Source: Lachnospiraceae bacterium (lineage in GTDB: Bacteria; Bacillota; Clostridia; Lachnospirales; Lachnospiraceae). Taken from it: a DNA stretch of 64,000 nucleotides. The translations under genes and the position numbers were made by a program. The notes below the pieces were generated by a model, which saw only the letters and a program-made list of their open reading frames with translations, made no database searches and was not told the origin of the DNA. Every line of letters starts with the position of its first letter. Within the stretch, counting starts at the first letter, position 1. The DNA lies in contig JAGAOO010000040.1 in assembly GCA_017623675.1 (NCBI GenBank), positions 43,216 through 107,215 of the forward strand. Direction: 5' to 3'. This document shows positions 1 through 64,000 of this stretch, piece by piece.

Positions 1-1817
1 TTGCTGTCACTTAACGTAAATTCATACTTTCCGCCATTTGATGTTACGGAAATAGGTGTTCCATCCTCATAGGTAACTGCTACCGGATTAGTCGCCAATC
101 CAGATTCAGTTTCACCAGCTGGTGCTGTTGCCTCATTCGGTGTCACTATAACCTTAATGCTCTTTGTCTGCCAATTTGCAAGTTCTGACTCTTGAATCGC
201 AGTTCCAGTTGGTGTTCCGTCTAGTACATAGTAGTCTACATCAAACGTCGGAGCTAATAAATCGAACTTAATATTACTAATATCTATATATTGGCTACCA
301 TTTGTCTCGTTTCCCACGTTATCGGATATATAATAATAAATTTTATCACTCTTATTCTCAAATTTGTATAAAATATCACATGTATTACCTAAAAAGCTTT
401 CCGTATTCCAATTTATATTGTCAAATGAATAATGCAATTCCTTTAATCCGCTCTCATTATCTCTTGCAGTTATTCGAATCTTCACCTGATTCTCATCATC
501 CTGTTTTTTATTAACAGTATAATCCAAAGTTCCTTGGGCATCACCATTAATCAACAGCACTGCACTGTCATCACTAGGTGCTGTATAATCAAATTTTATT
601 TCATTAGAACTTACACTTTCTGATACAATTGAATTTTTCTTGTATCTAACATATACCTTCTTAATTCCTATATTTGTATCATATCCTACAGTCTTGGTGA
701 ATATCATATTCGTCCCCTCAACTGTTCCGTACGCATTATTCCAATCCGCTTCTTCTAGTGCATCATTATTGTTCTTTACCGCCATTTGCACTGTACAGCC
801 TGTTGGAATATTTGACGTTGGAATTGTATATGTCACTGCTACAGAATCACTTTTTCCATAGTATGGATTGAAAGTTGAAAAAGTTCCATTCGGCGTAGGT
901 AAATTTGACGATTCTGCTACAACCCTACCCGCATTGGTACTATTAATCACAAATGTTCCTCCTGTAGCTGTACTCAAATAATCTGTTCCACCTACCGTAA
1001 ATGTTGTTAGTTCATAATTCGTAACCGGTGTTATTGTCAAAGAGAAATTTTCAGCATCTGACAATGGCTTATAAAAATTAGTACCGTCTTTTTTACAAAA
1101 TGCATCATCAGGTATTGTTACGGTTGTATTCGTTGCTACAACGCTATATGAATCAACATCCTTTGTTGTTATTACCACTGCGGGTGTTGGCACCTCGTCA
1201 GATACCATCTTAACAATATCGGAAGCCTTTATTGTAATGGTTGCATATCGCTTTCCACTTTCGAACGAATACACTGGCATAGCAGATGGGGTCACAGTAT
1301 CTATCTGTTTAGACTTATCCAATTCTACTTTAATTTTAACCTCTGTATTTGCATTTGTGTCTGCACTAATTTTGTAATTTGATCCGTCTTTAGTGGCTCC
1401 ATCCACATTTTTTATAGTTGAATCACCTGTAGTGACGGAAAAAGATGTATCGGATTTTACAACTGTATAAATAGTTTCTGAAATATCAATATCTCCAACC
1501 ATAATACTGGTTTCAGAAACGCCAAATTTTGTATCACTTATACCCTCTCTAAAGGTCGGTTGAATTGCATATGTACCCGCACTTACACTTGAAAATGCAA
1601 ATTTATAATATTCTCCAGGAATTCCCACAATAGCATCTCCTGAAGAAGGCTGCAAACTCAATCCAGTAATATATTCATCAGCCGTTATTGTAACAGTTGC
1701 ACCTGCCGCATACACGCTCACCTCCGGCAACACATTCCCAATTGGCATCAGTGTCATCATCAGTGCCATACCAAAGGCCATTATGCTTTTTATACTTTGT
1801 TTTAGTTTCATCTTCAT
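1..1817 (-). CDS. Large secreted surface protein, C-terminus beyond left edge
   Basis: The frame is open from an ATG at 1817 to the window edge, so about 605 residues of a longer protein are visible. A GAGGAGAG ribosome site precedes the start; a second ATG two codons on is possible. The N-terminus is a classical signal peptide: basic start (MKMKLKQ), hydrophobic run, and a VYAAGA cleavage region near residues 36-41. The rest is Thr/Ser/Asp/Val-rich and looks like repeated Ig-like or invasin-like beta modules, with DNESG and DNVGNET turns as in Ig-like repeats of adhesins. No catalytic motif is seen. It starts 15 bp after the repeat-array membrane protein, so it is probably the last gene of the kinase operon and may be its surface output. 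The anchor type cannot be seen. Confidence 0.75.
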   Translation of the reverse strand, partial: MKMKLKQSIKSIMAFGMALMMTLMPIGNVLPEVSVYAAGATVTITADEYITGLSLQPSSGDAIVGIPGEYYKFAFSSVSAGTYAIQPTFREGISDTKFGVSETSIMVGDIDISETIYTVVKSDTSFSVTTGDSTIKNVDGATKDGSNYKISADTNANTEVKIKVELDKSKQIDTVTPSAMPVYSFESGKRYATITIKASDIVKMVSDEVPTPAVVITTKDVDSYSVVATNTTVTIPDDAFCKKDGTNFYKPLSDAENFSLTITPVTNYELTTFTVGGTDYLSTATGGTFVINSTNAGRVVAESSNLPTPNGTFSTFNPYYGKSDSVAVTYTIPTSNIPTGCTVQMAVKNNNDALEEADWNNAYGTVEGTNMIFTKTVGYDTNIGIKKVYVRYKKNSIVSESVSSNEIKFDYTAPSDDSAVLLINGDAQGTLDYTVNKKQDDENQVKIRITARDNESGLKELHYSFDNINWNTESFLGNTCDILYKFENKSDKIYYYISDNVGNETNGSQYIDISNIKFDLLAPTFDVDYYVLDGTPTGTAIQESELANWQTKSIKVIVTPNEATAPAGETESGLATNPVAVTYEDGTPISVTSNGGKYEFTLSDS

Positions 1818-1832
1818 CTCGTCTCTCCTCCC

Positions 1833-2699
1833 TTACGAAATCTCATCATCTGTATGGGTTATTATAAAGTCTAATACCTTTGCTACGGTTCCCGGCTGGG
1901 TAAATATTTCATTTGGCAATTGTATTACGCCGGCAACATTGCTTTCTGCCAATATGGTTGTTGATTCTTCTGACGGATGCATATCTTCTCCTCCAGTATC
2001 TTTTGTTTTATTACTTAATACGGTTGTTCCTTCTTCTTCCGAAGTTTGGTTCAATACCGATGCTTCCTCTTCTTTCGGCGTCTGACTTAGTACCGTTGTT
2101 TCCTCTTCCTCCGGCGACTGACTCAGTACTGATGTTTCCTCTTCCTCCGGTGGCTGACTCAGTACTGATGTTTCTTCTTCCTCCGGCGTCTGACTCAGTA
2201 CTGATGTTTCCTCTTCCTCCGATGCCTGGCTTAACACTGTCGTTTCTTCCTCATTCGGAGCAGCCTGATTCAATACGGTAGTTTCCTCTTCCGGATTGAA
2301 TTCCTCCGACTGGTATACATGGAAAACGGTATTCGTGACATCTTCCTTTGTTGCCGCTGATTCCCGATTGATATTTTTATTTACTTCTGTAGTGCCATTG
2401 CTTCTTCCCGCTATCTTTCCAGAGGCTCCGTTTCGTCCTCCAATCAATGCATCCGTATTGGTTTGCCGTACCCTAATTTTTCCGGTATCCGTCGATGCTT
2501 TAATGGAAGTCTGCTTGGAAGCATTAGCTTCATATCCTTCTTTTCGAATTTTCTCTATGGTCTTCTTTTCCGTTCGTCCGGATATATCACCGAACACCTT
2601 CGGAATGTCCCATTTTACAAATAATATGATTGCAAATACAAGGCAGATGACAGCCAGTGCCATACCGCCGTAAGCCATTATGGTAAATACTGTAGCCAT
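1833..2699 (-). CDS. Membrane protein with EEET[T/S]VL phosphothreonine-like repeat array
   Basis: The protein has 288 residues and a single N-terminal membrane helix (about 8-29), then a basic linker, then an acidic repeat region at residues 137-230. The repeat is 12 residues (36 bp), of type EEETTVLSQ plus a three-residue spacer such as TPE, with eight recognisable units and a ninth degenerate one (EESTTIL). The first Thr is kept in all but one unit (EEEASVL), while the next position alternates T/S. Leu sits at +3 from that Thr, a position FHA domains read. It lies 3 bp after the Ser/Thr kinase gene, with AAGGAGGAATAACAG before the ATG. I infer a substrate or scaffold of the neighbouring kinase, read by the FHA protein of the same operon. 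No enzymatic domain is visible. Confidence 0.7.
   Translation of the reverse strand: MATVFTIMAYGGMALAVICLVFAIILFVKWDIPKVFGDISGRTEKKTIEKIRKEGYEANASKQTSIKASTDTGKIRVRQTNTDALIGGRNGASGKIAGRSNGTTEVNKNINRESAATKEDVTNTVFHVYQSEEFNPEEETTVLNQAAPNEEETTVLSQASEEEETSVLSQTPEEEETSVLSQPPEEEETSVLSQSPEEEETTVLSQTPKEEEASVLNQTSEEEGTTVLSNKTKDTGGEDMHPSEESTTILAESNVAGVIQLPNEIFTQPGTVAKVLDFIITHTDDEIS
2010..2291 (-). repeat. 36-bp coding tandem repeat (12-residue units)
   Basis: About eight imperfect 36-bp units encode the EEET[T/S]VL array. Substitutions between units are mostly at third positions or in the spacer, which suggests selection on the TxVL core rather than very recent slippage. Confidence 0.8.
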
Positions 2700-2702
2700 C
2701 TG

Positions 2703-4835
2703 TTATTCCTCCTTTGTTGCATCTTCACTGCTGTCTTGTGTATCTGTATTCGTATCTATCAGCGTCTCGCCTTCTACCGGTCCACCGGAACCTCCTTGGG
2801 ATTCCTCTGTGGCATCTCCCTCATTTCCTGACTCATCCTGAGGGGAACGATTTAAAAATGGCTGAAGACTGTTGGTCAAAGCCTTCCATTCAAAATTATC
2901 ACTAATTCCGGGTATCTGGCTTCCTGCATTATAAACCTCCAGAATGTCCGGTGCATCCCAGGAAGATACATCCGGATTCTTAGCCTTGTACTGATTATAC
3001 AAGAACCTCAAATGGCTGACATAAACGGCCTGACCGGAAGCTCCCATAAGACTTTCTGCTTCCTGATACATGGCAACTGCCTCATCCGTTTCACCCAACG
3101 CACTGTAGATTTCCGCCTTATCAATGAGTACATCTTCATATATGGTAGGATTCTCTTCCTTATCAATCTGTGAAAGTACGTTGTCACAACAGGTCAACGC
3201 TTCATAATAATACATCTCTGCATTCTGCTGTGTTTCATCTGCATTTGCCGCCAAACTTTGATAGGCGCTAATCAGATATAAATTATAGTAGTAATAGTAA
3301 TTAGAACTATTACTAATCGATGTGCCATTTTTATTCAAATCTGTAATGGCAGCCGTCAATACCCGTACTGCCGATTCATCTGCACCCTCGATATTCCCAA
3401 TATTTCTGGTATACACCATTCCCAGAATCTTATAATTCATAAATTTCGCTTCGCTGATTGCCATTCCTGCATTATTGGATTCGAATTCTGCCAAATCTGT
3501 AGCCAACTCCTGATAATTCGGATTTGGTTCTGACATAATCATTGCCATGGCAATATAATGCTGTGCATTTTCTCCATATTCATCCGATCTCTCATCAATC
3601 ATACGAAAATACTTCAAAGATGCATCGTAACTTTGCAAATCAAAATATGTAAGTCCCATCTGATATAACAAACGGTTATTTTTTGAAAGGTTCTTGCTGC
3701 TGTTGATGTAAGAAGCGATGGTTTCCAAACCTTTTTCCGGATCATTCAGATTATTTACATAAACATTCAGAATCTTAATGTACGCTTCTTCATTCTTTGG
3801 ACTCACCTGTATAGCATCCTGATATTCCAGAATCGCCTGCTCATAATTTCCTGCGTAACGGTAGTCGTCGCCAACGCTGATAATATTCATATAATTCTGG
3901 TTAATCAGATTGCGCTGTCCGGCAAATCCCATCAAAGATATACCGGTAAAAACCAATGTCATTGCGGCAGCTGCCACAAACATTCCAAATTTCTTTTTGG
4001 ACTGTTTCTTAAACTGCTCGTCCAACTCATCATAGTGGTCTAAGGCATATAACAATTCCGAACATGATTGATATCTGTCATTGGGATTCGGTTGGGTACA
4101 TTTCACCAGAATCTTTTCCAAACCACTGGACAATGCCGGATTCCATTGACGAATCGGCTTAATCTCATACGGAGGTTCACAAGGATTCATTCCTGTGACA
4201 ATATGATACAAAGTTGCTCCAAGACAGTAAATATCCGTTCTGGCATCTGTATTATAGATTCCTCGTCCCTGTGCATCACCGAACTGCTCCGGAGCCGCAT
4301 AACCTCTGGTTCCAAGAGCTGTCGTATCAGCATTATTTTCAATCTTATATTCTTTTGCAGTACCGAAGTCAATCAGCTTCACATTTCCATCCGGCTTCAA
4401 CATGACATTGGACGGCTTCATATCACGATAAATAATAGGCGGATCCATGGAATGAAGGTAATCCAAAGCACTACTTAATTGCTTTGCCCACTCAATCACC
4501 TTTTCCTGTGGTTGTGCCCCCTCTTCTTTCAAAATCTCACTAATTGGGCGACCTTCCACATAATCCATGACAACATAAACCTTGTTATCCTTTTGAATAA
4601 TGTCAACGATTCGAGGCAATACCGGATGGTCTACCTTTTTCAGAATATTTGCTTCTCTCTCTAAACCCTTCAAAAGAGTCTGGGTATCCTTGGAACCATC
4701 ATCCTTAATCTCTTTAATCGCCCACTGCTTATTCAGGCGTAAATCCATAGCCACATAAACTACAGACATACCGCCTCTGCCGATTTCCTTCAATATTTCG
4801 TATTTTCCGTCTAGTACTGTACCCTTATCTGTCAT
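2703..4835 (-). CDS. Transmembrane Ser/Thr protein kinase with extracytoplasmic TPRs
   Basis: A 710-residue PknB-type (Hanks) kinase. The kinase domain spans about residues 10-270: glycine loop GRGGMS (19-24), catalytic Lys41, YRD catalytic loop with Asp138 and K140/N143, DFG (156-158), GTRGYAAPE activation segment to 183. HRD is YRD here, which keeps the catalytic Asp. A single membrane helix follows at about 285-304. The outer part has TPR-like helices (for example AGNYEQAILEYQDAI) and an acidic Gly/Ser/Thr tail, instead of the PASTA repeats of PrkC/PknB, so it probably senses something other than muropeptides. The start has GGGAGAATAAA before the ATG. PP2C and FHA genes lie upstream in the same operon. 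Confidence 0.95.
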   Translation of the reverse strand: MTDKGTVLDGKYEILKEIGRGGMSVVYVAMDLRLNKQWAIKEIKDDGSKDTQTLLKGLEREANILKKVDHPVLPRIVDIIQKDNKVYVVMDYVEGRPISEILKEEGAQPQEKVIEWAKQLSSALDYLHSMDPPIIYRDMKPSNVMLKPDGNVKLIDFGTAKEYKIENNADTTALGTRGYAAPEQFGDAQGRGIYNTDARTDIYCLGATLYHIVTGMNPCEPPYEIKPIRQWNPALSSGLEKILVKCTQPNPNDRYQSCSELLYALDHYDELDEQFKKQSKKKFGMFVAAAAMTLVFTGISLMGFAGQRNLINQNYMNIISVGDDYRYAGNYEQAILEYQDAIQVSPKNEEAYIKILNVYVNNLNDPEKGLETIASYINSSKNLSKNNRLLYQMGLTYFDLQSYDASLKYFRMIDERSDEYGENAQHYIAMAMIMSEPNPNYQELATDLAEFESNNAGMAISEAKFMNYKILGMVYTRNIGNIEGADESAVRVLTAAITDLNKNGTSISNSSNYYYYYNLYLISAYQSLAANADETQQNAEMYYYEALTCCDNVLSQIDKEENPTIYEDVLIDKAEIYSALGETDEAVAMYQEAESLMGASGQAVYVSHLRFLYNQYKAKNPDVSSWDAPDILEVYNAGSQIPGISDNFEWKALTNSLQPFLNRSPQDESGNEGDATEESQGGSGGPVEGETLIDTNTDTQDSSEDATKEE

Positions 4836-4850
4836 TTTATTCTCCCTGAT

Positions 4851-5624
4851 TTAATATGATTTCAACAGAACCATGGAAATATTATCCTGCTCTTTTCTTT
4901 GCTTCACTAAATCTGTTAAATAAATACAATTCTGACGCATTACAGTTGGATTCACACATGCTTGCGGTCCCAACTGTTCTAGCATCTCCTGCTTGCTGAT
5001 TTCATGGCAGAAACCATCCGAGCAGATTAAATATGCGGTGTTTGGTGCAGCAGTGCCCTGATAAAATGCAGGTTCTACTACTGGTGATGCTCCTATACAT
5101 TGTAACAGAATACTTCTTCTTGGATCACGCAACGCTTCCTCCGGTGTCAAACGTCCCAATGCCACCTCTCTGGCAACAACAGACTGATCCTCTGTCATTT
5201 GCCGTACTTCTGAATCCGTCAATTCATAGATGCGGCTGTCTCCTACATGTATAATCAAATACTGATTTTGATATAATAACAACGCTGACAAGGTAGTACC
5301 CAATCCTGCATTATTCTGAATTCCATACTTTCCAAGCTTTGTATTTTCCTCCAAAGCCAATGCTTTCCAGTCATTAATTACCGTATTAGAATCAAATGCT
5401 CCGGTAGCTGCCATGGTAGCAAATGTAGTATCAAACCAATTACAAAATGCATGTATTACCTCTTTACTTGCCAATTCACCTTCTGACAATCCACCCATCC
5501 CATCACATACAATAGCAAATACTGCCCTTCCTTTTGGTGTATCAAGCATTTTAATTGCAATGGAATCCTGATTGGTGTGTTTTCTCAAACCCACATCCGT
5601 ATTATATGCTACAAAATAGTTCAT
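4851..5624 (-). CDS. PP2C-family Ser/Thr protein phosphatase
   Basis: A 257-residue PPM/PP2C phosphatase of the PrpC/Stp type. Metal-binding motifs are visible: NQDS (18-21), DGMGG (41-45), GDSRIY (128-133), TEDQS (144-148), SDGF (202-205) and a C-terminal QDN. No membrane segment, so it is cytosolic. It lies 15 bp upstream of the membrane kinase gene and presumably reverses that kinase's phosphorylation; adjacent prpC/prkC pairs are common in Firmicutes. The start has AAAGGAGAGAGCAA before the ATG. Confidence 0.95.
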   Translation of the reverse strand: MNYFVAYNTDVGLRKHTNQDSIAIKMLDTPKGRAVFAIVCDGMGGLSEGELASKEVIHAFCNWFDTTFATMAATGAFDSNTVINDWKALALEENTKLGKYGIQNNAGLGTTLSALLLYQNQYLIIHVGDSRIYELTDSEVRQMTEDQSVVAREVALGRLTPEEALRDPRRSILLQCIGASPVVEPAFYQGTAAPNTAYLICSDGFCHEISKQEMLEQLGPQACVNPTVMRQNCIYLTDLVKQRKEQDNISMVLLKSY

Positions 5625-5651
5625 TTGCTCTCTCCTTTGGTTGGTTCCTGT

Positions 5652-6998
5652 CTACCACAAACTATAAATGAATTCTTCATCTCCCAAGAATATTTTACAG
5701 TTGTTCAACAATAACTTTTCTGTTCCCGGTGTCACCTGTTCTCCATTCACATAAGTACAATTCGTAGATCTTTCATCTCTGACATAATATGCACCATTTC
5801 GCTTAATAATTGTACAATGAACACGGCTAACCGCTGAATTATCCGCCACGGTATAATTCACTCCATTGACTGACTTTCCAATTACGAACTCCTCATCTGT
5901 CAAAGGAATATTTTCTCCGGTCTTCACCCGAACCAAATGAGGATTTGGTACTTTTGTTTGTTGCAAGCCTGCATCCTGTGGTGTGATTCGAGGTTGTGGA
6001 TTCACTGGTGCTGTTGGCTGTACCGGCTGTATCGGTGGTACTGGCGCCGTTGGCTGTACCGGCTGCGGCTCTACAGGCTGTACCGGTGGCACTGGTGCCG
6101 TTGGCTGTACCGGCTGTGGCTCTACCGGTGTTGGTTGCACTGCAGATGTTGCTTCATTCATTCGCTCGATTTTAGCATTCATTTCCTCCGGCATTGGTTC
6201 AAACTCTATATCATCCTCCGGTATCACACCCATTACTGGTGTAGCCGGGGTTGCCGGTTCTGCTACCACCGGTTCTACGACCGGAGCTACTGGAACTACC
6301 GGTTCTGCTACCACCGGTTCTACGACCGGAGCTACTGGGGTTACCGGCTCTGCTACCACCGGTTCTACGACCGGAGCTGCTGGAGCTACCGGTTCTGCTA
6401 CTACCGGTTCCTCTATTTTCTCTTCAACAATTTCGATACCTGCATCCCTCATTAACCCATGAATCAAACGCAAGAACGATTTCAATTCAAATTCGCTGTT
6501 AACTGCTGTCAGCAGCTTTGCAACATAATTTCCATCATCACTATTCAAATAAACTGCATTTGCCAATATATTACGGAAGAAGTTTGGCAGTTCATCCTCT
6601 TCCATTGTCGCCTTCTTACCCGGCATACAGATGATTCTTGCCTTCTTTGCTTCAGCATCCATATAGATGCATTCTACATTCATTACTGCGTATGCCAGAT
6701 TAATTTCCTGCTCCTCCATACGAACCAACGTACTTACTATATTTTCAAATGAATTCAGAATCAGTTCCTCTGTTACAACATCCTTCAATTGTTCTGCCAG
6801 AGTCTCTTTCTTATCTATGTATGCATACATATAATTATGTCCATTTTCATATGCTGCACCCATTAGCAAAACGCCGGGAATCTTGCCTTCTTTGCACTGC
6901 TTCAATACCAGGCCATCCATCATTTCTCCATCTTGAATCTGATACTCCAAAACTGCTCTGTTATCCCGAAGGGAATGCTTCAGTAATTCTGCTTTCAT
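5652..6998 (-). CDS. FHA-domain protein with Pro/Val/Glu-rich repeat linker
   Basis: About 448 residues from the ATG at 6998, which has GGGAGGTAGAACG before it; a GTG 15 bp upstream is in frame but would include the ribosome site. The N-terminal ~200 residues form a folded domain like those that precede FHA in clostridial proteins (DUF6382-like, recalled, not verified). A low-complexity linker follows: a 15-residue repeat around APVVEPVVAEP (about three copies) and a second VEPQPVQPTAP-type repeat. The C-terminal ~95 residues are an FHA domain with VIGK, SRVH, TNCTYVNG and a final IYSLW strand. It should bind phosphothreonine, and as first gene of the kinase/phosphatase operon it is the likely reader of the EEET[T/S]VL array. 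Confidence 0.9.
   Translation of the reverse strand: MKAELLKHSLRDNRAVLEYQIQDGEMMDGLVLKQCKEGKIPGVLLMGAAYENGHNYMYAYIDKKETLAEQLKDVVTEELILNSFENIVSTLVRMEEQEINLAYAVMNVECIYMDAEAKKARIICMPGKKATMEEDELPNFFRNILANAVYLNSDDGNYVAKLLTAVNSEFELKSFLRLIHGLMRDAGIEIVEEKIEEPVVAEPVAPAAPVVEPVVAEPVTPVAPVVEPVVAEPVVPVAPVVEPVVAEPATPATPVMGVIPEDDIEFEPMPEEMNAKIERMNEATSAVQPTPVEPQPVQPTAPVPPVQPVEPQPVQPTAPVPPIQPVQPTAPVNPQPRITPQDAGLQQTKVPNPHLVRVKTGENIPLTDEEFVIGKSVNGVNYTVADNSAVSRVHCTIIKRNGAYYVRDERSTNCTYVNGEQVTPGTEKLLLNNCKIFLGDEEFIYSLW
5990..6415 (-). repeat. Pro-rich coding repeats in the FHA protein
   Basis: Two families of in-frame repeats: 45-bp units encoding VAPVVEPVVAEP-type peptides at about 6230-6415, and units encoding QPVQPTAPVPP-type peptides at about 5990-6130. 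They form an extended linker between the N-terminal domain and the FHA domain. Copy number is likely variable between strains. Confidence 0.65.
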
Positions 6999-7060
6999 CG
7001 TTCTACCTCCCACTTTTTTCTTATATTTCTTCCTCCAAATGAGTATACGTCACTATTTCC

Positions 7061-7089
7061 ATCATATGTTACCAATTTGTAAATGTCAA
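7061..7089 (-). promoter_or_regulatory. Sigma-A promoter of the FHA-phosphatase-kinase operon
   Basis: On the minus strand a perfect TTGACA (7084-7089) is followed after exactly 17 bp by TATGAT (7061-7066). It lies about 65 bp upstream of the FHA gene start, in the divergent region shared with the sigma-factor gene. Confidence 0.75.
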
Positions 7090-7273
7090 CATTTTTTACC
7101 ATTTTTTCATATATTTTACATCGATTATATATATGTACCATCTATTCTTTTACACATCCATTATGTATAATATCTACCGATTTTTTTCTTGCACTTTTTT
7201 GTTTTTCATGCAACACTTTTTGTAGTTTATAACACTATTAGATTAGAAATGCATTTCAGAGAGGGGTGACCAA

Positions 7274-7783
7274 ATGGACACACAAGAAGAGTTATTGGTT
7301 CAGCGCGCCTGCCATCAAGATACAGAGGCTTTTGCCGAACTATACCGGACCGTATATAAAGATTTATACCGTTTTGCTCTTTATACGCTGGGAAATCCGG
7401 AGGATGCTGAGGATGTAGTCAGTGATACTGTGGCTGATGCATTTACATCCATACATAAGCTTCGCAAGACCGCCGCCTTTCGTCCATGGATTTTCAAAAT
7501 ATTAACCAATAAATGTAAAATGATGCTTAAAAGCTATACCCAACGCACGTTGGAATTAGATACCGATATCCATATGCCGGATAGAAATTATGCAGAGATA
7601 CAAGATGTTCGCAATGCATTTGCAAAATTAAACGCAAATGAACGTCTAATCCTGTCTCTCACTGTATTTGCCGGCTACAGTAACGAAGAAGCTGCCAGTT
7701 TGATGCACATGAAATCAGGAACTCTTCGTTCTGTCAAAAGCAGGGCAATGGATAAGATGGAAACAGAATTACATCCAGTTTGA
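7274..7783 (+). CDS. ECF-like sigma-70 family RNA polymerase sigma factor
   Basis: A 169-residue small sigma factor. Region 2 is at about residues 8-75 (LYRFALYTLGNPEDAEDVVSD is the usual core-binding/-10 helix pattern), with a short linker and no region 3. Region 4 lies at about 105-165, with a helix-turn-helix (GYSNEEAASLMHMKSGTL, then VKSR). GAGAGGGG precedes the ATG by 7 bp. It is co-transcribed with a membrane-anchored beta-propeller protein starting 16 bp downstream, in the place usually held by an anti-sigma factor. No clear ECF promoter could be assigned in the upstream 260 bp. Confidence 0.9.
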   Translation: MDTQEELLVQRACHQDTEAFAELYRTVYKDLYRFALYTLGNPEDAEDVVSDTVADAFTSIHKLRKTAAFRPWIFKILTNKCKMMLKSYTQRTLELDTDIHMPDRNYAEIQDVRNAFAKLNANERLILSLTVFAGYSNEEAASLMHMKSGTLRSVKSRAMDKMETELHPV

Positions 7784-7799
7784 AAGGAGGCTGTTCAAA

Positions 7800-9983
7800 A
7801 TGAACGAACAGGATTTTAATCAGTGGCTGCGGGAAAAGACAGATTCAACCCCTATCCCGGAAGCCCTTTCACCAGAGCACATAAAAGAACAATTAAAGAA
7901 TTCATCCCAACACAAAAAATGGTATCAGCACCCATGGCTGAACGCCGCAGCAGGTTTCCTATTATTGGGCATTATAACTTCTGCTGTGTGGGTTATCAAT
8001 ACGGGTACTCGCAAGATGGAAAACAGCTCCGATATACAACAAGCCGATTCTGCAATGGAAAATACCGTTAAGGAAGAAGCCTACACCGAGACCACCAAGA
8101 ATCTAACTAACATTCAGTCACCAGCCAGCTACCAGGAGCTATACAACCTAATCTGCCAGATTGATGAGGAAATCAAATATGCTACTGACGACGAACTGAT
8201 ACAGAGTTCAGCAGAGAATGCTATGGACCTTGACAGTACAACTACCAACGGCTCCAGCAGTAATAACAACCGTTCAGAACAAGAATATTATGATACTAAT
8301 TCCCAAGTGGATCAGGTAGCCGAAGCGGATATTGTAAAAACAGATGGTGTTTATATTTATTCCTGCTACCAACAACGGGATTATATCACAAATGCAGTTG
8401 CAATTGCCAAAGCAGACAACGGAAACCTATCTGCCTGTAGTGTCATTTCCGCAGAACAGATTGCTTCAGATATTTCATGTGATGATTTTATAATTCAGGA
8501 AATGTATATTCTGAACAACAAGCTAATCTTACTTTGCGATGGCAGACAACCATCTCAACAAGCACTTGCGAATTCGGCAGATGAAGATATAATTGGAGAA
8601 GTGGCTTCCATAGCATGTGGGGTTTCCTATTATAATGCCACCTACATTCTGACTTACGATGTCAGTAATCCAGAACAGCCGAAGCTTCTTGCTTCTCTGG
8701 TTCAGGACGGAAGTTATAACACCTCTCGTTTGACAAACGGATATCTGTATACCTTCTCCGAAAAATATGCTTATCATCCGGTCGATTACGAGGAATACAA
8801 TATGTATGTACCATATATAGATGAACAGCCTTTACGCTGCGAGGACATATTCCTGCCGGAATGCCCGGAGTCTTCCTCTTATCAGGTTATGACAGGAATA
8901 TCCATTGCACAGCCAGACCAATTCATTAGTTCCAAAGCAGTTTTGTCCGGTGGGGGCACCTATTATGTCAGCAGCGAAAATATTTATTTTGCCCAATATT
9001 CCTGGTTCAGCAAAGGAACTCCGCAAACCGAGATATTAAAGTTCCATTACAACGAAGGCAGTATTCAGCCGGAAGGAAGTGTTAAAATTGACGGTTATCT
9101 GTTAAATCAGTTCTCTATGGATGAGTATGAGGGCTATTTAAGAATTGCTGTCACCATTCCTCCAATCAATAATTATGCACTTTATGGTGGTGTCATCGAC
9201 GGTGAGGCTGTCGATGATGTGGCAAAGGCTTCTGAAAGCAACCTACAGACCAATGCTTTGTACATTATGAACTCCGATATGGACATTGTAGGTTATATTG
9301 ATAACTTAGCACCGGAAGAACGCATCTACTCCGTACGTTTCATGGGTGAAACCGGATATTTTGTCACCTATCGGGAAACGGACCCATTATTTTCCGTGGA
9401 TTTATCAGACCCGGAACATCCACAGATTATGGATGCCCTTAAGATACCCGGTTTTTCTAACTACCTGCATTTTTATTCTGAGGATTTACTATTCGGATTG
9501 GGAGAAGAAATCGACCCTTCTACCGGAGTATTTATGGGACTGAAGTTATCCATGTTCGATATATCTGACCCATATAATATTACAGAGCTGGACAAAACAG
9601 TGATACCTGATGTTTACTATTCGACCGCACAATACAATCATAAAGCCCTGATGATTGATCCGGAACGAAATCTGATTGGATTTTACACAGAATGTTATAA
9701 TAACAGAAATTATGAATACAAAGAAGCCTATGTTATTTATTCTTACACATCGGAAGAAGGTTTCCACGAAGAATTCACCTGCATTCTCTCAGACGACCTT
9801 ATCTTCTCTCAAGGCACCACAGAATATGGTATGGATTTTTATAACATTCGCGGCTTATATATTGATGACTATTTTTATCTGGTGGATGGCAATCGATTTT
9901 CTTCCTACTCACTGGATACCTATGAACATATAGAAGGATTACTGGTAAAAGAAGACGGAAAACACATTCATGTAGAGGGATAA
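7800..9983 (+). CDS. Membrane-anchored beta-propeller protein, possible anti-sigma/sensor
   Basis: A 727-residue protein with a short cytosolic N-terminus (about 45 residues, holding LREKTDSTPIPEALSPEHI), one membrane helix at about 48-66, an acidic Ser/Asn linker, and a large C-terminal domain with repeated DVSNPEQPKLLAS, DLSDPEHPQIMDA and DISDPYNITELD motifs. These blade signatures match the secreted C-terminal beta-propeller family (COG4880-like). AAGGAGG precedes the ATG. The arrangement (sigma gene, then a membrane protein with a small cytosolic head) fits an anti-sigma factor with a propeller sensor outside. The cytosolic head does not show a clear zinc anti-sigma motif (HxxxCxxC is absent), so the anti-sigma role is inference. 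Confidence 0.75.
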   Translation: MNEQDFNQWLREKTDSTPIPEALSPEHIKEQLKNSSQHKKWYQHPWLNAAAGFLLLGIITSAVWVINTGTRKMENSSDIQQADSAMENTVKEEAYTETTKNLTNIQSPASYQELYNLICQIDEEIKYATDDELIQSSAENAMDLDSTTTNGSSSNNNRSEQEYYDTNSQVDQVAEADIVKTDGVYIYSCYQQRDYITNAVAIAKADNGNLSACSVISAEQIASDISCDDFIIQEMYILNNKLILLCDGRQPSQQALANSADEDIIGEVASIACGVSYYNATYILTYDVSNPEQPKLLASLVQDGSYNTSRLTNGYLYTFSEKYAYHPVDYEEYNMYVPYIDEQPLRCEDIFLPECPESSSYQVMTGISIAQPDQFISSKAVLSGGGTYYVSSENIYFAQYSWFSKGTPQTEILKFHYNEGSIQPEGSVKIDGYLLNQFSMDEYEGYLRIAVTIPPINNYALYGGVIDGEAVDDVAKASESNLQTNALYIMNSDMDIVGYIDNLAPEERIYSVRFMGETGYFVTYRETDPLFSVDLSDPEHPQIMDALKIPGFSNYLHFYSEDLLFGLGEEIDPSTGVFMGLKLSMFDISDPYNITELDKTVIPDVYYSTAQYNHKALMIDPERNLIGFYTECYNNRNYEYKEAYVIYSYTSEEGFHEEFTCILSDDLIFSQGTTEYGMDFYNIRGLYIDDYFYLVDGNRFSSYSLDTYEHIEGLLVKEDGKHIHVEG

Positions 9984-9986
9984 GAA

Positions 9987-10025
9987 AAAAGCGTTTGCTT
10001 GCATAAATTGTAGGCAAACGCTTTT
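9987..10025. terminator. Bidirectional intrinsic terminator
   Basis: A 12-bp perfect stem (AAAAGCGTTTGC at 9987-9998 with its complement at 10014-10025) around a 15-nt loop. A/T flanks suit termination in both directions. It separates the convergent propeller gene and mltG. Confidence 0.85.
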
Positions 10026-10034
10026 GTAGTTTAA

Positions 10035-11078
10035 TTACTGTGTATTCACATGTTCTTCATAGGTTTCCGTAAAAATATGGCTACCGGTTTCTTCATTATC
10101 TACATGATAATATAGATAATTATGCTCCGCAGGATACAATACTGCATTTAAGGAGACCTCGCCCGGATTACAGATAGGTCCAACCGGGAGGCCAGTATTC
10201 TTATAAGTGTTATATGGTGATTCCACTTCCAAATCATCATAAGTCACTTCACTCTTATCATAAATACCATTGGTAATCGGGTACAAAACAGTAGGACACA
10301 TCTGGAGCATCATTCCCTGTTCTAATCGGTTATTAATTACTCCGGCAATCATCGGACGTTCTTCATCTATTTTTGCTTCTCGTTCTACTATTGCAGCTCT
10401 GTTCACCACTTCAAAAGCTGTATAGTTCATAGCCTCTGCCTGTGCCCGCATTTGTTCGTTGTACACCTGGTCAAACTTCTGCAACATCATATCAACCAAA
10501 TCATGTGCAGTCGTGTCTTCATAGATATCATATGTGGCTGGGAATAAGAATCCCTGTAACCGATAGTTCACAGTGATACCATCCGGAATGCTATTCAAGA
10601 TGTCATAATTATAGGTGTTTTCCTGTACTGCATCTAAAAATTCTTCCTCTGTGAACAAACCTTGCTCTTCTACTCTTGCCGCAATCTGCTCAACAGAAAA
10701 TCCTTCCGGTATTGTTAAGGTTGCCATGACTGTTCTGGTTGGTGCCACATAACCCAGAATCTCTATCATTTCCCAGGTATTCATTCCTGTATTCAAGGTA
10801 AATTCGCCCGGCTGTAAAACACCACGATATTCTGATTCTTTTACCCGTTTTACAAATGCAGACGGATATTGAATCAATCCATTCTCCTTTAAAATCTGTG
10901 CAATCTGCTTGGTTGTTGCTCCTTCCGGAATCACAACTACCACATCCTCACCCTGTGTGGATTCAGTTCCCTGATATTCATCTTGATAAATTTTATATTG
11001 ACTATATCCATAAATCAGACTCGCCAAAATAATAATCAGGATTACGGATATTATAATTAATGGTTTTGGATTCTTCAT
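10035..11078 (-). CDS. mltG: Endolytic murein transglycosylase MltG (YceG-like)
   Basis: 347 residues from the ATG at 11078, with AGGTGG five bases upstream (a GTG nine bases earlier lies inside that ribosome site). One N-terminal membrane helix (about residues 8-27), a LysM-like region (VVVIPEGATTKQIAQILKENG) and the YceG catalytic domain with AAIVEREAK carrying the catalytic Glu, followed by IAGVINNRLEQGM. MltG cuts nascent glycan strands at the membrane and sets their length. It is the last of three minus-strand genes (decarboxylase, cyclophilin, mltG) with short gaps. Confidence 0.93.
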   Translation of the reverse strand: MKNPKPLIIISVILIIILASLIYGYSQYKIYQDEYQGTESTQGEDVVVVIPEGATTKQIAQILKENGLIQYPSAFVKRVKESEYRGVLQPGEFTLNTGMNTWEMIEILGYVAPTRTVMATLTIPEGFSVEQIAARVEEQGLFTEEEFLDAVQENTYNYDILNSIPDGITVNYRLQGFLFPATYDIYEDTTAHDLVDMMLQKFDQVYNEQMRAQAEAMNYTAFEVVNRAAIVEREAKIDEERPMIAGVINNRLEQGMMLQMCPTVLYPITNGIYDKSEVTYDDLEVESPYNTYKNTGLPVGPICNPGEVSLNAVLYPAEHNYLYYHVDNEETGSHIFTETYEEHVNTQ

Positions 11079-11127
11079 TCGTACCACCTTTACAAACTAT
11101 TGCAATAATTACATTACTCTGTGACTG

Positions 11128-11646
11128 CTACATTTTTTCCGGTTCCGGATAATCCACACCGAAGGTTTCTACTGTTACCGTTTTCATTCTCTGATCTTCT
11201 AACGGACGGTCGTTATAATCGGTACGGGTTTCTGCAATTTTATTTACTACATCCATTCCTTCAATAATCTTACCAAATGCTGCATAAGAGCCATCCAGAT
11301 GTGGAGAAGTTTTATGCATAATAAAGAACTGGGAACCGCCGGAGTTAGGATTCATGGCACGTGCCATAGATAATACACCCTCGGTATGTTTCAAATCATT
11401 TGGCATACCGTTCATAGCAAACTCACCCTTGATGCTATATCCCGGACCACCCATACCGGTTCCTTCCGGGCAGCCGCCCTGAATCATAAAGCCACTGATA
11501 ACACGATGGAAAATCAGCCCATCATAATAACCTTTCTTAATTAATGAAATAAAATTGTTAACAGAAATCGGTGCAATATCCGGATATAATTCCGCTTTCA
11601 TTACATCACCATTTTCCATTGTGATTGTTACAATTGGATTAGACAT
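11128..11646 (-). CDS. Cyclophilin-type peptidyl-prolyl cis-trans isomerase
   Basis: 172 residues, a single-domain cytosolic cyclophilin of the PpiB type. Active-site pattern: FHRVISGFMIQGG (catalytic Arg in FHR), then SMARAMNPNSGGSQFFI and LDGSYAAFGKI. No signal peptide. It catalyses proline isomerisation in folding clients. GGAGG stands seven bases before the ATG, and it lies 14 bp after the decarboxylase stop. Confidence 0.95.
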   Translation of the reverse strand: MSNPIVTITMENGDVMKAELYPDIAPISVNNFISLIKKGYYDGLIFHRVISGFMIQGGCPEGTGMGGPGYSIKGEFAMNGMPNDLKHTEGVLSMARAMNPNSGGSQFFIMHKTSPHLDGSYAAFGKIIEGMDVVNKIAETRTDYNDRPLEDQRMKTVTVETFGVDYPEPEKM

Positions 11647-11660
11647 ATTCTTACCTCCTA

Positions 11661-12911
11661 TTATTCCCAGAATCCTTCCAGTGTTGCAAAATAATCTTCC
11701 GGTGTTTCAGCACGACGAATCATTTTTGCTGTGCCATCCTCCTGCAGCAATATTTCTGCTGATTTCAACTTGCCATTATAATTATATCCCATTGCAAAGC
11801 CATGAGCTCCTGTATCGTGAATCACAAGCAAATCACCCATGTCAATCTTTGGAAGCTTCCGGTCTACTGCAAACTTGTCATTGTTCTCGCATAAGGAACC
11901 GGTAATATCGTATACATGGTCGCATGGCTCATTTTCTTTTCCCATAACTGTAATGTGATGATATGCACCATACATAGCCGGGCGCATGAGATTCACTGCA
12001 CAAGCATCTACACCAATATACTCCTTATATGTGTGTTTTTCGTGAATTGCTTTTACCACCAGATGTCCATATGGAGCCAGCATAAAACGTCCAAGCTCGG
12101 TAAATATCTTCACATCTCCCATGCCGGCAGGAACCAAAACTTCATCATATACCTTGTGAACACCTTCACCAATTGCCAGAATATCATTTGGCTCCTTATC
12201 CGGTGTATATGGAATTCCAACGCCTCCGGACAAATTGATAAAGCTTAGTTGAACACCCGTCTGTTCCTTAATTTCAACTGCTAATTCAAAAAGAATTTTC
12301 GCCAATGTTGGATAGTATTCATTAGTCACTGTATTGCTGGCTAAAAATGCATGCATACCAAAGGTTTCAACACCCAATTCCTTTAATCTGGTATAGGCTT
12401 CCATCAATTGTGGTTTTGTCATACCATATTTGGCATCTCCCGGATTATCCATAATATCCGTCCCTAATTCAAAGACTCCTCCCGGATTAAAGCGGCAACT
12501 AATCTTTTTAGGAATTCCAGCATGCTCCTTTAGAAAATCAATATGTGTAATATCATCCAAATTAATGGTTGCATCTAATTCTCTTGCCTTTACGAATTCC
12601 TCCGCCGGTGTATCATTGGAAGAAAACATAATTTCATCTCCATGAAAACCTAAGCGTTCCGACATCATCAATTCCGTTAAGGAAGAGCAGTCTGTACCAC
12701 AGCCTTCCTCCTTCAAAATCCGTAAAATTGTAGGATTTGGAGTTGCCTTAACTGCAAAATATTCTTTAAATCCCGGATTCCATGCAAACGCCTGCTTTAA
12801 TTTTCGGGCATTTTCCCGAATCCCCTTTTCATCATATAAATGGAAAGGTGTAGGATACTGCTTTACAATTTCTACTAATTGTTCCTTTGTCACAAAGGGT
12901 TTCTTATTCAT
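11661..12911 (-). CDS. PLP-dependent decarboxylase, diaminopimelate decarboxylase family
   Basis: 416 residues of the fold-III alanine-racemase/decarboxylase type. The PLP lysine is in EYFAVKATPNP (Lys55). The phosphate-binding glycine loop is INLSGGVGIPY, then IGEGVHKVY. The C-terminal beta domain has GSLCENND, where classical LysA has CESxD, and HDTGAHGFAMGYNYNG in place of GAYxxxxxxxYNxRPRP. The residues after YN (GKLKSAE) differ from the usual RPRPAE. The fold and cysteine site are sound, and LysA (meso-DAP to lysine) is the default call, but the substituted substrate-side residues leave room for a related amino-acid decarboxylase. Confidence 0.8.
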   Translation of the reverse strand: MNKKPFVTKEQLVEIVKQYPTPFHLYDEKGIRENARKLKQAFAWNPGFKEYFAVKATPNPTILRILKEEGCGTDCSSLTELMMSERLGFHGDEIMFSSNDTPAEEFVKARELDATINLDDITHIDFLKEHAGIPKKISCRFNPGGVFELGTDIMDNPGDAKYGMTKPQLMEAYTRLKELGVETFGMHAFLASNTVTNEYYPTLAKILFELAVEIKEQTGVQLSFINLSGGVGIPYTPDKEPNDILAIGEGVHKVYDEVLVPAGMGDVKIFTELGRFMLAPYGHLVVKAIHEKHTYKEYIGVDACAVNLMRPAMYGAYHHITVMGKENEPCDHVYDITGSLCENNDKFAVDRKLPKIDMGDLLVIHDTGAHGFAMGYNYNGKLKSAEILLQEDGTAKMIRRAETPEDYFATLEGFWE

Positions 12912-12992
12912 GATTATTCATCTCCCGCTTTATATAATTAGACATACCGTTAAAATTATACTGTATTTATTTTAAAATATCAACGAAAAGAT

Positions 12993-13031
12993 AAGGTATC
13001 CCTAACGAATACTTCCGCCATTGGATACCTT
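12993..13031 (-). terminator. Probable terminator after the DUF624 gene
   Basis: A 9-bp stem (AAGGTATCC at 12993-13001 with GGATACCTT at 13023-13031), followed on the minus strand by ATCTTTTC. The loop is 21 nt and the U-run is short, so strength is moderate. Confidence 0.5.
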
Positions 13032-13057
13032 GTTCATTTCTGATTCTATTTTCTATT

Positions 13058-13876
13058 TTACATTTCGGAATCAACTTTTGTTTCTTCGTCTTTCATTTCC
13101 ACGTCATTTTCCGATTCCTCGTCATTTTCCGATTCCATGTCTCTTTCTGATTCCAAAACAACTTCCGATTCTGAATTACGATCGTACAGCTCATCAAAAT
13201 CAACTTCTACATCAAAATCATAATCATCATTCTGAACCTTACCGTCATCTTCTGCAATATATCCACTTTTTTTGAATAGTCGTTCAAAGTTATATACCAG
13301 AAGATACCCTATCACTCCTGTACCAAATAACACCATAGCAGTTATCGCCAACCAGGAGATGGAGCACACATATACCACACCAAAGAACAAAACAATTGTA
13401 GCTACCGTAAATGGAAGGTGACTAATTGCCAACAAAAAGGCATTTTGAATCGTTTTGCCAATTGTATTTTCAAATCGGGTTTGAAGTGGAAATACAAACA
13501 TAAACGTCATCAACCAAATCACAGTCAGAATTCCACTCACAATTAACATTGGAAGTGCAATTTTCATTTGTGCATTCGTCAACCAGCAAATTATATTCAA
13601 ACCGCAGATAGCTCCCAAGCCCAACATTATCAACCAGATTAATGTGCCCTTCTTAAAATTTCTGGCAAAGCTTGAGAAATAACGCTTGAAAATATAACCG
13701 TCTTCCTTTCGTAACGAATCCATTGCCGTGTAGTAAAACGCACATATGGATGCACCTATCGTAACAATTGGAATACATGTAATAATAAACAAAATCCCCA
13801 AAAGCATCATATCCGCAAATCGGCTGATTGCTTTCCAAACCGGATTATTTTCTCCAAACGTACCATAATTAGACAT
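13058..13876 (-). CDS. DUF624 (YesL-like) membrane protein with acidic tail
   Basis: 272 residues with about five hydrophobic helices between residues 20 and 205 and the DUF624 opening pattern (NPVWKAISRFADMMLLGILF and FYYTAMDSLRKEDGYIFKRYF). YesL-family proteins often sit next to carbohydrate regulators; none is here. The last ~45 residues are a repetitive acidic tail (ESERDMESEN, EESENDVEM) not usual for the family, apparently grown by short duplications. The gene is monocistronic: promoter at 13944-13972 and probable terminator at 12993-13031. Confidence 0.8.
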   Translation of the reverse strand: MSNYGTFGENNPVWKAISRFADMMLLGILFIITCIPIVTIGASICAFYYTAMDSLRKEDGYIFKRYFSSFARNFKKGTLIWLIMLGLGAICGLNIICWLTNAQMKIALPMLIVSGILTVIWLMTFMFVFPLQTRFENTIGKTIQNAFLLAISHLPFTVATIVLFFGVVYVCSISWLAITAMVLFGTGVIGYLLVYNFERLFKKSGYIAEDDGKVQNDDYDFDVEVDFDELYDRNSESEVVLESERDMESENDEESENDVEMKDEETKVDSEM

Positions 13877-13943
13877 TTCTATTCTCCATTCTATATCAAA
13901 ATCAACAGATTTTTGTATTTTTATCTGTTATATATCCTTGTAT

Positions 13944-13972
13944 ATCATAGAGTAATATGCTTGGAAATTCAA
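13944..13972 (-). promoter_or_regulatory. Sigma-A promoter of the DUF624 gene
   Basis: Minus-strand TTGAAT (13967-13972), 17-bp spacer, TATGAT (13944-13949), about 70 bp upstream of the start codon. Confidence 0.65.
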
Positions 13973-13988
13973 GTTAAATTATTCTAAA

Positions 13989-15194
13989 CTAATTCTTCTG
14001 CTTGAGGGATTTTAATTCTTCTAAAACCAACTGGTACTGCTTTTCTTTTTCTTCTAATTTTTCCTGTACTTCAGACAATTCATGTTGTGTGTCTGTTAAT
14101 TTCGTTTTTGTTTCTACCAATTCACTCTTTGTTTCTGTCAATTTACCTTCGGTTTCTGTCAGCTTGCCTTCGGTTTCTGTCAGCTTGCCTTCGGTCTCTG
14201 TCAGCTTGCCTTCGGTCTCTGTCAGCTTGCCTTCGGTTTCTGTCAGCTTGCCTTCGGTTTCAAGTATTTCTTGATTTAGCTCCTGTACTTTCTTTGTTTT
14301 CTTCTCTAAATCCTCCTGCATTTCATCCATTATGCATTCGATCATATTTTTATCCATTTCTAACAATTCTTTCGAAAACATTGCCATCACCCCGTCAACA
14401 TTCCTGCAAATATCATATATCTGCTCATACAAAGGCTTAAACTCCGGATATTCCTCAATTAATTCAATGATTCGTTCTGGTTCATCCGCACTTAAGAATG
14501 TCAGCCAAGCCTCCAATTTAGTTTCTATAGACTTATATTGCAATCTTTCTCTGCAAATGTCAAGTGGTATAAAAAAATATTTCTGTAATAAATCCATTTT
14601 TAAACCAGAATCTGATTTTTGTTCGAAATAGTGTACATATGTTGCCGGATACTTATGAAACTCTCCTATACTACGTTCAAAGAAAACAATAGTATAAACA
14701 TCTTTTATATCACGGTAGTGGAATTTCTTTCCACGTTCACTCCGTACAAGCTTATATTGCCGCAATAACAAATCAGAAGAATAGCATGCACTTCGTTCTC
14801 CGGGGAAATCATAACCGATTCGTTGCACTTCAACATTTACTATACTTCCATCCTCTAAGCGTACGACAATATCCATAATCAACAAATGACTTTCATCTGC
14901 AATACGGCTTCCATCATTCATTAATATCTGGATTATTTTCACTTCTCTACCCATAATAACAGTCAAAAATTCTTCTAAACGTTCCGGTGTCACTTCCGGG
15001 TTCATTATTTCCTTAAAGAAAGCATCATATAGTATTTTAATCCCCTTCATCCCTGTACAGCAATCCAAAAAATACTCCTGCTGCACCTTATTCCACTGTT
15101 GAAACCGAAAGGCCAAACTTGCATTTCGGTTAATCTCCTGCAACAATTCATTCCGTTCCCAAATCAGTGGGAAATACTGTTTTAGTTTAGTCAT
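13989..15194 (-). CDS. Rpn-family PD-(D/E)XK nuclease/putative transposase with heptad-repeat tail
   Basis: 401 residues from the ATG at 15194, which has TGGAGGAAATTT before it; an ATG 45 bp upstream has no ribosome site. The core is the PD-(D/E)XK Rpn/YhgA-like domain: MDIVVRLEDGSIVNVEVQRIG holds the D-ExQ catalytic pattern, followed by YSSDLLLRQY and the F/Y-rich DVYTIVFFE strand. Rpn proteins are recombination-promoting nucleases, often multicopy. The C-terminus from about residue 310 is a coiled coil with six perfect ETEGKLT heptads followed by degenerate ones. It stands alone beside a roughly 500-bp gene-poor stretch, so it may be a mobile or decaying island. Confidence 0.8.
   Translation of the reverse strand: MTKLKQYFPLIWERNELLQEINRNASLAFRFQQWNKVQQEYFLDCCTGMKGIKILYDAFFKEIMNPEVTPERLEEFLTVIMGREVKIIQILMNDGSRIADESHLLIMDIVVRLEDGSIVNVEVQRIGYDFPGERSACYSSDLLLRQYKLVRSERGKKFHYRDIKDVYTIVFFERSIGEFHKYPATYVHYFEQKSDSGLKMDLLQKYFFIPLDICRERLQYKSIETKLEAWLTFLSADEPERIIELIEEYPEFKPLYEQIYDICRNVDGVMAMFSKELLEMDKNMIECIMDEMQEDLEKKTKKVQELNQEILETEGKLTETEGKLTETEGKLTETEGKLTETEGKLTETEGKLTETKSELVETKTKLTDTQHELSEVQEKLEEKEKQYQLVLEELKSLKQKN
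14135..14260 (-). repeat. 21-bp tandem repeat coding for ETEGKLT heptads
   Basis: Six near-identical 21-bp units, differing mainly by a T/C change within TCGGT[T/C]TCTG. Each adds exactly one coiled-coil heptad, so copy changes lengthen or shorten the tail by two helical turns while keeping the frame. The near identity points to recent expansion. Confidence 0.9.
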
Positions 15195-15693
15195 AAATTT
15201 CCTCCATTTGTTTAATATGTATCGCCTATAATGGGACATAGTCTTACTTTTCTGTGCGATATATTGTCATATAACTATCAAATTGTTTCTTGGGTAATAT
15301 TAATATTTTTCTGAATTACTACTTCATGAGTTTTATAAATACAAAGAATTAAATTCATTAAGAACCCTAGACATTATAAAAATACAAATTCTTTTTGCTT
15401 CTCCCATATGTACTCCTTTCTCAGGGAAAAGCATAGTAATCATTCGTCAGCCAACTTAGCTTGAACCTCTTCCCTGCTATGTTAAAAATGGATTATTCGC
15501 AAGGATTTGAAATAGATTCTTTCAGAATACTAAGATTGGCATCGCCAAGATAAAATTCGCTTGCTTGATTTAAGTGTAAATGATTCATTATCAATTGTCA
15601 AGTTGTTTTTGACATATTTTTATAGATAAATAGATTTATAGACGCAAAAAGATGTAACCGATATGTTTCAGCTACATATTATCTTCTTCAATG
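15195..15693. other. Gene-poor stretch between Rpn gene and acylphosphatase
   Basis: About 500 bp with no convincing gene. On the minus strand there is a 24-codon ORF at 15333-15407 (starts MGEAKRI) with AAAGGAG five bases upstream of its ATG, and just before it a reading frame ending EEVQAKLADE-stop near 15442. These could be scraps of a decayed gene, but neither matches a family I know. No terminator, tRNA or repeat is evident. Confidence 0.4.
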
Positions 15694-15966
15694 TTATGAC
15701 CGTATTCGAAATGCTGTTTCACCTTCAATCTCCAATTGGTCGGAAACGGATTTATTCTCAATCCGAATCCAGTTCGTGCCAGCTCCCAGATTCTGTACAA
15801 ATCGTTCCACTGCATCCGAATCCCCCTGGACTTCCATTTCCACAGCACCACTATATAAATTTCTTACCCAACCGGTCAGATGATTCTCCAGTGCCAGATT
15901 CATGGCATGATAGCGGAATCCAACGCCTTGTACCCGACCGGTAACATGAATGTGTTTGCGGGACAT
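15694..15966 (-). CDS. Acylphosphatase
   Basis: 90 residues from the ATG at 15966 (AAAGGAGAATATT before it; a GTG 27 bp upstream is spurious). Classic family signature: HVTGRVQGVGFRYHA with the catalytic Arg in VGFR, and GWVRNLYSGAVEMEVQG with the catalytic Asn in VRN. It hydrolyses acyl phosphates in the cytosol. It follows the methyltransferase gene by about 50 bp and may be transcribed with it, though no functional link to glycosylation is apparent. Confidence 0.93.
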   Translation of the reverse strand: MSRKHIHVTGRVQGVGFRYHAMNLALENHLTGWVRNLYSGAVEMEVQGDSDAVERFVQNLGAGTNWIRIENKSVSDQLEIEGETAFRIRS

Positions 15967-16018
15967 AATATTCTCCTTTGGAATCAATACCACAATTTCA
16001 TAATCGTCATCTTTTCAC

Positions 16019-17089
16019 TTATTCTTTTCGTATTAAACAACGAATCACATCTGTAGTTTCTGACTTAATAACCTGTACATTATTCTGCTTTGCCAATTCA
16101 TAAAAAGTCTTTTCACGAAAGAAATTAATATGTTCATGGATATAAGCCACTTCTGCATTTTCCATATAACGTTCAATTGGCACCTCTATATATAAAATTG
16201 TGTTTTCAGTCATATAGGAAACAAGCTGAGAAAAATATTCCTGAATATCGGATAAATGTTCCATAACCATGTTACAAAAAATTACATCCCAATTATACCT
16301 TAACAGTTCATTGCAATCTGTAATTAGATGAATACCGTCTAACACATAACTCCCTGAGATTTCATATACAAACTTTTCAGAATTCTTAAATTCTGGTGGA
16401 ATAAATTGTCCTTTATCTCCACCAAAATCCAGAATAAAACTATTTGCCTCAAAATCTACAAATTCTTTCATAAAACGAATCATTCCATCCATTCTAGATT
16501 TTCCACCATCCTGAGGTTCAAATAAACTTTCGTTAAACTCTTTTGTGTATGCACTTTCATACTTTTCTCTCTGTTGTTGATATATTTCATCGCGATATCC
16601 CGAATAAAGCCTTCCCATTTCTTCATCAGAAGGTCTGTAATAGGAATAATACATTCCACACTTTGGACAATGCATCATAAGTGTTGGTTTTTCCTTCCCC
16701 AAAAACATTCTTTCCACTAAAAAAGGAACAAAAAGAGCATTGCTTGAAAAAGTCAACATATTATTACATGCAATACACGGAGATTTTCTTGGTAACCAGG
16801 TAGTATTCATGAAAATATGCTCTGGCATTATGTATTCATATACTTTATCATAAATTGCTTGCCACTCTGTCTCTGTAATTAGCACATTTGCATCCTGAAT
16901 TTCTTGCAACTGTTCAAGTGACAAAATAGGCCTTCCCAGTATCTCTCCACCTCCTTGCTCAGCAACAAATCCATCAAATGGTATTTTCATGTCTTCATAA
17001 TATCCACCAATTACTAATGCATGCAACCCATCACCATAAATGTAATTCTTTCCATCTTTTAATTCCCTATTTATATCATATAATCTCAT
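16019..17089 (-). CDS. SAM-dependent methyltransferase with zinc-ribbon-like cysteines
   Basis: 356 residues. An N-terminal region (1-100) with a VIGGYYEDMKIPFDGFVAEQ motif resembles nucleotide-sugar or sugar-binding modules. Two cysteine pairs, C105/C108 (CIAC) and C141/C144 (CPKC), could hold a zinc. The C-terminal half is a class I methyltransferase: motif I FILDFGGDKGQF (218-229), DVIFCNMVMEHL as motif II/post-I, then YIEVPIERY. It is the last gene of the NeuB-NeuC-NeuA-GT operon, so it probably methylates a sugar or glycan of the flagellin modification. The exact acceptor is unknown. Confidence 0.75.
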   Translation of the reverse strand: MRLYDINRELKDGKNYIYGDGLHALVIGGYYEDMKIPFDGFVAEQGGGEILGRPILSLEQLQEIQDANVLITETEWQAIYDKVYEYIMPEHIFMNTTWLPRKSPCIACNNMLTFSSNALFVPFLVERMFLGKEKPTLMMHCPKCGMYYSYYRPSDEEMGRLYSGYRDEIYQQQREKYESAYTKEFNESLFEPQDGGKSRMDGMIRFMKEFVDFEANSFILDFGGDKGQFIPPEFKNSEKFVYEISGSYVLDGIHLITDCNELLRYNWDVIFCNMVMEHLSDIQEYFSQLVSYMTENTILYIEVPIERYMENAEVAYIHEHINFFREKTFYELAKQNNVQVIKSETTDVIRCLIRKE

Positions 17090-17165
17090 CTTTGTCCCGC
17101 TTTCTTCTTAATTTTAAAAATTCTATAAGCTTTTAGTGTTATCTATTGTACTTTTCTTCCAGTTT

Positions 17166-18941
17166 CTAACAAACTGTATTTTTCAATTTTTTCTCAATTT
17201 CCTGAAAGTTAATGGATCCTATAGGTATTCCCTTCTCCACCAAGTACTCTGCCAGTTTATTTTCTGTCTCGAGTTTTACTCTTTCTGAAGAATCCATTTT
17301 GTCTTCCAGAGGATGTTTATTTAGCCAATTAAAAAAGATTTGATTTATTACTTGTTTACATTGTTTAAATGATTGTACTGGCATGTATCGTTCTATTACT
17401 TTTTCATTATTCTCATGAAGTTCCATACAAATTTCCCGCCATGTAAACTCTTGTTCAAATGCATTTGAACGATGAAAGTATGCAATATATAGTAAATAAT
17501 ATGCCTTCTGCATCCTTTCATACATCATCATAAGAAACAATTCATCGTTCAAATCCAACATTCTATCTAGCAGTTCAATGCTAGAATTCTGTTGTTCAAT
17601 TCGACTCTTTGGCCACATATAACTCAAAATGCTTCCATCATCTGATTCATCCGGATCATCTGCAGAATACCATAGCAAGATACCACTTTGATATACATCT
17701 GTATGTTGACATGCAAGCATCGCAAACACAATATGAGCATAATACTCTAAAAATATATTTCCTCTCAAACCATCGAACTTTTCAAACGCTACTTCATTTT
17801 TTAGTTGGTCCATCTGATATGTAATTCCTGTAATATAATTTAGATTGATTGCACAACCTAGTGCATCTTCTCCACAAGAAAAACATGTCTCATTCTCCTC
17901 CAAAAAATTAAAACCTCTTCCACAACAAATTATTACTCCATCATTAACATGCATTTTTAGATACTTCAAATATTCTGGCAAATGTTCTATAATCATCATA
18001 TCCTCGTCACTAGACAACACAGCAAATTTCCCTCTTGCCAAGCTAAGTACTTGTCTAATATTTGATGCATAACCTTGGTTCTCTTCAAACTCATAATAAT
18101 GTATTCTAAAATCTTCCATTCTTTTAATTTCACAATATCCCTCTTGATTCATTGTTGAACCATTATTTGAGATTACAATTTCTATCTCAACATCAAACTT
18201 TGATTGCAAAATTCTTCTCACAGCACGAAGTGCTTTCTCTCCTCTATTATAACTCGGAATACAAATAGAAAGTAACGGACGAATATTCTTTAATTTTTCA
18301 TTTTTCAAACGACTATTATGGGCATCCTCAATTAGTTGCTGATATTTCTCTACCTCTTTTGCTACAATTTTTCTTGGAAGAGAAACATTTAAGTTATTCT
18401 CAAAATATTCTATCATTTCCTGTATCTGACTAAATACTATTACTTTTTCCAAAAAATTTGTTTGAAATCCTGGAAGCTTACAAAAAGAGTACAGCATCTG
18501 TGCAACATTTTCCGTCAACAAAAAAATTTGACTTACTTCCTGTAAATACGGAAGCATTTTTCGAATATCTCCTATATCCGCAATCAAAACGCTATCTTCA
18601 TATGGATTAAAAGATATATGCAGATTTTGTATATCAACAGAATCTAAAAAACACTTTTTCTTCTTATCAAAAACATAAAACTTATAATCTGTAACCGGAA
18701 TAAAGTCTAATGATGTTTCTTCATATGGAATTACACTATCTGTTCCACCATTAATCTTAAAATTCAATTGAAACTCATCCTCATTTGGAATCACATAACA
18801 ATTATAAATATCATTCAAAATTTCATTTTCATAGCCACCTTCGTTATAAGCATTTATAAAATTCTGCAAAGCTTCTTCATAGTGTCCGCTTTCAAACAAA
18901 GTCCGTCCCAATAAATAATATACTTCTGCAATTTCATTCAT
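17166..18941 (-). CDS. GT2 family glycosyltransferase with TPR-like N-terminus
   Basis: 591 residues. Residues 1-35 form a TPR-like helix pair (YYLLGRTLFESGHYEEALQ). Residues 36-215 are an uncharacterised region. The GT2/GT-A domain begins at about 221: LLSICIPSYNRGEKAL, then EIVISNNGSTM, ENQGYASNIR and a metal-binding SSDED near 313. The C-terminal ~250 residues are helical. It overlaps the cytidylyltransferase gene by 8 bp, which suggests translational coupling, and is the likely extender or initiator of the flagellin glycan. GT2 enzymes normally use UDP/GDP sugars, so the CMP-nonulosonate is more likely used by the Maf proteins nearby. Confidence 0.85.
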   Translation of the reverse strand: MNEIAEVYYLLGRTLFESGHYEEALQNFINAYNEGGYENEILNDIYNCYVIPNEDEFQLNFKINGGTDSVIPYEETSLDFIPVTDYKFYVFDKKKKCFLDSVDIQNLHISFNPYEDSVLIADIGDIRKMLPYLQEVSQIFLLTENVAQMLYSFCKLPGFQTNFLEKVIVFSQIQEMIEYFENNLNVSLPRKIVAKEVEKYQQLIEDAHNSRLKNEKLKNIRPLLSICIPSYNRGEKALRAVRRILQSKFDVEIEIVISNNGSTMNQEGYCEIKRMEDFRIHYYEFEENQGYASNIRQVLSLARGKFAVLSSDEDMMIIEHLPEYLKYLKMHVNDGVIICCGRGFNFLEENETCFSCGEDALGCAINLNYITGITYQMDQLKNEVAFEKFDGLRGNIFLEYYAHIVFAMLACQHTDVYQSGILLWYSADDPDESDDGSILSYMWPKSRIEQQNSSIELLDRMLDLNDELFLMMMYERMQKAYYLLYIAYFHRSNAFEQEFTWREICMELHENNEKVIERYMPVQSFKQCKQVINQIFFNWLNKHPLEDKMDSSERVKLETENKLAEYLVEKGIPIGSINFQEIEKKLKNTVC

Positions 18942-19650
18942 CTTCCTTATTTCCTCTCATCTTTTTTATTTTCTGCTCTGCAACGTAAAAATCTTCTATT
19001 GTATCAATATCAATCGAATCTTCTCTTGTCATAAAATACGGATATTGATTATCATTTAAACTGGTGTTCTTATTGAATTTTTCATCAATCCGATTCATAT
19101 AAATTGAACCATTAACTTTATACACTGGTGGAAAATCCTGACGCCTAACTGTACTTCTACAAGACAAAATAGATTTCAATTCCCCTTCTTCTCCCAATGT
19201 CCGCATTAAAATCGGATGTTCCTCCACCGGACAAACACTCACTAATGAAGCTAATTTTTTATCAATAACCATCTCAATTACTTCTGATAGTTGCTGGGGA
19301 GTTCGAAACGGTTGGGTTGGTTGCAACAACATCAGATAATCAAATTCCTCTCCTATTTGTTTGAGAGTCTCTATTCCATGCAACAACACATCTATAGTTT
19401 TTGCTTCATCCGTAGCATACTCTGCTGGTCTCAAAAAAGGAACCTTTGCGCCATAATCCTTTCCACATTTTGCAATTTCTTCTGAATCTGTAGACACCAA
19501 AACGTAATCGATATATGAGCATTGCAATGCTACTTCGATTGAATATGCCAACAATGGTTTTCCACACAAAAATTTTATATTCTTTCCTTTAATTCCTTTG
19601 CTGCCACCACGGGCAGGAATCATTGCCAGAATCCGTTTCCCTTTATACAT
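18934..19650 (-). CDS. neuA: Acylneuraminate (CMP-nonulosonate) cytidylyltransferase
   Basis: 238 residues, full length for NeuA/LegF/PseF. The nucleotide-binding signature MIPARGGSKGIKGKNI lies at residues 10-25, followed by GKPLLAYSI, VSTDSEEIA, LLQPTQPFR and a C-terminal SIDIDTIEDF. It activates a nine-carbon nonulosonic acid with CTP to give the CMP sugar. It follows the NeuC gene by 12 bp and overlaps the GT2 gene. Whether the substrate is Neu5Ac or legionaminate cannot be read from the sequence. Confidence 0.93.
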   Translation of the reverse strand: MYKGKRILAMIPARGGSKGIKGKNIKFLCGKPLLAYSIEVALQCSYIDYVLVSTDSEEIAKCGKDYGAKVPFLRPAEYATDEAKTIDVLLHGIETLKQIGEEFDYLMLLQPTQPFRTPQQLSEVIEMVIDKKLASLVSVCPVEEHPILMRTLGEEGELKSILSCRSTVRRQDFPPVYKVNGSIYMNRIDEKFNKNTSLNDNQYPYFMTREDSIDIDTIEDFYVAEQKIKKMRGNKEDE

Positions 19651-19662
19651 AAATATTCCTCA

Positions 19663-20799
19663 CTAAAACCCAACCTCTACAAACTGTTTCTGAATCTGTC
19701 GTTCCCATATATTCGAATCATGAATAATATTGTTAAAAATCTCTGCACTATTCCCTTTCCCAAAATCAGAGCTTGGTTTTAATTCCAATTTCTCTGCTTT
19801 ATTAATTGCAAGCACTATTTCTTCGGCATTCTCAACTGTATGTAAAATATGTTCATTATCTTCCTTACGATATCTCCCATTTTGACGAGTTCCAATATCA
19901 ATGGCTGGTATACCGTAAACACACGCTTCTCGTATCCCGGAGCTGGAATTGCCAATAATAAAATCTGCTTGTTTTAATAAAGTCAAAAAAAATTCAAAAC
20001 GCATGGAAGGAATAATTCTAAAATTAGGATTTCCCTTTAGTCGCTCTAATTCTTTAATTATAACATCCGTGCCATGGTCGTTATTCGGAAAAATCACCAC
20101 ATATTTCTGACCTGACTCAATCAGTCCGTCTACTACCTGCCCTATTTTATCAGGCAAAGCATCAATCTCTGTTGTTACCGGATGATACATAAATATGCCG
20201 TATTGTTCATATGGAATTTCATAGTACTCCTTCACCTGCTCAATGGATGGTAAATCATCAGAAAGCATAACATCAATATCTGGAGAGCCAAATACAAAAA
20301 TATTCTCTTCCGGCTCACCGAGTTGAATGATTCGTTTCTTTGCCTTTTCATTCGAAACCAAATGATAATGTGCAAACTTTGTAATTGCATGACGAATGGA
20401 TTCATCAATAGTTCCTGAAATTTCTCCACCTTCAATATGAAATACCTTAATGTTATTAAAAGCACCAACAATGGCACCTGCCAATGCCTCTAACCGATCT
20501 CCATGAACAATAATTGCATCCGGTTTCAGTTCCGCAATATAATTTCCAAATCCCAGAATCGTGTTACTTAATATAATATCCATACTCATTTGTCCACTTT
20601 GATTAATATAAGTATAAATACTTTGATATCCATCCTTTATAATTTCTTTATATGTGCTTCCGTATCTGGACAACATATGCATACCCGTCGCAAAAATAAA
20701 CGCTTCAAACTTCTCAGATTCTTCTACAATTCGAATTAACGATTTAATTTTTCCATAATCAGCTCTTGTACCAGTCAAAAAAACTATCTTCTTTTTCAT
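19663..20799 (-). CDS. neuC: UDP-GlcNAc 2-epimerase (hydrolysing), NeuC/LegG type
   Basis: 378 residues. Signature features: FLTGTRADYGKIKSLI at the N-terminus, IIVHGDRLEALAGA, FHIEGGEISGTIDESIRHAITKFAHYH, and GNSSSGIREACVYGIPAIDIGTRQNGR at the UDP site. The enzyme converts a UDP-HexNAc to free ManNAc or its 6-deoxy analogue plus UDP, the entry step to sialic or legionaminic acid. It starts six bases after the NeuB stop, second gene in the operon. No LegB or LegC gene is in the window, so the set here is sufficient for Neu5Ac; legionaminate would need partners elsewhere. Confidence 0.93.
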   Translation of the reverse strand: MKKKIVFLTGTRADYGKIKSLIRIVEESEKFEAFIFATGMHMLSRYGSTYKEIIKDGYQSIYTYINQSGQMSMDIILSNTILGFGNYIAELKPDAIIVHGDRLEALAGAIVGAFNNIKVFHIEGGEISGTIDESIRHAITKFAHYHLVSNEKAKKRIIQLGEPEENIFVFGSPDIDVMLSDDLPSIEQVKEYYEIPYEQYGIFMYHPVTTEIDALPDKIGQVVDGLIESGQKYVVIFPNNDHGTDVIIKELERLKGNPNFRIIPSMRFEFFLTLLKQADFIIGNSSSGIREACVYGIPAIDIGTRQNGRYRKEDNEHILHTVENAEEIVLAINKAEKLELKPSSDFGKGNSAEIFNNIIHDSNIWERQIQKQFVEVGF

Positions 20800-20805
20800 A
20801 TGCTC

Positions 20806-21843
20806 TTATTGGATATCCTCCCATCGCAATTGTGTACCTTTCTTCAAAGACCTACTGGCTTTTTTTCCAAGAATACTGTCAAAATCCACTGCCTTAATCT
20901 CGCCAGTACCAGGTCTTTTTACCCATACATTCTTCATTGTGTATTCTTCTCCCTCTGCTATATCATCAATTGTAACTACCGTAGCAAAGGCAAAATCAAT
21001 AGTCACTTGTTCCTCTTCTAATGCCTGTTTCTTTCCACCCCGCATCATGAATATTTCTTTACTACTTTGAATCAAGGACGCCAACTCTACTCCGTCCATA
21101 GAACATATAATGTCTGGTCCAGGACGATACTTACTGTCTGTAAAATGACGTTCCAAAATGCTGGCACCTAAAGCAGTCGCCGCCAAACATGCATTATTAT
21201 TCAAGCTATGATCTGACAAACCAATCACTGCATTTGGAAAAGCCTGTTGCAATTGCGTCATAGCTCCCAAACGTTCATATTCCGGCTTTGTTGGATAAAT
21301 ATTGGTACAATGTAGCAGTGCATATGGGATGCAATATCTTTCTAAAATCGCAACTGCTTTTTTTACACTCTCCACATCATTCATACCCGTTGATAAGATA
21401 ACAGGTTTGCCAAACTTAGCAATATGTTCAATTAACGGATAGTTATTACATTCACCAGAACCAATCTTATATGCAGCCACTCCCATTCGCTCTAATCGGT
21501 CTGCAGCCGCTCTTGAAAATGGTGTGCTGATAAAAATCATACCCTTTTCTTCGACATAGTTTTTTAATTCGATTTCCTCTTCCTCCGTTAATGCACACCG
21601 CTCCATAATTTCATATATTGAAACATCTGCATTGCCCGGTATTACTTTCTTTGCAGCATCTGCCATCTCATCTTCTACGATATGGGTCTGATGTTTAACC
21701 ACTTCTGCCCCTGCTTTAGCAGCCGCATCCACCATCTGTTTTGCTGTTTTCAGACTACCTTCGTGATTAATTCCTATCTCGGCAATGACAAGAGGTGGAT
21801 AATCCGGCCCAACTCTTCTATCTCCAATCGTAATATACATCAT
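20806..21843 (-). CDS. neuB: N-acetylneuraminate/nonulosonate synthase
   Basis: 345 residues. TIM-barrel synthase domain at about 1-270 (LVIAEIGINHEGSL, AEVVKHQTHI, FISTPFSRAAADRLE, YKIGSGECNNYPLIE, VIGLSDHSLN, ILERHFTDS) and a C-terminal SAF/antifreeze-like domain (SLKKGTQLRWEDIQ). It condenses phosphoenolpyruvate with a ManNAc-type sugar to give the nonulosonic acid. It is the first gene of a five-gene operon (neuB-neuC-neuA-GT2-methyltransferase) with a sigma-A promoter at 21894-21922. Confidence 0.94.
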   Translation of the reverse strand: MMYITIGDRRVGPDYPPLVIAEIGINHEGSLKTAKQMVDAAAKAGAEVVKHQTHIVEDEMADAAKKVIPGNADVSIYEIMERCALTEEEEIELKNYVEEKGMIFISTPFSRAAADRLERMGVAAYKIGSGECNNYPLIEHIAKFGKPVILSTGMNDVESVKKAVAILERYCIPYALLHCTNIYPTKPEYERLGAMTQLQQAFPNAVIGLSDHSLNNNACLAATALGASILERHFTDSKYRPGPDIICSMDGVELASLIQSSKEIFMMRGGKKQALEEEQVTIDFAFATVVTIDDIAEGEEYTMKNVWVKRPGTGEIKAVDFDSILGKKASRSLKKGTQLRWEDIQ

Positions 21844-21893
21844 ATCATCTTCCCCTTTTCTCCATTCATTTGACGTACTCTTAATGTACTTTC

Positions 21894-21922
21894 AGTATAG
21901 CATGCACCCGTCATTGAAACAA
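21894..21922 (-). promoter_or_regulatory. Sigma-A promoter of the neuB operon
   Basis: Minus-strand TTGTTT (21917-21922), 17-bp spacer, TATACT (21894-21899), about 45 bp upstream of neuB. Sugar synthesis therefore looks constitutive rather than sigma-28-dependent. Confidence 0.65.
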
Positions 21923-21929
21923 ACTTTAT

Positions 21930-23606
21930 TTATTCATCCAAGTAATCCCGTAGTCTCATATTTTGAAACCCTTCTTTTTTGGCACCTCCTTCTGTAGCAT
22001 CGATAATCGGCATATCAACATCTTCCCGACAGATTCTTCGTTCCATCCAATTCTTATAATTTACAAATGACTGGCTGGTATTTAACATGTTACCATCGAT
22101 TCCCTCTACTTTTTGATATTCAAAGCCACCATAAAACTCTTTTCCTGTACCTATTGCATGGGACCGATTTCCATCAAATGCAAGATCTAACCCAACAAAA
22201 GCAATAGAGGTAGCTTTCATCCGAATCGCAACATCCAATGCTAATGTCGCAACAGAGCCACCGCTTTCGTAGCATTGATATCCATGTTTCACTGCATAGT
22301 TTGCTGCCATCTCATAGCCCTTTTGACAAATCAAATACGTTGAACCTTTATAATTAGCACTCACTCTTCGATCTGCAGTCGCCAGAATCAAAATTGGAAC
22401 TTGCATATCTTCCAATCCCTTAATTTGTTCATAAATTGCACAATCTGATACAATGACATAATCGATAGGAATTTCTTGCTGTAATAAAAGCTTGAATACC
22501 GTTCCAACCGCTAAAATTATAACATCCTGCGGCTTCTTTTTCAGCAATTGAATATTCTTGTCCAAAGACGGACCGCCAGCGACAATAATCACCCGCTTTC
22601 CTTCCAATTTGGGGCGTATAACATCTATATATTGAGTACAACTTCGAATATTTCCCCTAGCATTCTGATAAAAAATATGTTCATGATAATCAATGCCATC
22701 TTTTCTAGCTGCAATATTTAGTAGTTGCTTCTTTATTTCATCGTTCTGAATACGAGACAGTTCCGGTAGAAAGAGTATCATTTCTCTGTTTTCTTGCAAC
22801 AGTTTATCAAAATCTTCCCATTGGGGATCCCAGACAATCGAAACTTGCTCTAACTCTGCATGCCAATCACCATATGTAAATGCATAATAAAGAATAGCCA
22901 AATCCGGTTCCACGACAATTAAATTCATTTCTGAATAAAGATTTAATAGTTCACGAACAATATAACCCATTCCCCATCCGATAAGTAAATATCGCTCCTG
23001 TTCCAAACGATATACGCGATTTGCAAAACTTCTAGCTTCTTCAACCGGATTACGATTACTATGCAGATACCAGTGTCTTCCATTTTCCTCCAATGCCATA
23101 GTATAATAACCAACCGTTGTAGGTTCTATCAAATATTTTGTCTGTGAATAATTGATTTCTCTTTTCTCCTGATCAAAGCTCAGTAAAGCTTGGTATAATG
23201 AATCATTCTTTTTCTTTATGATTTCAAGATTTTTCTCTAGCCATACACTATTTACCAAAGGAATTCCAAGATTTCGAATTGCATTCTGTATATCTTGCAA
23301 AATAGGTATCATCAACAGTTCATACAAATCTCCCATTAAAATCCCATCCTGCATACTTTGTGCCTCTTCAATCTGAGATAATACAGAATAAAAGTATTCC
23401 ACATTCCAAGGCAATCCTACTTCCTGAAGAATATCATAGTATGTCATCAATCCTCGAACAACAAATTTTAATTGTTCCGTCACTTTCGGTATTTCCTTAC
23501 GTTGTATTCTTTCATTTTGAATTCGAATCGCTGCAACCAATTCTGAAATACTCGTCTGTGCTTCAGCATTCGTCCAGTATAAAGTTTGCAATTCCTGTTC
23601 TACCAT
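21930..23606 (-). CDS. Motility-associated glycosyltransferase, Maf/DUF115 family (copy 1)
   Basis: 558 residues. The DUF115 (MAF_flag10) domain is marked by RVIIVAGGPSLDKNIQLLKK at about 335-354, with later VIVSDCAIYEQI, YESGGSVATLALDVA and IAFVGLDLAF. The N-terminal 330 residues hold the Maf N-domain, including YLLIGWGMGYIVREL. Maf enzymes transfer nonulosonic acids from CMP sugars to Ser/Thr of flagellin before export, which fits the adjacent neuBCA operon. It starts 15 bp after the second Maf gene, and AAAGGA precedes its ATG. Confidence 0.88.
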   Translation of the reverse strand: MVEQELQTLYWTNAEAQTSISELVAAIRIQNERIQRKEIPKVTEQLKFVVRGLMTYYDILQEVGLPWNVEYFYSVLSQIEEAQSMQDGILMGDLYELLMIPILQDIQNAIRNLGIPLVNSVWLEKNLEIIKKKNDSLYQALLSFDQEKREINYSQTKYLIEPTTVGYYTMALEENGRHWYLHSNRNPVEEARSFANRVYRLEQERYLLIGWGMGYIVRELLNLYSEMNLIVVEPDLAILYYAFTYGDWHAELEQVSIVWDPQWEDFDKLLQENREMILFLPELSRIQNDEIKKQLLNIAARKDGIDYHEHIFYQNARGNIRSCTQYIDVIRPKLEGKRVIIVAGGPSLDKNIQLLKKKPQDVIILAVGTVFKLLLQQEIPIDYVIVSDCAIYEQIKGLEDMQVPILILATADRRVSANYKGSTYLICQKGYEMAANYAVKHGYQCYESGGSVATLALDVAIRMKATSIAFVGLDLAFDGNRSHAIGTGKEFYGGFEYQKVEGIDGNMLNTSQSFVNYKNWMERRICREDVDMPIIDATEGGAKKEGFQNMRLRDYLDE

Positions 23607-23621
23607 AGGAAATATCCTTTC

Positions 23622-25478
23622 TTACGACTCATTTTCAAATTGGTATTTTTTATTAATTTCTTCCATAACAGATTTCCAAATTGGGAGCAATTCTTCTAGT
23701 GCTTCCAATAAATCACTTAAATACTTCTTCATTTTTTCATACAAACGAATACTTTCTAATTCCAGATTATCTTCTGAATTCTCTAAATCATCATTTAATG
23801 TGATATCCGTCTCGATCATTCGTTTTACCAGAATTACCATTCCATCTTCTGTTTCTACTTCCTTAGTAATTGCATCCAGTTTTTTATCAATTCTTTCCAA
23901 TTCTTTTTGCTGATAATTTCCACGTTTTATGATACAAATGGCACGTTCAGCACTCCCAATTCCATCCTTTAATCTACGGTGGAAACCTGTAAAATACTGA
24001 TATCTTCGTTTTATTTCCTGATATAATTGCATCTTTTCTTCTTTAGTTTTCCAAACCTTAGGAACCTGATTCATAATAGCAGATATATCATATTCTTTTA
24101 AACAATATTTATCAACTGCTTCCTGAAGCGGCATCTGAACTGTACCTTTTAACTTTGCACCGCCTTCCGTTGCATTAATAATCAATCTATCTTTCAACTC
24201 CGGAATCTGTAGATTATACCAATCAATATAATGCTTAAAATCACCGCGTGTCATAACCTTTTCACCATAATAGCCATCTACCATTAAAATATTATAAACC
24301 AAATCCTCCTCTTGTAGGTCACCCATACCAGCATGCGCTTTTTTATCAGTAAATGCCAAATCCTGGCCCATCAAAATAATAGTCTTAAATCCAATCTCTA
24401 TTCCCATTTGAAAACAGACCGTAGCTACAGAACCACCGCCATCAAAATACCCAATTGTAGAACCTTTTTCATTGAATAGTTTTTTATAAAAATCGTTCGT
24501 GATAGACATATATATAGGATTTACTTCACCTATTAATTCCAGTGCCCTATAATCAGAGTCTGTAGAAATTGCTATTGGAAGATTGTGTAACTCCAATCCC
24601 TCAAAATACTTTGTTCCTTTTTGAGCATCTACCGTACACACCATATCAGGTATAATTCCACGTTTCAGTAGAAAAGGAACTGCAGTATCAACGCATACAA
24701 TGAACGCCTTTCCTTTTACCTGTCTCAATATCTCCACATTTCTTTCTAGAGAAGGACCTGCTGCCACTATAATGTAAGGCATATCTGCCGGAAATTTTCC
24801 AATCATTCCATCCAGAGTTTTGCAATCCATCATCCATTGCAAAGACTTTATTTCATTTATCATACCTGATTGTGCAAAATGAATTAATGTGTTCATATCT
24901 GCAGATTTATTATCATAAATACGAGAAAAAATATCAAAAACATTTCTACATTCTTTCGAAAAAAGTTCTTGATATTGCGACAACATTTTAAAACTAAAAT
25001 GTCTCCAGTTCCTATAATCAATCACATCATTTAGAATATACTCCAACTGATTTCCATTTATCCCTTCCACTAATATCATCAATTGTGTATCCAACAATAC
25101 AGTGCTTAAATCAAATTCTTCTAATGCTTTCTTGAAAATAGAAATTGATGGCTCATACACAATACACTTGGAAACCGGGCATTCTTCCGATAGCATCTGT
25201 TCTATCACCTTGCCATTACTAAATCCAAACAACAAAACCGTACTATCTTTCGGTTCCTGGCAAAACTGTAACGTATAACGAATTGCTTCATGAGTCGGGT
25301 GATACGTACTATTTAAAGGTATAATATCTTCTCCTCGGATTATAGCAAGAAATTTCTCACTGTCCAAAGCATCTCCCACTAGAATTTTTTCCGAATTATC
25401 ACTATTCTGCATGATTCCATTATACAAGTCATTGCGAATTTCTTTTAATACTTCCAAATTTTTCTCATAATATGTCAT
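23622..25478 (-). CDS. Motility-associated glycosyltransferase, Maf/DUF115 family (copy 2)
   Basis: 618 residues, paralogous to the neighbour. DUF115 signature IIVAAGPSLERNVEILRQ at about 237-254, then MVCTVDAQKGTKYF, YFDGGGSVATVCFQM and ILMGQDLAFTDKKAHAG. The N-terminal domain has VLLFGFSNGKVIEQML. The C-terminal ~130 residues are helical and charged. Two different Maf enzymes next to a short flagellin suggest different sugars, sites or flagellins as substrates. Its start overlaps the stop of the small upstream gene by 4 bp (ATGA). Confidence 0.87.
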   Translation of the reverse strand: MTYYEKNLEVLKEIRNDLYNGIMQNSDNSEKILVGDALDSEKFLAIIRGEDIIPLNSTYHPTHEAIRYTLQFCQEPKDSTVLLFGFSNGKVIEQMLSEECPVSKCIVYEPSISIFKKALEEFDLSTVLLDTQLMILVEGINGNQLEYILNDVIDYRNWRHFSFKMLSQYQELFSKECRNVFDIFSRIYDNKSADMNTLIHFAQSGMINEIKSLQWMMDCKTLDGMIGKFPADMPYIIVAAGPSLERNVEILRQVKGKAFIVCVDTAVPFLLKRGIIPDMVCTVDAQKGTKYFEGLELHNLPIAISTDSDYRALELIGEVNPIYMSITNDFYKKLFNEKGSTIGYFDGGGSVATVCFQMGIEIGFKTIILMGQDLAFTDKKAHAGMGDLQEEDLVYNILMVDGYYGEKVMTRGDFKHYIDWYNLQIPELKDRLIINATEGGAKLKGTVQMPLQEAVDKYCLKEYDISAIMNQVPKVWKTKEEKMQLYQEIKRRYQYFTGFHRRLKDGIGSAERAICIIKRGNYQQKELERIDKKLDAITKEVETEDGMVILVKRMIETDITLNDDLENSEDNLELESIRLYEKMKKYLSDLLEALEELLPIWKSVMEEINKKYQFENES

Positions 25479-25759
25479 CTCTTATCTCCCACCGTTTGAG
25501 TATCTTCTAATACAGATTTAAGATCAAAAACTAAAATGTCTGCTAACATTATGTACCTTTTGGTTTCCATAGCTTCCATTGCATTTCTTAAGATTATCTG
25601 AAGCTCCTGTTGTTGGTCTTCTGCTAAACAAGATATAATTTCTCCCAATTTTCGAACAACCCCTGGCATCTTTTCTGTTCCGGTTTTAATCTTATTTTGA
25701 TAGAAGTCATCTGCAATTATCTGTAATTCGTCTATTATATCTTTCATTTTATTTTTCAC
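25475..25759 (-). CDS. Small helical protein of the Maf operon
   Basis: 94 residues, starting with GTG at 25759 (GAGAGG seven bases upstream; the next ATG, four codons on, is too far from the ribosome site). It is predicted mostly helical, with no membrane segment and no cysteine motif. Its stop overlaps the start of Maf copy 2 (ATGA), so the two are translationally coupled. I do not recognise the family; position suggests a Maf partner or a flagellin-holding chaperone. Confidence 0.7.
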   Translation of the reverse strand: MKNKMKDIIDELQIIADDFYQNKIKTGTEKMPGVVRKLGEIISCLAEDQQQELQIILRNAMEAMETKRYIMLADILVFDLKSVLEDTQTVGDKR

Positions 25760-25791
25760 TATCTTGCCTCTCTTTACAAACTTTTATATAC

Positions 25792-25826
25792 AAATAAAGC
25801 TGACCCCCAAGGGGTCAGCCCTATTT
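25792..25826 (-). terminator. Flagellin (hag) terminator
   Basis: A 9-bp GC-rich stem (GCTGACCCC with GGGGTCAGC, 25799-25807 and 25811-25819) with a 3-nt loop, extended by AAATA/TATTT arms. It lies 18 bp after the flagellin stop and just before the small Maf-operon gene, so it should insulate or attenuate. Confidence 0.85.
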
Positions 25827-25843
25827 GCAATAACCGTAATTGA

Positions 25844-26635
25844 TTACTGAAGTAATGATAATACGCCCTGGTTAGACTGATTTGCCTGTGCCAACATAGA
25901 CTGTGCAGCCTGCTGTACAATGTTAGACTTGCTGTAGTTAACCATCTCAGCAGCCATATCTGTATCACGGATACGAGATTCAGCATCTGTTAAGTTCTCA
26001 GAGTAGTTCTGTAAGTTGTTAACTGTGTACTCCAAACGGTTCTGAACAGCACCAAGTGCTGAACGCTGAGCAGATACAGACTTAATAGCAGCCTGAACTG
26101 CGCTAATTGTTGCACTTGCAACTGAATGAGTCTTTACAGAATACTTTGTTAAGCTAACTTTTACCTTAACAGAAATCTGCATGTGATCATTTTTGTTAGC
26201 ACCAATCTGAAGAAATCCTTTAAAGCTCTTCAAAGGCTTGCCATTGAACTTAGCACGACTAGAGATTGCATCCAATTCTTCTTTTAACTGATCCATTTCA
26301 TCCTGGATTGTATCACGGTCTTCTGATTCGTTAACATCATTTGCACCTTTAACTGCTAACTCTTCCATTCTCTGAAGGATAGAATGCATTTCATTCATGT
26401 TACCTTCTGCAGTCTGGATTAATGAGATACCATCTTCAGCGTTGTTAACTGCCTGATTCAGACCACGAATCTGTGCTCTCATCTTTTCAGAAATGCTAAG
26501 ACCTGCTGCGTCATCTGCTGCTCTGTTAATCTTGTAGCCAGAAGCTAACTTTTCAGAAGACTTCTTAACTACCTTAACATTCTGACCTAACATTCTGTTT
26601 GTGTTGTTTGCCTGCAAATTGTGTTGTACTACCAT
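25844..26635 (-). CDS. hag: Flagellin (short, 263 residues)
   Basis: Conserved D0/D1 N-terminus (VVQHNLQANNTNRMLGQN, then SGYKINRAADDAAGLSISEK) at 1-140 and C-terminal D1/D0 (SALGAVQNRLEYTVNNLQNY to ANQSNQGVLSLLQ) at about 190-263. Between them are only about 50 residues and no real D2/D3; this part is Lys/Ser/Thr-rich (KVKVSLTKYSVKTHSVAS), possibly a glycosylation target. Length is near that of Bacillus Hag. A strong ribosome site AAGGAGGA lies six bases before the ATG. It has a structured leader, a sigma-28 promoter and its own terminator, as expected for the major filament protein; FliT-like and FliS chaperone genes are upstream. Confidence 0.97.
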   Translation of the reverse strand: MVVQHNLQANNTNRMLGQNVKVVKKSSEKLASGYKINRAADDAAGLSISEKMRAQIRGLNQAVNNAEDGISLIQTAEGNMNEMHSILQRMEELAVKGANDVNESEDRDTIQDEMDQLKEELDAISSRAKFNGKPLKSFKGFLQIGANKNDHMQISVKVKVSLTKYSVKTHSVASATISAVQAAIKSVSAQRSALGAVQNRLEYTVNNLQNYSENLTDAESRIRDTDMAAEMVNYSKSNIVQQAAQSMLAQANQSNQGVLSLLQ

Positions 26636-26740
26636 AATAATTCCTCCTTGAATATAATGTAGCGTCCTTGCTACATGTACTAGAAGCCTCTGGCTTCCGT
26701 TAATTAGTAGTTGGTGTTGATATCTTTATCAACCCTTGTA
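26636..26740 (-). promoter_or_regulatory. Structured hag leader with CsrA-like hairpin
   Basis: The ~105-nt leader has three stem-loops in a row: 26716-26722/26727-26733 (loop AAGA), 26683-26688/26692-26697 (loop AGA), and 26657-26663/26670-26676 with loop AAGGAC. The last shows GGA in a hairpin loop about 30 nt before the start. The ribosome site AAGGAGGA (26642-26649) is a second GGA site. This is the two-site layout of the CsrA-repressed hag leader of Bacillus. csrA and fliW are encoded at 30.3-31.0 kb. Confidence 0.75.
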
Positions 26741-26746
26741 TTATAT

Positions 26747-26773
26747 ATATCGGACGTTTTATCCGATACTTAA
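26747..26773 (-). promoter_or_regulatory. Sigma-28 promoter of hag
   Basis: Minus-strand TTAA (26770-26773), 15-bp spacer, TCCGATAT (26747-26754), close to TAAA-N15-GCCGATAT. The -10 is one arm of a 7-bp inverted repeat (26748-26754/26762-26768). It starts about 20 bp after the stop of the upstream gene. Confidence 0.75.
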
Positions 26774-26792
26774 TACCTGTTTTAAAACTTTT

Positions 26793-27275
26793 TTATTTTT
26801 TTTGATCTAGAAAAATCGAATCCATCGTCTGTCCACCGGACATAGACTTATAATACGATGAAGCTGCTTTTGTAGAAGTCTTCACCTGCCTGATTTCCCG
26901 CTGTTGGTTCGAAAACTTTGCAGAAAGCTTTGTCTTATTTCGCTCCTCTAGTGCCTGCAGTTCTACACTTAAATCTGTGCACTTACGAATCAATCCCTGT
27001 ATATTGGTAATTTCAGCCCGATATTGTTCTTTGTTGTCTTTTAATTCTCGTTCTACGCCACGATATACAGTTTCAAACCCCTGATCCAATTCTGCCAGCT
27101 GTTCCAGAAGGGAATCCTTCTGCTCCATCACTGTTTCAAACCCATCCATATCGAATTCTTCTGCATCTGCCAGTATACTCTGCCGTTTGGTGGCTTCTAA
27201 CAGTGATTGCAGCACCGCTATTTTCTTACTCAGCGATTCTTCCAAAACCCTCATATAACTCTTTGTTGCACTCAT
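26793..27275 (-). CDS. FliT-like flagellar chaperone
   Basis: About 160 residues from the ATG at 27275 (TGAGGATACT before it); an upstream in-frame start would overlap fliS by 43 bp and lacks a ribosome site. The protein is almost wholly helical, with long heptad stretches (KDSLLEQLAELDQGFETVY) and a basic, Ser-rich tail (KTSTKAASSYYKSM). Position directly after fliS, size and helicity fit FliT, which escorts FliD and acts in export control. Sequence similarity of FliT-type proteins is weak, so the name rests on context. A separate FlgN gene is at 36.3 kb. Confidence 0.7.
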   Translation of the reverse strand: MSATKSYMRVLEESLSKKIAVLQSLLEATKRQSILADAEEFDMDGFETVMEQKDSLLEQLAELDQGFETVYRGVERELKDNKEQYRAEITNIQGLIRKCTDLSVELQALEERNKTKLSAKFSNQQREIRQVKTSTKAASSYYKSMSGGQTMDSIFLDQKK

Positions 27276-27292
27276 AGTATCCTCACATTTTC

Positions 27293-27673
27293 CTATGTCC
27301 TTGGTTGTTTTGCCAGACGCATAATTTCCTTCCATGCATCCCGCATATCCCGAATCTGATTCAGTGCTTCTTCCAATATGACAGGATCCTTTTTCATGTT
27401 GGCATCTACCAGTTTACGAAAGATATAATCATAGATAATGTCAAAATCCTCTGCCACCTTATACTTATGGTCAAGTGTGGTTTGCAATTCTACAATAATA
27501 TTACGTGCCTTCTGGATATTAGTATTTGCCTTTTCATAATCCTTATTTTCAATTGCACCCATTGCAATATTGCAGAATTTAATGGCACCTTCATAAAGCA
27601 TCAAGGTTAATTCTGCCGGAGATGCCGTCTCCACTTTTCTTGCTCCATATGCCTGTGCTGCATTCCTTACCAT
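27293..27673 (-). CDS. fliS: Flagellin export chaperone FliS
   Basis: 126 residues, usual FliS length. Typical pattern: AAQAYGARKVETASPAELTLMLYEGAIKFCN at the start (segments match the flagellin-binding four-helix fold) and DYIFRKLVDAN in helix 4. It binds the flagellin C-terminus and keeps it unfolded for export. It lies between fliD and the fliT-like gene. A divergent second FliS-like protein is encoded at 50.5-51.0 kb. Confidence 0.95.
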   Translation of the reverse strand: MVRNAAQAYGARKVETASPAELTLMLYEGAIKFCNIAMGAIENKDYEKANTNIQKARNIIVELQTTLDHKYKVAEDFDIIYDYIFRKLVDANMKKDPVILEEALNQIRDMRDAWKEIMRLAKQPRT

Positions 27674-27695
27674 AGTTTATCTCCTCGTAATTTCC

Positions 27696-29720
27696 TTAAT
27701 TTCCGAATAAGCCGGATAAGCTGGATTGCTGTGCCTGCATCTCAGCCATAGCAGCTTCCATGGCAGCAAACTGTTTGTAGTACTTATCTTCTACCTTATT
27801 CATCTTCTCTTGTAACTTTTTAATCTTATCATCATAATCACTGATAGTCGTATCCATTTCCTTATCATTATAGAAGGTTAAAGCACTGCTTAAATTAGAG
27901 CCTTTCATTGCTTTTTGGAAACTGGTATAGAGTTGATTACCTAAACCGCTTAAGGTTTTAATCAATGCATCCGGATTCTCTTCAATTGCCTTCCGCAGCT
28001 TATCATCCATATCAGCATATTCGGAATCATCTGCATTTCCTTCAATATGAAGCTGTCCATATTCATTCCATTTTCCGGTTACGATACCAAAGGAAGCTAA
28101 GGAATAATTCTTTGTGGTTCCATCTGAACCTGTATAAGCCACAGACTTATTCAGGGTAGCTCGCATAGTAGAAAGCAGCGAACTAATGGTATCATCTCTA
28201 CGAAGCAAAGAAGCTTTGATTTTATCTTCCCATTCTTTTACCTCATCATCAGACATTGCTTCCTTGTCGTCATCAGACAACATTTTATAATCCTTTGCAC
28301 TGTCAGCATTGTAAAGAGTATTCATCTCCTTTACCAGTGCGTTATATTCTTTCACAAAATCTTTTACTGCGTTATAAATCGTATCCGTATCTGTTGACAC
28401 CGTCAAGTGAATTGGATTGTCCTTTATGATATTTCCTGCATCATCCTTGGTTACTGTCACATCGTTCACCGTAAAGTTCAGTCCGTTCAAGCTGAAATTA
28501 TTGGATGACTGCCGGAAGGTTGCACCATTGTATACTACAATTGCATCTGTCGCATCCACTTTCGTTGCCGATGCCGCATCCAAACCAAGTGTAGTCAATG
28601 CATTACTGCTGTCTGCTGTTAGTTCAAAATCAAAATCAGCTCCGGATTCCGTAGAATTTACAAAGAACCGTCCCTGTTTCTCATCATAATTAGCCGCCAC
28701 GCCCATCTTGGAAAATTCTTTTGCCAGTCCGGATAACGTTGTATTCTGGTCAATGGTAAAGTTATATTCTTTCAGGTTGCTTCCTGTACCCACCTTCATA
28801 GTAAAAGTAGTTCCATTGACAATTCCCATATCTGTCAGTTTCGTACTACCGGTTACCGCTGCCGGTGTATCTGATACCTTAGTTACATTGAACGCATTAT
28901 TCATGGTCAAGATATTATCACCGGTATCATTGGTCTGCCGGCTGACTGTCACACCAGTTTCACTAATACCCAATGCCGTTGCGGAAGCTTCGTCAGTAGC
29001 TTTCAACGTATAATTAATACCATTTTCATATCCGGTCACTTTACCTTCGGCATCTTTTACAGGGGTTGCGGTATTGTTCGTGAACTCCAAACCACCTCTT
29101 GCAGCATTATAACTAACAGTCATATTGATACCTTCATCCGCAAGCGACTGATTCATATTATCAATCATACTCTGTAAGGTACCATCTGCTCCTACCTGGG
29201 CAGTAATCGTTTTGGTAATGGTCTGCTCGTTACCATCTACATCCTTCGTTACGTAAGAGATATCAAAACTCTTGCCATTCAAATCAATGGCATTGCCTTT
29301 CGCATCTACCAAATCCGATACCTGAACATCCGCATTTTCACTTGCCACATAAGAAGTCGTATTAAATGCTTTCCCTTTCAGACTGTCACCGGTTAAATAT
29401 GCTGAACTTGCTACCTGCTTCACAGATACGGTATGTGCTCCGGTCACTGCGTTATTACTGGTCGAAACCTTAATCTTAGAATCATCAGATGCTTCTACCT
29501 TCTTAGCTTTATAAGTTCCTACCGATTTGAATTTACTCAACGCACCTGTATAGAAGGAATACAATTTGGTGTTCAGAGACGACCATGCTTCTTTCTTCCA
29601 TTTTAACTTTGTCTGTTCATTCTTAGCATTATCTACTTTTGTCTTATGACCACTAATCATCTGTGTGATGATTGTTTCAGTATCTAAGCCGGAAACCAGA
29701 CCTGTCATTCTCATTCCCAT
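27696..29720 (-). CDS. fliD: Flagellar filament cap protein FliD
   Basis: 674 residues. N-terminal FliD_N: MRMTGLVSGLDTETIITQM, KWKKEAWSSLNTKLY and VKQVASSAYLTG at about 85-115. Flagellin-IN and Ig-like middle part, then FliD_C with VKDFVKEYNALVKEMNTLY (about 455-473) and a terminal coiled coil (YDDKIKKLQEKMNKVEDKYY). It caps the growing filament and is secreted through the flagellar export apparatus. AGGAGGGG precedes the ATG. It is the second gene of a flaG-fliD-fliS-fliT operon. Confidence 0.97.
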   Translation of the reverse strand: MGMRMTGLVSGLDTETIITQMISGHKTKVDNAKNEQTKLKWKKEAWSSLNTKLYSFYTGALSKFKSVGTYKAKKVEASDDSKIKVSTSNNAVTGAHTVSVKQVASSAYLTGDSLKGKAFNTTSYVASENADVQVSDLVDAKGNAIDLNGKSFDISYVTKDVDGNEQTITKTITAQVGADGTLQSMIDNMNQSLADEGINMTVSYNAARGGLEFTNNTATPVKDAEGKVTGYENGINYTLKATDEASATALGISETGVTVSRQTNDTGDNILTMNNAFNVTKVSDTPAAVTGSTKLTDMGIVNGTTFTMKVGTGSNLKEYNFTIDQNTTLSGLAKEFSKMGVAANYDEKQGRFFVNSTESGADFDFELTADSSNALTTLGLDAASATKVDATDAIVVYNGATFRQSSNNFSLNGLNFTVNDVTVTKDDAGNIIKDNPIHLTVSTDTDTIYNAVKDFVKEYNALVKEMNTLYNADSAKDYKMLSDDDKEAMSDDEVKEWEDKIKASLLRRDDTISSLLSTMRATLNKSVAYTGSDGTTKNYSLASFGIVTGKWNEYGQLHIEGNADDSEYADMDDKLRKAIEENPDALIKTLSGLGNQLYTSFQKAMKGSNLSSALTFYNDKEMDTTISDYDDKIKKLQEKMNKVEDKYYKQFAAMEAAMAEMQAQQSSLSGLFGN

Positions 29721-29737
29721 AACAATCCCCTCCTGTT

Positions 29738-30187
29738 CTAACGTTTTTCATCCACCAAGATACCAGCTAACTCTAAGGTTTTTGCAATCATATCCAAGGT
29801 TTTCTCCGGTGGGATTTCCCGGATAACTTCTCCGGATTCCTGATCCAATACTTTGATGGAAATCCGTTTTGTTTCTTCATGATAAGAGAATTGACACTCT
29901 GTATGAGTCGGGCGTATCTTTGTATTAATATCCCGCAGAGCACTCTCTACTTTTTCCTTTGACACTTCCTGAATCGGAACTCCATCGTTATACATCTGCT
30001 CCTGTGGGTTCTGATTCTCATTGTTATTGTTGGCATTACTGCCTTCTGTCGGTTTTGCAACCTTTGCATAGTTTTCTGCAACCGCTGTTACAGACTGTAC
30101 ACTTGTTACCTCCGGTGCCGTCGTCTTCGTATTCAGACTCCGGACACTGCTGGATGCTACACTTGATTCAATTCCACCTATTCCCAT
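29738..30187 (-). CDS. flaG: Flagellar protein FlaG
   Basis: 149 residues from the ATG at 30187 (GGAGG eight bases upstream; a GTG nine bases earlier overlaps it). The C-terminal FlaG domain is clear: VESALRDINTKIRPTHTECQF, then EETKRISIKVLDQESGEVIREIPPEK and DMIAKTLELAGILVDEKR. The N-terminal half is Asn/Thr/Ser-rich and disordered. FlaG affects filament length. First gene of the cap operon under a sigma-28 promoter. Confidence 0.92.
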   Translation of the reverse strand: MGIGGIESSVASSSVRSLNTKTTAPEVTSVQSVTAVAENYAKVAKPTEGSNANNNNENQNPQEQMYNDGVPIQEVSKEKVESALRDINTKIRPTHTECQFSYHEETKRISIKVLDQESGEVIREIPPEKTLDMIAKTLELAGILVDEKR

Positions 30188-30264
30188 GTCCTTCACCTCC
30201 GTGTGAATATCTGATTTATTGTTCTTTCAATAAAAAGATAATAGCAAAGCTATTGTTAACTACT

Positions 30265-30292
30265 ATATCGGTCTTTCCCTTCAATATATTAA
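30265..30292 (-). promoter_or_regulatory. Sigma-28 promoter of flaG-fliD-fliS operon
   Basis: Minus-strand ACCGATAT (30265-30272), with TTAAT (TTAA at 30289-30292) 15-16 bp upstream, matching the hag promoter pattern. The leader also carries a small inverted repeat, AATAGC-AAA-GCTATT (30240-30254). Confidence 0.7.
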
Positions 30293-30334
30293 CACATTTC
30301 TTTGCTTTTTTCTATAAATTCAAAAGGAGATGCC

Positions 30335-30553
30335 TTACAGCAACCCCTTTAGTGCCTCCACTGCATTTGCCTGCTGGATGGCTTCCTGATTGGCCTCCTT
30401 AATCTGCATATAAAGTTCCTTCCGATATACGGGTACAGACTTTGGTGCAGTAATACCAATCTTCACCTGTTCTCCTTTTATTTCCAGGATTGTGATTTCA
30501 ATATCATTTCCTAATACAATGGCTTCGTTTTGTTTTCTGGATAATGCTAACAT
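30335..30553 (-). CDS. csrA: Carbon storage regulator CsrA
   Basis: 72 residues from the ATG at 30553 (AGGTGAG upstream; an in-frame GTG two codons earlier overlaps the fliW stop). Typical CsrA: MLALSRKQNEAIVLGNDIEITILEIKGE and VKIGITAPKSVPVYRKELY in segments, with the RNA-binding LxLSR edge strand and the VPVYRKEL motif. It binds GGA hairpins in mRNA leaders; in Bacillus it represses hag translation and is sequestered by FliW. It is coupled to fliW. Confidence 0.96.
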   Translation of the reverse strand: MLALSRKQNEAIVLGNDIEITILEIKGEQVKIGITAPKSVPVYRKELYMQIKEANQEAIQQANAVEALKGLL

Positions 30554-30555
30554 AA

Positions 30556-31014
30556 TCACTCACCTGCTTTCTTTTTCTGTATTGCATTATATACATTGAA
30601 TTTTGATTCATATTCCGGATTCTCAACAATAATCTGTCCACCCTTACAGGTTGCGGAATTAATCACAATCGGCGCCTTCATATTCGCCGTCACCTTGGTT
30701 ACATCTGAGGAAATAATCAGCGTCAACAATACAATAATATCCTCATCCTTCGGATTATCAATTGGTTCCAACAAGGCATCCTCAATAATCGGATTATATT
30801 CCTCCAGAATGGCAAAAGGTTCAATCACCGGCAACGCCAAGTATGGGTCCTCCATAGACTGTAACCAACGAATGGCTGTATCTTCACCCTTTTCCACATC
30901 GTAAATGATTGCAAACTTGTGCTTATCTTCAATTCCGATAATTCCATTTGGAAAATCCAGCACCTTATCATCATCAATTGTAACTTCCCCAAATAATCTT
31001 GTTTGTGCTACCAT
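30556..31014 (-). CDS. fliW: Flagellar assembly factor FliW
   Basis: 152 residues. Family pattern: TRLFGEVTIDDDKVLDFPNGI, WLQSMEDPYLALPVIEP, LLTLIISSDVTKVTANMKAP and GGQIIVENPEYESKFNVY, in the usual order. FliW binds CsrA allosterically and binds flagellin, releasing CsrA when flagellin accumulates. The gene follows flgL and is directly upstream of csrA, as in Bacillus. AAAGGAG precedes the ATG. Confidence 0.96.
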   Translation of the reverse strand: MVAQTRLFGEVTIDDDKVLDFPNGIIGIEDKHKFAIIYDVEKGEDTAIRWLQSMEDPYLALPVIEPFAILEEYNPIIEDALLEPIDNPKDEDIIVLLTLIISSDVTKVTANMKAPIVINSATCKGGQIIVENPEYESKFNVYNAIQKKKAGE

Positions 31015-31109
31015 ACCATTTCTCCTTTTCTGCTTATTCCTTAAAATCTGCTTTCTGCAATTCCACCCATATTCTTTATGTTATCCATACTCCTATTGTT
31101 ACGGATTTC

Positions 31110-32618
31110 TTATAAGAAGTCAAGCAAAGACTTCTGAAGAACATTACCGGTAATCTGTAAAGCAGCGCCATATACTGTCGCAACAGATGCATACTCAATG
31201 GCCTTATCCTCATAATCTACCTCTTCATTGGCAGACATCAAATCCGTAAAATTAATATATTGATCTGATACTCTGTCGGCAATCATATCCAGCTTCGCCG
31301 TTCTGGCACCGGAATCAGATTGTAATGCTGTAACATCTGTCTGAAAATCCTGAAAAACAGAAATATGCTGATTAAACAATTCTTGCATTTCCTGATTTTT
31401 CATCTTTACTTCATTTTCCGCATCTGTAATCATATAGTTAATCTGTTCAATAGCTGTCGAATTATTGGAATACTTTGGATTCGTTAACAATCCCTTCAGT
31501 TCTGCAAGTCGCTTTTCTGCATCTGCCACTTCCTCTACCTTATTTGCTAATTCATCAATGGCCCGACCCATATCATGGGTAATCAAATCCCTTCCCAAGG
31601 TATTCACCCGTATCATCTGATTAAAGTTTACTTCATATTCAATTTTCTGGTCATCCTCTGTAATCTCAAAATCTACCGTTTCCCCGGTACTTTTATCGGT
31701 CTGAGCACAATTAAAATAGTGCTCCGGGCGCAAATCATTCTGTTTAAACGTTTCCTTTGTGTAATCAATGGTTATGCTGTCTGAATTCTGCATATTAGAG
31801 TATACATTTATTCCGAACACAATCTCTCCAGTTTCCGGAATGTATCGTACTTCATCATCACCTAAATTCTTATAATAGTCTTCCTTCTGCGTACTTGTCA
31901 TTGTGCTGTTAATGGTTACCGTCTGTTCATTACCGGCTGCATCCACATATTTCAACGTTGGTGCCGTCCCTTCTGATAATGTATCATAAGACATACGCAA
32001 ACGGTATACCGTCTGCTGCTCCGGGTAAGCATCTGTACCATATGTTAATGTGTTGTTCAGATACTTGTCCAAATCCGCAGGGTCCACTGCATTGACAGTC
32101 ACCTTTTTCACATCGATACGGCTGCTGTCCAGTTTCTCTGTGATGGCATAAGAATACTTGGTAGCTTCTGTCGCATTGAACACAAGACTGGTATCTGTCT
32201 TATAGCCGGAAAAAATATAACGCCCCGCATAAGTTGCATTTCCTTCCGAATAAATCATATCCTTATAAGAACGAATGGTTTCGGCAATGGATGAACGGTC
32301 ATTATTATTAAAAGAATCCGTTGAACCTTGGGTACAATATCCCGACATATACTCAATGTAATTCGAAATACTGGTAATGGAATTCTCTGTTAATTCCATC
32401 CAGGAATTTGCATCCTTGATATTTTTTTCTTTATATTGTTCCAGCTGACTAACTGTATTTCTCAGTTTTAATGCCCGCACTGCCACAACCGGATCTTCGC
32501 TGGCGCGTTGAATCTTTTGACCGGTTGTCAACTGCTGAGTCAGGGTATCTACTCTTCTTGTACTGGTCTGTAAATTCCGTAAGGAATTATTACTAATCAT
32601 TTGATTGGTTACTCGCAT
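31110..32618 (-). CDS. flgL: Flagellar hook-filament junction protein FlgL
   Basis: 502 residues. N-terminal flagellin-like region MRVTNQMISNNSLRNLQTST and TTGQKIQRASEDPVVAVRAL, and C-terminal helices ending YASVATVYGAALQITGNVLQ. The central region (about 150-350) is a beta-rich insertion. FlgL joins the hook (via FlgK) to the filament. It lies 11 bp after flgK in the flgM operon. Confidence 0.95.
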   Translation of the reverse strand: MRVTNQMISNNSLRNLQTSTRRVDTLTQQLTTGQKIQRASEDPVVAVRALKLRNTVSQLEQYKEKNIKDANSWMELTENSITSISNYIEYMSGYCTQGSTDSFNNNDRSSIAETIRSYKDMIYSEGNATYAGRYIFSGYKTDTSLVFNATEATKYSYAITEKLDSSRIDVKKVTVNAVDPADLDKYLNNTLTYGTDAYPEQQTVYRLRMSYDTLSEGTAPTLKYVDAAGNEQTVTINSTMTSTQKEDYYKNLGDDEVRYIPETGEIVFGINVYSNMQNSDSITIDYTKETFKQNDLRPEHYFNCAQTDKSTGETVDFEITEDDQKIEYEVNFNQMIRVNTLGRDLITHDMGRAIDELANKVEEVADAEKRLAELKGLLTNPKYSNNSTAIEQINYMITDAENEVKMKNQEMQELFNQHISVFQDFQTDVTALQSDSGARTAKLDMIADRVSDQYINFTDLMSANEEVDYEDKAIEYASVATVYGAALQITGNVLQKSLLDFL

Positions 32619-32629
32619 ATGCGTCCCTC

Positions 32630-34504
32630 CTAAACTCCGGTAGAATTAATCAGTCTGTCATAAATCTCATCCAATACCGACATTACCTTGCAGGCAAGGT
32701 TGTATCCATTCTGTTGTACAATCAGGCTGGATGCTTCCTCATTCATATCCACACTGGATTCTGACAAACGTTGTTGATTAATGCTATATACAATATTGTC
32801 CTGATGTTCCATGGATGTTTGACATTTCTTCGTCTGAACACCTAATGTAGAAATAATGGATTCCAAATACTGATGTGGGGTTCCCTGCTTAAAAATGCTT
32901 GTATCTGTTAAGCTTGCCTGTATCTGCTTCAACAAATCACAATTTTCCACATTTCCCTGTTCAATCGCCCGGTCTATGGATACCACTACCTTATTCGGAT
33001 CTTTCATAACAGCATCATTAATATCCCAATTCAGTACAGTCAGACGATAGTACGAAACACCCTTTGAGGAAAAGCTGGTGTCGCCGGTTGTTGCTGATAA
33101 GTTAAAGTTTTCACCATTCACATCTAATGCGTTCAGCATATCCAAGCCTTGTTCTCCATCAGCATCTACACCGGAGGTACAGATGTCATTAATATATCTG
33201 GAAAAGGTTCGGACAAATTCATTCAGCTTTGACATGTAGTATGGAATTCCTTCAAAATCCACGTTATTTCCAATTCTTGCAGTTACACCGGTATGAATAT
33301 CCGCCGGGTCCGCCGGAACCTGTGAGATTCCATCTGCTGCCAACACTTTCAGATTATGAAAGGTATAACCGGTAATTTCACCGGTTGCATTATCATACTG
33401 TGCTTCGAAATCATCAAAATAGTAATCTGTATCGTGTATCCGAATCTTACCTTCATCAACAATATTCAACGAATTCAAGGTAAATGCCTTGTCCGTCTCC
33501 ATCGTTACAAAGGTTCCCTGAGCATCGGTTCCGGTATTCGTTGTTTTTCCAACAAATCCATGATTGTTATTACCATCACGTACAGCCACTAAGCCCGCCA
33601 GTTTTCCTGTCAGAGTCGGACTTGAGATACTAAAAGAATCTCCCGGTGTACCATCCGTATTCTTCCATGCCAATTCGTAAAGTCCGTCTACATCTGTAGC
33701 ATTCACCTTTTCATCTCTTGGCACTGCCATTAATTGTCTGCATTGCAAATCATCTACCAATACTTCTCCGTTGATTCGGACAATATAGCGTGTAGCTCCG
33801 GAGTCATGTCCGTCCTCCGCTATAATTGGTTGCTCTTCCGCAGTTACATTGACAATCTCAGACAACTGATCTATCAGTAAAAGTCTCTGATCCCGCAAAT
33901 CGTTGGCATTTCCATCCCGAATTTCAATATTATTAATCTGATCATTTAATGTAAATATCTGCTTAGCAATGGAATTTATCTCATCCACCCGAACAACAAT
34001 CTCGTCATTTAAACTCTTCTGTGAATTCTGAAGATTGTTGGCAAGCTCATTAAATAATTCTGTGTAGCTTTGAAAATCATTGACATACTGTACTCTGGTT
34101 GTTGCACTGGATGGGTCATCTGCCAAGTCTTTCATGGCATTCTGAAGATTCGTTAACAAGGTTGTATATCCGGTTGCAGAATTCATTTCATTAAAATATG
34201 TTTCAATCTCATAAGAATAATCATATTTGCTTCCGTATTCTCCACCCAGACTGTTATTGTTCCAATACTTCACATCATAATAGGAATTACGAATCTGTTC
34301 GACCCCAAGCATGGTAACACCGGTCCCCTGCATGCCTGCAGAATTACCCAGGCGCAAGGCATTGGATGCCTGACTGACTACCTTCTGTCTGGAATACCCT
34401 TTTGTCTCCGCATTTGTAACATTATGGACTGTTGTATTCATCGCTGCCTGATAATAATTCAAACCGGATTTTGTTGTATTTAATCCTAAAAATGTTGACG
34501 CCAT
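32630..34504 (-). CDS. flgK: Flagellar hook-associated protein FlgK (copy 1)
   Basis: 624 residues. N-terminal rod/hook motif (FLGLNTTKSGLNYYQAAMNT, NVTNAETKGYSRQKV) and C-terminal DMNEEASSLIVQQNGYNLACKVMSVLDE. Central beta domain at about 300-420. FlgK is the first junction protein. It is adjacent to a second FlgK gene; the two share the termini but differ in the middle, so this is an old duplication. Confidence 0.93.
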   Translation of the reverse strand: MASTFLGLNTTKSGLNYYQAAMNTTVHNVTNAETKGYSRQKVVSQASNALRLGNSAGMQGTGVTMLGVEQIRNSYYDVKYWNNNSLGGEYGSKYDYSYEIETYFNEMNSATGYTTLLTNLQNAMKDLADDPSSATTRVQYVNDFQSYTELFNELANNLQNSQKSLNDEIVVRVDEINSIAKQIFTLNDQINNIEIRDGNANDLRDQRLLLIDQLSEIVNVTAEEQPIIAEDGHDSGATRYIVRINGEVLVDDLQCRQLMAVPRDEKVNATDVDGLYELAWKNTDGTPGDSFSISSPTLTGKLAGLVAVRDGNNNHGFVGKTTNTGTDAQGTFVTMETDKAFTLNSLNIVDEGKIRIHDTDYYFDDFEAQYDNATGEITGYTFHNLKVLAADGISQVPADPADIHTGVTARIGNNVDFEGIPYYMSKLNEFVRTFSRYINDICTSGVDADGEQGLDMLNALDVNGENFNLSATTGDTSFSSKGVSYYRLTVLNWDINDAVMKDPNKVVVSIDRAIEQGNVENCDLLKQIQASLTDTSIFKQGTPHQYLESIISTLGVQTKKCQTSMEHQDNIVYSINQQRLSESSVDMNEEASSLIVQQNGYNLACKVMSVLDEIYDRLINSTGV

Positions 34505-34533
34505 GTTTTCACATCCTTTGTCCTAATTTCCAA

Positions 34534-36264
34534 TTATGCACCCAGCTTTTCAATAATGTGTTGAATCATCTCTGAAACAACAGTGATATATCTGGATGAT
34601 GCATTATATGCATGCTGATATTTAATCAGATTCGTCAATTCTTCATCCGAAGAAACTCCTACAACTTCCTGTCTCTGGTTATTCACTTCGTTAACCAGAA
34701 CTGCCTGTTTATCTGAAATATTCGTATAGGTATAGCCCTTGTTGGCAAAATCCCCCACCATATTGGAATAATAATTATTAAAATCATTCATTACCAGGGT
34801 ATTTGGATCCAGTGTAGCAAAATCACTATTCCACAATTCCAGAAGTTCATCCGCAACCGCCTGATATTCTTCTCCGTTCACTCTTGTCAACGGCAAAAGT
34901 GCCGGATCCTTTACCAGTGCATCATTAATCTGTATCTGTCCCACTGTGTATAAGGAATAATAATCATCCGGATTCTCTTCGTTATATACCTGAACCGTTT
35001 TCGTAACCGGCGTTCCATTCTCATCCAATACAGTTATGGTCTGTTGCTGATAGCGTTCTACACCCTTTCGCACAAACAATTCCGTTCCCTGTACTTCGTT
35101 TCCTTCTCCAAAGCCTTTCCCGGCTTTTTCCGTATCCAGTATCCGATAGGTATTACCACTCACATCCGTTACCGTGATATTCGGACACAGCACATCATTA
35201 ATCTTTGTTACCATTCCATGAATCAACTGGTCAAACTGTGCAATCAGACTGGAAATATCCCGATTACTCAAGGTTCGATTAAAGTGAGTCAATGCTGCCT
35301 GATAATCCGCTTCACTGCCATAATTCTCCCGGAGAGGAATATCCGTATAATCCGGTGTGTAATCGCCTCTGGCAGATAACATGCCTTTCAGGGAACCGGC
35401 ATCAGAATTATCTCCTGATACACTAATCCGTTCCAGATTGAATACATTCGTATCATCTGCTTTCCAATATACAGTAAGCAAATCGGAACCGGCAGCCACC
35501 GGCTTGGTTCCGATTTCAAAGGTACGGTCATCCGATACCAGCAAATGTTCTTCTGCATAGACATTCACAGTACCGTCTGTCTGTTCCTTAATTTCTATAG
35601 AGATCAGACCGGACAACTCATCCAGTGCCTGATTTCTTGCATCTTTATAATCATTGGCAGCTTCTATTTTACCGCCTTCACATTTTAATATTTTCTGGTT
35701 TAAATCATAGATTCTTTTTGCAATGATATTGATTTCTTCTGCCTGAGACTGAATCTCACCATTCAGATTCCTCTGATAATCCCTTAACTGAGAGTATATT
35801 TCAGTGGCACGGTTCACAAATGAAGAAGCGGTTGCCACTAATGATGTTCGTTCTACCAGACCATTCGGTGTCTTCTGAACCTCTTGGATAGATTTCCAAA
35901 GATTCTCCATATAATCCTGAAAGGTACTTCCCTCTGTTTCACCAAAGTATTCCTGAACCTCGTCAATAACACCTGCTTTGGTTTGATAAAATTCCTGCCT
36001 GCCATTCTGAAGCCGATATTTGTTATCCAGATATTTATCTCTTGTGGTTCTGGTTTCCTCCACTCTGGTACCCAAACCGGTTTGCTTGATTCCAACTTTT
36101 GTATATCCTAATTTCTGATAAGCCAAGTCTGATAACAATACCTGTTGACGGGAATAACCTTCAGTATTCAGGTTGGTCAGATTATGTGCAGTTGTATTAA
36201 TCGCATTCTGATGCGCCTGTAACCCTGAAGTACCAATGTACATTCTTCCCATTGTTCCAGCCAT
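34534..36264 (-). CDS. flgK: Flagellar hook-associated protein FlgK (copy 2)
   Basis: 576 residues. Terminal motifs MYIGTSGLQAHQNAINTTAH, LTNLNTEGYSRQQVLLSD and SSDEELTNLIKYQHAYNASSRYITVVSEMIQ (in parts) mark FlgK. Compared with the neighbour it is shorter in the central region. It starts with GGAGATGAGCAA before the ATG and follows flgN by 17 bp. Both copies are intact, so a hook with two junction proteins or alternative use with the two flagellins is possible. Confidence 0.93.
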   Translation of the reverse strand: MAGTMGRMYIGTSGLQAHQNAINTTAHNLTNLNTEGYSRQQVLLSDLAYQKLGYTKVGIKQTGLGTRVEETRTTRDKYLDNKYRLQNGRQEFYQTKAGVIDEVQEYFGETEGSTFQDYMENLWKSIQEVQKTPNGLVERTSLVATASSFVNRATEIYSQLRDYQRNLNGEIQSQAEEINIIAKRIYDLNQKILKCEGGKIEAANDYKDARNQALDELSGLISIEIKEQTDGTVNVYAEEHLLVSDDRTFEIGTKPVAAGSDLLTVYWKADDTNVFNLERISVSGDNSDAGSLKGMLSARGDYTPDYTDIPLRENYGSEADYQAALTHFNRTLSNRDISSLIAQFDQLIHGMVTKINDVLCPNITVTDVSGNTYRILDTEKAGKGFGEGNEVQGTELFVRKGVERYQQQTITVLDENGTPVTKTVQVYNEENPDDYYSLYTVGQIQINDALVKDPALLPLTRVNGEEYQAVADELLELWNSDFATLDPNTLVMNDFNNYYSNMVGDFANKGYTYTNISDKQAVLVNEVNNQRQEVVGVSSDEELTNLIKYQHAYNASSRYITVVSEMIQHIIEKLGA

Positions 36265-36281
36265 TTGCTCATCTCCTTACT

Positions 36282-36797
36282 CTAGCTCTTACTGTCAAAC
36301 TGGCTGTATGCTGCTCCCAGCATATCGCCACTGTAAGATTTTTTGTCATAATTAGCAGTTTCCGGTGCCTGCCCTGCAGTTTGAAGAATATTGATGTTAA
36401 ACTCCGTCATTTCCAGCGCATCCTCTAACAAATCCCGATTCTGTGCATTTACCTGTTGCAGCTTTCCAACCACTTCCCGCAGTCGGTGATGCAGTTCACT
36501 TAATGGCTTCTGAAACTCCGGCTGGTTCTCCATCACGCGGACAATATCAGCAACCGTCATAGTATCCGGCTTTCGATTCAGAACGACTGCAATATTGTCT
36601 ACAATACTCTGCCTTCTCTTTTCCAGAACCAAAACCTTATCTATGACATTCTGTTCATTCTCTGTAATCTTCTGAAGCTGTTCAATGTCGCCCTTTACAA
36701 TCACCTGTGTTTTGGTGTCAGACACCTGATACAGGTCCTCATATATAACACATTCCTGCTCCAATACCTGAATCAATTCTTCAATTAAACTAGCCAT
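36282..36797 (-). CDS. flgN: FlgN-type chaperone for FlgK/FlgL
   Basis: 171 residues, all helical, with FlgN features: LIEELIQVLEQECVIYEDLY, QLQKITENEQNVIDKVLVLEK and LREVVGKLQQVNAQNRDLL. It lies between flgM and flgK, the standard place. FlgN holds FlgK and FlgL before export. The C-terminal ~30 residues (NYDKKSYSGDMLGAAYSQFD) are flexible and may carry the binding site. Confidence 0.9.
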   Translation of the reverse strand: MASLIEELIQVLEQECVIYEDLYQVSDTKTQVIVKGDIEQLQKITENEQNVIDKVLVLEKRRQSIVDNIAVVLNRKPDTMTVADIVRVMENQPEFQKPLSELHHRLREVVGKLQQVNAQNRDLLEDALEMTEFNINILQTAGQAPETANYDKKSYSGDMLGAAYSQFDSKS

Positions 36798-36821
36798 GCT
36801 GATACTCCTATTCCTTCTTAC

Positions 36822-37109
36822 TTACATAGTACGTTCTGCATAAGCAGACATCAGTTTTTCTGCAAAGCTTTCATTGCTGACATTATAAGTACCGTTATCA
36901 ATTGCGGTCTTTAATGCATTTACCTTGTCCTCGCGAACATCCGGTACTTTTGCCAATGCTGCTTTTGCAATCTGCATATCTTTACCGATAGAAGAAAAAG
37001 ACACCTGATCCGTGGTATTCACACTTCCGGCATATCCAGCTTTACCAGTCTTTCTGGTCTTACTTGTGCCGTATAACTGATTGATTTGGTTATAAGCATC
37101 TATACGCAT
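36822..37109 (-). CDS. flgM: Anti-sigma-28 factor FlgM
   Basis: 95 residues from the ATG at 37109, which has AAGGTGG five bases upstream; a GTG nine bases earlier is possible. Disordered N-terminal half and C-terminal sigma-binding helices: VSFSSIGKDMQIAKAALAKV, VREDKVNALKTAIDNGTYNV, FAEKLMSAYAE. It holds sigma-28 until the hook is complete and is then exported. First gene of flgM-flgN-flgK-flgK-flgL-fliW-csrA. Confidence 0.93.
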   Translation of the reverse strand: MRIDAYNQINQLYGTSKTRKTGKAGYAGSVNTTDQVSFSSIGKDMQIAKAALAKVPDVREDKVNALKTAIDNGTYNVSNESFAEKLMSAYAERTM

Positions 37110-37152
37110 AATAGCCACCTTCCTCCTTGAAAATTATTCTTCTATACAATAT

Positions 37153-37179
37153 TTATCGTCAGATTCAACATTAACTTTA
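37153..37179 (-). promoter_or_regulatory. Sigma-28 promoter of the flgM operon
   Basis: Minus-strand TAAA (37176-37179), exactly 15 bp, GACGATAA (37153-37160): 7 of 8 at the -10 against GCCGATAA. It lies about 45 bp before the flgM start. FlgM would thus be made from a promoter its own target activates. Confidence 0.85.
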
Positions 37180-37196
37180 GTTGTTTTTCAAAAAAA

Positions 37197-37222
37197 GAAT
37201 GGGCAACATTTGCTGCCCATTC
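37197..37222 (-). terminator. Terminator between flgM promoter and symporter gene
   Basis: A 9-bp stem (GAATGGGCA with TGCCCATTC) followed on the minus strand by a run of seven T. It ends transcription from the symporter gene ahead of the flgM promoter. Confidence 0.88.
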
Positions 37223-37263
37223 TAATCTTTCTATCTTTGTATAACCACAATCACCGTGATTTA

Positions 37264-38796
37264 TTATGCATTTTCTCCTAAAGAGGTCTTTTCTGTAACC
37301 GTAACCTTTTGGTCATAGCAGGAGAAAATTTCGTCCACAGTTTCCTGTTTCATCTTAGGTGTAATCAAGCTGACAATCGGCACTACAATCAAGCTTGCTA
37401 CCATTGCAATTGCTCCCGCATTAATTGGGGATGCAATGAATTTAAAGAACATATTAGAAACAGTAAGACCTACACCTACAACAAAACTTGCCCATACTGC
37501 TGCCTTAGTAACCTTCTTAGAATACAGTCCATACATAAATGGTGCTAAAAATGCTCCTGCCAACGCTCCCCATGAGATACCCATCAACTGAGCAATAAAT
37601 GTTGGTGGATTCAACGCAATTACGACTGAGAGAATAATGAAGAACGCGATCAGTACACGCATAACAATTAACTGTGTCTTTTCCTTCATATCCTTTACAA
37701 TGGTTCCCTTAATGAAATCCAAGGTCAAGGTAGAACTTGAAGTCAGAACCAAAGACGATAAAGTAGACATCGACGCAGATAATACCAGCACAATCACGAT
37801 ACCAATCAGAATATCCGGCAGGGTTGACAACATTGCAGGTACAATAGCATCATACATAACACTTCCGTCTGCTTTGTAAATATCTGCATCAGCATATAAT
37901 CTTGCAAAACCACCCAGGAAATAGCATCCACCGGAAATAATAATTGCAAATATAGTAGAAACTACCGTACCGGTCTTTACTGCCCGTTCATCCTTAATCG
38001 CATAGAACTTATGTACCATCTGTGGCAAGCCCCAGGTTCCTAACGAGGTCAGAACCACGACACCAATCAGATTCACAACATCCGGTCCAAAGAAGGAAGT
38101 AAATACACCCTTTTGTCCCATGGTAACTGCCACATCACTTTCCAGTTCAGCAAGCTGGAATACTGCCTCATAGAAACCGCCATGGCCATTTAACACTGCA
38201 ACAATAACTGCAACAATACCAATCAGCATAATGATTCCCTGAATAAAATCATTGATTGCAGTTGCCATATAACCACCTAAGATTACATATACACCTGTCA
38301 GAACTGCCATGGTAATAATACATGCAGAGTATGGGATATCAAATGCCATTGCAAACAGCCGGGATAATCCATTATAAATAGAAGCGGTATATGGAATTAA
38401 AAAAACAAAACAAATGGCAGATGCCACCAGCTTCAACGCCTTGCTGTCATATCGTTTTCCAAAGAAATCCGGCATCGTTGCCGATTCTAACTTCTGACTC
38501 ATAACACGAGTTCTTCTTCCCAGAATTACCCACGCCAGAAGACTTCCAATAAATGCATTTCCAAGTCCAATCCAGGTGGAAGCCAGACCGTATTTCCATC
38601 CGAATTGTCCTGCATATCCTACAAATACTACTGATGAGAAATAAGATGTACCAAATGCAAATGCTGTCATCCATGGTCCAACACTTCTTCCTCCCAATAC
38701 AAAATCGTTTACATTCGTTGCTTTTTTTCTGGAGTAAACACCAACCGCAATCATAATTGCAAAGAATACCAGCAACAGAATAATTTTAACTGCCAT
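37264..38796 (-). CDS. Sodium/solute symporter (SSS family)
   Basis: 510 residues with about 13 membrane helices and the LeuT-fold SSS pattern: VNDFVLGGRSVGPWMTAFAF, SYFSSVVFVGYAGQFGWKYG, GLGNAFIGSLLAWVILGRR and SASMSTLSSLVLTSSSTLTLD. It resembles PutP/pantothenate-type transporters (Na+ coupled uptake of an amino acid or carboxylate); the substrate cannot be fixed from sequence. It stands alone between a sigma-A promoter (38866-38894) and a terminator and is not part of the flagellar operons around it. Confidence 0.9.
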   Translation of the reverse strand: MAVKIILLLVFFAIMIAVGVYSRKKATNVNDFVLGGRSVGPWMTAFAFGTSYFSSVVFVGYAGQFGWKYGLASTWIGLGNAFIGSLLAWVILGRRTRVMSQKLESATMPDFFGKRYDSKALKLVASAICFVFLIPYTASIYNGLSRLFAMAFDIPYSACIITMAVLTGVYVILGGYMATAINDFIQGIIMLIGIVAVIVAVLNGHGGFYEAVFQLAELESDVAVTMGQKGVFTSFFGPDVVNLIGVVVLTSLGTWGLPQMVHKFYAIKDERAVKTGTVVSTIFAIIISGGCYFLGGFARLYADADIYKADGSVMYDAIVPAMLSTLPDILIGIVIVLVLSASMSTLSSLVLTSSSTLTLDFIKGTIVKDMKEKTQLIVMRVLIAFFIILSVVIALNPPTFIAQLMGISWGALAGAFLAPFMYGLYSKKVTKAAVWASFVVGVGLTVSNMFFKFIASPINAGAIAMVASLIVVPIVSLITPKMKQETVDEIFSCYDQKVTVTEKTSLGENA

Positions 38797-38865
38797 ATCC
38801 TCTCTCCTTTTTATTACTTTTGTGTTTTAATGGCTTTTCGAGTTGTGAAATACCACATGTAACAC

Positions 38866-38894
38866 ATTGTAACATATGCGCTTTGTTAATGCAA
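38866..38894 (-). promoter_or_regulatory. Sigma-A promoter of the symporter gene
   Basis: Minus-strand TTGCAT (38889-38894), 17-bp spacer, TACAAT (38866-38871). A direct repeat TGTTACA/TGTTACA spans the -10 and could be an operator. Confidence 0.55.
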
Positions 38895-38911
38895 TGCGCT
38901 AAAGTGTTGAT

Positions 38912-39316
38912 TTACTTGTTATCCAAAAACCGCATTCTGGCAGCTTCCCTTTGTTTCGATTCCATTTGTGGTTCCGGTTGCTTCTTAATGGCACTTGCAA
39001 GATTGTTTGCCATAACCGCTTTGCAATTGTCGCAAAACCGTCCGGTTTTAATCATTGCTCCACAGTTTTCACACGCCAATCCAACCATAGATGCATCCGA
39101 AAATGCCAGACGTTCCTGACGAACCCAGCGTTTAATCTGATTTATAGATACGTCATTTTCTTCTGCCACCTTTGTAATAGATGCCTCCGGATGTTCCTTT
39201 ACATACTTTTTGACCTGCTGAAATAAATCCTCTAAGGCTTTCTCACAACCGGGACAAATTGGCTTTCCTATATAATTAAACATCTTCCCACAATTCTTGC
39301 AATTTCTAATATCCAT
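38912..39316 (-). CDS. Flagellar operon protein, YvyF/TIGR03826-like
   Basis: 134 residues from the ATG at 39316 (AAGGAGG seven bases before it); the longer frame would overlap comF. Two zinc-ribbon motifs: CKNCGKMFNYIGKPICPGC at the N-terminus and CENCGAMIKTGRFCDNC at about 84-100. Between them is a helix-turn-helix-like stretch (ITKVAEENDVSINQIKRWVR). YvyF-type proteins sit between comF and flgM in Bacillus, the same neighbourhood as here. Role in flagellar regulation is suspected but undefined. Confidence 0.85.
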   Translation of the reverse strand: MDIRNCKNCGKMFNYIGKPICPGCEKALEDLFQQVKKYVKEHPEASITKVAEENDVSINQIKRWVRQERLAFSDASMVGLACENCGAMIKTGRFCDNCKAVMANNLASAIKKQPEPQMESKQREAARMRFLDNK

Positions 39317-39329
39317 TCTGACTCCTCCT

Positions 39330-40058
39330 TCAATTACAAGTATCAAATCCCTTACCAATACAGATACTGGTATAGTACACTGTCTCTATTCCCCCTTGGA
39401 ACAAAGCCTCTGTACAGGCTTCTATTGTTGCTCCGGAAGTATATATATCATCTACCAACAACACTTTCTTTAATTTTACATCATTTCCCTTGAAGAAAAA
39501 AGCCTTTTTTAAATTATTCAATCGTTCTTTATCATTTAGTTCTTTTTGTGGCAAAGTATCCAGTCTTCGTACTAAATGTTTCTTATAACACGGCACCTGA
39601 AGCTTAGCACTCAGGTGCTCTGCCAGCAGTTCCGCCTGATTATAGCCTCGGTGTCGTCGCTTATTCCTATGTATGGGAACCGGGAGAATTCCATCCAGTT
39701 GCAGGGAAAGAAATTCTGTTCCAAATCGTTTCCAGATTTCTTCACTGTAAAAGTCTGCATATTCCCGCCGATTGTGATACTTAAAAGCTGTCACCCCTTC
39801 TTTTATGGGGCTTACATATTGAAACAACGGAAAGCCATGTTCAAAATGCTTAGGTATCCGTTTACAATCGCTGCAATATTCCTGTTCCTCCTGCTCTATG
39901 GGCTTACCACATTTCATACAACGGGGTTCCGGTACATAAGGAAGCTTTTTCTCACATTCCGGACAAATCAGCGGATTCTTTGGGTTCATTTTTACAATGT
40001 CCTGGCAGACAGGACACCGTCTGGGATATAACAAATCAACAATCGGTATGAAATTCAA
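39330..40058 (-). CDS. comF: ComF-family phosphoribosyltransferase-like protein
   Basis: 242 residues. TTG start at 40058 with AAAGGGG before it, overlapping the recD2 end by 23 bp. N-terminal zinc finger with CPVC, CPEC, CMKC and CSDC pairs (residues ~15-65), then a PRTase domain with the PRPP loop VLLVDDIYTSGAT at about 201-213. ComF takes part in DNA uptake for transformation. Pairing with a RecD2 helicase supports a DNA-processing role. Confidence 0.92.
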   Translation of the reverse strand: MNFIPIVDLLYPRRCPVCQDIVKMNPKNPLICPECEKKLPYVPEPRCMKCGKPIEQEEQEYCSDCKRIPKHFEHGFPLFQYVSPIKEGVTAFKYHNRREYADFYSEEIWKRFGTEFLSLQLDGILPVPIHRNKRRHRGYNQAELLAEHLSAKLQVPCYKKHLVRRLDTLPQKELNDKERLNNLKKAFFFKGNDVKLKKVLLVDDIYTSGATIEACTEALFQGGIETVYYTSICIGKGFDTCN

Positions 40059-42339
40059 TAGTATCCCCTTTCTGCATCTGTTCCTTAATTGCCCACATCA
40101 AACCGGAATAGCGCTTCTGCTCATCTGCGTTATCTACCATTTCGTGTATTTTATAACCATTACCGACAATCACCACGCATTTCTTTGCCCGGGTAATGGC
40201 TGTATATAACAGATTCCGATGCAGCAGCACCCTTGGCCCGCTTAATATAGGAAGTATCACTGCCGGATATTCGCTTCCCTGAGATTTATGTATGGTAATC
40301 GCATAGGCAAGCTCCAGTTCCTCTAACATCTTAAAGCCGTACGTGACCACCCTGTCATCATCCATCAGCACTTTCAGTTCTTCCGCATAGGTGTCAATTT
40401 CCTGAATAATGCCTATATCACCGTTAAAGACTCCCATACCTTTTTCCTGCTCGAAATAACCGCTTTTGTCATAAACAGCCCACTCCAGCTTATAGTTATT
40501 CTTTACCTGCATAACCTTATCTCCCTCCCGGAAGATAACATTCTGTACCGTATATTCTTTCTTCTTATCCGATGGAGGATTCAGGATTGCCTGCAATTCC
40601 CGATTTAGATTCTCTACTCCCAGTTCTCCCTGTCGCATGGGTGTCAGAACCTGTACCTCATAAGGCTTCGCCTGAACATACTTAGGCATCTTTACCGACG
40701 CCAGTTGTCCCACTTCCTCAATAATTGCCCTTGTGTTGTTCCGGGGAAGGAGAAAGAAATCCTGACTTTTATTGTTCATAACCGGATATTCACCCCGATT
40801 AATTCTGTGAGCATTCATGACAATATCGCTGTTTTCCTCCTGGCGATAAACCGTTGATAATTCAATGACCGGGAATACCTTCGCATTGATAATATCCTTT
40901 AACACATTGCCCGGTCCTACGCTTGGAAGCTGATTCACATCTCCCACCAGAATCAAATGAGTTCCGGGTACCACTGCCTGTAACAGTGCATGTGCCAGAT
41001 AGATATCTACCATAGACATCTCATCAATAATTACTACATCCGCTTCTAACGGATTCTGAGCATTTCGTTCAAACCGGAACCCTGTGTCCCCTTCCACTCC
41101 GCCATTCAATTCCAGCAGTCTGTGAATGGTCTGTGCCTGATAGCCGGTGGCTTCTGTCATACGTTTTGCTGCCCGTCCGGTAGGAGCTGCCAGTCGCAGT
41201 TCTAACCCTTCCTGTTCAAAATATTGAATAATGGTATTAATTACTGTGGTTTTTCCGGTTCCGGGTCCGCCGGTAATAATGACCAGCCCGGAGGTTGCTG
41301 CCTGCCGGACAGCACTGCGTTGCAGTTCATCTAATGCAATCTCTGATTTTTCTTCAATTCGTTTTAATATATTCTGTATTTCTATATCCGGCACATCATA
41401 AGTAAGATCCAAATCTAAAAGCATTCTTGCCGTATCCAATTCCTTGTAATACTGGGCATTTCCATAAACCGCCAGTATTCCGTTTATTTCCTTTAATACA
41501 ATTTTCCGTTCTAACTGCAAGGTAGAAAGCTGGCGTTCAATTGCCTCTTCATAGGAATACCGGAATACATCCTCTCCCTCCGGAACCAGAAAGCTTGCCA
41601 CCTTACGAATCAGCATTTCTTTTGGAAGAAACATATGTCCAAGACTGCCGGACTGATTCAAGGTATAAAGAATCGCTGACCGTATTCGAAATTCTGAGTC
41701 CGGACCGATACCTGCCCGTCTGGCAATTTCATCTGCTATCTTAAATCCAACTCCCTGAATATCATCTGCTAGCTGATATGGATTTTCTTCGATTACCCTA
41801 TACAGCCGATTCCCATATTCATTGAAGATTTTGACCGCCAAATGTGCATTTATTCCATATTTTCCAAGAAACATCATTGCCTGTCTTATATCCTGGCTTT
41901 CATGGAACTGGATTCCGATTTCCCTGGCCTTTCGTTCTGATATCCCCTTAATCTCTGATAAACGTTCCGGCTCGAATTCAATAATTCGAAAGGTATCTTT
42001 CTTGAATTTTTTAACGATATGCATTGCCAGCACCGGTCCAATTCCCTTAATTGCACCGGAGCAGAGATATCGTTCCATGCTGTCAACATCTTCCGGCATA
42101 CGAAGCTCATAGGAGGTTATCTTGAATTGGGTTTCATAGTAAGGATGTTCAACCTCTTCCCCTTCCGCACAGATATACAAGCCCTGCCGGGCGCCTTCCA
42201 CATATCCTACCAGCACATGAGAATCATCATACTTTTCATCTGTTACCACAGACAGTACTGTATATCCATTCTCTTCATTCCGATATATAATTTTTTCAAT
42301 ATATCCCTCCAGCTTCAATTGATTTCTCCTTCTGCTCAT
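40036..42339 (-). CDS. recD2: RecD2-type ATP-dependent DNA helicase
   Basis: 767 residues. N-terminal OB-like domain (LEGYIEKIIYRNEENGYTVL), helix-hairpin-helix region (IKGIGPVLAMHIVKKF), Walker A GGPGTGKTTVIN near 350, DEMSMVD Walker B, RAKKCVVIVG at the C-terminus and AITIHKSQGSEYP motif. It is a 5'-3' SF1 helicase of the RecD2/YrrC type, without RecBC. The annotated ATG has only a weak ribosome site; a TTG seven codons on has AGAAGGAG in front of it and is a plausible true start. Confidence 0.94.
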   Translation of the reverse strand: MSRRRNQLKLEGYIEKIIYRNEENGYTVLSVVTDEKYDDSHVLVGYVEGARQGLYICAEGEEVEHPYYETQFKITSYELRMPEDVDSMERYLCSGAIKGIGPVLAMHIVKKFKKDTFRIIEFEPERLSEIKGISERKAREIGIQFHESQDIRQAMMFLGKYGINAHLAVKIFNEYGNRLYRVIEENPYQLADDIQGVGFKIADEIARRAGIGPDSEFRIRSAILYTLNQSGSLGHMFLPKEMLIRKVASFLVPEGEDVFRYSYEEAIERQLSTLQLERKIVLKEINGILAVYGNAQYYKELDTARMLLDLDLTYDVPDIEIQNILKRIEEKSEIALDELQRSAVRQAATSGLVIITGGPGTGKTTVINTIIQYFEQEGLELRLAAPTGRAAKRMTEATGYQAQTIHRLLELNGGVEGDTGFRFERNAQNPLEADVVIIDEMSMVDIYLAHALLQAVVPGTHLILVGDVNQLPSVGPGNVLKDIINAKVFPVIELSTVYRQEENSDIVMNAHRINRGEYPVMNNKSQDFFLLPRNNTRAIIEEVGQLASVKMPKYVQAKPYEVQVLTPMRQGELGVENLNRELQAILNPPSDKKKEYTVQNVIFREGDKVMQVKNNYKLEWAVYDKSGYFEQEKGMGVFNGDIGIIQEIDTYAEELKVLMDDDRVVTYGFKMLEELELAYAITIHKSQGSEYPAVILPILSGPRVLLHRNLLYTAITRAKKCVVIVGNGYKIHEMVDNADEQKRYSGLMWAIKEQMQKGDTIEFHTDC

Positions 42340-42394
42340 TCACTGCATTCATCTCATGACTAAAATCACGAGTGTTTTACGTCACATCATAAAA

Positions 42395-42441
42395 GGCTGC
42401 CAAACAAAGAAGGGAATTCCCCGGCTTCATTTGTGGCAGCC
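42395..42441 (-). terminator. Probable terminator after the flgJ-like gene
   Basis: An 8-bp stem GGCTGCCA/TGGCAGCC (42395-42402/42434-42441), followed on the minus strand by TTTTATG. It lies 13 bp after the flgJ-like stop. Confidence 0.65.
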
Positions 42442-42453
42442 CCCTGTCACGAC

Positions 42454-42915
42454 TTACATATGAATTGATTCTGCAGCACCGATGGCTTCCTTTTCCTCTT
42501 CCTTCGGTTCTGCATTTTTCGTCTCTGTTTCCGATGCAGCAGGCACAGCCTCCGCTGACTTAATACTCACTGCGTTCATGTTATTCTTCATGGATTCATA
42601 TAACATCTGGGCAATTCCCAAATCACCATTCTCAGCAATCACGCCCGAGTATTCCTGCAACATCATATCTCCAAAATAATCCAGATACTTATTATCTTCC
42701 TCTTCCTCCGACTTCGGAATACTTTCCTGTACCTGGTTCATAACCTGTTCTATCAGATATGCTTCGAATTCCTTACAGGCATCCATCAACTCTTCATCCG
42801 TTGCTTCCTTCAAAGCGTCGCTGTTCAACTTGCCTTCCAGAGCAGAGGCTTTCACGCTGCTTGCATTATTCTGGGTATAGTAATTATTATAAATATCACC
42901 AATGGAACCAGTCAT
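42454..42915 (-). CDS. FlgJ-like rod-binding protein
   Basis: 153 residues. Only the rod-binding half of FlgJ is present: ATDEELMDACKEFEAYLIEQVM, YLDYFGDMMLQEYSGVIAE and GDLGIAQMLYESMKNN in parts. The muramidase domain of proteobacterial FlgJ is missing, as usual in Firmicutes. The C-terminal ~40 residues are Glu/Ala-rich. It promotes rod assembly outside the membrane. It ends the mbl-flgF-flgG-flgJ operon. Confidence 0.85.
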   Translation of the reverse strand: MTGSIGDIYNNYYTQNNASSVKASALEGKLNSDALKEATDEELMDACKEFEAYLIEQVMNQVQESIPKSEEEEDNKYLDYFGDMMLQEYSGVIAENGDLGIAQMLYESMKNNMNAVSIKSAEAVPAASETETKNAEPKEEEKEAIGAAESIHM

Positions 42916-42924
42916 AATCTACGC

Positions 42925-43773
42925 CTACCTTCTTAAATTATTTGCCTGCTCCAGCATTTCATCCGATGCCTGAATCACCTTCGAATTCATCTGATATGCC
43001 CGCTGTGCCACAATCAGATTCACCATTTCATCTGCAACCTGCACGTTAGATGCTTCTATGTAGCTCTGGTGTGTAGCACTTCTGGTCAAACCAGCCGTCT
43101 GGGATTCCTCCATAGGATTACCGGAAGCTACGGTCTGTCTGTAACGGTTACCGGAAGCTTTCTCCAAGCCCGCCGGGTTATTGAACTGTACCAAACCAAG
43201 TTGCACATTATAAAGCGGATTTCCATTGGCATCTGTCTGTACCAGATTCACCTGGTCATCCCCATTTGCCGATACGGTAATTGTTCCATCCTTTGCAATT
43301 CCAATGGTGGTTGCGTTCACGCCCTTTGGTATAATAATGGCATTATTGAATTGATCCAATACCGGATTACCATCAGAGGTACATAACATTGTACCATTAG
43401 CAACCGGTGACACAGCAAAATTACCATCTCTGGTGTACTGTATCTCACCATTTTCTGTTCGCACTTTAAAGAAACCGTCACCTTCGATAGCAACCGCAAA
43501 AGGGCTTTCATTTGGTGTCAGATTACCCTGTTTAAAGTTACTGGTGATTGCCGCCGTCCGGCTTCCCAAACCAACCTGTGCACCTACCGGTTTTTCTTCC
43601 CCTGCATTATTGGTAGAGCGGGTTTGTAATGTCTGATACAGCAGTGATTTGAATTCTGCCGTCTCAGTTTTATAACCGGTGGTATTTAAGTTTGCTAAAT
43701 TATTCGCAATTGTATCAACATTTTCCTGCTGGGCAATCATTCCGCTTGCCGCAGTCCATAAAGATCTTACCAC
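42925..43773 (-). CDS. flgG: Flagellar basal-body rod protein FlgG (FlhP-like)
   Basis: 282 residues. GTG start at 43773 with AAAGGAG seven bases before it. FlgG/FlgF family motifs: MIAQQENVDTIANNLANLNT, TTGYKTETAEFKSLLYQT, EGDGFFKV and C-terminal YIEASNVQVADEMVNLIVAQRAYQMNSK (in parts). Length near the usual 262-280. It forms the distal rod. 38 bp after flgF. Confidence 0.92.
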   Translation of the reverse strand: MVRSLWTAASGMIAQQENVDTIANNLANLNTTGYKTETAEFKSLLYQTLQTRSTNNAGEEKPVGAQVGLGSRTAAITSNFKQGNLTPNESPFAVAIEGDGFFKVRTENGEIQYTRDGNFAVSPVANGTMLCTSDGNPVLDQFNNAIIIPKGVNATTIGIAKDGTITVSANGDDQVNLVQTDANGNPLYNVQLGLVQFNNPAGLEKASGNRYRQTVASGNPMEESQTAGLTRSATHQSYIEASNVQVADEMVNLIVAQRAYQMNSKVIQASDEMLEQANNLRR

Positions 43774-43811
43774 GTGCTGCTCCTTTCTACTGCCTTATTC
43801 ACAAAAAGCAA

Positions 43812-44591
43812 TTATACTTTTCCAATGTCATTGACTGCCTTATCCAAGGTAGAATCAATGGTCTGCATGACCTTCTGATTGGTTTCGTATGCTCTGGTAA
43901 TTGTAATCATACTAACCATCTCATTAATCACGTTCACATTGGAGGTTTCTAAGTATCCTTGTCGGGTCAGAGCTGTACCTGCGACCATGCCTGCCTCCGG
44001 CAGAGCATCAAACATATTCTCACCATATAAACTCAGTGCCTCATAATTCTCAAAATCCACGATTTGAAACTGTCCCACCTGCACTTCATTGGCATAAATA
44101 TTTCCCAATGAATCCATAGAAACTTCTGCAGTATCTGCTCCCGGAATCTGAATTCTCTGATTATTGGCACCCAGCACAAAATCTCCATCCTTAGTCACAA
44201 GATAACCTTCCCTGGTAACAGTGAATGAGCCATCACGCGTATAACGTATATGTTCTACTCCACTCTTGTCTGTTGTGCTAATGGTAAAAAATCCACTGCC
44301 TTCTAATGCTACATCATACGGATTACCTGTTTCCCGAAAACCACCTTGGGAATGGTCGGTATACGTTTCACCAATCTTAACACCCAGGCTGACGGTTCCG
44401 ATTCCCTTTGCCAAGTATGGGTCAGACGGATCATCTACCCGTACTGCCAGTTCTCTGTCAAATGACTGTGATGTAACGCCCATTTTCTTGTAGCCAGTGG
44501 TATTGGAATTCGCCATATTATTGGATATAACATCCAGTCGCCTCTGCTCATTCCGTAATCCTGTATACGCTGTATATAGGCCCTTTACCAT
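43812..44591 (-). CDS. flgF: Flagellar basal-body rod protein FlgF (FlhO-like)
   Basis: 259 residues. Rod motifs LYTAYTGLRNEQRRLDVISN, MANSNTTGYKKMGVTSQSF, LEGSGFFTI and TSNVNVINEMVSMITITRAYETN. Forms the proximal/distal rod with FlgG. Gene order mbl-flhO-flhP is conserved in Bacillus and repeated here. AAGGAG stands before the ATG. Confidence 0.9.
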   Translation of the reverse strand: MVKGLYTAYTGLRNEQRRLDVISNNMANSNTTGYKKMGVTSQSFDRELAVRVDDPSDPYLAKGIGTVSLGVKIGETYTDHSQGGFRETGNPYDVALEGSGFFTISTTDKSGVEHIRYTRDGSFTVTREGYLVTKDGDFVLGANNQRIQIPGADTAEVSMDSLGNIYANEVQVGQFQIVDFENYEALSLYGENMFDALPEAGMVAGTALTRQGYLETSNVNVINEMVSMITITRAYETNQKVMQTIDSTLDKAVNDIGKV

Positions 44592-44658
44592 CTTTTCAAC
44601 TCCTTCTTCTCAAACGATTCTTTTGTTCTGTTCCTGCAACAATATGCTGCGAAACCGC

Positions 44659-45651
44659 TTAGTCTCTTTTCCCAGACAAGAATTCAATGTATTTACCGGT
44701 TCCAATTGCAACAGCCGTCAATGGATTATCTGCTGTAATTGTTGTAATACCGGTCTTTTCTTCAATCAGTTCTTCCAAACCATTCAGCAATGAGCCGCCA
44801 CCGGTCAAAACAATTCCCCGATCCGAAATATCTGCTGCCAATTCCGGTGGAGTCCGTTCCAAAACGCTGTGTACAGCTTCTACAATCTGTGAAGTTGGTT
44901 CCCGTAATGCTTCTTCTGTCTCAGTAGAAGTAACCGTAATTGTCTTCGGAAGACCGGTAACCAGGTTTCGTCCACGTACTTCCATTGTGATTTCCTCCGG
45001 TCTCTTATAACAGGTACCGATGTTAATCTTTAACTCCTCTGCTGTTCGCTCACCAATCAACAGATTATGCTTTTTACGCATATAACGCACGATTGCTTCA
45101 TCGAAATCATCACCGGCTGTTTTTACCGAAGTGCTTACAACCGTACCACCCAAAGAAATAACTGCAATATCCGCAGTACCACCACCGATATCTACAATCA
45201 TATTTCCACATGGTCTGGCAATATCAATACCCGCTCCAATAGCTGCTGCTACCGGTTCTTCAATAATGGATACATCTCTTGCACCTGCCTGATAGGTTGC
45301 ATCTTCTACTGCCTTCTTCTCAACCTCTGTAACGCCACTTGGAACACAAACACTGATTCTCGGCTTTCTGCCAAAAATGCTTCTTCCCACTGCTTTCTGA
45401 ATAAAATACTTCAGCATCTTCTCTGTAATTGTATAATCGGAAATAACGCCCTGCTTCAAAGGTCGAACAGCCACAATATTGCCCGGTGTTCTACCAAGCA
45501 TTAATCTGGCTTCCTCACCAATAGCCTTAATCTTATTGGTATCTCTGTCAAATGCCACCACAGACGGCTCTTTCAAAACAACGCCTTTTCCTTTTACATA
45601 TACCAGAATACTCGCGGTTCCTAAATCAATTCCAATATCTGAACTTGCCAT
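44659..45651 (-). CDS. mbl: MreB/Mbl-type actin homologue
   Basis: 330 residues from the ATG at 45651 (AAAGGGGATTATC before it); an in-frame start 108 bp upstream lies within the promoter region and is rejected. Actin-fold motifs: IGIDLGTASILVYVKGKG (phosphate 1), VDIGGGTADIAVISLGG (phosphate 2), GIVLTGGGSLLNGLEELI (adenosine) and EEPVAAAIGAGIDIA. It guides elongasome movement and keeps rod shape. It precedes flgF/flgG as mbl does in Bacillus. Confidence 0.93.
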   Translation of the reverse strand: MASSDIGIDLGTASILVYVKGKGVVLKEPSVVAFDRDTNKIKAIGEEARLMLGRTPGNIVAVRPLKQGVISDYTITEKMLKYFIQKAVGRSIFGRKPRISVCVPSGVTEVEKKAVEDATYQAGARDVSIIEEPVAAAIGAGIDIARPCGNMIVDIGGGTADIAVISLGGTVVSTSVKTAGDDFDEAIVRYMRKKHNLLIGERTAEELKINIGTCYKRPEEITMEVRGRNLVTGLPKTITVTSTETEEALREPTSQIVEAVHSVLERTPPELAADISDRGIVLTGGGSLLNGLEELIEEKTGITTITADNPLTAVAIGTGKYIEFLSGKRD

Positions 45652-45724
45652 GATAATCCCCTTTCTGATGGACAAATTAATCACTTTGTTATTATGTTTC
45701 CAATATCCATAAACAGACATTCTT

Positions 45725-45752
45725 ATTATATACACTCTGGAAAAAATTTCAA
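45725..45752 (-). promoter_or_regulatory. Sigma-A promoter of the mbl-flgF-flgG-flgJ operon
   Basis: Minus-strand TTGAAA (45747-45752), 16-bp spacer, perfect TATAAT (45725-45730), about 75 bp before the mbl start. The rod genes here are thus linked to a housekeeping promoter and not to sigma-28. Confidence 0.75.
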
Positions 45753-45887
45753 AGTGCATTTCAAGATTTCAGCAAATTCACCGATACTGTCACTAACTTA
45801 TCCTTATATATCGACATATTGCCTACAAATCTTTACTTTTATTTTAACCAAATATTCACATTTCAGTCACTTCCGTATCATTCTTTG

Positions 45888-48362
45888 CTACTTATTCTCC
45901 CGCATTATGATAATTTTAGCTTCCTCACCATTCTGCCACCGGATACCAAGCTCCTGAATATTCATTATTTTATTCACCTGTCTTATATAACTCTGCCACT
46001 TGATGTCACCGATCGGCTGGATTCCTTCTCTTGTATAGGTCGGCGTCGGTTCTGATAAAAATGCCCGACTGTCCATACCGGTCACATCCATACCAAACAA
46101 ATTCTCCATGGCCTCATTGGCAAACAAAACCTTTCCGGTCTGAATATCCTTAATAAAAATACAGTCTGACATGAAATTATATGCATTTAATAAGTCCTTA
46201 TTCAGTGAAAGCACGTGGCCTGTACTGCGGTTTCGTACCAGTATTCCCTGAATGATATCAGCCACATCCTGACAATAAGCAATTTCCCGTTCCCGGAATA
46301 TTCGCCTGTCCTGGCTGATGAACATAATCCCGCCACTGATTTCTTCATTGACCACCAGTCCAAAAATCATCATTCCATGAGACTTTGTTTTGGACACAAG
46401 ATAATTCATCTGGCTGTCTTCTTCATCCTGTCCATATATTAAATACCCGCCATTTGCAATAATTTCGTTTTTTCTGCAAAGTTCAGCCATCCGCCAGCTT
46501 GCTTCCGGGAATTCCTTATACTCTGCTTCCGGTACAACCCACTTTGCCACACAAGAATATGACTCCTGAATACTATCTCCATAGTACACTGCAATAGAGG
46601 TCAGATGCAACAAATCGCAGGTTTTTTCCAGAATCTCCTGCATAGTAGCATCCGCATCATTCCGCATATTGGCAAAGGCTCTGGCCAGAATTAATTGCCC
46701 TTCCAATTCCTCACTCATGGTCCGTTCTGCCAGACGACTCTTCTGAGAGTCAATCTCCAGATACTGATTGTCAAATTCAGCTTTTACCATAAGGTCCACC
46801 ATCTTTTGAAGGGATTCAATGGAATTATGCAGTCGGGATACCGCTTCTTCATCAAAAGCGCAAATCAGACAGGCTGCTACTGTTTCTTCTCCTACCATCA
46901 AAGGAATTGCCCCTATTTGTTTTTCGAAATAATTATTCTCCAATTCCAGGATACAGAATTTCTTTCGTTTTGTAATGGTCTCAAGTGCTTCCTCCAGCTT
47001 ACCATGGTATTTCGGGCGTTCCAGCATATCATAAAACTCACCCAGGCGAATCATAGGCCCTGTTGGTTTTGTCAAAGACTTGCCTTCCCGATTTACAATT
47101 ACTGCGTATAACTGATTGTTCTCCGCAAATGCTTCCAGGAGCTCCTGTATCTCTCCTCGCTTTTGTAATTCCTCAAATATCTGCATCGGGTTCTGAACCT
47201 GCCGGTTCATAACGTAATCCAGTTTTTCCTCCAATGCCTTCTGGTTCTGTAACAAATTCTGTTCATAACTGCTTTCTTCCGTTACATCCTGCATTAGCAG
47301 TTCCACATCATACATATATTCGTCAATATTTTTTACGGAAATGCAGGATTTAATCCAGCGGATGACTCCATCCTCCCCTCGAATCCGGCATTTGCACATA
47401 TAATTATTTACCGGCATATTTCTTGCATTCATGAGGATATCTGTCATCATCTGACGGTCCTCCGGCAGGACATAATCCGTAAATGTCTTACGTCCCTTTC
47501 TCAAATCCTCAACATCCATACCAATTGCCAGTGCATTGGAGGATACATACTTTACAGTTCCTTTTTTATTCAAAAACCGTTTTACCAGCACAACATTCCT
47601 GCTCTGTTCGATAGCTGCCCGCAGATACTGATTCTCGTCTTTCTCCAGTTTCTCTCCGGTAACATCCATCATAACGATTTCCATACTTTCAATGCTTCCT
47701 GCTGCATTCCGAATCATCCGTACATTTCCCCGAACGTAGCAGACCTTACGGCTTTCGGTAACAATACGGTATTCCATACAATCCACGTCTTGCATATCCT
47801 TGTCCCGTTCTGCAAAGCCGCCAAGCACTGCATCTAAATCATCCGGATGAATAATATCCTTAAACTGCAGTTTCCCCGTATAGAATTCTTCACAGGTGTA
47901 CCCGTATTGTTTAATATTCCGGCTGATATAATTTAACTTAACCTCTTCCTGATTCTCAAAGCTTAAATGTACAATAATCACATGACTGTTCTCTATAATC
48001 CGCTCCAGCAGCCAGCTATTCATACCGAACCCGGAACGCTGTTCAAACAACAGCATGTACATCTTTTGATCATCCACTTCGAATTCATTCACAATACCCA
48101 TAACCGGAAATTCCCGCTTTTCATTGGAAATTATCAAATGATGTTCCATAATTGCTTTTCTATCATGAAGCAACGTCCAAAAGCGATTTGCATCTGCAGC
48201 TTTCTCGATGCTCATTTCTATTTTCTCTGTTTTCTGTCCCAGAAGCAGCTTGGCTTCATAGTTCATGATTACCACTTTACCGGTATCTGCTTCAAAAGCA
48301 ACCACCGGAAACTCGATTCTCTTTGCAAAATCCTCATAGCAGTCAAACCGTAATTTTCCCAT
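45888..48362 (-). CDS. Multi-PAS/GAF sensory protein without output domain
   Basis: 824 residues from the ATG at 48362 (AAAGGAG eight bases before it). PAS-like domains at about 10-110, 125-240 (ISRNIKQYGYTCEEFYTG, FKDIIHPDDLDAVLGG) and 255-370 (TFTDYVLPEDRQMM); a region about 400-530 like PocR sensory domains; a GAF-like domain about 555-700; a final PAS at about 715-815 (IFIKDIQTGKVLFANEAMENLFGMD). No HisKA, GGDEF, EAL, HTH or chemotaxis domain follows: the protein ends in the last PAS. It may lack its effector through truncation or act by protein contact. No membrane segment. Confidence 0.75.
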   Translation of the reverse strand: MGKLRFDCYEDFAKRIEFPVVAFEADTGKVVIMNYEAKLLLGQKTEKIEMSIEKAADANRFWTLLHDRKAIMEHHLIISNEKREFPVMGIVNEFEVDDQKMYMLLFEQRSGFGMNSWLLERIIENSHVIIVHLSFENQEEVKLNYISRNIKQYGYTCEEFYTGKLQFKDIIHPDDLDAVLGGFAERDKDMQDVDCMEYRIVTESRKVCYVRGNVRMIRNAAGSIESMEIVMMDVTGEKLEKDENQYLRAAIEQSRNVVLVKRFLNKKGTVKYVSSNALAIGMDVEDLRKGRKTFTDYVLPEDRQMMTDILMNARNMPVNNYMCKCRIRGEDGVIRWIKSCISVKNIDEYMYDVELLMQDVTEESSYEQNLLQNQKALEEKLDYVMNRQVQNPMQIFEELQKRGEIQELLEAFAENNQLYAVIVNREGKSLTKPTGPMIRLGEFYDMLERPKYHGKLEEALETITKRKKFCILELENNYFEKQIGAIPLMVGEETVAACLICAFDEEAVSRLHNSIESLQKMVDLMVKAEFDNQYLEIDSQKSRLAERTMSEELEGQLILARAFANMRNDADATMQEILEKTCDLLHLTSIAVYYGDSIQESYSCVAKWVVPEAEYKEFPEASWRMAELCRKNEIIANGGYLIYGQDEEDSQMNYLVSKTKSHGMMIFGLVVNEEISGGIMFISQDRRIFREREIAYCQDVADIIQGILVRNRSTGHVLSLNKDLLNAYNFMSDCIFIKDIQTGKVLFANEAMENLFGMDVTGMDSRAFLSEPTPTYTREGIQPIGDIKWQSYIRQVNKIMNIQELGIRWQNGEEAKIIIMRENK

Positions 48363-48448
48363 TTCTCTGCTCCTTTCTCTTGTCATTTTTCTATATCTTC
48401 CATTCACTTTCCATTCGTCTCAAGCAAAAATAATCTTCCAATGGAAAA

Positions 48449-48478
48449 GGCTGCCCCAAAGAACACATCGGGACAGCC
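48449..48478 (-). terminator. Terminator after the DivIVA-like gene
   Basis: GGCTGcCCC/GGGaCAGCC stem with one mismatch (48449-48457/48470-48478), then TTTT on the minus strand. It lies 13 bp past the stop. Confidence 0.65.
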
Positions 48479-48491
48479 CACAGGAATCAAC

Positions 48492-49790
48492 CTATAATAT
48501 TATAAAACCGTCTACAAACGCTGAATTCTGTTCTTGTTCAGATGCTGTTTCCTCCTCTGACGTATCTTCTGATGAAACCCCTTCCGCATCGGTGTTCACC
48601 GGTGAATCATCTTCCGTTGATTCTTCTCCGGAAACATCTTCATCCGATTTCTCCTTCGCTTCCGGGAATACAGAAAAACCTGCCGTCGCAATCTCTCTGG
48701 TCTTATTGCATGAGCTTGCCAATTCATCAATTGCCAGCATCATCGATTCCATATATGAATTTACATTATCGCACTGTTCCTGTACCCTCTGACGAATGGT
48801 TGCAACCTGGCACTCCGTTTCCACCAGCATCTGCTTACATTCATCATGCGTCACCTTCAACAATTCATCACATTCCGCCTCAGTCTGTGCCAGCTTCTCT
48901 TCTTGCCGGGCCTGGGTTGTTGAAATCAGTTCTTCCTTCTCTGCTTCCGCTTTTTCCTTAATCTTACGGCTTTCCTCCTCAGCATCTGCCACAACTTGGT
49001 CTGCCCGCTCCCTTGCTTCAATTAAGGTCTTGGAAATTGCTTCATATTTACCGGCATATGAGGTTTCTTTTTCTTTCATAGCTTCCAATTCCTGACGCAT
49101 ACCTGCATATTCCCGATTCTGTTCTTCCGCATCTGCTTTCACCTGAATAATCTGTTCTTCGTACTGTGATTTCATTGCTTCTAAAGCATCTGCCTGTTGC
49201 TTCTGCATTTCCGCTATTCTGGATTCATATTCCTGCTTTAAGGCTTCGACTGCAGCTTCCTGTTCCTGCCTCAATGCTTCTGTGGCTGCCTCCTGTGCAG
49301 CTTTTGCCTCTGCTGCCTGAGCCTCCTGCTGCGCCTTCATGGTTTCCAGTTGATCACCACCGCTTTTCTTAGCTTCCTCCGTCAACTGCTTCTGCTCATC
49401 TAATTGAGAGGTCAATTCTATACATTGGGAAATCCGTTCATCTAACTTCTGCTGTAAATCAGCTATCTCTGCTGTCTTCTCATCCAAAGTTGCTTTCATC
49501 CCATCTTTTTCTGCAATCTGTTCTTCTAACTGACGTTTCACAGCGTCATTCTGTTCAAAAGAACTTTCCAATTCTAATTTTAACTTTTCAATATCTTCAC
49601 TGGCGGCTGTCTTTACCTGCTCCTTTGCTATCTGCAGTGACCGAACCGTCTCACTTAATTTTCCAATTGTAGTCTTCAAATCAGCTATGTCATTCTGGTG
49701 GTTTCTGTTCGTCTCTGCTACATATTCATCAACAACTGACTTGTCATATCCACCAAATGAAACTGTTTTAAACATCTCATCCCTTGCCAT
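48492..49790 (-). CDS. DivIVA-like coiled-coil protein
   Basis: 432 residues. The N-terminal ~60 residues have the DivIVA membrane-binding pattern (FKTVSFGGYDKSVVDEYVAE). A coiled coil of about 300 residues follows, rich in EAQAAEAKAAQEA-type heptads, then a short region with CxxxREIATAGF and an acidic Ser/Glu tail (EDVSGEESTEDD). DivIVA-fold proteins mark curved membrane at poles or septa and recruit partners. It could be a polar organiser in this rod-shaped cell. An extended -10 promoter lies just upstream. Confidence 0.8.
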   Translation of the reverse strand: MARDEMFKTVSFGGYDKSVVDEYVAETNRNHQNDIADLKTTIGKLSETVRSLQIAKEQVKTAASEDIEKLKLELESSFEQNDAVKRQLEEQIAEKDGMKATLDEKTAEIADLQQKLDERISQCIELTSQLDEQKQLTEEAKKSGGDQLETMKAQQEAQAAEAKAAQEAATEALRQEQEAAVEALKQEYESRIAEMQKQQADALEAMKSQYEEQIIQVKADAEEQNREYAGMRQELEAMKEKETSYAGKYEAISKTLIEARERADQVVADAEEESRKIKEKAEAEKEELISTTQARQEEKLAQTEAECDELLKVTHDECKQMLVETECQVATIRQRVQEQCDNVNSYMESMMLAIDELASSCNKTREIATAGFSVFPEAKEKSDEDVSGEESTEDDSPVNTDAEGVSSEDTSEEETASEQEQNSAFVDGFIIL

Positions 49791-49829
49791 ATTACGACCC
49801 TCCTAACGAATTTTGTATAAACTGCAATA

Positions 49830-49838
49830 ATTATATCA
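49830..49838 (-). promoter_or_regulatory. Extended -10 promoter of the DivIVA-like gene
   Basis: Minus-strand TGATATAAT (49830-49838), about 40 bp before the start codon; the -35 is poor, so the TG extension probably compensates. Confidence 0.5.
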
Positions 49839-49872
49839 TAGGAAAAATTAAAATGCACTATTTAAAAATGAA

Positions 49873-49895
49873 AAAGGACTTGATAAAAGCCCTTT
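49873..49895 (-). terminator. Terminator after the HIT gene
   Basis: A 9-bp stem with one G-U pair (49873-49881/49887-49895), loop of 5, followed on the minus strand by TTCATTTTT. Confidence 0.75.
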
Positions 49896-49944
49896 CCCAT
49901 TAATTTTTTATTACCACTTATGTAACACTCTTCGCCAAGTCTGA

Positions 49945-50361
49945 TTATATCTTCTTTCGAATCTCTTTTGCCAGCTCCTGCAGTTCTCCCGGAGTGGAAT
50001 CGCCCGGTTGCCAGCCAATGTTCACATTATCATTCTCATAGCGTGGAATCAAGTGTAAATGAAAATGAAATACCGTCTGTCCGGCTACGATACCATTGTT
50101 CTGTACAATGTTCATACCATCACAATGCAATACACTTTTCATTGCTCTTGCCACTTCTGTTGCCAAAGAAAACAACTTACCTGCTGTCAATGCATCAATA
50201 TCAAAAATATCCTTAAAATGTTCCCTTGGAATAATCAAGGCATGTCCCCGATTGGCCGGTGCCACATCTAGAATTACCCGAAAATCACTGTTTTCATATA
50301 TGGTTGCCGATGGAATTTCACCATTCGCGATTTTGCAAAAAATACAATCCTTCTCTGCCAT
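49945..50361 (-). CDS. HIT-family nucleotide-binding hydrolase
   Basis: 138 residues, full HIT length. CIFCKIANGEIPS at the N-terminus (zinc pair C6/C9), ALIIPREHFKDIFD, and the histidine triad HFHLHLIPRY at about 98-107. It belongs to the Hint branch that hydrolyses AMP-linked phosphoramidates. Cytosolic. It lies downstream of the FliS-like gene, with a 110-bp gap. Confidence 0.94.
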   Translation of the reverse strand: MAEKDCIFCKIANGEIPSATIYENSDFRVILDVAPANRGHALIIPREHFKDIFDIDALTAGKLFSLATEVARAMKSVLHCDGMNIVQNNGIVAGQTVFHFHLHLIPRYENDNVNIGWQPGDSTPGELQELAKEIRKKI

Positions 50362-50472
50362 TTCTTCCGTCCTCCCTAATCGTCACTTGTATTATTGTAA
50401 ACCGAAATCAAAAATTTTACAAGGGATTTTTAGAAGAAACAAGACATCTTTTCCTCTACTCGACACAAAATC

Positions 50473-50952
50473 CTATGCCTGTAATCCCCGATTTTGCGCC
50501 TGCATCGGGTCACAGCTTTCATTCAGATAGCCTTTTCCATAGGTCAGTCCTGCATACACCTGTTGGGTATGCTCCATGAGGGGAGCATCTGTATCCTGTT
50601 TACTGATTTCCACAAAGGAAGAACGTAATTGTTGTAAATAAGTTCTACATTCCTCCAGATTCACCGGTTGCTGTTTTACTACCGACATCAAAAGCTGCTT
50701 ATTTACAAATAGATAAATGGACATGACATCGCATCCGGTCTGGGAATCCATTTTGGAAATACCCATTAACTCCTGTAAAAAGCTCTGCGCCTGATTCAGG
50801 CTCTGCTCATATGCGGATACATCTTTCTTATCATAATGCTCCTCCGCTTCCTTCATGCAGTCTAATACAAGGTCATACAATACAACCGCCATAGCGGATA
50901 CGTTTGCCTGGGTAATTCGCATGGTATATGTACTAATCTGTTCTTTGGTCAT
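50473..50952 (-). CDS. Divergent FliS-fold protein
   Basis: 159 residues, all helical. The pattern YTMRITQANVSAMAVVLYDLVLDCMKEA near the start and DVMSIYLFVNKQLLMSVVKQ in helix 4 parallels FliS (LTLMLYEGAIKFC and DYIFRKLVDAN), with the same spacing of helices and a similar short tail. Sequence identity to the FliS in this window is low by eye. It lies outside the fla operons with its own sigma-A promoter. It may be a chaperone for the second, larger flagellin or have another client. Confidence 0.65.
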   Translation of the reverse strand: MTKEQISTYTMRITQANVSAMAVVLYDLVLDCMKEAEEHYDKKDVSAYEQSLNQAQSFLQELMGISKMDSQTGCDVMSIYLFVNKQLLMSVVKQQPVNLEECRTYLQQLRSSFVEISKQDTDAPLMEHTQQVYAGLTYGKGYLNESCDPMQAQNRGLQA

Positions 50953-51035
50953 AATACTTCCCTTCCATTCTATGATTCATATTTTTTTCTCTATTGGTAC
51001 CAAATTCAATTGTTTCTGCATTCAAATATGAAGAA

Positions 51036-51064
51036 AGTATATCACTTTTTACCATTTCATGCAA
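51036..51064 (-). promoter_or_regulatory. Sigma-A promoter of the FliS-like gene
   Basis: Minus-strand TTGCAT (51059-51064), 17-bp spacer, TATACT (51036-51041), 84 bp before the start codon. Confidence 0.6.
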
Positions 51065-51102
51065 TTTCCACATGCTTTTCTGTCCATAATTTTACAGCAA
51101 TC

Positions 51103-52239
51103 CTATCCTCTGACTTCGATTAATTTATTCTTCAATTCGTTTTCAATCCGGTTCAATTCTACTTCTGCCGCCTGACGCTTCTCTTTTCCTTCCTTTTGAA
51201 TCTTGATGGTCTCGTCGATGGTAGCCAGAAGATTTTCGTTTACCTTCTGTAAGGTTTCAATATCTACAATACCTCGATTGGATTCTTTTGCGGTTTCAAT
51301 AGTATTGGTTTTTAACAGTTCCGCATTCTTCACCAGCATTTCATTGGTGGCATCTGTAATTTCTCTCTGCATTTTCAGAACCTTCTGCTGGTTTGACAAG
51401 CCCATGGCGATTACGAACTGGCTCTTCCAGATCGGGATGGTGTTCAGGATGGCAGTCTGTATCTTCTCTACCAAAATCCGATCATTATTCTGAATTAATT
51501 TAATCTGTGGTGCCGATTGAATCGCAATGGTTCTGCTTAATTCCAAATCATAAATTTTCTTTTCAAAGCGGTCTACCGTATCCTCAAAATCCTTCACCAA
51601 CTGGGCATCCATCGGGTTTCCTGTGGCTGCCGCCTCCGCCCGCAGCTTTGGCAGGGTATCCCCCTGAATTTCTGCAATCCGTTCCTTTCCGGCTGCTATA
51701 TAAAGCTCCAGCTCATGAAAGCAGTTTAAGTTTTCCTGATACATCATATCAAAAACAGAAACATCCTTTAACATCTCCATTCGGGATTTTTCCAATGCTG
51801 CTTCAATGCGGTCAATGGATACTTCTGCTCTGGAATAGCGTTCTTTTAATTTTCTCAGTCCATTTACTGCGTTCTTCAGAATCGGAAGCTTGCTGGTGAT
51901 ACCGTCCTCTCCCAACAGCTTTTCTACCTCTAAGCTTTTTACCTGCACTGCCAAATCGGACAAAAGATTTCCCACTTCCCCACCGTCCTTTGTCTTAACG
52001 GTTGTCAAAATAGAATCCGCAAATTCGGTCATTTTCCGTTGTGCCCCAATACCATATTGAATGGTGGACTGACTGTCCATAAAATCAATAGAACTTTTGA
52101 TTTCTTCAATCTTTGTCCGTTCCTCCGGTGTGAATTCTACCGGTGTCAAATCCGGTGTAACTTCTGTCAATTCCTGTTTTGGTTCTTCCTCTGCTTTCTT
52201 TGCGTTTGCCAATGCTGCCAAATTAATTTCCTGTGCCAT
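51103..52239 (-). CDS. TelA-family (toxic anion resistance) protein
   Basis: 378 residues with the TelA pattern: KLPILKNAVNGLRKLKERYS, IDRIEAALEKSRMEMLKDVS, LNCFHELELYIAAGKERIAE and SAPQIKLIQNNDRILVEKIQ. Mostly helical, no membrane segment. TelA/KlaA proteins are linked to tellurite, colicin and antibiotic tolerance, but the biochemical function is unknown. XpaC and TelA genes are neighbours in Bacillus (yaaN/xpaC); here they are split by a PBP-like gene. Confidence 0.9.
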   Translation of the reverse strand: MAQEINLAALANAKKAEEEPKQELTEVTPDLTPVEFTPEERTKIEEIKSSIDFMDSQSTIQYGIGAQRKMTEFADSILTTVKTKDGGEVGNLLSDLAVQVKSLEVEKLLGEDGITSKLPILKNAVNGLRKLKERYSRAEVSIDRIEAALEKSRMEMLKDVSVFDMMYQENLNCFHELELYIAAGKERIAEIQGDTLPKLRAEAAATGNPMDAQLVKDFEDTVDRFEKKIYDLELSRTIAIQSAPQIKLIQNNDRILVEKIQTAILNTIPIWKSQFVIAMGLSNQQKVLKMQREITDATNEMLVKNAELLKTNTIETAKESNRGIVDIETLQKVNENLLATIDETIKIQKEGKEKRQAAEVELNRIENELKNKLIEVRG

Positions 52240-52277
52240 ATCATTTCCTCCATCCTGTTATTCTTTTCTTATCTACT

Positions 52278-53336
52278 CTATTTCAAACCTTCGATTATTT
52301 TCATCATCACTTCATAGTCCGGCATATTCATTACACCGGTAGGCTGCTGTGCCACTCCCACTACATTACCAAAACCTCCTTCCGAACTGATATCATATCC
52401 GCCCGTCCGGAACCCATGCTTTTCCCATGCAAGTCTCTGTACCTCAGAATCCAGCAGTGCATCAATTCCCTGCTTTCCTTCCTCGTCCAATGCAATATAC
52501 ACATGGGTAGACCATACAGTAGGGGTAGGATAAATCATAACAATATCATCCTTTATCTTTTCATATTCCTCCGGATTCTCTGCTGCATATTCCAAAAGCT
52601 GGCTTTCGTAGCCTGCAATGATTGGCTTTCCGCCCACCCCCATTCGGATAAACTGATTGAATAAATCCGATGAGGAGGTTTCCATATAACCCATACGGGA
52701 AAAGATGGATTTCAGCTCCGGCATCACCCCATGAACGGTTGATTCATCTACCGTCTTACCATCATTCAGCACATTTGCCAGCAAAGCAGCAAACATATTA
52801 CCGGAATTGGACTTGGTTGGGTCTGTGGTATCTACCAGCACCGTTCCATACAGCTCCGGCAACCCAATTTCACTCCAGGTGGTTTCATTTAACATCAATT
52901 CCGTTAATTTATCCATGTCTGCGTAATACACACCGTCCACCTGAGAGACTACACCTTCCCGCTCCAATGCATCTGCCACATTTTTATGTGAATACAGGAC
53001 TATCGGCGTATTAAAAATAATTTCTTCTGCTATCGGCTTTCCATATGTATCATTGTAAAGTTCCAAGGCTGTCTGGCTGGAAGGGAACAGATAATCCCGC
53101 CCCGACAAATCCGCCGTTATCATATCAAAGGAACCGGCTCTGGAATAATCTATCTGGATATGATATTCCTTTTTAAGAATTTCCTGAATTTCTTCATCCT
53201 CAAATAAACCGATTTTTTCTCCGCCCAGATATCCGTTTATCACCTGCACCTTTGTCTGGCTGCGATAGAAGTAATATCCCCCACCCGCCAAAACAATGAC
53301 CACCAATATAACAATTCCAATATACTTTGATTTCAT
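52278..53336 (-). CDS. Membrane-anchored periplasmic-binding-like protein
   Basis: 352 residues from the ATG at 53336 (GGAG of the preceding gene end as ribosome site); a longer frame lacks one and overlaps xpaC. One N-terminal membrane helix (residues 6-23) and no lipobox. The rest is a type II substrate-binding-protein fold (SYLFPSSQ-like loop DYLFPSSQTALELYN; TKSNSGNMFAALL at 174-186). The TxSNSG motif is shared with the VWA protein of the operon, so the two are paralogous in this part. No ABC transporter genes are near. Confidence 0.75.
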   Translation of the reverse strand: MKSKYIGIVILVVIVLAGGGYYFYRSQTKVQVINGYLGGEKIGLFEDEEIQEILKKEYHIQIDYSRAGSFDMITADLSGRDYLFPSSQTALELYNDTYGKPIAEEIIFNTPIVLYSHKNVADALEREGVVSQVDGVYYADMDKLTELMLNETTWSEIGLPELYGTVLVDTTDPTKSNSGNMFAALLANVLNDGKTVDESTVHGVMPELKSIFSRMGYMETSSSDLFNQFIRMGVGGKPIIAGYESQLLEYAAENPEEYEKIKDDIVMIYPTPTVWSTHVYIALDEEGKQGIDALLDSEVQRLAWEKHGFRTGGYDISSEGGFGNVVGVAQQPTGVMNMPDYEVMMKIIEGLK

Positions 53337-53340
53337 GTAA

Positions 53341-53958
53341 TCACTTCTCCATCTTAACTGTTTGCTCCAACAGACGCATTTCTGCATCCATATCCAGCAT
53401 TTCATTCCGCATCAGCTTCTGAAACTGCTGTTCAAATGCCACATTCAGGGTTTCTAAGGATTGTTTTGTTTTCTCCTTTAACCGCTTCACCTCTTCCGTC
53501 TGCAGATTGCTTTCCTGAAGCTCCACATATTGGCTTAAAACATTAGAGGCGGTATCCTGATAGTAATCTATAAACTGTCTGGCAAGCTTAATCTTTTCCG
53601 GATGCTGTTCCAAATGCTTAATAATACCTTCTGCAATCCGGTTCAGCCGGTCTGCCTGCTGCCACACCTCCGGATCCTGAATCCGATTCATGGAACGGGC
53701 AATGGAATCAAAATCTTCCTTTGCTTCATTTAATCGGCGATGAAGTTCTTCTCCATCCGGAATGTCTTCTATGTTGATATTTCCGATTTTTTGTCTTGGT
53801 TTTAACAAAAAGGAGAATCCAACATATAGTCCCACCGTTAAAAACAGGACCAAAAAGAAATTCCACTTCAATAGAAAGAGCAAAATCAAAAATCCCGCTC
53901 CTGCCAGCAATGCGACACATATATTTGCCAATGCTTCTCTTCGTTTTTCCTGTTTCAT
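53341..53958 (-). CDS. xpaC: XpaC-family membrane protein
   Basis: 205 residues. Two hydrophobic segments (about 12-28 and 30-48) and a long cytosolic helical domain with YQDTASNVLSQYVELQESNL and EKTKQSLETLNVAFEQQFQKL, the XpaC (5-bromo-4-chloroindolyl phosphate hydrolysis) pattern. The hydrolytic claim is old and weak; the protein is more likely a membrane partner of TelA. It starts one base after the VWA gene stop. Confidence 0.85.
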   Translation of the reverse strand: MKQEKRREALANICVALLAGAGFLILLFLLKWNFFLVLFLTVGLYVGFSFLLKPRQKIGNINIEDIPDGEELHRRLNEAKEDFDSIARSMNRIQDPEVWQQADRLNRIAEGIIKHLEQHPEKIKLARQFIDYYQDTASNVLSQYVELQESNLQTEEVKRLKEKTKQSLETLNVAFEQQFQKLMRNEMLDMDAEMRLLEQTVKMEK

Positions 53959-53959
53959 A

Positions 53960-55597
53960 TCAGTTATAACCTTTCACACTCCTAAACGCTGCCACCAAAT
54001 CCTTGCTTCCGTCAAACACACGGGCATTGGTAAGTTCAGCTAATTCCTCTAACTGCTCCGGTTCAGCAGAGCCGAACATAATGGAAAAGATTGGAATATC
54101 CTTTCCCAATTCTTTATACTGCTGTATAAATTCCTCCTTATGTCCGGTTTCTGAAGCACCATCTGTCATAAGGATAATTGCCGGAGTATAATCTTCTAAG
54201 TTAGAAATTTGAGAAATTTGCCACAGAGCCTCCTCTGCCGCAATATACATATCCGTACCGCCTCCGGGTTCCTCCGCAGCCACCACCTGATATAATTCTT
54301 CCAACTTTTCGGCATTATTGCCCTCACACATATAAGTGCTGATCACCTCATCATCGAAGGCTATAATGATGTTAATTTCCTCCTGTTCTGCCTGTAGCAG
54401 ATTCTGTTCCGCATTTTCCTGAAGCAGCACCTGAGCCATGGCTTCTACCAATTGTGCGTTGCCTTCTCCCTGCATACTTCCGGAATAATCCAGACAGTAC
54501 ATATTTAACGATGGCTTCCGGAAACTGGTCTGATATAAATTCAGGGCTTTCATCAACACCGGCTCCGAAGGCATGGAAATCGGAGATAACACTTTATCCA
54601 CGTTAATGCCCCATTCCGAAGGAAAGTACACCTTGTTTTCTTCTGCCACTCCTTCAAATCCGGTTCTCCGTCCGGTCTTTTGAATCTCATTTTGGACTTC
54701 CTCTGACAACAGATATTCCTGTATCTGTAAGAATGCCTCCTGTTTCTTGGCATCACCATGATCCACATAACCAAGAGGCGAGTCGGCAATGCTTAAACCG
54801 TCATATGGGTATACCACATACAGTGGTTCTTTTCCCTGTTCCACCAAGGTATTATTGGCATCAATAATCAAACATTCATAATTCACCATGGCATCAAAAT
54901 CCCCAGCCAGAAACATTTCCTTTAGCCAGTCGGAGCTGCCGGAGCTTCGGTCGATTCCGGATAACAGACCGGTTATCTTCTCTTTTAATTCCGGGTCATC
55001 CAAGTCAGCTTCGGTCAATCCCTCGCTCTTACCAAGCAAGGCATATAAGAATCCAATATAAGCGCTGGCACCGGAATTAGATTGAGTAGCACTTGTCATA
55101 CAGAACGAAAGCTTTCCACTTTCAATGGCTGTCAGAATGTCACTCACCGAAACATCTTTTCCTACGAAGCCCAATTTCTCTGCCAGGGACTGCTTAATTC
55201 CGAATACCACCGGAGTGGTGGAAATGGATTCATCATATTTGATTAAATGATTGGTATCTCCCAAGGAAAGCCATAGTCCCGACGCCGGCCAGACTGCATC
55301 ATAGTCTGCGGCACCGGACTGCAATTCAGTCATAATATCAACCGAACCTTTATACGTCATTTCAATGGTTACACCGGTTTCCTTTGCACACTGTTCCAGT
55401 ATTTCTCCAAGCTCCTTATTCTCAGAACCGGAAAGAATTCGAATGGTTTCTCCTCCCCCGGAACCCTGATAGATTCCGTCAATAGGGGTGGTGCCTCCCG
55501 ATTCCTGTCCCAATTCCATGCTGCAGCCACTCAAAATACTAAGCAACATCAGGACAACTATGAGTAAGCAGCCCCACTTTTTTATGATTTGTTTCAT
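53960..55597 (-). CDS. Lipoprotein with binding-protein domain fused to VWA domain
   Basis: 545 residues. Lipoprotein signal: basic start, hydrophobic run, LSGC with Cys25. Residues ~48-330 are a periplasmic-binding fold (VWPASGLWLSLG; TQSNSGASAY at 171-180; WGINVDKVL). Residues ~365-545 are a von Willebrand factor A domain with MIDAS CLDYSGSM (Asp370-Ser374), later EEPGGGTDMYIA and ILMTDGASETG. VWA-plus-binding-protein fusions are known in Firmicutes but not characterised. The operon context (XpaC, TelA, a second binding protein) suggests a cell-surface module with a cytosolic TelA partner. Confidence 0.85.
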   Translation of the reverse strand: MKQIIKKWGCLLIVVLMLLSILSGCSMELGQESGGTTPIDGIYQGSGGGETIRILSGSENKELGEILEQCAKETGVTIEMTYKGSVDIMTELQSGAADYDAVWPASGLWLSLGDTNHLIKYDESISTTPVVFGIKQSLAEKLGFVGKDVSVSDILTAIESGKLSFCMTSATQSNSGASAYIGFLYALLGKSEGLTEADLDDPELKEKITGLLSGIDRSSGSSDWLKEMFLAGDFDAMVNYECLIIDANNTLVEQGKEPLYVVYPYDGLSIADSPLGYVDHGDAKKQEAFLQIQEYLLSEEVQNEIQKTGRRTGFEGVAEENKVYFPSEWGINVDKVLSPISMPSEPVLMKALNLYQTSFRKPSLNMYCLDYSGSMQGEGNAQLVEAMAQVLLQENAEQNLLQAEQEEINIIIAFDDEVISTYMCEGNNAEKLEELYQVVAAEEPGGGTDMYIAAEEALWQISQISNLEDYTPAIILMTDGASETGHKEEFIQQYKELGKDIPIFSIMFGSAEPEQLEELAELTNARVFDGSKDLVAAFRSVKGYN

Positions 55598-55634
55598 GTT
55601 CCATACACCTCCGTATTACAGAATTCATACCTTT

Positions 55635-56546
55635 CTATAAAATCTTCTTCTTTTTAAAGATGATGATACACACAACAATTACAACCAAACTTAACACAAC
55701 CACTCCCGGATATCCCCGTTCTAACTCCGGCATATTGTGAAAGTTCATTCCATACCAGCCGGTTATCAAGGTCAAGGGAAAGAATATTGTGGAAATCACA
55801 GTTAAGAACTGCATGTTTTTATTCTGTTCCGCATCTACCTGTGCCTGATACGCATCCCGTACCTGCTGTGCATATGCCAGCAGATGATTGGTTTTCCCCA
55901 TCAGCCGGTCTGCCCGGTCCGCAATAATTCCAAAATATTTGACCTGTTTTTTAGAAAAGAAATGGCTTTCGTTTTCTTCCATTTCTTTTCCCATATCCAT
56001 TAGCTGGTCGTAATAACCATTTAACGTTAACAGCTCTTTTCGTATGGGCATAATTTCCGTCTGAAAGCCTTGTGTATTCCCATCCAACACCCGTTCTTCT
56101 AATGCCATAAGCTGTCTTTCATATTGTCCCAGCATCTCCAAATCCTTGCTGATAATCTGACTGATGAAATGATATATAAACTGTTCCTTTGTCATTTTCT
56201 GTCCCTGCTTCCTGTTTTGGATTCGCCGGACAATTCTCCTTGCATAATCATCATTTTCTACTATTACAATGTGTCGCTCATTGATAAAAAATAATATCCT
56301 GTGATGTGCCTCCTGCATCCGTATCAGCTTTGGAATATATAGGGAACCTGCCAAACATTCCTGTTGGGATTCCAGCTTACAAAATCCGATTTCGGACAGA
56401 CTGATTTCTCCTTCATATATCATTCCTGCCAGTTTCATTGCTTCCGGTGCCTGCTTGGCATCGGTCAAGAATAATGCAGATTGTCCTTCCTCCGGCTCAG
56501 TTGTTTCCATTTCCTTTAGGGCTTCTCCCAATGCCATGACAATCAT
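55635..56546 (-). CDS. corA: CorA-family divalent metal transporter
   Basis: 303 residues. Cytosolic N-domain, long coiled stalk (about 165-245) and two C-terminal helices with the GMN signature (YGMNFHNMPEL), the Mg2+ selectivity motif. The first helix is after FLTVISTIFFPLTLITGWYG. The N-domain is shorter and less standard than in CorA of E. coli. It overlaps ppk1 by 4 bp, so translational coupling of a Mg2+ transporter and a Mg2+-polyphosphate enzyme is notable. Confidence 0.9.
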   Translation of the reverse strand: MIVMALGEALKEMETTEPEEGQSALFLTDAKQAPEAMKLAGMIYEGEISLSEIGFCKLESQQECLAGSLYIPKLIRMQEAHHRILFFINERHIVIVENDDYARRIVRRIQNRKQGQKMTKEQFIYHFISQIISKDLEMLGQYERQLMALEERVLDGNTQGFQTEIMPIRKELLTLNGYYDQLMDMGKEMEENESHFFSKKQVKYFGIIADRADRLMGKTNHLLAYAQQVRDAYQAQVDAEQNKNMQFLTVISTIFFPLTLITGWYGMNFHNMPELERGYPGVVVLSLVVIVVCIIIFKKKKIL

Positions 56547-58600
56547 GAATGCTTCTCCTGTAAATATGCCTGTGCATAAAAATTCTCCTGTGAATTCAAA
56601 GGTGCATCCTCTGCATGTATCCGAATATAGGAACCGTCCGGCTGCATAAGTCTTGCCTGCTGGTTATCATAGAGCATAGTCTGGAACATTTCCTTCACTC
56701 GTTTTTGCAACCGCTCATCATAGATTGGAGCCGCCACCTCAACCCGGTGAATGGTGTTACGGGTCATGAAATCCGCAGATGCAATGTATATCTTTTCCCG
56801 TTCTTCTGTGCCGAATATATAGATCCGGGAATGTTCTAAAAATCGTCCTACAATACTAATCACCCGGATATTCTCTGTCATTCCCTCAACACCCGGAATC
56901 AGACAGCAAATTCCCCGGACAATCAGGTCAATTTTTACACCGGCTTTCGATGCAGCAATCAATCGGTCAATAATCTTCTTATCCGTCAGGGAATTAATCT
57001 TCACTCCGATATAGGTTGCTTCTCCCAACTGGGCATGACGAATTTCCTCCTCAATCATTTCCAGCACTTTGTTTTGCAGACACTTTGGAGCAACCAGCAA
57101 GTCATGGGTTTCTTCTACCGTTTCTCCCTTTGCCAATGCCTGAAATACCATAGCAGCTTCCTGTCCGATTCTCTGATTATGGGTCATCAATGACAAATCC
57201 GTATACAGACGTGAGGTTTTCTCATTATAATTACCGGTACCAATCTGGGTATAGTACTCTGCCTGACCTTCTTCATTCTTCCGGATAATCAGGCACATTT
57301 TGGAATGTACCTTGTATCCATCCAATCCGTAAATCACCTGACAGCCTGCTGCTTCTAACCGTCTTGACCATTCGATATTATTCTCTTCATCAAACCGTGC
57401 CTTTAACTCTACCAGCACCAGTACATCTTTTCCGTTTTCCGCAGCTTCAATTAATGCTTCCACCACCTTGCTCTGCCTTGCCACCCGGTAAAGGGTCATC
57501 TTAATAGCGATTACAGATTCATCATTTGCCGCCTCCCGCAGCATTTCCAAAAATGGCTTCATACTGTCATAAGGATAGGACAATAGCTTATCCTGTTCCT
57601 TAATCTGTGGCAAAATTGGCATATCACTTTCAAATTGCGGAGATTTTTGCGGAATCCGCTTTTCATAAAACAGCTCCGGCACCCGTCTTAGGATATCCTG
57701 AATCTGGAACAGGAAAGACATCTCAAGAGGAGTATCATTCCGAAATACATATTCGCTTTTCACCCCTAAATACTGACACAGGGTATCAATAATCTCACCG
57801 TCCAAATCTCTGGACAGCTCCAACCGAACAGGGGACAACCGCTTCCGCTTCTTAATCAGTGCCGCCATAAATTCCCGGTAATCCAAGTCCTCGTCATTCA
57901 TGGAATCCGTATCAATATCTGCATTTCTGGTTACACGAATCAAGGATTTTGCTTTCACATGATACCCCTTGAATACCTTTGGCATAAAGTGCAGCAGTAA
58001 TTCTTCTGACAGCATATAGGTTCCTTCTTCGTAAGGCACAGCAATCAGGCGCGGAAACACACTGGAGGTACAAGGAATAATTCCCAGCTTTTCCTTTCCA
58101 CTTTTCCCTTCCAGTACAGCGACTGCATAGATTTCCCGATTTTTTAAAAATGGAAATGGCTGTTTTTTACCTACCATGGTAGGTGCCAGCAAAGGTGCGA
58201 TTTCCTCATCGTAATAGGCTTCTAATTCTTCACTTTTTTTCTTGTCTATTTTATGAAAATCTACTAATCGAATCCCATGTGTCTCCAACTGTTCCATCAA
58301 CTGTTCATAGACAGCATCTTTCCTGTGATTCAGCACATTTACCTGCTTCAGAATAGCCGCCACCTGTTCCTTCGGGGTCATATTGGACTTGTTATCCTTA
58401 ACGTTAGGTGATAACAACATCTGGTCTACCAAAGACCCTACCCGAACCATAAAAAATTCATCTAAATTACTTTGATAGATAGAAATAAATGATAGTCTTT
58501 CACAAAGCGGAACCGTCTCGCTCTCCGCCTCTTCCAGTACCCGTTCATTGAATTTCAACCAGGATAATTCCCGGTTCATATATATTTTCGTATCTGCCAT
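56543..58600 (-). CDS. ppk1: Polyphosphate kinase 1
   Basis: 685 residues, full-length Ppk1. ELSWLKFNERVLEEA at the N-terminus, LNHRKDAVYEQLMEQLETHG, and catalytic phospholipase-D-like half with KVHSKMCLIIR (first phospho-His) and TQIGTGNYNEKTSRLYTDLSLM, later IDLIVRGICCLIPGVEGM. It makes polyphosphate from ATP. AAAGGAG precedes the ATG. First gene of the ppk1-corA-VWA-xpaC-PBP-telA run. Confidence 0.95.
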   Translation of the reverse strand: MADTKIYMNRELSWLKFNERVLEEAESETVPLCERLSFISIYQSNLDEFFMVRVGSLVDQMLLSPNVKDNKSNMTPKEQVAAILKQVNVLNHRKDAVYEQLMEQLETHGIRLVDFHKIDKKKSEELEAYYDEEIAPLLAPTMVGKKQPFPFLKNREIYAVAVLEGKSGKEKLGIIPCTSSVFPRLIAVPYEEGTYMLSEELLLHFMPKVFKGYHVKAKSLIRVTRNADIDTDSMNDEDLDYREFMAALIKKRKRLSPVRLELSRDLDGEIIDTLCQYLGVKSEYVFRNDTPLEMSFLFQIQDILRRVPELFYEKRIPQKSPQFESDMPILPQIKEQDKLLSYPYDSMKPFLEMLREAANDESVIAIKMTLYRVARQSKVVEALIEAAENGKDVLVLVELKARFDEENNIEWSRRLEAAGCQVIYGLDGYKVHSKMCLIIRKNEEGQAEYYTQIGTGNYNEKTSRLYTDLSLMTHNQRIGQEAAMVFQALAKGETVEETHDLLVAPKCLQNKVLEMIEEEIRHAQLGEATYIGVKINSLTDKKIIDRLIAASKAGVKIDLIVRGICCLIPGVEGMTENIRVISIVGRFLEHSRIYIFGTEEREKIYIASADFMTRNTIHRVEVAAPIYDERLQKRVKEMFQTMLYDNQQARLMQPDGSYIRIHAEDAPLNSQENFYAQAYLQEKHS

Positions 58601-58704
58601 AATCCTTTTCTCTCCTTTGTTTAGCTTTGGTCTTTCAGTTTAATACCTTGATGTAAAATCAATAAGTTTCTTATGTGAATTCTGTGTAAAATTAGTCTGT
58701 CAAG

Positions 58705-58734
58705 TTGCTTAACAGGAATGGTCTGTGATATACT
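58705..58734 (+). promoter_or_regulatory. Putative sigma-A promoter of the HD gene
   Basis: TTGCTT (58705-58710), 18-bp spacer, TATACT (58729-58734), about 50 bp before the HD gene start. Confidence 0.5.
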
Positions 58735-58783
58735 GAAGCATACTTATTTTTGAAAATGTAAATCCAATGGGAACAGGAGTAAT

Positions 58784-59443
58784 ATGAAAATAACATTTGA
58801 TGATATTCAAAAAAACGAAGCCATTCGTACTTATATTCAAAAGGCTGACGAATCACTGATTGCATTAGGTTATACGGAGCATAGCTTCACCCATGTTATG
58901 AGAGTTGCCAAGCTGGCAAGTGAAATTCTCTTAACCCTTGGGTATTCTGAACGGGAAGCAGAGCTGGCACAGATTGCCGGCTATCTCCATGACATCGGCA
59001 ATGTCATTAATCGGGTGGATCATGCCCAGTCCGGTGCTGTTATGGCATTCCGTATTCTGGATAAAATGGGAGCAGACCCGGAGGACATTGCTACCATCAT
59101 CACCGCCATTGGCAATCATGATGAAGCAACTGCCTATCCGGTCAATCCAATTGCCGCCGCTTTAATTCTGGGTGACAAAACAGATGTCCGCTATACCAGA
59201 GTCCGCAATCAGGACTTTGCAAGCTTCGACATTCATGACAGGGTGAATTATTCTGTACGGGAAAGTCAGGTGAAAGTTGTAAAAGATTCTCATATTGAGC
59301 TGGATTTGAAAATAGACACCAACATCTGTGCAGTTATGGATTATTTTGAAATCTTCCTGAACCGAATGATTCTTTGTCGAAAAGCGGCCGAGAAATTAGG
59401 TGTGGAATTCTGGCTGTATATCAATGGACAGCGATTGATTTAA
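58784..59443 (+). CDS. HD-domain phosphohydrolase
   Basis: 219 residues. HD motif: HSFTHVMRVAKLASEILL (first His), AGYLHDIGNVINRVDHAQSG with the HD pair near 70, then IITAIGNHDEAT and LILGDKTDVRYTRVR with the last Asp. It probably hydrolyses a nucleotide or cyclic nucleotide; substrate unknown. The 3' end is duplicated in part 1.3 kb downstream, beyond the Abi gene. Confidence 0.9.
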   Translation: MKITFDDIQKNEAIRTYIQKADESLIALGYTEHSFTHVMRVAKLASEILLTLGYSEREAELAQIAGYLHDIGNVINRVDHAQSGAVMAFRILDKMGADPEDIATIITAIGNHDEATAYPVNPIAAALILGDKTDVRYTRVRNQDFASFDIHDRVNYSVRESQVKVVKDSHIELDLKIDTNICAVMDYFEIFLNRMILCRKAAEKLGVEFWLYINGQRLI

Positions 59444-59512
59444 TATCATCTGTTACTCATTGTCCCAACATAAATATACGTATATCCCATCTGCATTTCA
59501 ATTACATTCTTC

Positions 59513-59541
59513 TTGTTTCGAACATTTGTTTTTGTTATAAT
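59513..59541 (+). promoter_or_regulatory. Strong sigma-A promoter of the Abi transcript
   Basis: TTGTTT (59513-59518), exactly 17 bp, perfect TATAAT (59536-59541). The start would be near 59548, giving a leader of about 150 nt before the Abi start codon. Confidence 0.75.
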
Positions 59542-59612
59542 CATTTAATGAGTTGCATATCATATTATCACTACCAAAAAGCATTTGACATTCTGTCCAG
59601 AATGACTTATAC

Positions 59613-59680
59613 TTTCCGTAGTGAATGAGTTACGGAAACTTGAGAAGCCCGTAACCCGGGCGGCTCCTGCGGGGGCCGTC
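59613..59680 (+). ncRNA. GC-rich structured RNA in the Abi leader
   Basis: Three hairpins in 68 nt: TTTCCGTA/TACGGAAA (59613-59620/59631-59638, 10-nt loop); GCCCG/CGGGC (59647-59651/59657-59661); CGGCTCC/GGGGCCG with one G-U (59661-59667/59672-59678), then TCTTGTTATTTAT. Hairpins 2 and 3 share C59661, and longer pairing of 59659-59660 with 59679-59680 would compete with hairpin 2. The block is far more GC-rich than its surroundings. It may be a small regulatory RNA, an attenuator or an RNA antitoxin for the adjoining HEPN protein. Confidence 0.6.
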
Positions 59681-59700
59681 TTGTTATTTATGGAGGTTTT

Positions 59701-60630
59701 ATGGCTAATAATTTACAAAAGAAACCATTTTTAGATTATCAGGCTCAAATTAAATATTTAAAACAAAAGCAGTTAGTTATTCCTGATGATGCTTCTGCAA
59801 TATCGTCACTTGAAAAAATCAGTTACTATGCTCTTGTTAATGGATATAAGGATATTTTCAAGAATCCGGTTACAAACAATTTTTATCCCGGTACAACCTT
59901 TGATGATATCTATAATTTATATCTGTTTGATGCCGAATTAAGAGAGGTTTTCTTGAAGTATATATTAATTTTTGAGAAGCATGTAAAATCATCCATTTCT
60001 TATCACTTTAGTAATACATATGGCAACGGCATTGCTTTTTATCAGGATATCAACAATTACGACTATGGTAATAACATATCAGACGTGCAATACCTTTTCC
60101 GCAAGATGAATAGTAAGATTAATGGTCGTCATCCATCCCCACAGGTCGCACATTATATAAACACTTATCAAGATGTACCTTTGTGGGTTCTTACAACAGA
60201 CCTAACTATTGGTGAAACCGCCAGTATGTATAGATATTTAAAAGGACATTGTAAAACCCTTGTGTGCGACGACTTCCATCATATTGGTAGAAATGAACTT
60301 GGAAAAATGCTGGTTATCCTTACTAAATATCGCAATATTTGTGCCCATGGCAATCGTTTATTCAACGCCAAAACCCAGGATTCCATTCCCGACCTCATTG
60401 CTCACAAAAAATTGCATATTCCAAAAGTAAATTCAAGGTATCAGTATGGAAAATCTGATTTATTCGCAACAGTAATTTCGTTAAAATATTTGCTTGATGC
60501 TGCAGACTTCCGACTGTTTTATTATGAATTAAAGAAGATTTTCAAAAAGTATAATCCTTCCGATAAAACCTTAGAATTAATGGGATTTCCGTCTAATTGG
60601 ATGTCCATATTACGAATCAAAGTATATTAA
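59701..60630 (+). CDS. Abi-family (Abi_2/AbiD-AbiF-like) HEPN protein
   Basis: 309 residues. The N-terminus KPFLDYQAQIKYLKQKQLVI and SYYALVNGYKDIFKN, FEKHVKSSISYHFSNTYG (91-108) and the HEPN RNase motif R-x4-H in KYRNICAHGNRLFN (Arg211, His216) are the pattern of Abi_2 abortive-infection proteins. Such proteins are expected to cleave RNA on phage infection and stop growth. GGAGG stands before the ATG. Base composition is AT-rich compared with the neighbours, and it is flanked by copies of the HD gene end, which points to a recent insertion. Confidence 0.85.
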   Translation: MANNLQKKPFLDYQAQIKYLKQKQLVIPDDASAISSLEKISYYALVNGYKDIFKNPVTNNFYPGTTFDDIYNLYLFDAELREVFLKYILIFEKHVKSSISYHFSNTYGNGIAFYQDINNYDYGNNISDVQYLFRKMNSKINGRHPSPQVAHYINTYQDVPLWVLTTDLTIGETASMYRYLKGHCKTLVCDDFHHIGRNELGKMLVILTKYRNICAHGNRLFNAKTQDSIPDLIAHKKLHIPKVNSRYQYGKSDLFATVISLKYLLDAADFRLFYYELKKIFKKYNPSDKTLELMGFPSNWMSILRIKVY

Positions 60631-60691
60631 AAACGGTACTATCCACAATTCTTATCCTGTCACCTCCTCCCTTTACCCTGTCACCTATCTC

Positions 60692-60759
60692 TCCGGTCAA
60701 TCCAATTGCCACCGCTTTAATTCTGGATTATATCAACGGGCAACGATTGATTTAATATC
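60692..60759 (+). pseudogene. Remnant copy of the HD gene 3' end
   Basis: Bases 60692-60725 match 59137-59170 inside the HD gene with one change; 60729-60759 match 59417-59447 (the HD gene end and following bases) with three changes. The two pieces are joined in frame with a ~240-bp internal deletion and encode PVNPIATALIL and YINGQRLI-stop. The differences at the end are silent, so it once was a coding copy. Confidence 0.85.
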
Positions 60760-60768
60760 TTACATCTT

Positions 60769-61203
60769 TTATAGGAATTTCTGCATGTCCTTTTCTAAGT
60801 CCTCTTCCAGCTTTATTAATTTCTTTGCAATATCCTTTGACTGCTCATCTGCTGCCTTATATTGATTCAAATACTGATTCAAGGTTTTTACCCCCATATT
60901 GCAACCATCTGTCATCAACTCAGCAATTGTAGCATCCGAAGTATCAAAGGTTAGCTTTACTTTGGTTTTCATCCATGACATACCCTTGGCAATAAGGGTA
61001 GGTTCTTTTCCATCATCATGATATCTTCCCAAAAGATTCTGCAGCTTCGCTTTCAGTTCTTCATGCTTGTCCTTGCATTGGCTCAAAGCATCCTTCAGTT
61101 CTGTATTCTGCACATATGGCAGTACCTCATCAATGGATTCTACTCCCATGCTAACACCTGCATCACATTCCCGGAGCAGGCGAATGGTATCCGGTTCAAT
61201 CAT
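60769..61203 (-). CDS. Small ferritin-like helical hypothetical protein
   Basis: 144 residues, all helical. Two repeated halves start with DAGVSMGVESIDEVLPYVQN and DGCNMGVKTLNQYLNQYKAA, with a four-helix-bundle pattern like the DUF2383/ferritin-like group. AAGGAGGTCATAAA precedes the ATG. No metal-site residues are certain. Function unknown. Confidence 0.7.
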   Translation of the reverse strand: MIEPDTIRLLRECDAGVSMGVESIDEVLPYVQNTELKDALSQCKDKHEELKAKLQNLLGRYHDDGKEPTLIAKGMSWMKTKVKLTFDTSDATIAELMTDGCNMGVKTLNQYLNQYKAADEQSKDIAKKLIKLEEDLEKDMQKFL

Positions 61204-61371
61204 TTTATGACCTCCTTATAATGGAATATAAGGATAGTATTGCCGGATTTCCTTTTTTTATTAGTGTGTCTTCTTTTTTGAATCAATCCGCTCTATAGAA
61301 CATTCTTCCGATGTGGAACCAAAGTAGAAACTAATCAGTCTTTGATACATTGAATATCCGGCATAAAAAAT

Positions 61372-61411
61372 GAGCTTTTATATCAAAGATTATCCTCTGA
61401 TATAAAAGCTC
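61372..61411 (-). terminator. Strong terminator of the large flagellin gene
   Basis: A perfect 14-bp stem (61372-61385/61398-61411) with a 12-nt loop, followed on the minus strand by ATTTTTTATG. It lies about 60 bp after the flagellin stop. Confidence 0.9.
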
Positions 61412-61469
61412 TCACTTAGCCTTCTATTTCTATATTGATTCATAATTTCTATTTCAGTTCTGTCTCATT

Positions 61470-63002
61470 TTATCCCTGCTGTAACAGCTGTAACAGGCTT
61501 TCCGGATGTGCGTTTGCCTTCGCCAGCATATTAGTTGCCGTCTGCGTCAACAGATTCTGCTGGGTATAATTGGTCATCTCTGCTGCCATGTCACAATCCA
61601 GAATTCTGGAAAGGGAATTGGTCATACTTTCTTCCGATACACCTAAGTTATTTTCCGTATGCTCTAACCGATTCTGATAGGCTCCCAGCTTCGCACGAAC
61701 ATCGGACACCTTCTTAATTGCTTCGTCAATTTTTTCAATAGCTGCCGATGCATCCTGTTCACAAACCAGATTAATATCATCCAGTCCCAAGGTTCTCGGA
61801 GACACTTCCGGAATCGTAATCGTCATGGTTTCTTCCTGGTTCGCACCAATCTGGAATACCATCTGTCCTGCACTTAATACTTCTACCTTGGCATCAAATT
61901 CCTGACTGTTACTGGTCTGTGCACTACCTCCTCCGCTACCCATGGTCGGGTCACTGAACTTGGTTCCGCATGCACCCTGCTTTGCTTCCATTACCATCTT
62001 AAAACCACTGCTATCCGTTACGGTAATGGTATTGCCATCACAGACAGCCGTTGCTGTCGGTGAAAAACCGTCTCCCAGTTCCACCTTCACATCAGTTCCA
62101 TTGGAAATGCTGTCCTGAATTCCCAACAGATTCGCCAAGTCATCATTACTGCAGGAAACCTCAATCTTCTCACCGGAACCATAGTAGTCAGAAACTATCA
62201 CAAGCTGACCGCCATTTCCAAATCCATTGGCGCTTGGTGTGTAGCCTGCATTCTCTTCCAAACCTGCTGAAGTATCCAGACTGTCAACAGTAAATATCTT
62301 ATTTCCTGTCCAGTCACATAATTCCTGTAATTTCGTGAATACCTGATCTGCAGTTTCTCCTTCCTTGATTTCCACAGATTCTCCATTAATTGTAATGGTT
62401 CCTGCCTGCTGGGCAGTTATGGTATCTCCTGCTGCCATGTTCACAGTACCACCAACAGAAACCGCCTGTCTGGCATCCTGTGAAATCTTCAATGAGTATT
62501 CATCCAGATTAACAGCGTCTGATATTTCTATTGTTGAAACACCCTTTACCACATTTCCCGTATCAATATAGCTGGCACGACCGATATCACCATTTAACAG
62601 TTTTTTCTGGTTAAACTGCGTGCTGTCTGAGATTCTTTGAATCTCCTGATTCATAACTTCAATCTCATCCTGAAGGGTCTGCCGGTCTTCTGCACAATTC
62701 ACATCATTTGCCGCCTTTACAGCCAATTCCTTCATGCGCTGTAACATAGAATGTACCTCTGTCAAAGCACCTTCTGCTGTCTCAATAACCGAAATTCCGT
62801 CACCTGCGTTTCGGTTTGCCTGCTGCAAACCACGAATCTGTGTCCTCATTTTCTGTGAAATTGCCAAGCCTGCCGAATCATCCTTTGCATAATTAATCCG
62901 GTATCCGGAGGATAATCGCTCAATGGCTGTTGCCATGGAATTGTGATTCTTGTTCAATGTATTGTTGGCAATCATTGCCGTAATATTATGATTAATCCGC
63001 AT
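61470..63002 (-). CDS. Flagellin, large (510 residues)
   Basis: 510 residues from the ATG at 63002 (AAGGGG eight bases upstream; an in-frame GTG nine bases earlier is not needed). D0/D1 N-terminus MRINHNITAMIANNTLNKNH and SGYRINYAKDDSAGLAISQK, C-terminal D1/D0 AKLGAYQNRLEHTENNLGVS to LLQLLQQG. The variable middle (about 150-400) is beta-rich and contains Gly/Ser-rich GSGGGSAQTSNSQ. It differs strongly from the 263-residue Hag. It is unlinked to the flagellar operons but has its own sigma-28 promoter, CsrA-like site and terminator, so it is expressed as a second filament protein. Confidence 0.96.
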   Translation of the reverse strand: MRINHNITAMIANNTLNKNHNSMATAIERLSSGYRINYAKDDSAGLAISQKMRTQIRGLQQANRNAGDGISVIETAEGALTEVHSMLQRMKELAVKAANDVNCAEDRQTLQDEIEVMNQEIQRISDSTQFNQKKLLNGDIGRASYIDTGNVVKGVSTIEISDAVNLDEYSLKISQDARQAVSVGGTVNMAAGDTITAQQAGTITINGESVEIKEGETADQVFTKLQELCDWTGNKIFTVDSLDTSAGLEENAGYTPSANGFGNGGQLVIVSDYYGSGEKIEVSCSNDDLANLLGIQDSISNGTDVKVELGDGFSPTATAVCDGNTITVTDSSGFKMVMEAKQGACGTKFSDPTMGSGGGSAQTSNSQEFDAKVEVLSAGQMVFQIGANQEETMTITIPEVSPRTLGLDDINLVCEQDASAAIEKIDEAIKKVSDVRAKLGAYQNRLEHTENNLGVSEESMTNSLSRILDCDMAAEMTNYTQQNLLTQTATNMLAKANAHPESLLQLLQQG

Positions 63003-63084
63003 TTTCTGCACCCCTTTTCATTTCAGAGGTTCTTCATAAGCTATCATCCTTGATTCGTTATTCCGAAACTCATTTTTCCTTCTG
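63003..63084 (-). promoter_or_regulatory. Leader of the large flagellin with CsrA-like site
   Basis: The leader holds AUCA-AGGA-UGAU (63043-63054 on the minus strand), a 4-bp hairpin with AGGA in the loop inside CAAGGATG, which matches the core of the CsrA consensus CARGGAUG. Unlike hag, the ribosome site AAGGGG has no GGA. Confidence 0.6.
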
Positions 63085-63090
63085 AATAAA

Positions 63091-63118
63091 TTATCGGAGG
63101 GGCTTCTCAAAATCTTTA
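63091..63118 (-). promoter_or_regulatory. Sigma-28 promoter of the large flagellin gene
   Basis: Minus-strand TAAA (63115-63118), 16-bp spacer, TCCGATAA (63091-63098). The TAA of TAAA is the stop codon of the hemolysin III gene upstream, so promoter and gene end overlap. Confidence 0.75.
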
Positions 63119-63778
63119 GACCAAATATAAATACACCATCATAAAATGGCAGAAGCTGCCACCCATACAAAACAGGTGAAAGATTTCATGAGTGCCGAAT
63201 TTCTTATGCTTTTCATTGAATTTTTTCCCTTTGAGTGCATAAATCACACCACCAATCGTGTAGATAATGCCACCGGTTAGCAGCCAGGCAAAAGCACCCA
63301 TTCCTAAATTCCGAATCAGAAGTGGTGCCGCAATAATACACAGCCAGCCCATTACAATATACATAACCGAGGAAACCCACTTCGGGCAGGTCACCCAAAG
63401 CATCTTGAAGGTGATTCCCAAGGCTGCCACACTCCAGATAGTAGTCAGCATCAGATAACCAATCCGGTCTCCCAGACCAATGACGCAAACCGGCGTATAG
63501 GTACCGGCAATTAAAACGAATATCATGGCATGATCCAGTTTCTTCAACACCTTATTGGCTTTTGCCGAAATATCAAATGTATGATAAGAAGTGCTGGCTC
63601 CATACAGCAGAATCATGCTGGTAATAAAAATGACAACCGCAAGAATATGACTTCTTCCGAATCCTTCCTTTGCTTTTATTATGAGTGGAGCTGCGGCAGC
63701 AGCCGCCATAAGCATACCGATAAGATGCGTAATAGCACTTCCCGGCTCTTTGATTTTACGAGTTTTAACAGTTTCCAC
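63116..63778 (-). CDS. Hemolysin III family (PAQR-like) membrane protein
   Basis: 220 residues. GTG start at 63778 with AGGAGG eight bases before it; an ATG two bases upstream is out of frame. Seven hydrophobic helices; PAQR/HlyIII motifs EPGSAITHLIGMLMAAAA, GASTSYHTFDISAKANKVLKKLDHAMIF and C-terminal HEIFHLFCMGGSFCHFMMVY with the conserved His residues. Its role in the membrane is not established. Confidence 0.92.
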   Translation of the reverse strand: METVKTRKIKEPGSAITHLIGMLMAAAAAAPLIIKAKEGFGRSHILAVVIFITSMILLYGASTSYHTFDISAKANKVLKKLDHAMIFVLIAGTYTPVCVIGLGDRIGYLMLTTIWSVAALGITFKMLWVTCPKWVSSVMYIVMGWLCIIAAPLLIRNLGMGAFAWLLTGGIIYTIGGVIYALKGKKFNEKHKKFGTHEIFHLFCMGGSFCHFMMVYLYLV

Positions 63779-63860
63779 ATAAAAGACCTCCTTTATAATA
63801 AAATGAAAATTATTTTCTTGTTATAATGCTCACACCTAAGTATAATGAACGCATAAGCAT

Positions 63861-64000
63861 GAGTGCGGTTTCAAAAGGCAAGCACTGACTGCTTGCAGGC
63901 GAGTGATTGACTTTGAAACCATATGAGTGCAACGAACACCGAAAACCGAAGGTTTGAGGTGGCACTCATGCGTTTTCTCCTTGTTGAGTGCGGTTTCAAA
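63861..64000. repeat. 125-bp tandem intergenic repeat with nested hairpins, cut by window edge
   Basis: GAGTGCGGTTTCAAA occurs at 63861-63875 and again at 63986-64000, so the unit is 125 bp. Inside one unit: GGTTTCAAA/TTTGAAACC (63867-63875/63912-63920) enclosing GCAAGCA/TGCTTGC (63878-63884/63890-63896), then ATGAGTGC/GCACTCAT (63923-63930/63962-63969) enclosing AACC/GGTT. The ATGAGTGC word recurs throughout. More units probably lie to the right. Confidence 0.7.
63871..63969 (-). CDS. Small ORF inside the 125-bp repeat
   Basis: 32 codons (starts MSATSNLRFSVFVAL, ends SVLAF), with AAGGAG seven bases before its ATG at 63969. Repeats of this type in Lachnospiraceae often carry such predicted small ORFs; I recall similar hypothetical annotations but cannot verify. 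It may be a by-product of the repeat palindromes and not a gene. Confidence 0.25.
   Translation of the reverse strand: MSATSNLRFSVFVALIWFQSQSLACKQSVLAF

Follow-up and report, generated by a model that had tools for sequence, protein, structure and literature searches.

The abiF gene at 59701-60630 of the window (the whole 64,000-nucleotide stretch of DNA that was analysed) and the structured RNA encoded directly upstream of it very probably form a compact toxin–antitoxin, and probable phage-defence, unit of the AbiF type, in which the RNA would keep a HEPN RNase inactive. That the RNA might be the antitoxin of the HEPN Abi protein was the central idea of a preliminary description of this locus, and it is well supported by covariation in the RNA, by the correspondence of RNA class with AbiF clade, and by the RCd22–AbiF pair (PMC12373285). 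The long, signal-sensing leader envisaged in the same description did not stand. All features of the window described below lie on the plus strand.

The predicted 309-aa product of 59701-60630, a gene from the ORF list preceded by a GGAGG ribosome binding site (59692-59696), is an AbiD/AbiF-type HEPN protein, and Pfam, PADLOC and a structure match bear out the earlier assignment of an Abi_2 protein with an R-x4-H RNase motif. The Abi_2 domain passed the curated score with 148.6 bits (cut-off 25.6, E 3.3e-43), and PADLOC assigned the protein to AbiD (E 1.4e-64). The HEPN motif RNICAH (R211-NICA-H216, encoded at 60331-60348) aligned with RNSCCH of PDB chain 8vz6_A, where the catalytic residues are in that solved relative. 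The 8vz6 entry, PbAbiF with its RNA AbiFr (PMC12737573, PMC12373285), was the sole solved-structure match of the window protein; the homology, which was assessed for the proteins alone, spans residues 7-302 and is remote (E 4.7e-13). The locus had also been described as a GC-rich block, which is true of the RNA (59% G+C at 59620-59685, compared with 40% in the window) but not of the gene (33%).

The AbiF gene and its RNA are an insertion. The cassette (59518-60631) was the sole match of positions 55001-64000 to a copy in another genome (L003; 83.8% identity), whose sequence extends 135 nt past its gene. In a genome of the same genus (G001) the cassette is absent, and only 55 nt separate the HD-domain gene from the gene after it. 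The corresponding host gene in the window (58784-59443; Pfam HD, E 1e-10) forms the left border of the cassette, and two diverged fragments of this HD gene, identified downstream of the cassette by sequence comparison (60689-60759), mark the insertion scar.

The RNA (59620-59685) is more likely a separate transcript of ~66 nt, with its own promoter, a covarying hairpin and a terminator hairpin, than the ~150-nt leader described previously. Its start is predicted, and its extent is based on a 17-sequence alignment, on covariation and on the match of a covariance model (R1). This main promoter, TTGACA-N17-TATACT (59585-59613), agrees with the consensus at 11/12 positions and is followed by AGTGA, hairpin 1 (59629-59655; a 7-bp stem GTTACGG/CCGTAAC with a conserved 13-nt loop), the intrinsic-terminator-like hairpin 2 with its T-rich tail (59658-59690), GGAGG and ATG. 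A TTGACA-like site was seen by eye at the same place in 16 of the 17 aligned leaders, the second copy in L008 being without it, and a promoter score of at least 9/12 was reached by 47/49 RNAs that precede an AbiF gene. Since promoter-like sites in the region are no rarer than by chance (8 found, 7.7 expected), the weight of this evidence is in the conserved position. Similarly, the terminator scan gave a single hit, 59658-59681, where 0.9 were expected, so that it is conservation across homologues that argues for a terminator. The fold of 59547-59700 had an energy of -47.1 kcal/mol (z -2.86; 1 of 200 shuffles as good), and that of the ~66-nt RNA had an energy of -27.7 (22 of 1000 as good).

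The promoter proposed initially, TTGTTT (59513-59518) and TATAAT (59536-59541) separated by 17 nt, is there, and its TATAAT is present in L003 too, but only the -10 is perfect. Its -35 has 3/6 consensus bases, the site does not look conserved, and it is probably a minor one in comparison with the better site at 59585-59613. Whereas three adjacent hairpins had been placed at 59613-59680, two hairpins are conserved. The swap of pairing between hairpins does not look conserved: it would require bases that precede the predicted start, L003 could form it in part, and by eye the other leaders lack it. A sensing leader with swapping hairpins was rejected on these grounds. The repeated word AATGAGTT does occur at both 59547 and 59624, but its first copy is lost in L003 (91% identical), and thus the repeat was discarded as a signal.

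The preliminary description had proposed that the leaders of Abi_2 homologues be aligned and examined for covariation, and this gave a strong signal. A protein search found matches in 43/195 related genomes, and the leaders of the nearer homologues have a common plan: a TTGAC-like -35, 17 nt, a TATAAT-like -10, AGTGA, hairpins 1 and 2, a ribosome binding site and the gene. In 17 aligned leaders, 92.4% of cells were paired, versus 79.4% in shuffles, and 13 pairs had double changes, versus 7.8 in shuffles; in neither case was any of 500 shuffles as high. Every cell of hairpin 1 was paired in the 17 sequences, with double changes at 5/7 pairs, and the 9-pair helix of hairpin 2 had double changes at 8 pairs. 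Sliding of the pairing partners abolished the signal, and RNAalifold recovered both hairpins independently.

The model R1 was built from these 17 leaders and re-finds them by construction; the window RNA is one of them (59614-59690, 82.3 bits). No family in the Rfam copy that was searched matches the window RNA at gathering scores. Structured RNAs upstream of AbiF-like genes, which the preliminary description mentioned, do exist as family RF03085, but this family has no match up to E 10 in 59200-60900, even though its model finds the phiC2 RNA, barely above the threshold (37.6 vs 37 bits). Membership of the window RNA in RF03085 was therefore rejected. We read the window RNA as the representative of an RNA class, named class A here, that would be outside the Rfam families searched, whereas AbiF with an RNA is a kind of unit already known. 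The class A model detects such units where Rfam gives none. RF03085 RNAs, like class A, are short hairpin RNAs found before AbiF genes and also alone in phages, but the layout of stem, loop and bulge differs between the two.

The closest parallel is RCd22–AbiFCd of C. difficile prophage phi027 and phage phiC2 (PMC12373285). As in the window, an Abi_2 HEPN protein with R-x4-H is preceded there by an RNA gene with its own promoter, a terminator and a covarying hairpin motif; the difference is that RCd22 has two RF03085 motifs and a terminator, while in the window RNA a single hairpin, which belongs to another class, is combined with a terminator hairpin. The gene order of type III toxin–antitoxin systems such as ToxIN, AbiQ and CptIN, namely an RNA antitoxin gene, a terminator and a toxin gene (same source), is also that of the window, where a structured RNA gene with its own promoter is upstream of the toxin gene on the same strand and the hairpin 59658-59681 is in the place of the terminator. 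Contrary to type III systems, the toxin is a HEPN protein and not of the ToxN fold, and the tandem repeats usual in these systems are lacking: the window RNA contains one copy of its motif, and two were found in L008. In our reading, the locus is a unit of toxin and RNA antitoxin that resembles type III systems, where neutralization of the toxin by the RNA is proposed by analogy with RCd22, which acts in cis and in trans by protein binding (PMC12373285).

In such a unit, the RNA's own promoter would yield the ~66-nt two-hairpin RNA, mostly ending at hairpin 2, and read-through past this hairpin would provide the abiF mRNA. The RNA would bind the AbiF HEPN RNase and hold it inactive, as in the tested relatives, and phage infection might upset the balance and free the RNase. 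Action of the RNA in trans, which would be possible as well, fits the solitary copies described below and a genome, G337, in which the RNA gene is downstream of the toxin gene. In favor of the toxin–antitoxin reading, 49 of the 89 RNA copies found stand directly before an AbiF gene and 5 before a fragment of one; against it are the 35 copies without an AbiF gene directly after, the single copy of the RNA motif, the remoteness of the protein from PbAbiF and the weak support of the class A branch (59/91) in the tree of AbiF proteins.

The class of the RNA goes with the clade of its AbiF protein. In most of the other Abi_2 leaders inspected, the space from a promoter-like site to the gene holds different short hairpins, many of which have an RF03085-like layout. 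When the class A label (47 rows) is mapped on a tree of 99 AbiF proteins, it requires 1 change, compared with 33.1 in shuffles; classes D and E require 1 change each, C requires 2 and B requires 7, where classes B-E were assigned by loose patterns made for this analysis and 9 rows remained unclassified. As AbiF-like proteins have been proposed as ancestors of the CRISPR nuclease Cas13 (PMC12165695, PMC12737573), the diversity of the antitoxin RNAs that go with them is relevant to the origin of guide RNAs.

Class A RNA is often found apart from the toxin. R1 matched 42/195 genomes at E <=0.01 (54 matches, of which 34 were above 37 bits; 17 of these 34 are the training set), and in an order-wide sample it matched 40/392 genomes at E <=1e-5 (52 matches), with Abi_2 in 94/392. 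The 89 copies described above are distributed over 86 loci, including 10 viral ones; L096, L101 and L102 have the same scores as L010 and L072, and the genes they carry are near-identical. Among the 49 paired copies, L066 stands before a gene that is interrupted by an internal stop. The 35 orphans include L123, which is at a contig end, L082 and L083, which precede short broken abi remnants by eye, and second copies near an abi gene in L003, L032, L105 and L116.

That the toxin-free copies are generally chance-kept remnants of decayed cassettes is possible rather than probable. Copies before fragments (5/89) and before the broken remnants of L082 and L083 are what such decay would leave, and a promoter score of at least 9/12 was obtained for 16/35 orphans, in comparison with 47/49 paired and 5/5 fragment-paired copies. 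The low promoter scores suggest that part of the orphans are decayed, with the sequence of loss that one would expect of an antitoxin RNA, and for part of the chromosomal orphans the remnant reading likely holds. However, in an alignment of 27 orphan copies alone, the same stem 1 was paired in 187/189 cells, and at a single pair as many as 17 sequences had double changes. The stems are also maintained in the phage copies described below, and the exact placement of some of these in tRNA clusters is recurrent. The arrangement in G337 (L116) again fits an RNA antitoxin acting in trans: its AbiF is near the class A proteins and has no R1 match upstream, while ~40 nt downstream there is an RNA gene that has an altered loop and a promoter-like site of its own.

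Orphan copies adjoin zeta-like, PBECR4 and DUF3990 genes. In six zeta cassettes (L055, L080, L094, L112, L113 and L117), class A RNA is located ~29 nt before a 59-aa ORF and a Zeta-toxin-like gene, and in all of them except L055 it is preceded by a class D AbiF-type leader, which places two antitoxin-like RNAs in tandem. A general partnership of class A RNA with other toxins was considered and rejected: the outermost pair is broken in 3/6 of the zeta cassettes, and the loop is changed in L117. This damage, which also accords with decay, leads us to read the zeta-cassette RNAs as passengers or as parts of antitoxin arrays. In L045 and L071, an orphan class A RNA is beside another double-hairpin RNA (stem, loop AGACCNNAAAC), which in L045 precedes a PBECR4 nuclease gene. 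Two of the loci with second copies (L032, 1317-1393; L105, 4760-4836) share a promoter-poor RNA unit of ~150 nt: in a faecal phage record this unit follows abiF, and in the chromosome of G458, whose abiF is nearly identical to that of the phage, it stands elsewhere. Downstream of an AbiF relative in L004 there is a THF riboswitch (RF01831, 2698-2836, 67.7 bits).

Pattern scans of virus contigs found class A RNA at 16 loci, all matching R1; 6 copies precede an AbiF gene and 10 do not. One further pattern scan for the RNA gave no match. Abi_2 was detected in 0/10 whole records of the toxin-free viral copies, and in 2/2 paired controls. Five of the ten toxin-free copies, representing two sequence types, are within a tRNA cluster, between tRNA-Met and tRNA-Arg. 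In L170, for instance, tRNA-Met ends at 4091, the RNA begins at 4092 with AGTGATC, and the first base of tRNA-Arg is 4161. The two types differ in the fourth pair of stem 1, A-U versus G-C, and hairpin 2 is retained while the T-tract is absent. The genes near the RNA in L168 include members of the PhoH and tRNA-His guanylyltransferase families, and in L103 holin and endolysin genes precede the orphan. Blast of class A RNA against named phages returned one record, already known through its AbiF protein, and Blast of a tRNA-cluster copy returned none. By eye, an orphan class A RNA is near RelE-like, Phd-like and tape-measure genes in the phage-like contigs L099 and L100.

RF03085 RNAs, too, are found in phages that lack AbiF. 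Cyanophage S-CREM1 has been reported to carry an abiF RNA that is probably functional during infection (PMC9964418), a statement repeated in a review (PMC12197685). We located this RNA between tRNA-Asn and tRNA-Gly, and found no Abi_2 in the S-CREM1 genome up to E 1. Blast from S-CREM1 gave 13 records, of which we examined six further phages (two cyanophages, two T7-like Aeromonas phages, Mycobacterium phage Redno2 and Salicola phage CGphi29), leaving out Aeromonas H76 and H77 and four duplicate entries. All seven phages passed the RF03085 gathering score (47.5-55.7 vs 37 bits), and Abi_2 was found in 0/6 of the further phages (0/7 with S-CREM1). In the two cyanophages, the RNA is 3 to 5 nt before a tRNA. 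In the Aeromonas phages it lies between connector and scaffold genes (L175, 704-740; L178, 695-731), and one stem pair differs by a double change; the stretch before this RNA we take to be a T7-promoter-like motif.

One exact RF03085-type pattern occurred in at least 120 stretches of virus contigs and at least 120 of bacterial genomes. Among the matches listed, an AbiF ORF was present within 500 nt downstream at 79/123 bacterial versus 1/120 viral sites, and, where there was at least 700 nt of room, at 65/101 versus 1/109. For the first 80 entries of each set, AbiF follows at 52/81 bacterial versus 0/80 viral sites (64 and 49 distinct contexts), with a Fisher p of ~2e-21 for sets that differ in taxa and a calculation that ignores relatedness. 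Abi_2 was found in 0/80 whole virus records, many of them fragments, for the first 80 of at least 120 matches. A tRNA was within 100 nt at 57/120 viral versus 0/123 bacterial sites, and 56 of these 57 viral RNAs were no more than 12 nt upstream of a tRNA on the same strand (among the matches listed). In the 36 distinct viral sequences among the matches listed, the four free pair positions pair in 36, 35, 24 and 36; the weakest, 6-31, is the one that pairs in 24/36, and another pair is broken in 1/36. Among 2000 shuffles, none was as high for three of these positions and 47 were for the remaining one. In 31 distinct bacterial sequences among the matches listed, the same positions pair in 30, 27, 22 and 29.

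From these comparisons, phages of several unrelated kinds may well carry toxin-free AbiF antitoxin RNAs, often directly before or between tRNAs so that processing might release them, to disarm AbiF-family abortive infection. The disarming, like binding and silencing of the toxin, is proposed because RCd22 works in trans and because of the analogy to RNA anti-CRISPRs (Racrs; PMC10651486). Like Racrs, the phage copies would be solitary phage-borne RNA partners of a defence protein, but their putative target is AbiF and not Cas proteins. The protein partner was detected in none of the 10 class A records, none of the 7 named phages and none of the 80 virus records (the first 80 of at least 120). 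If true, phages would have a counter-defence against AbiF that consists of RNA and parallels the RNA anti-CRISPRs, with class A and RF03085 as two of its versions. The AbiF arms race would then be directly testable, and some unexplained RNAs of phage tRNA clusters would gain a reason. In the literature surveyed, whose scope did not extend to the original abiF-motif and AbiF–Cas13 structure papers, three papers name RF03085, and we found no description of class A RNA or of phage abiF RNAs as AbiF inhibitors.

It is unlikely that the phage copies do not act on AbiF and instead have a different role, for example in the processing of tRNA clusters or in the control of phage genes. Proximity to tRNAs at the 57/120 viral sites, nearly always just before one on the same strand, is what this would predict. 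The remaining 63/120 sites among the matches listed have no tRNA nearby, however, and the two Aeromonas phages have the RNA between structural genes, as noted above. Moreover, two different RNA classes are found in phage tRNA clusters, and the same pattern precedes AbiF at the 79/123 bacterial sites.

It is very improbable that the RNA is a cis attenuator only, i.e., that it does not bind the protein and that its hairpins respond to a signal by regulating transcription into abiF: a terminator-like hairpin is indeed directly 5' of the gene, and premature termination is also part of RCd22 action (PMC12373285), but the position of the RNA gene in G337, downstream of the toxin gene, the solitary copies with conserved stems, and the phage tRNA-cluster copies that keep hairpin 2 without a T-tract all stand against it. 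As a separate observation, in the tRNA clusters with class A RNA of L170 and L171, tRNA-Ala and tRNA-Asp are separated by a further unexplained gap, which measures 72-81 nt (3615-3686 and 5104-5184, respectively).
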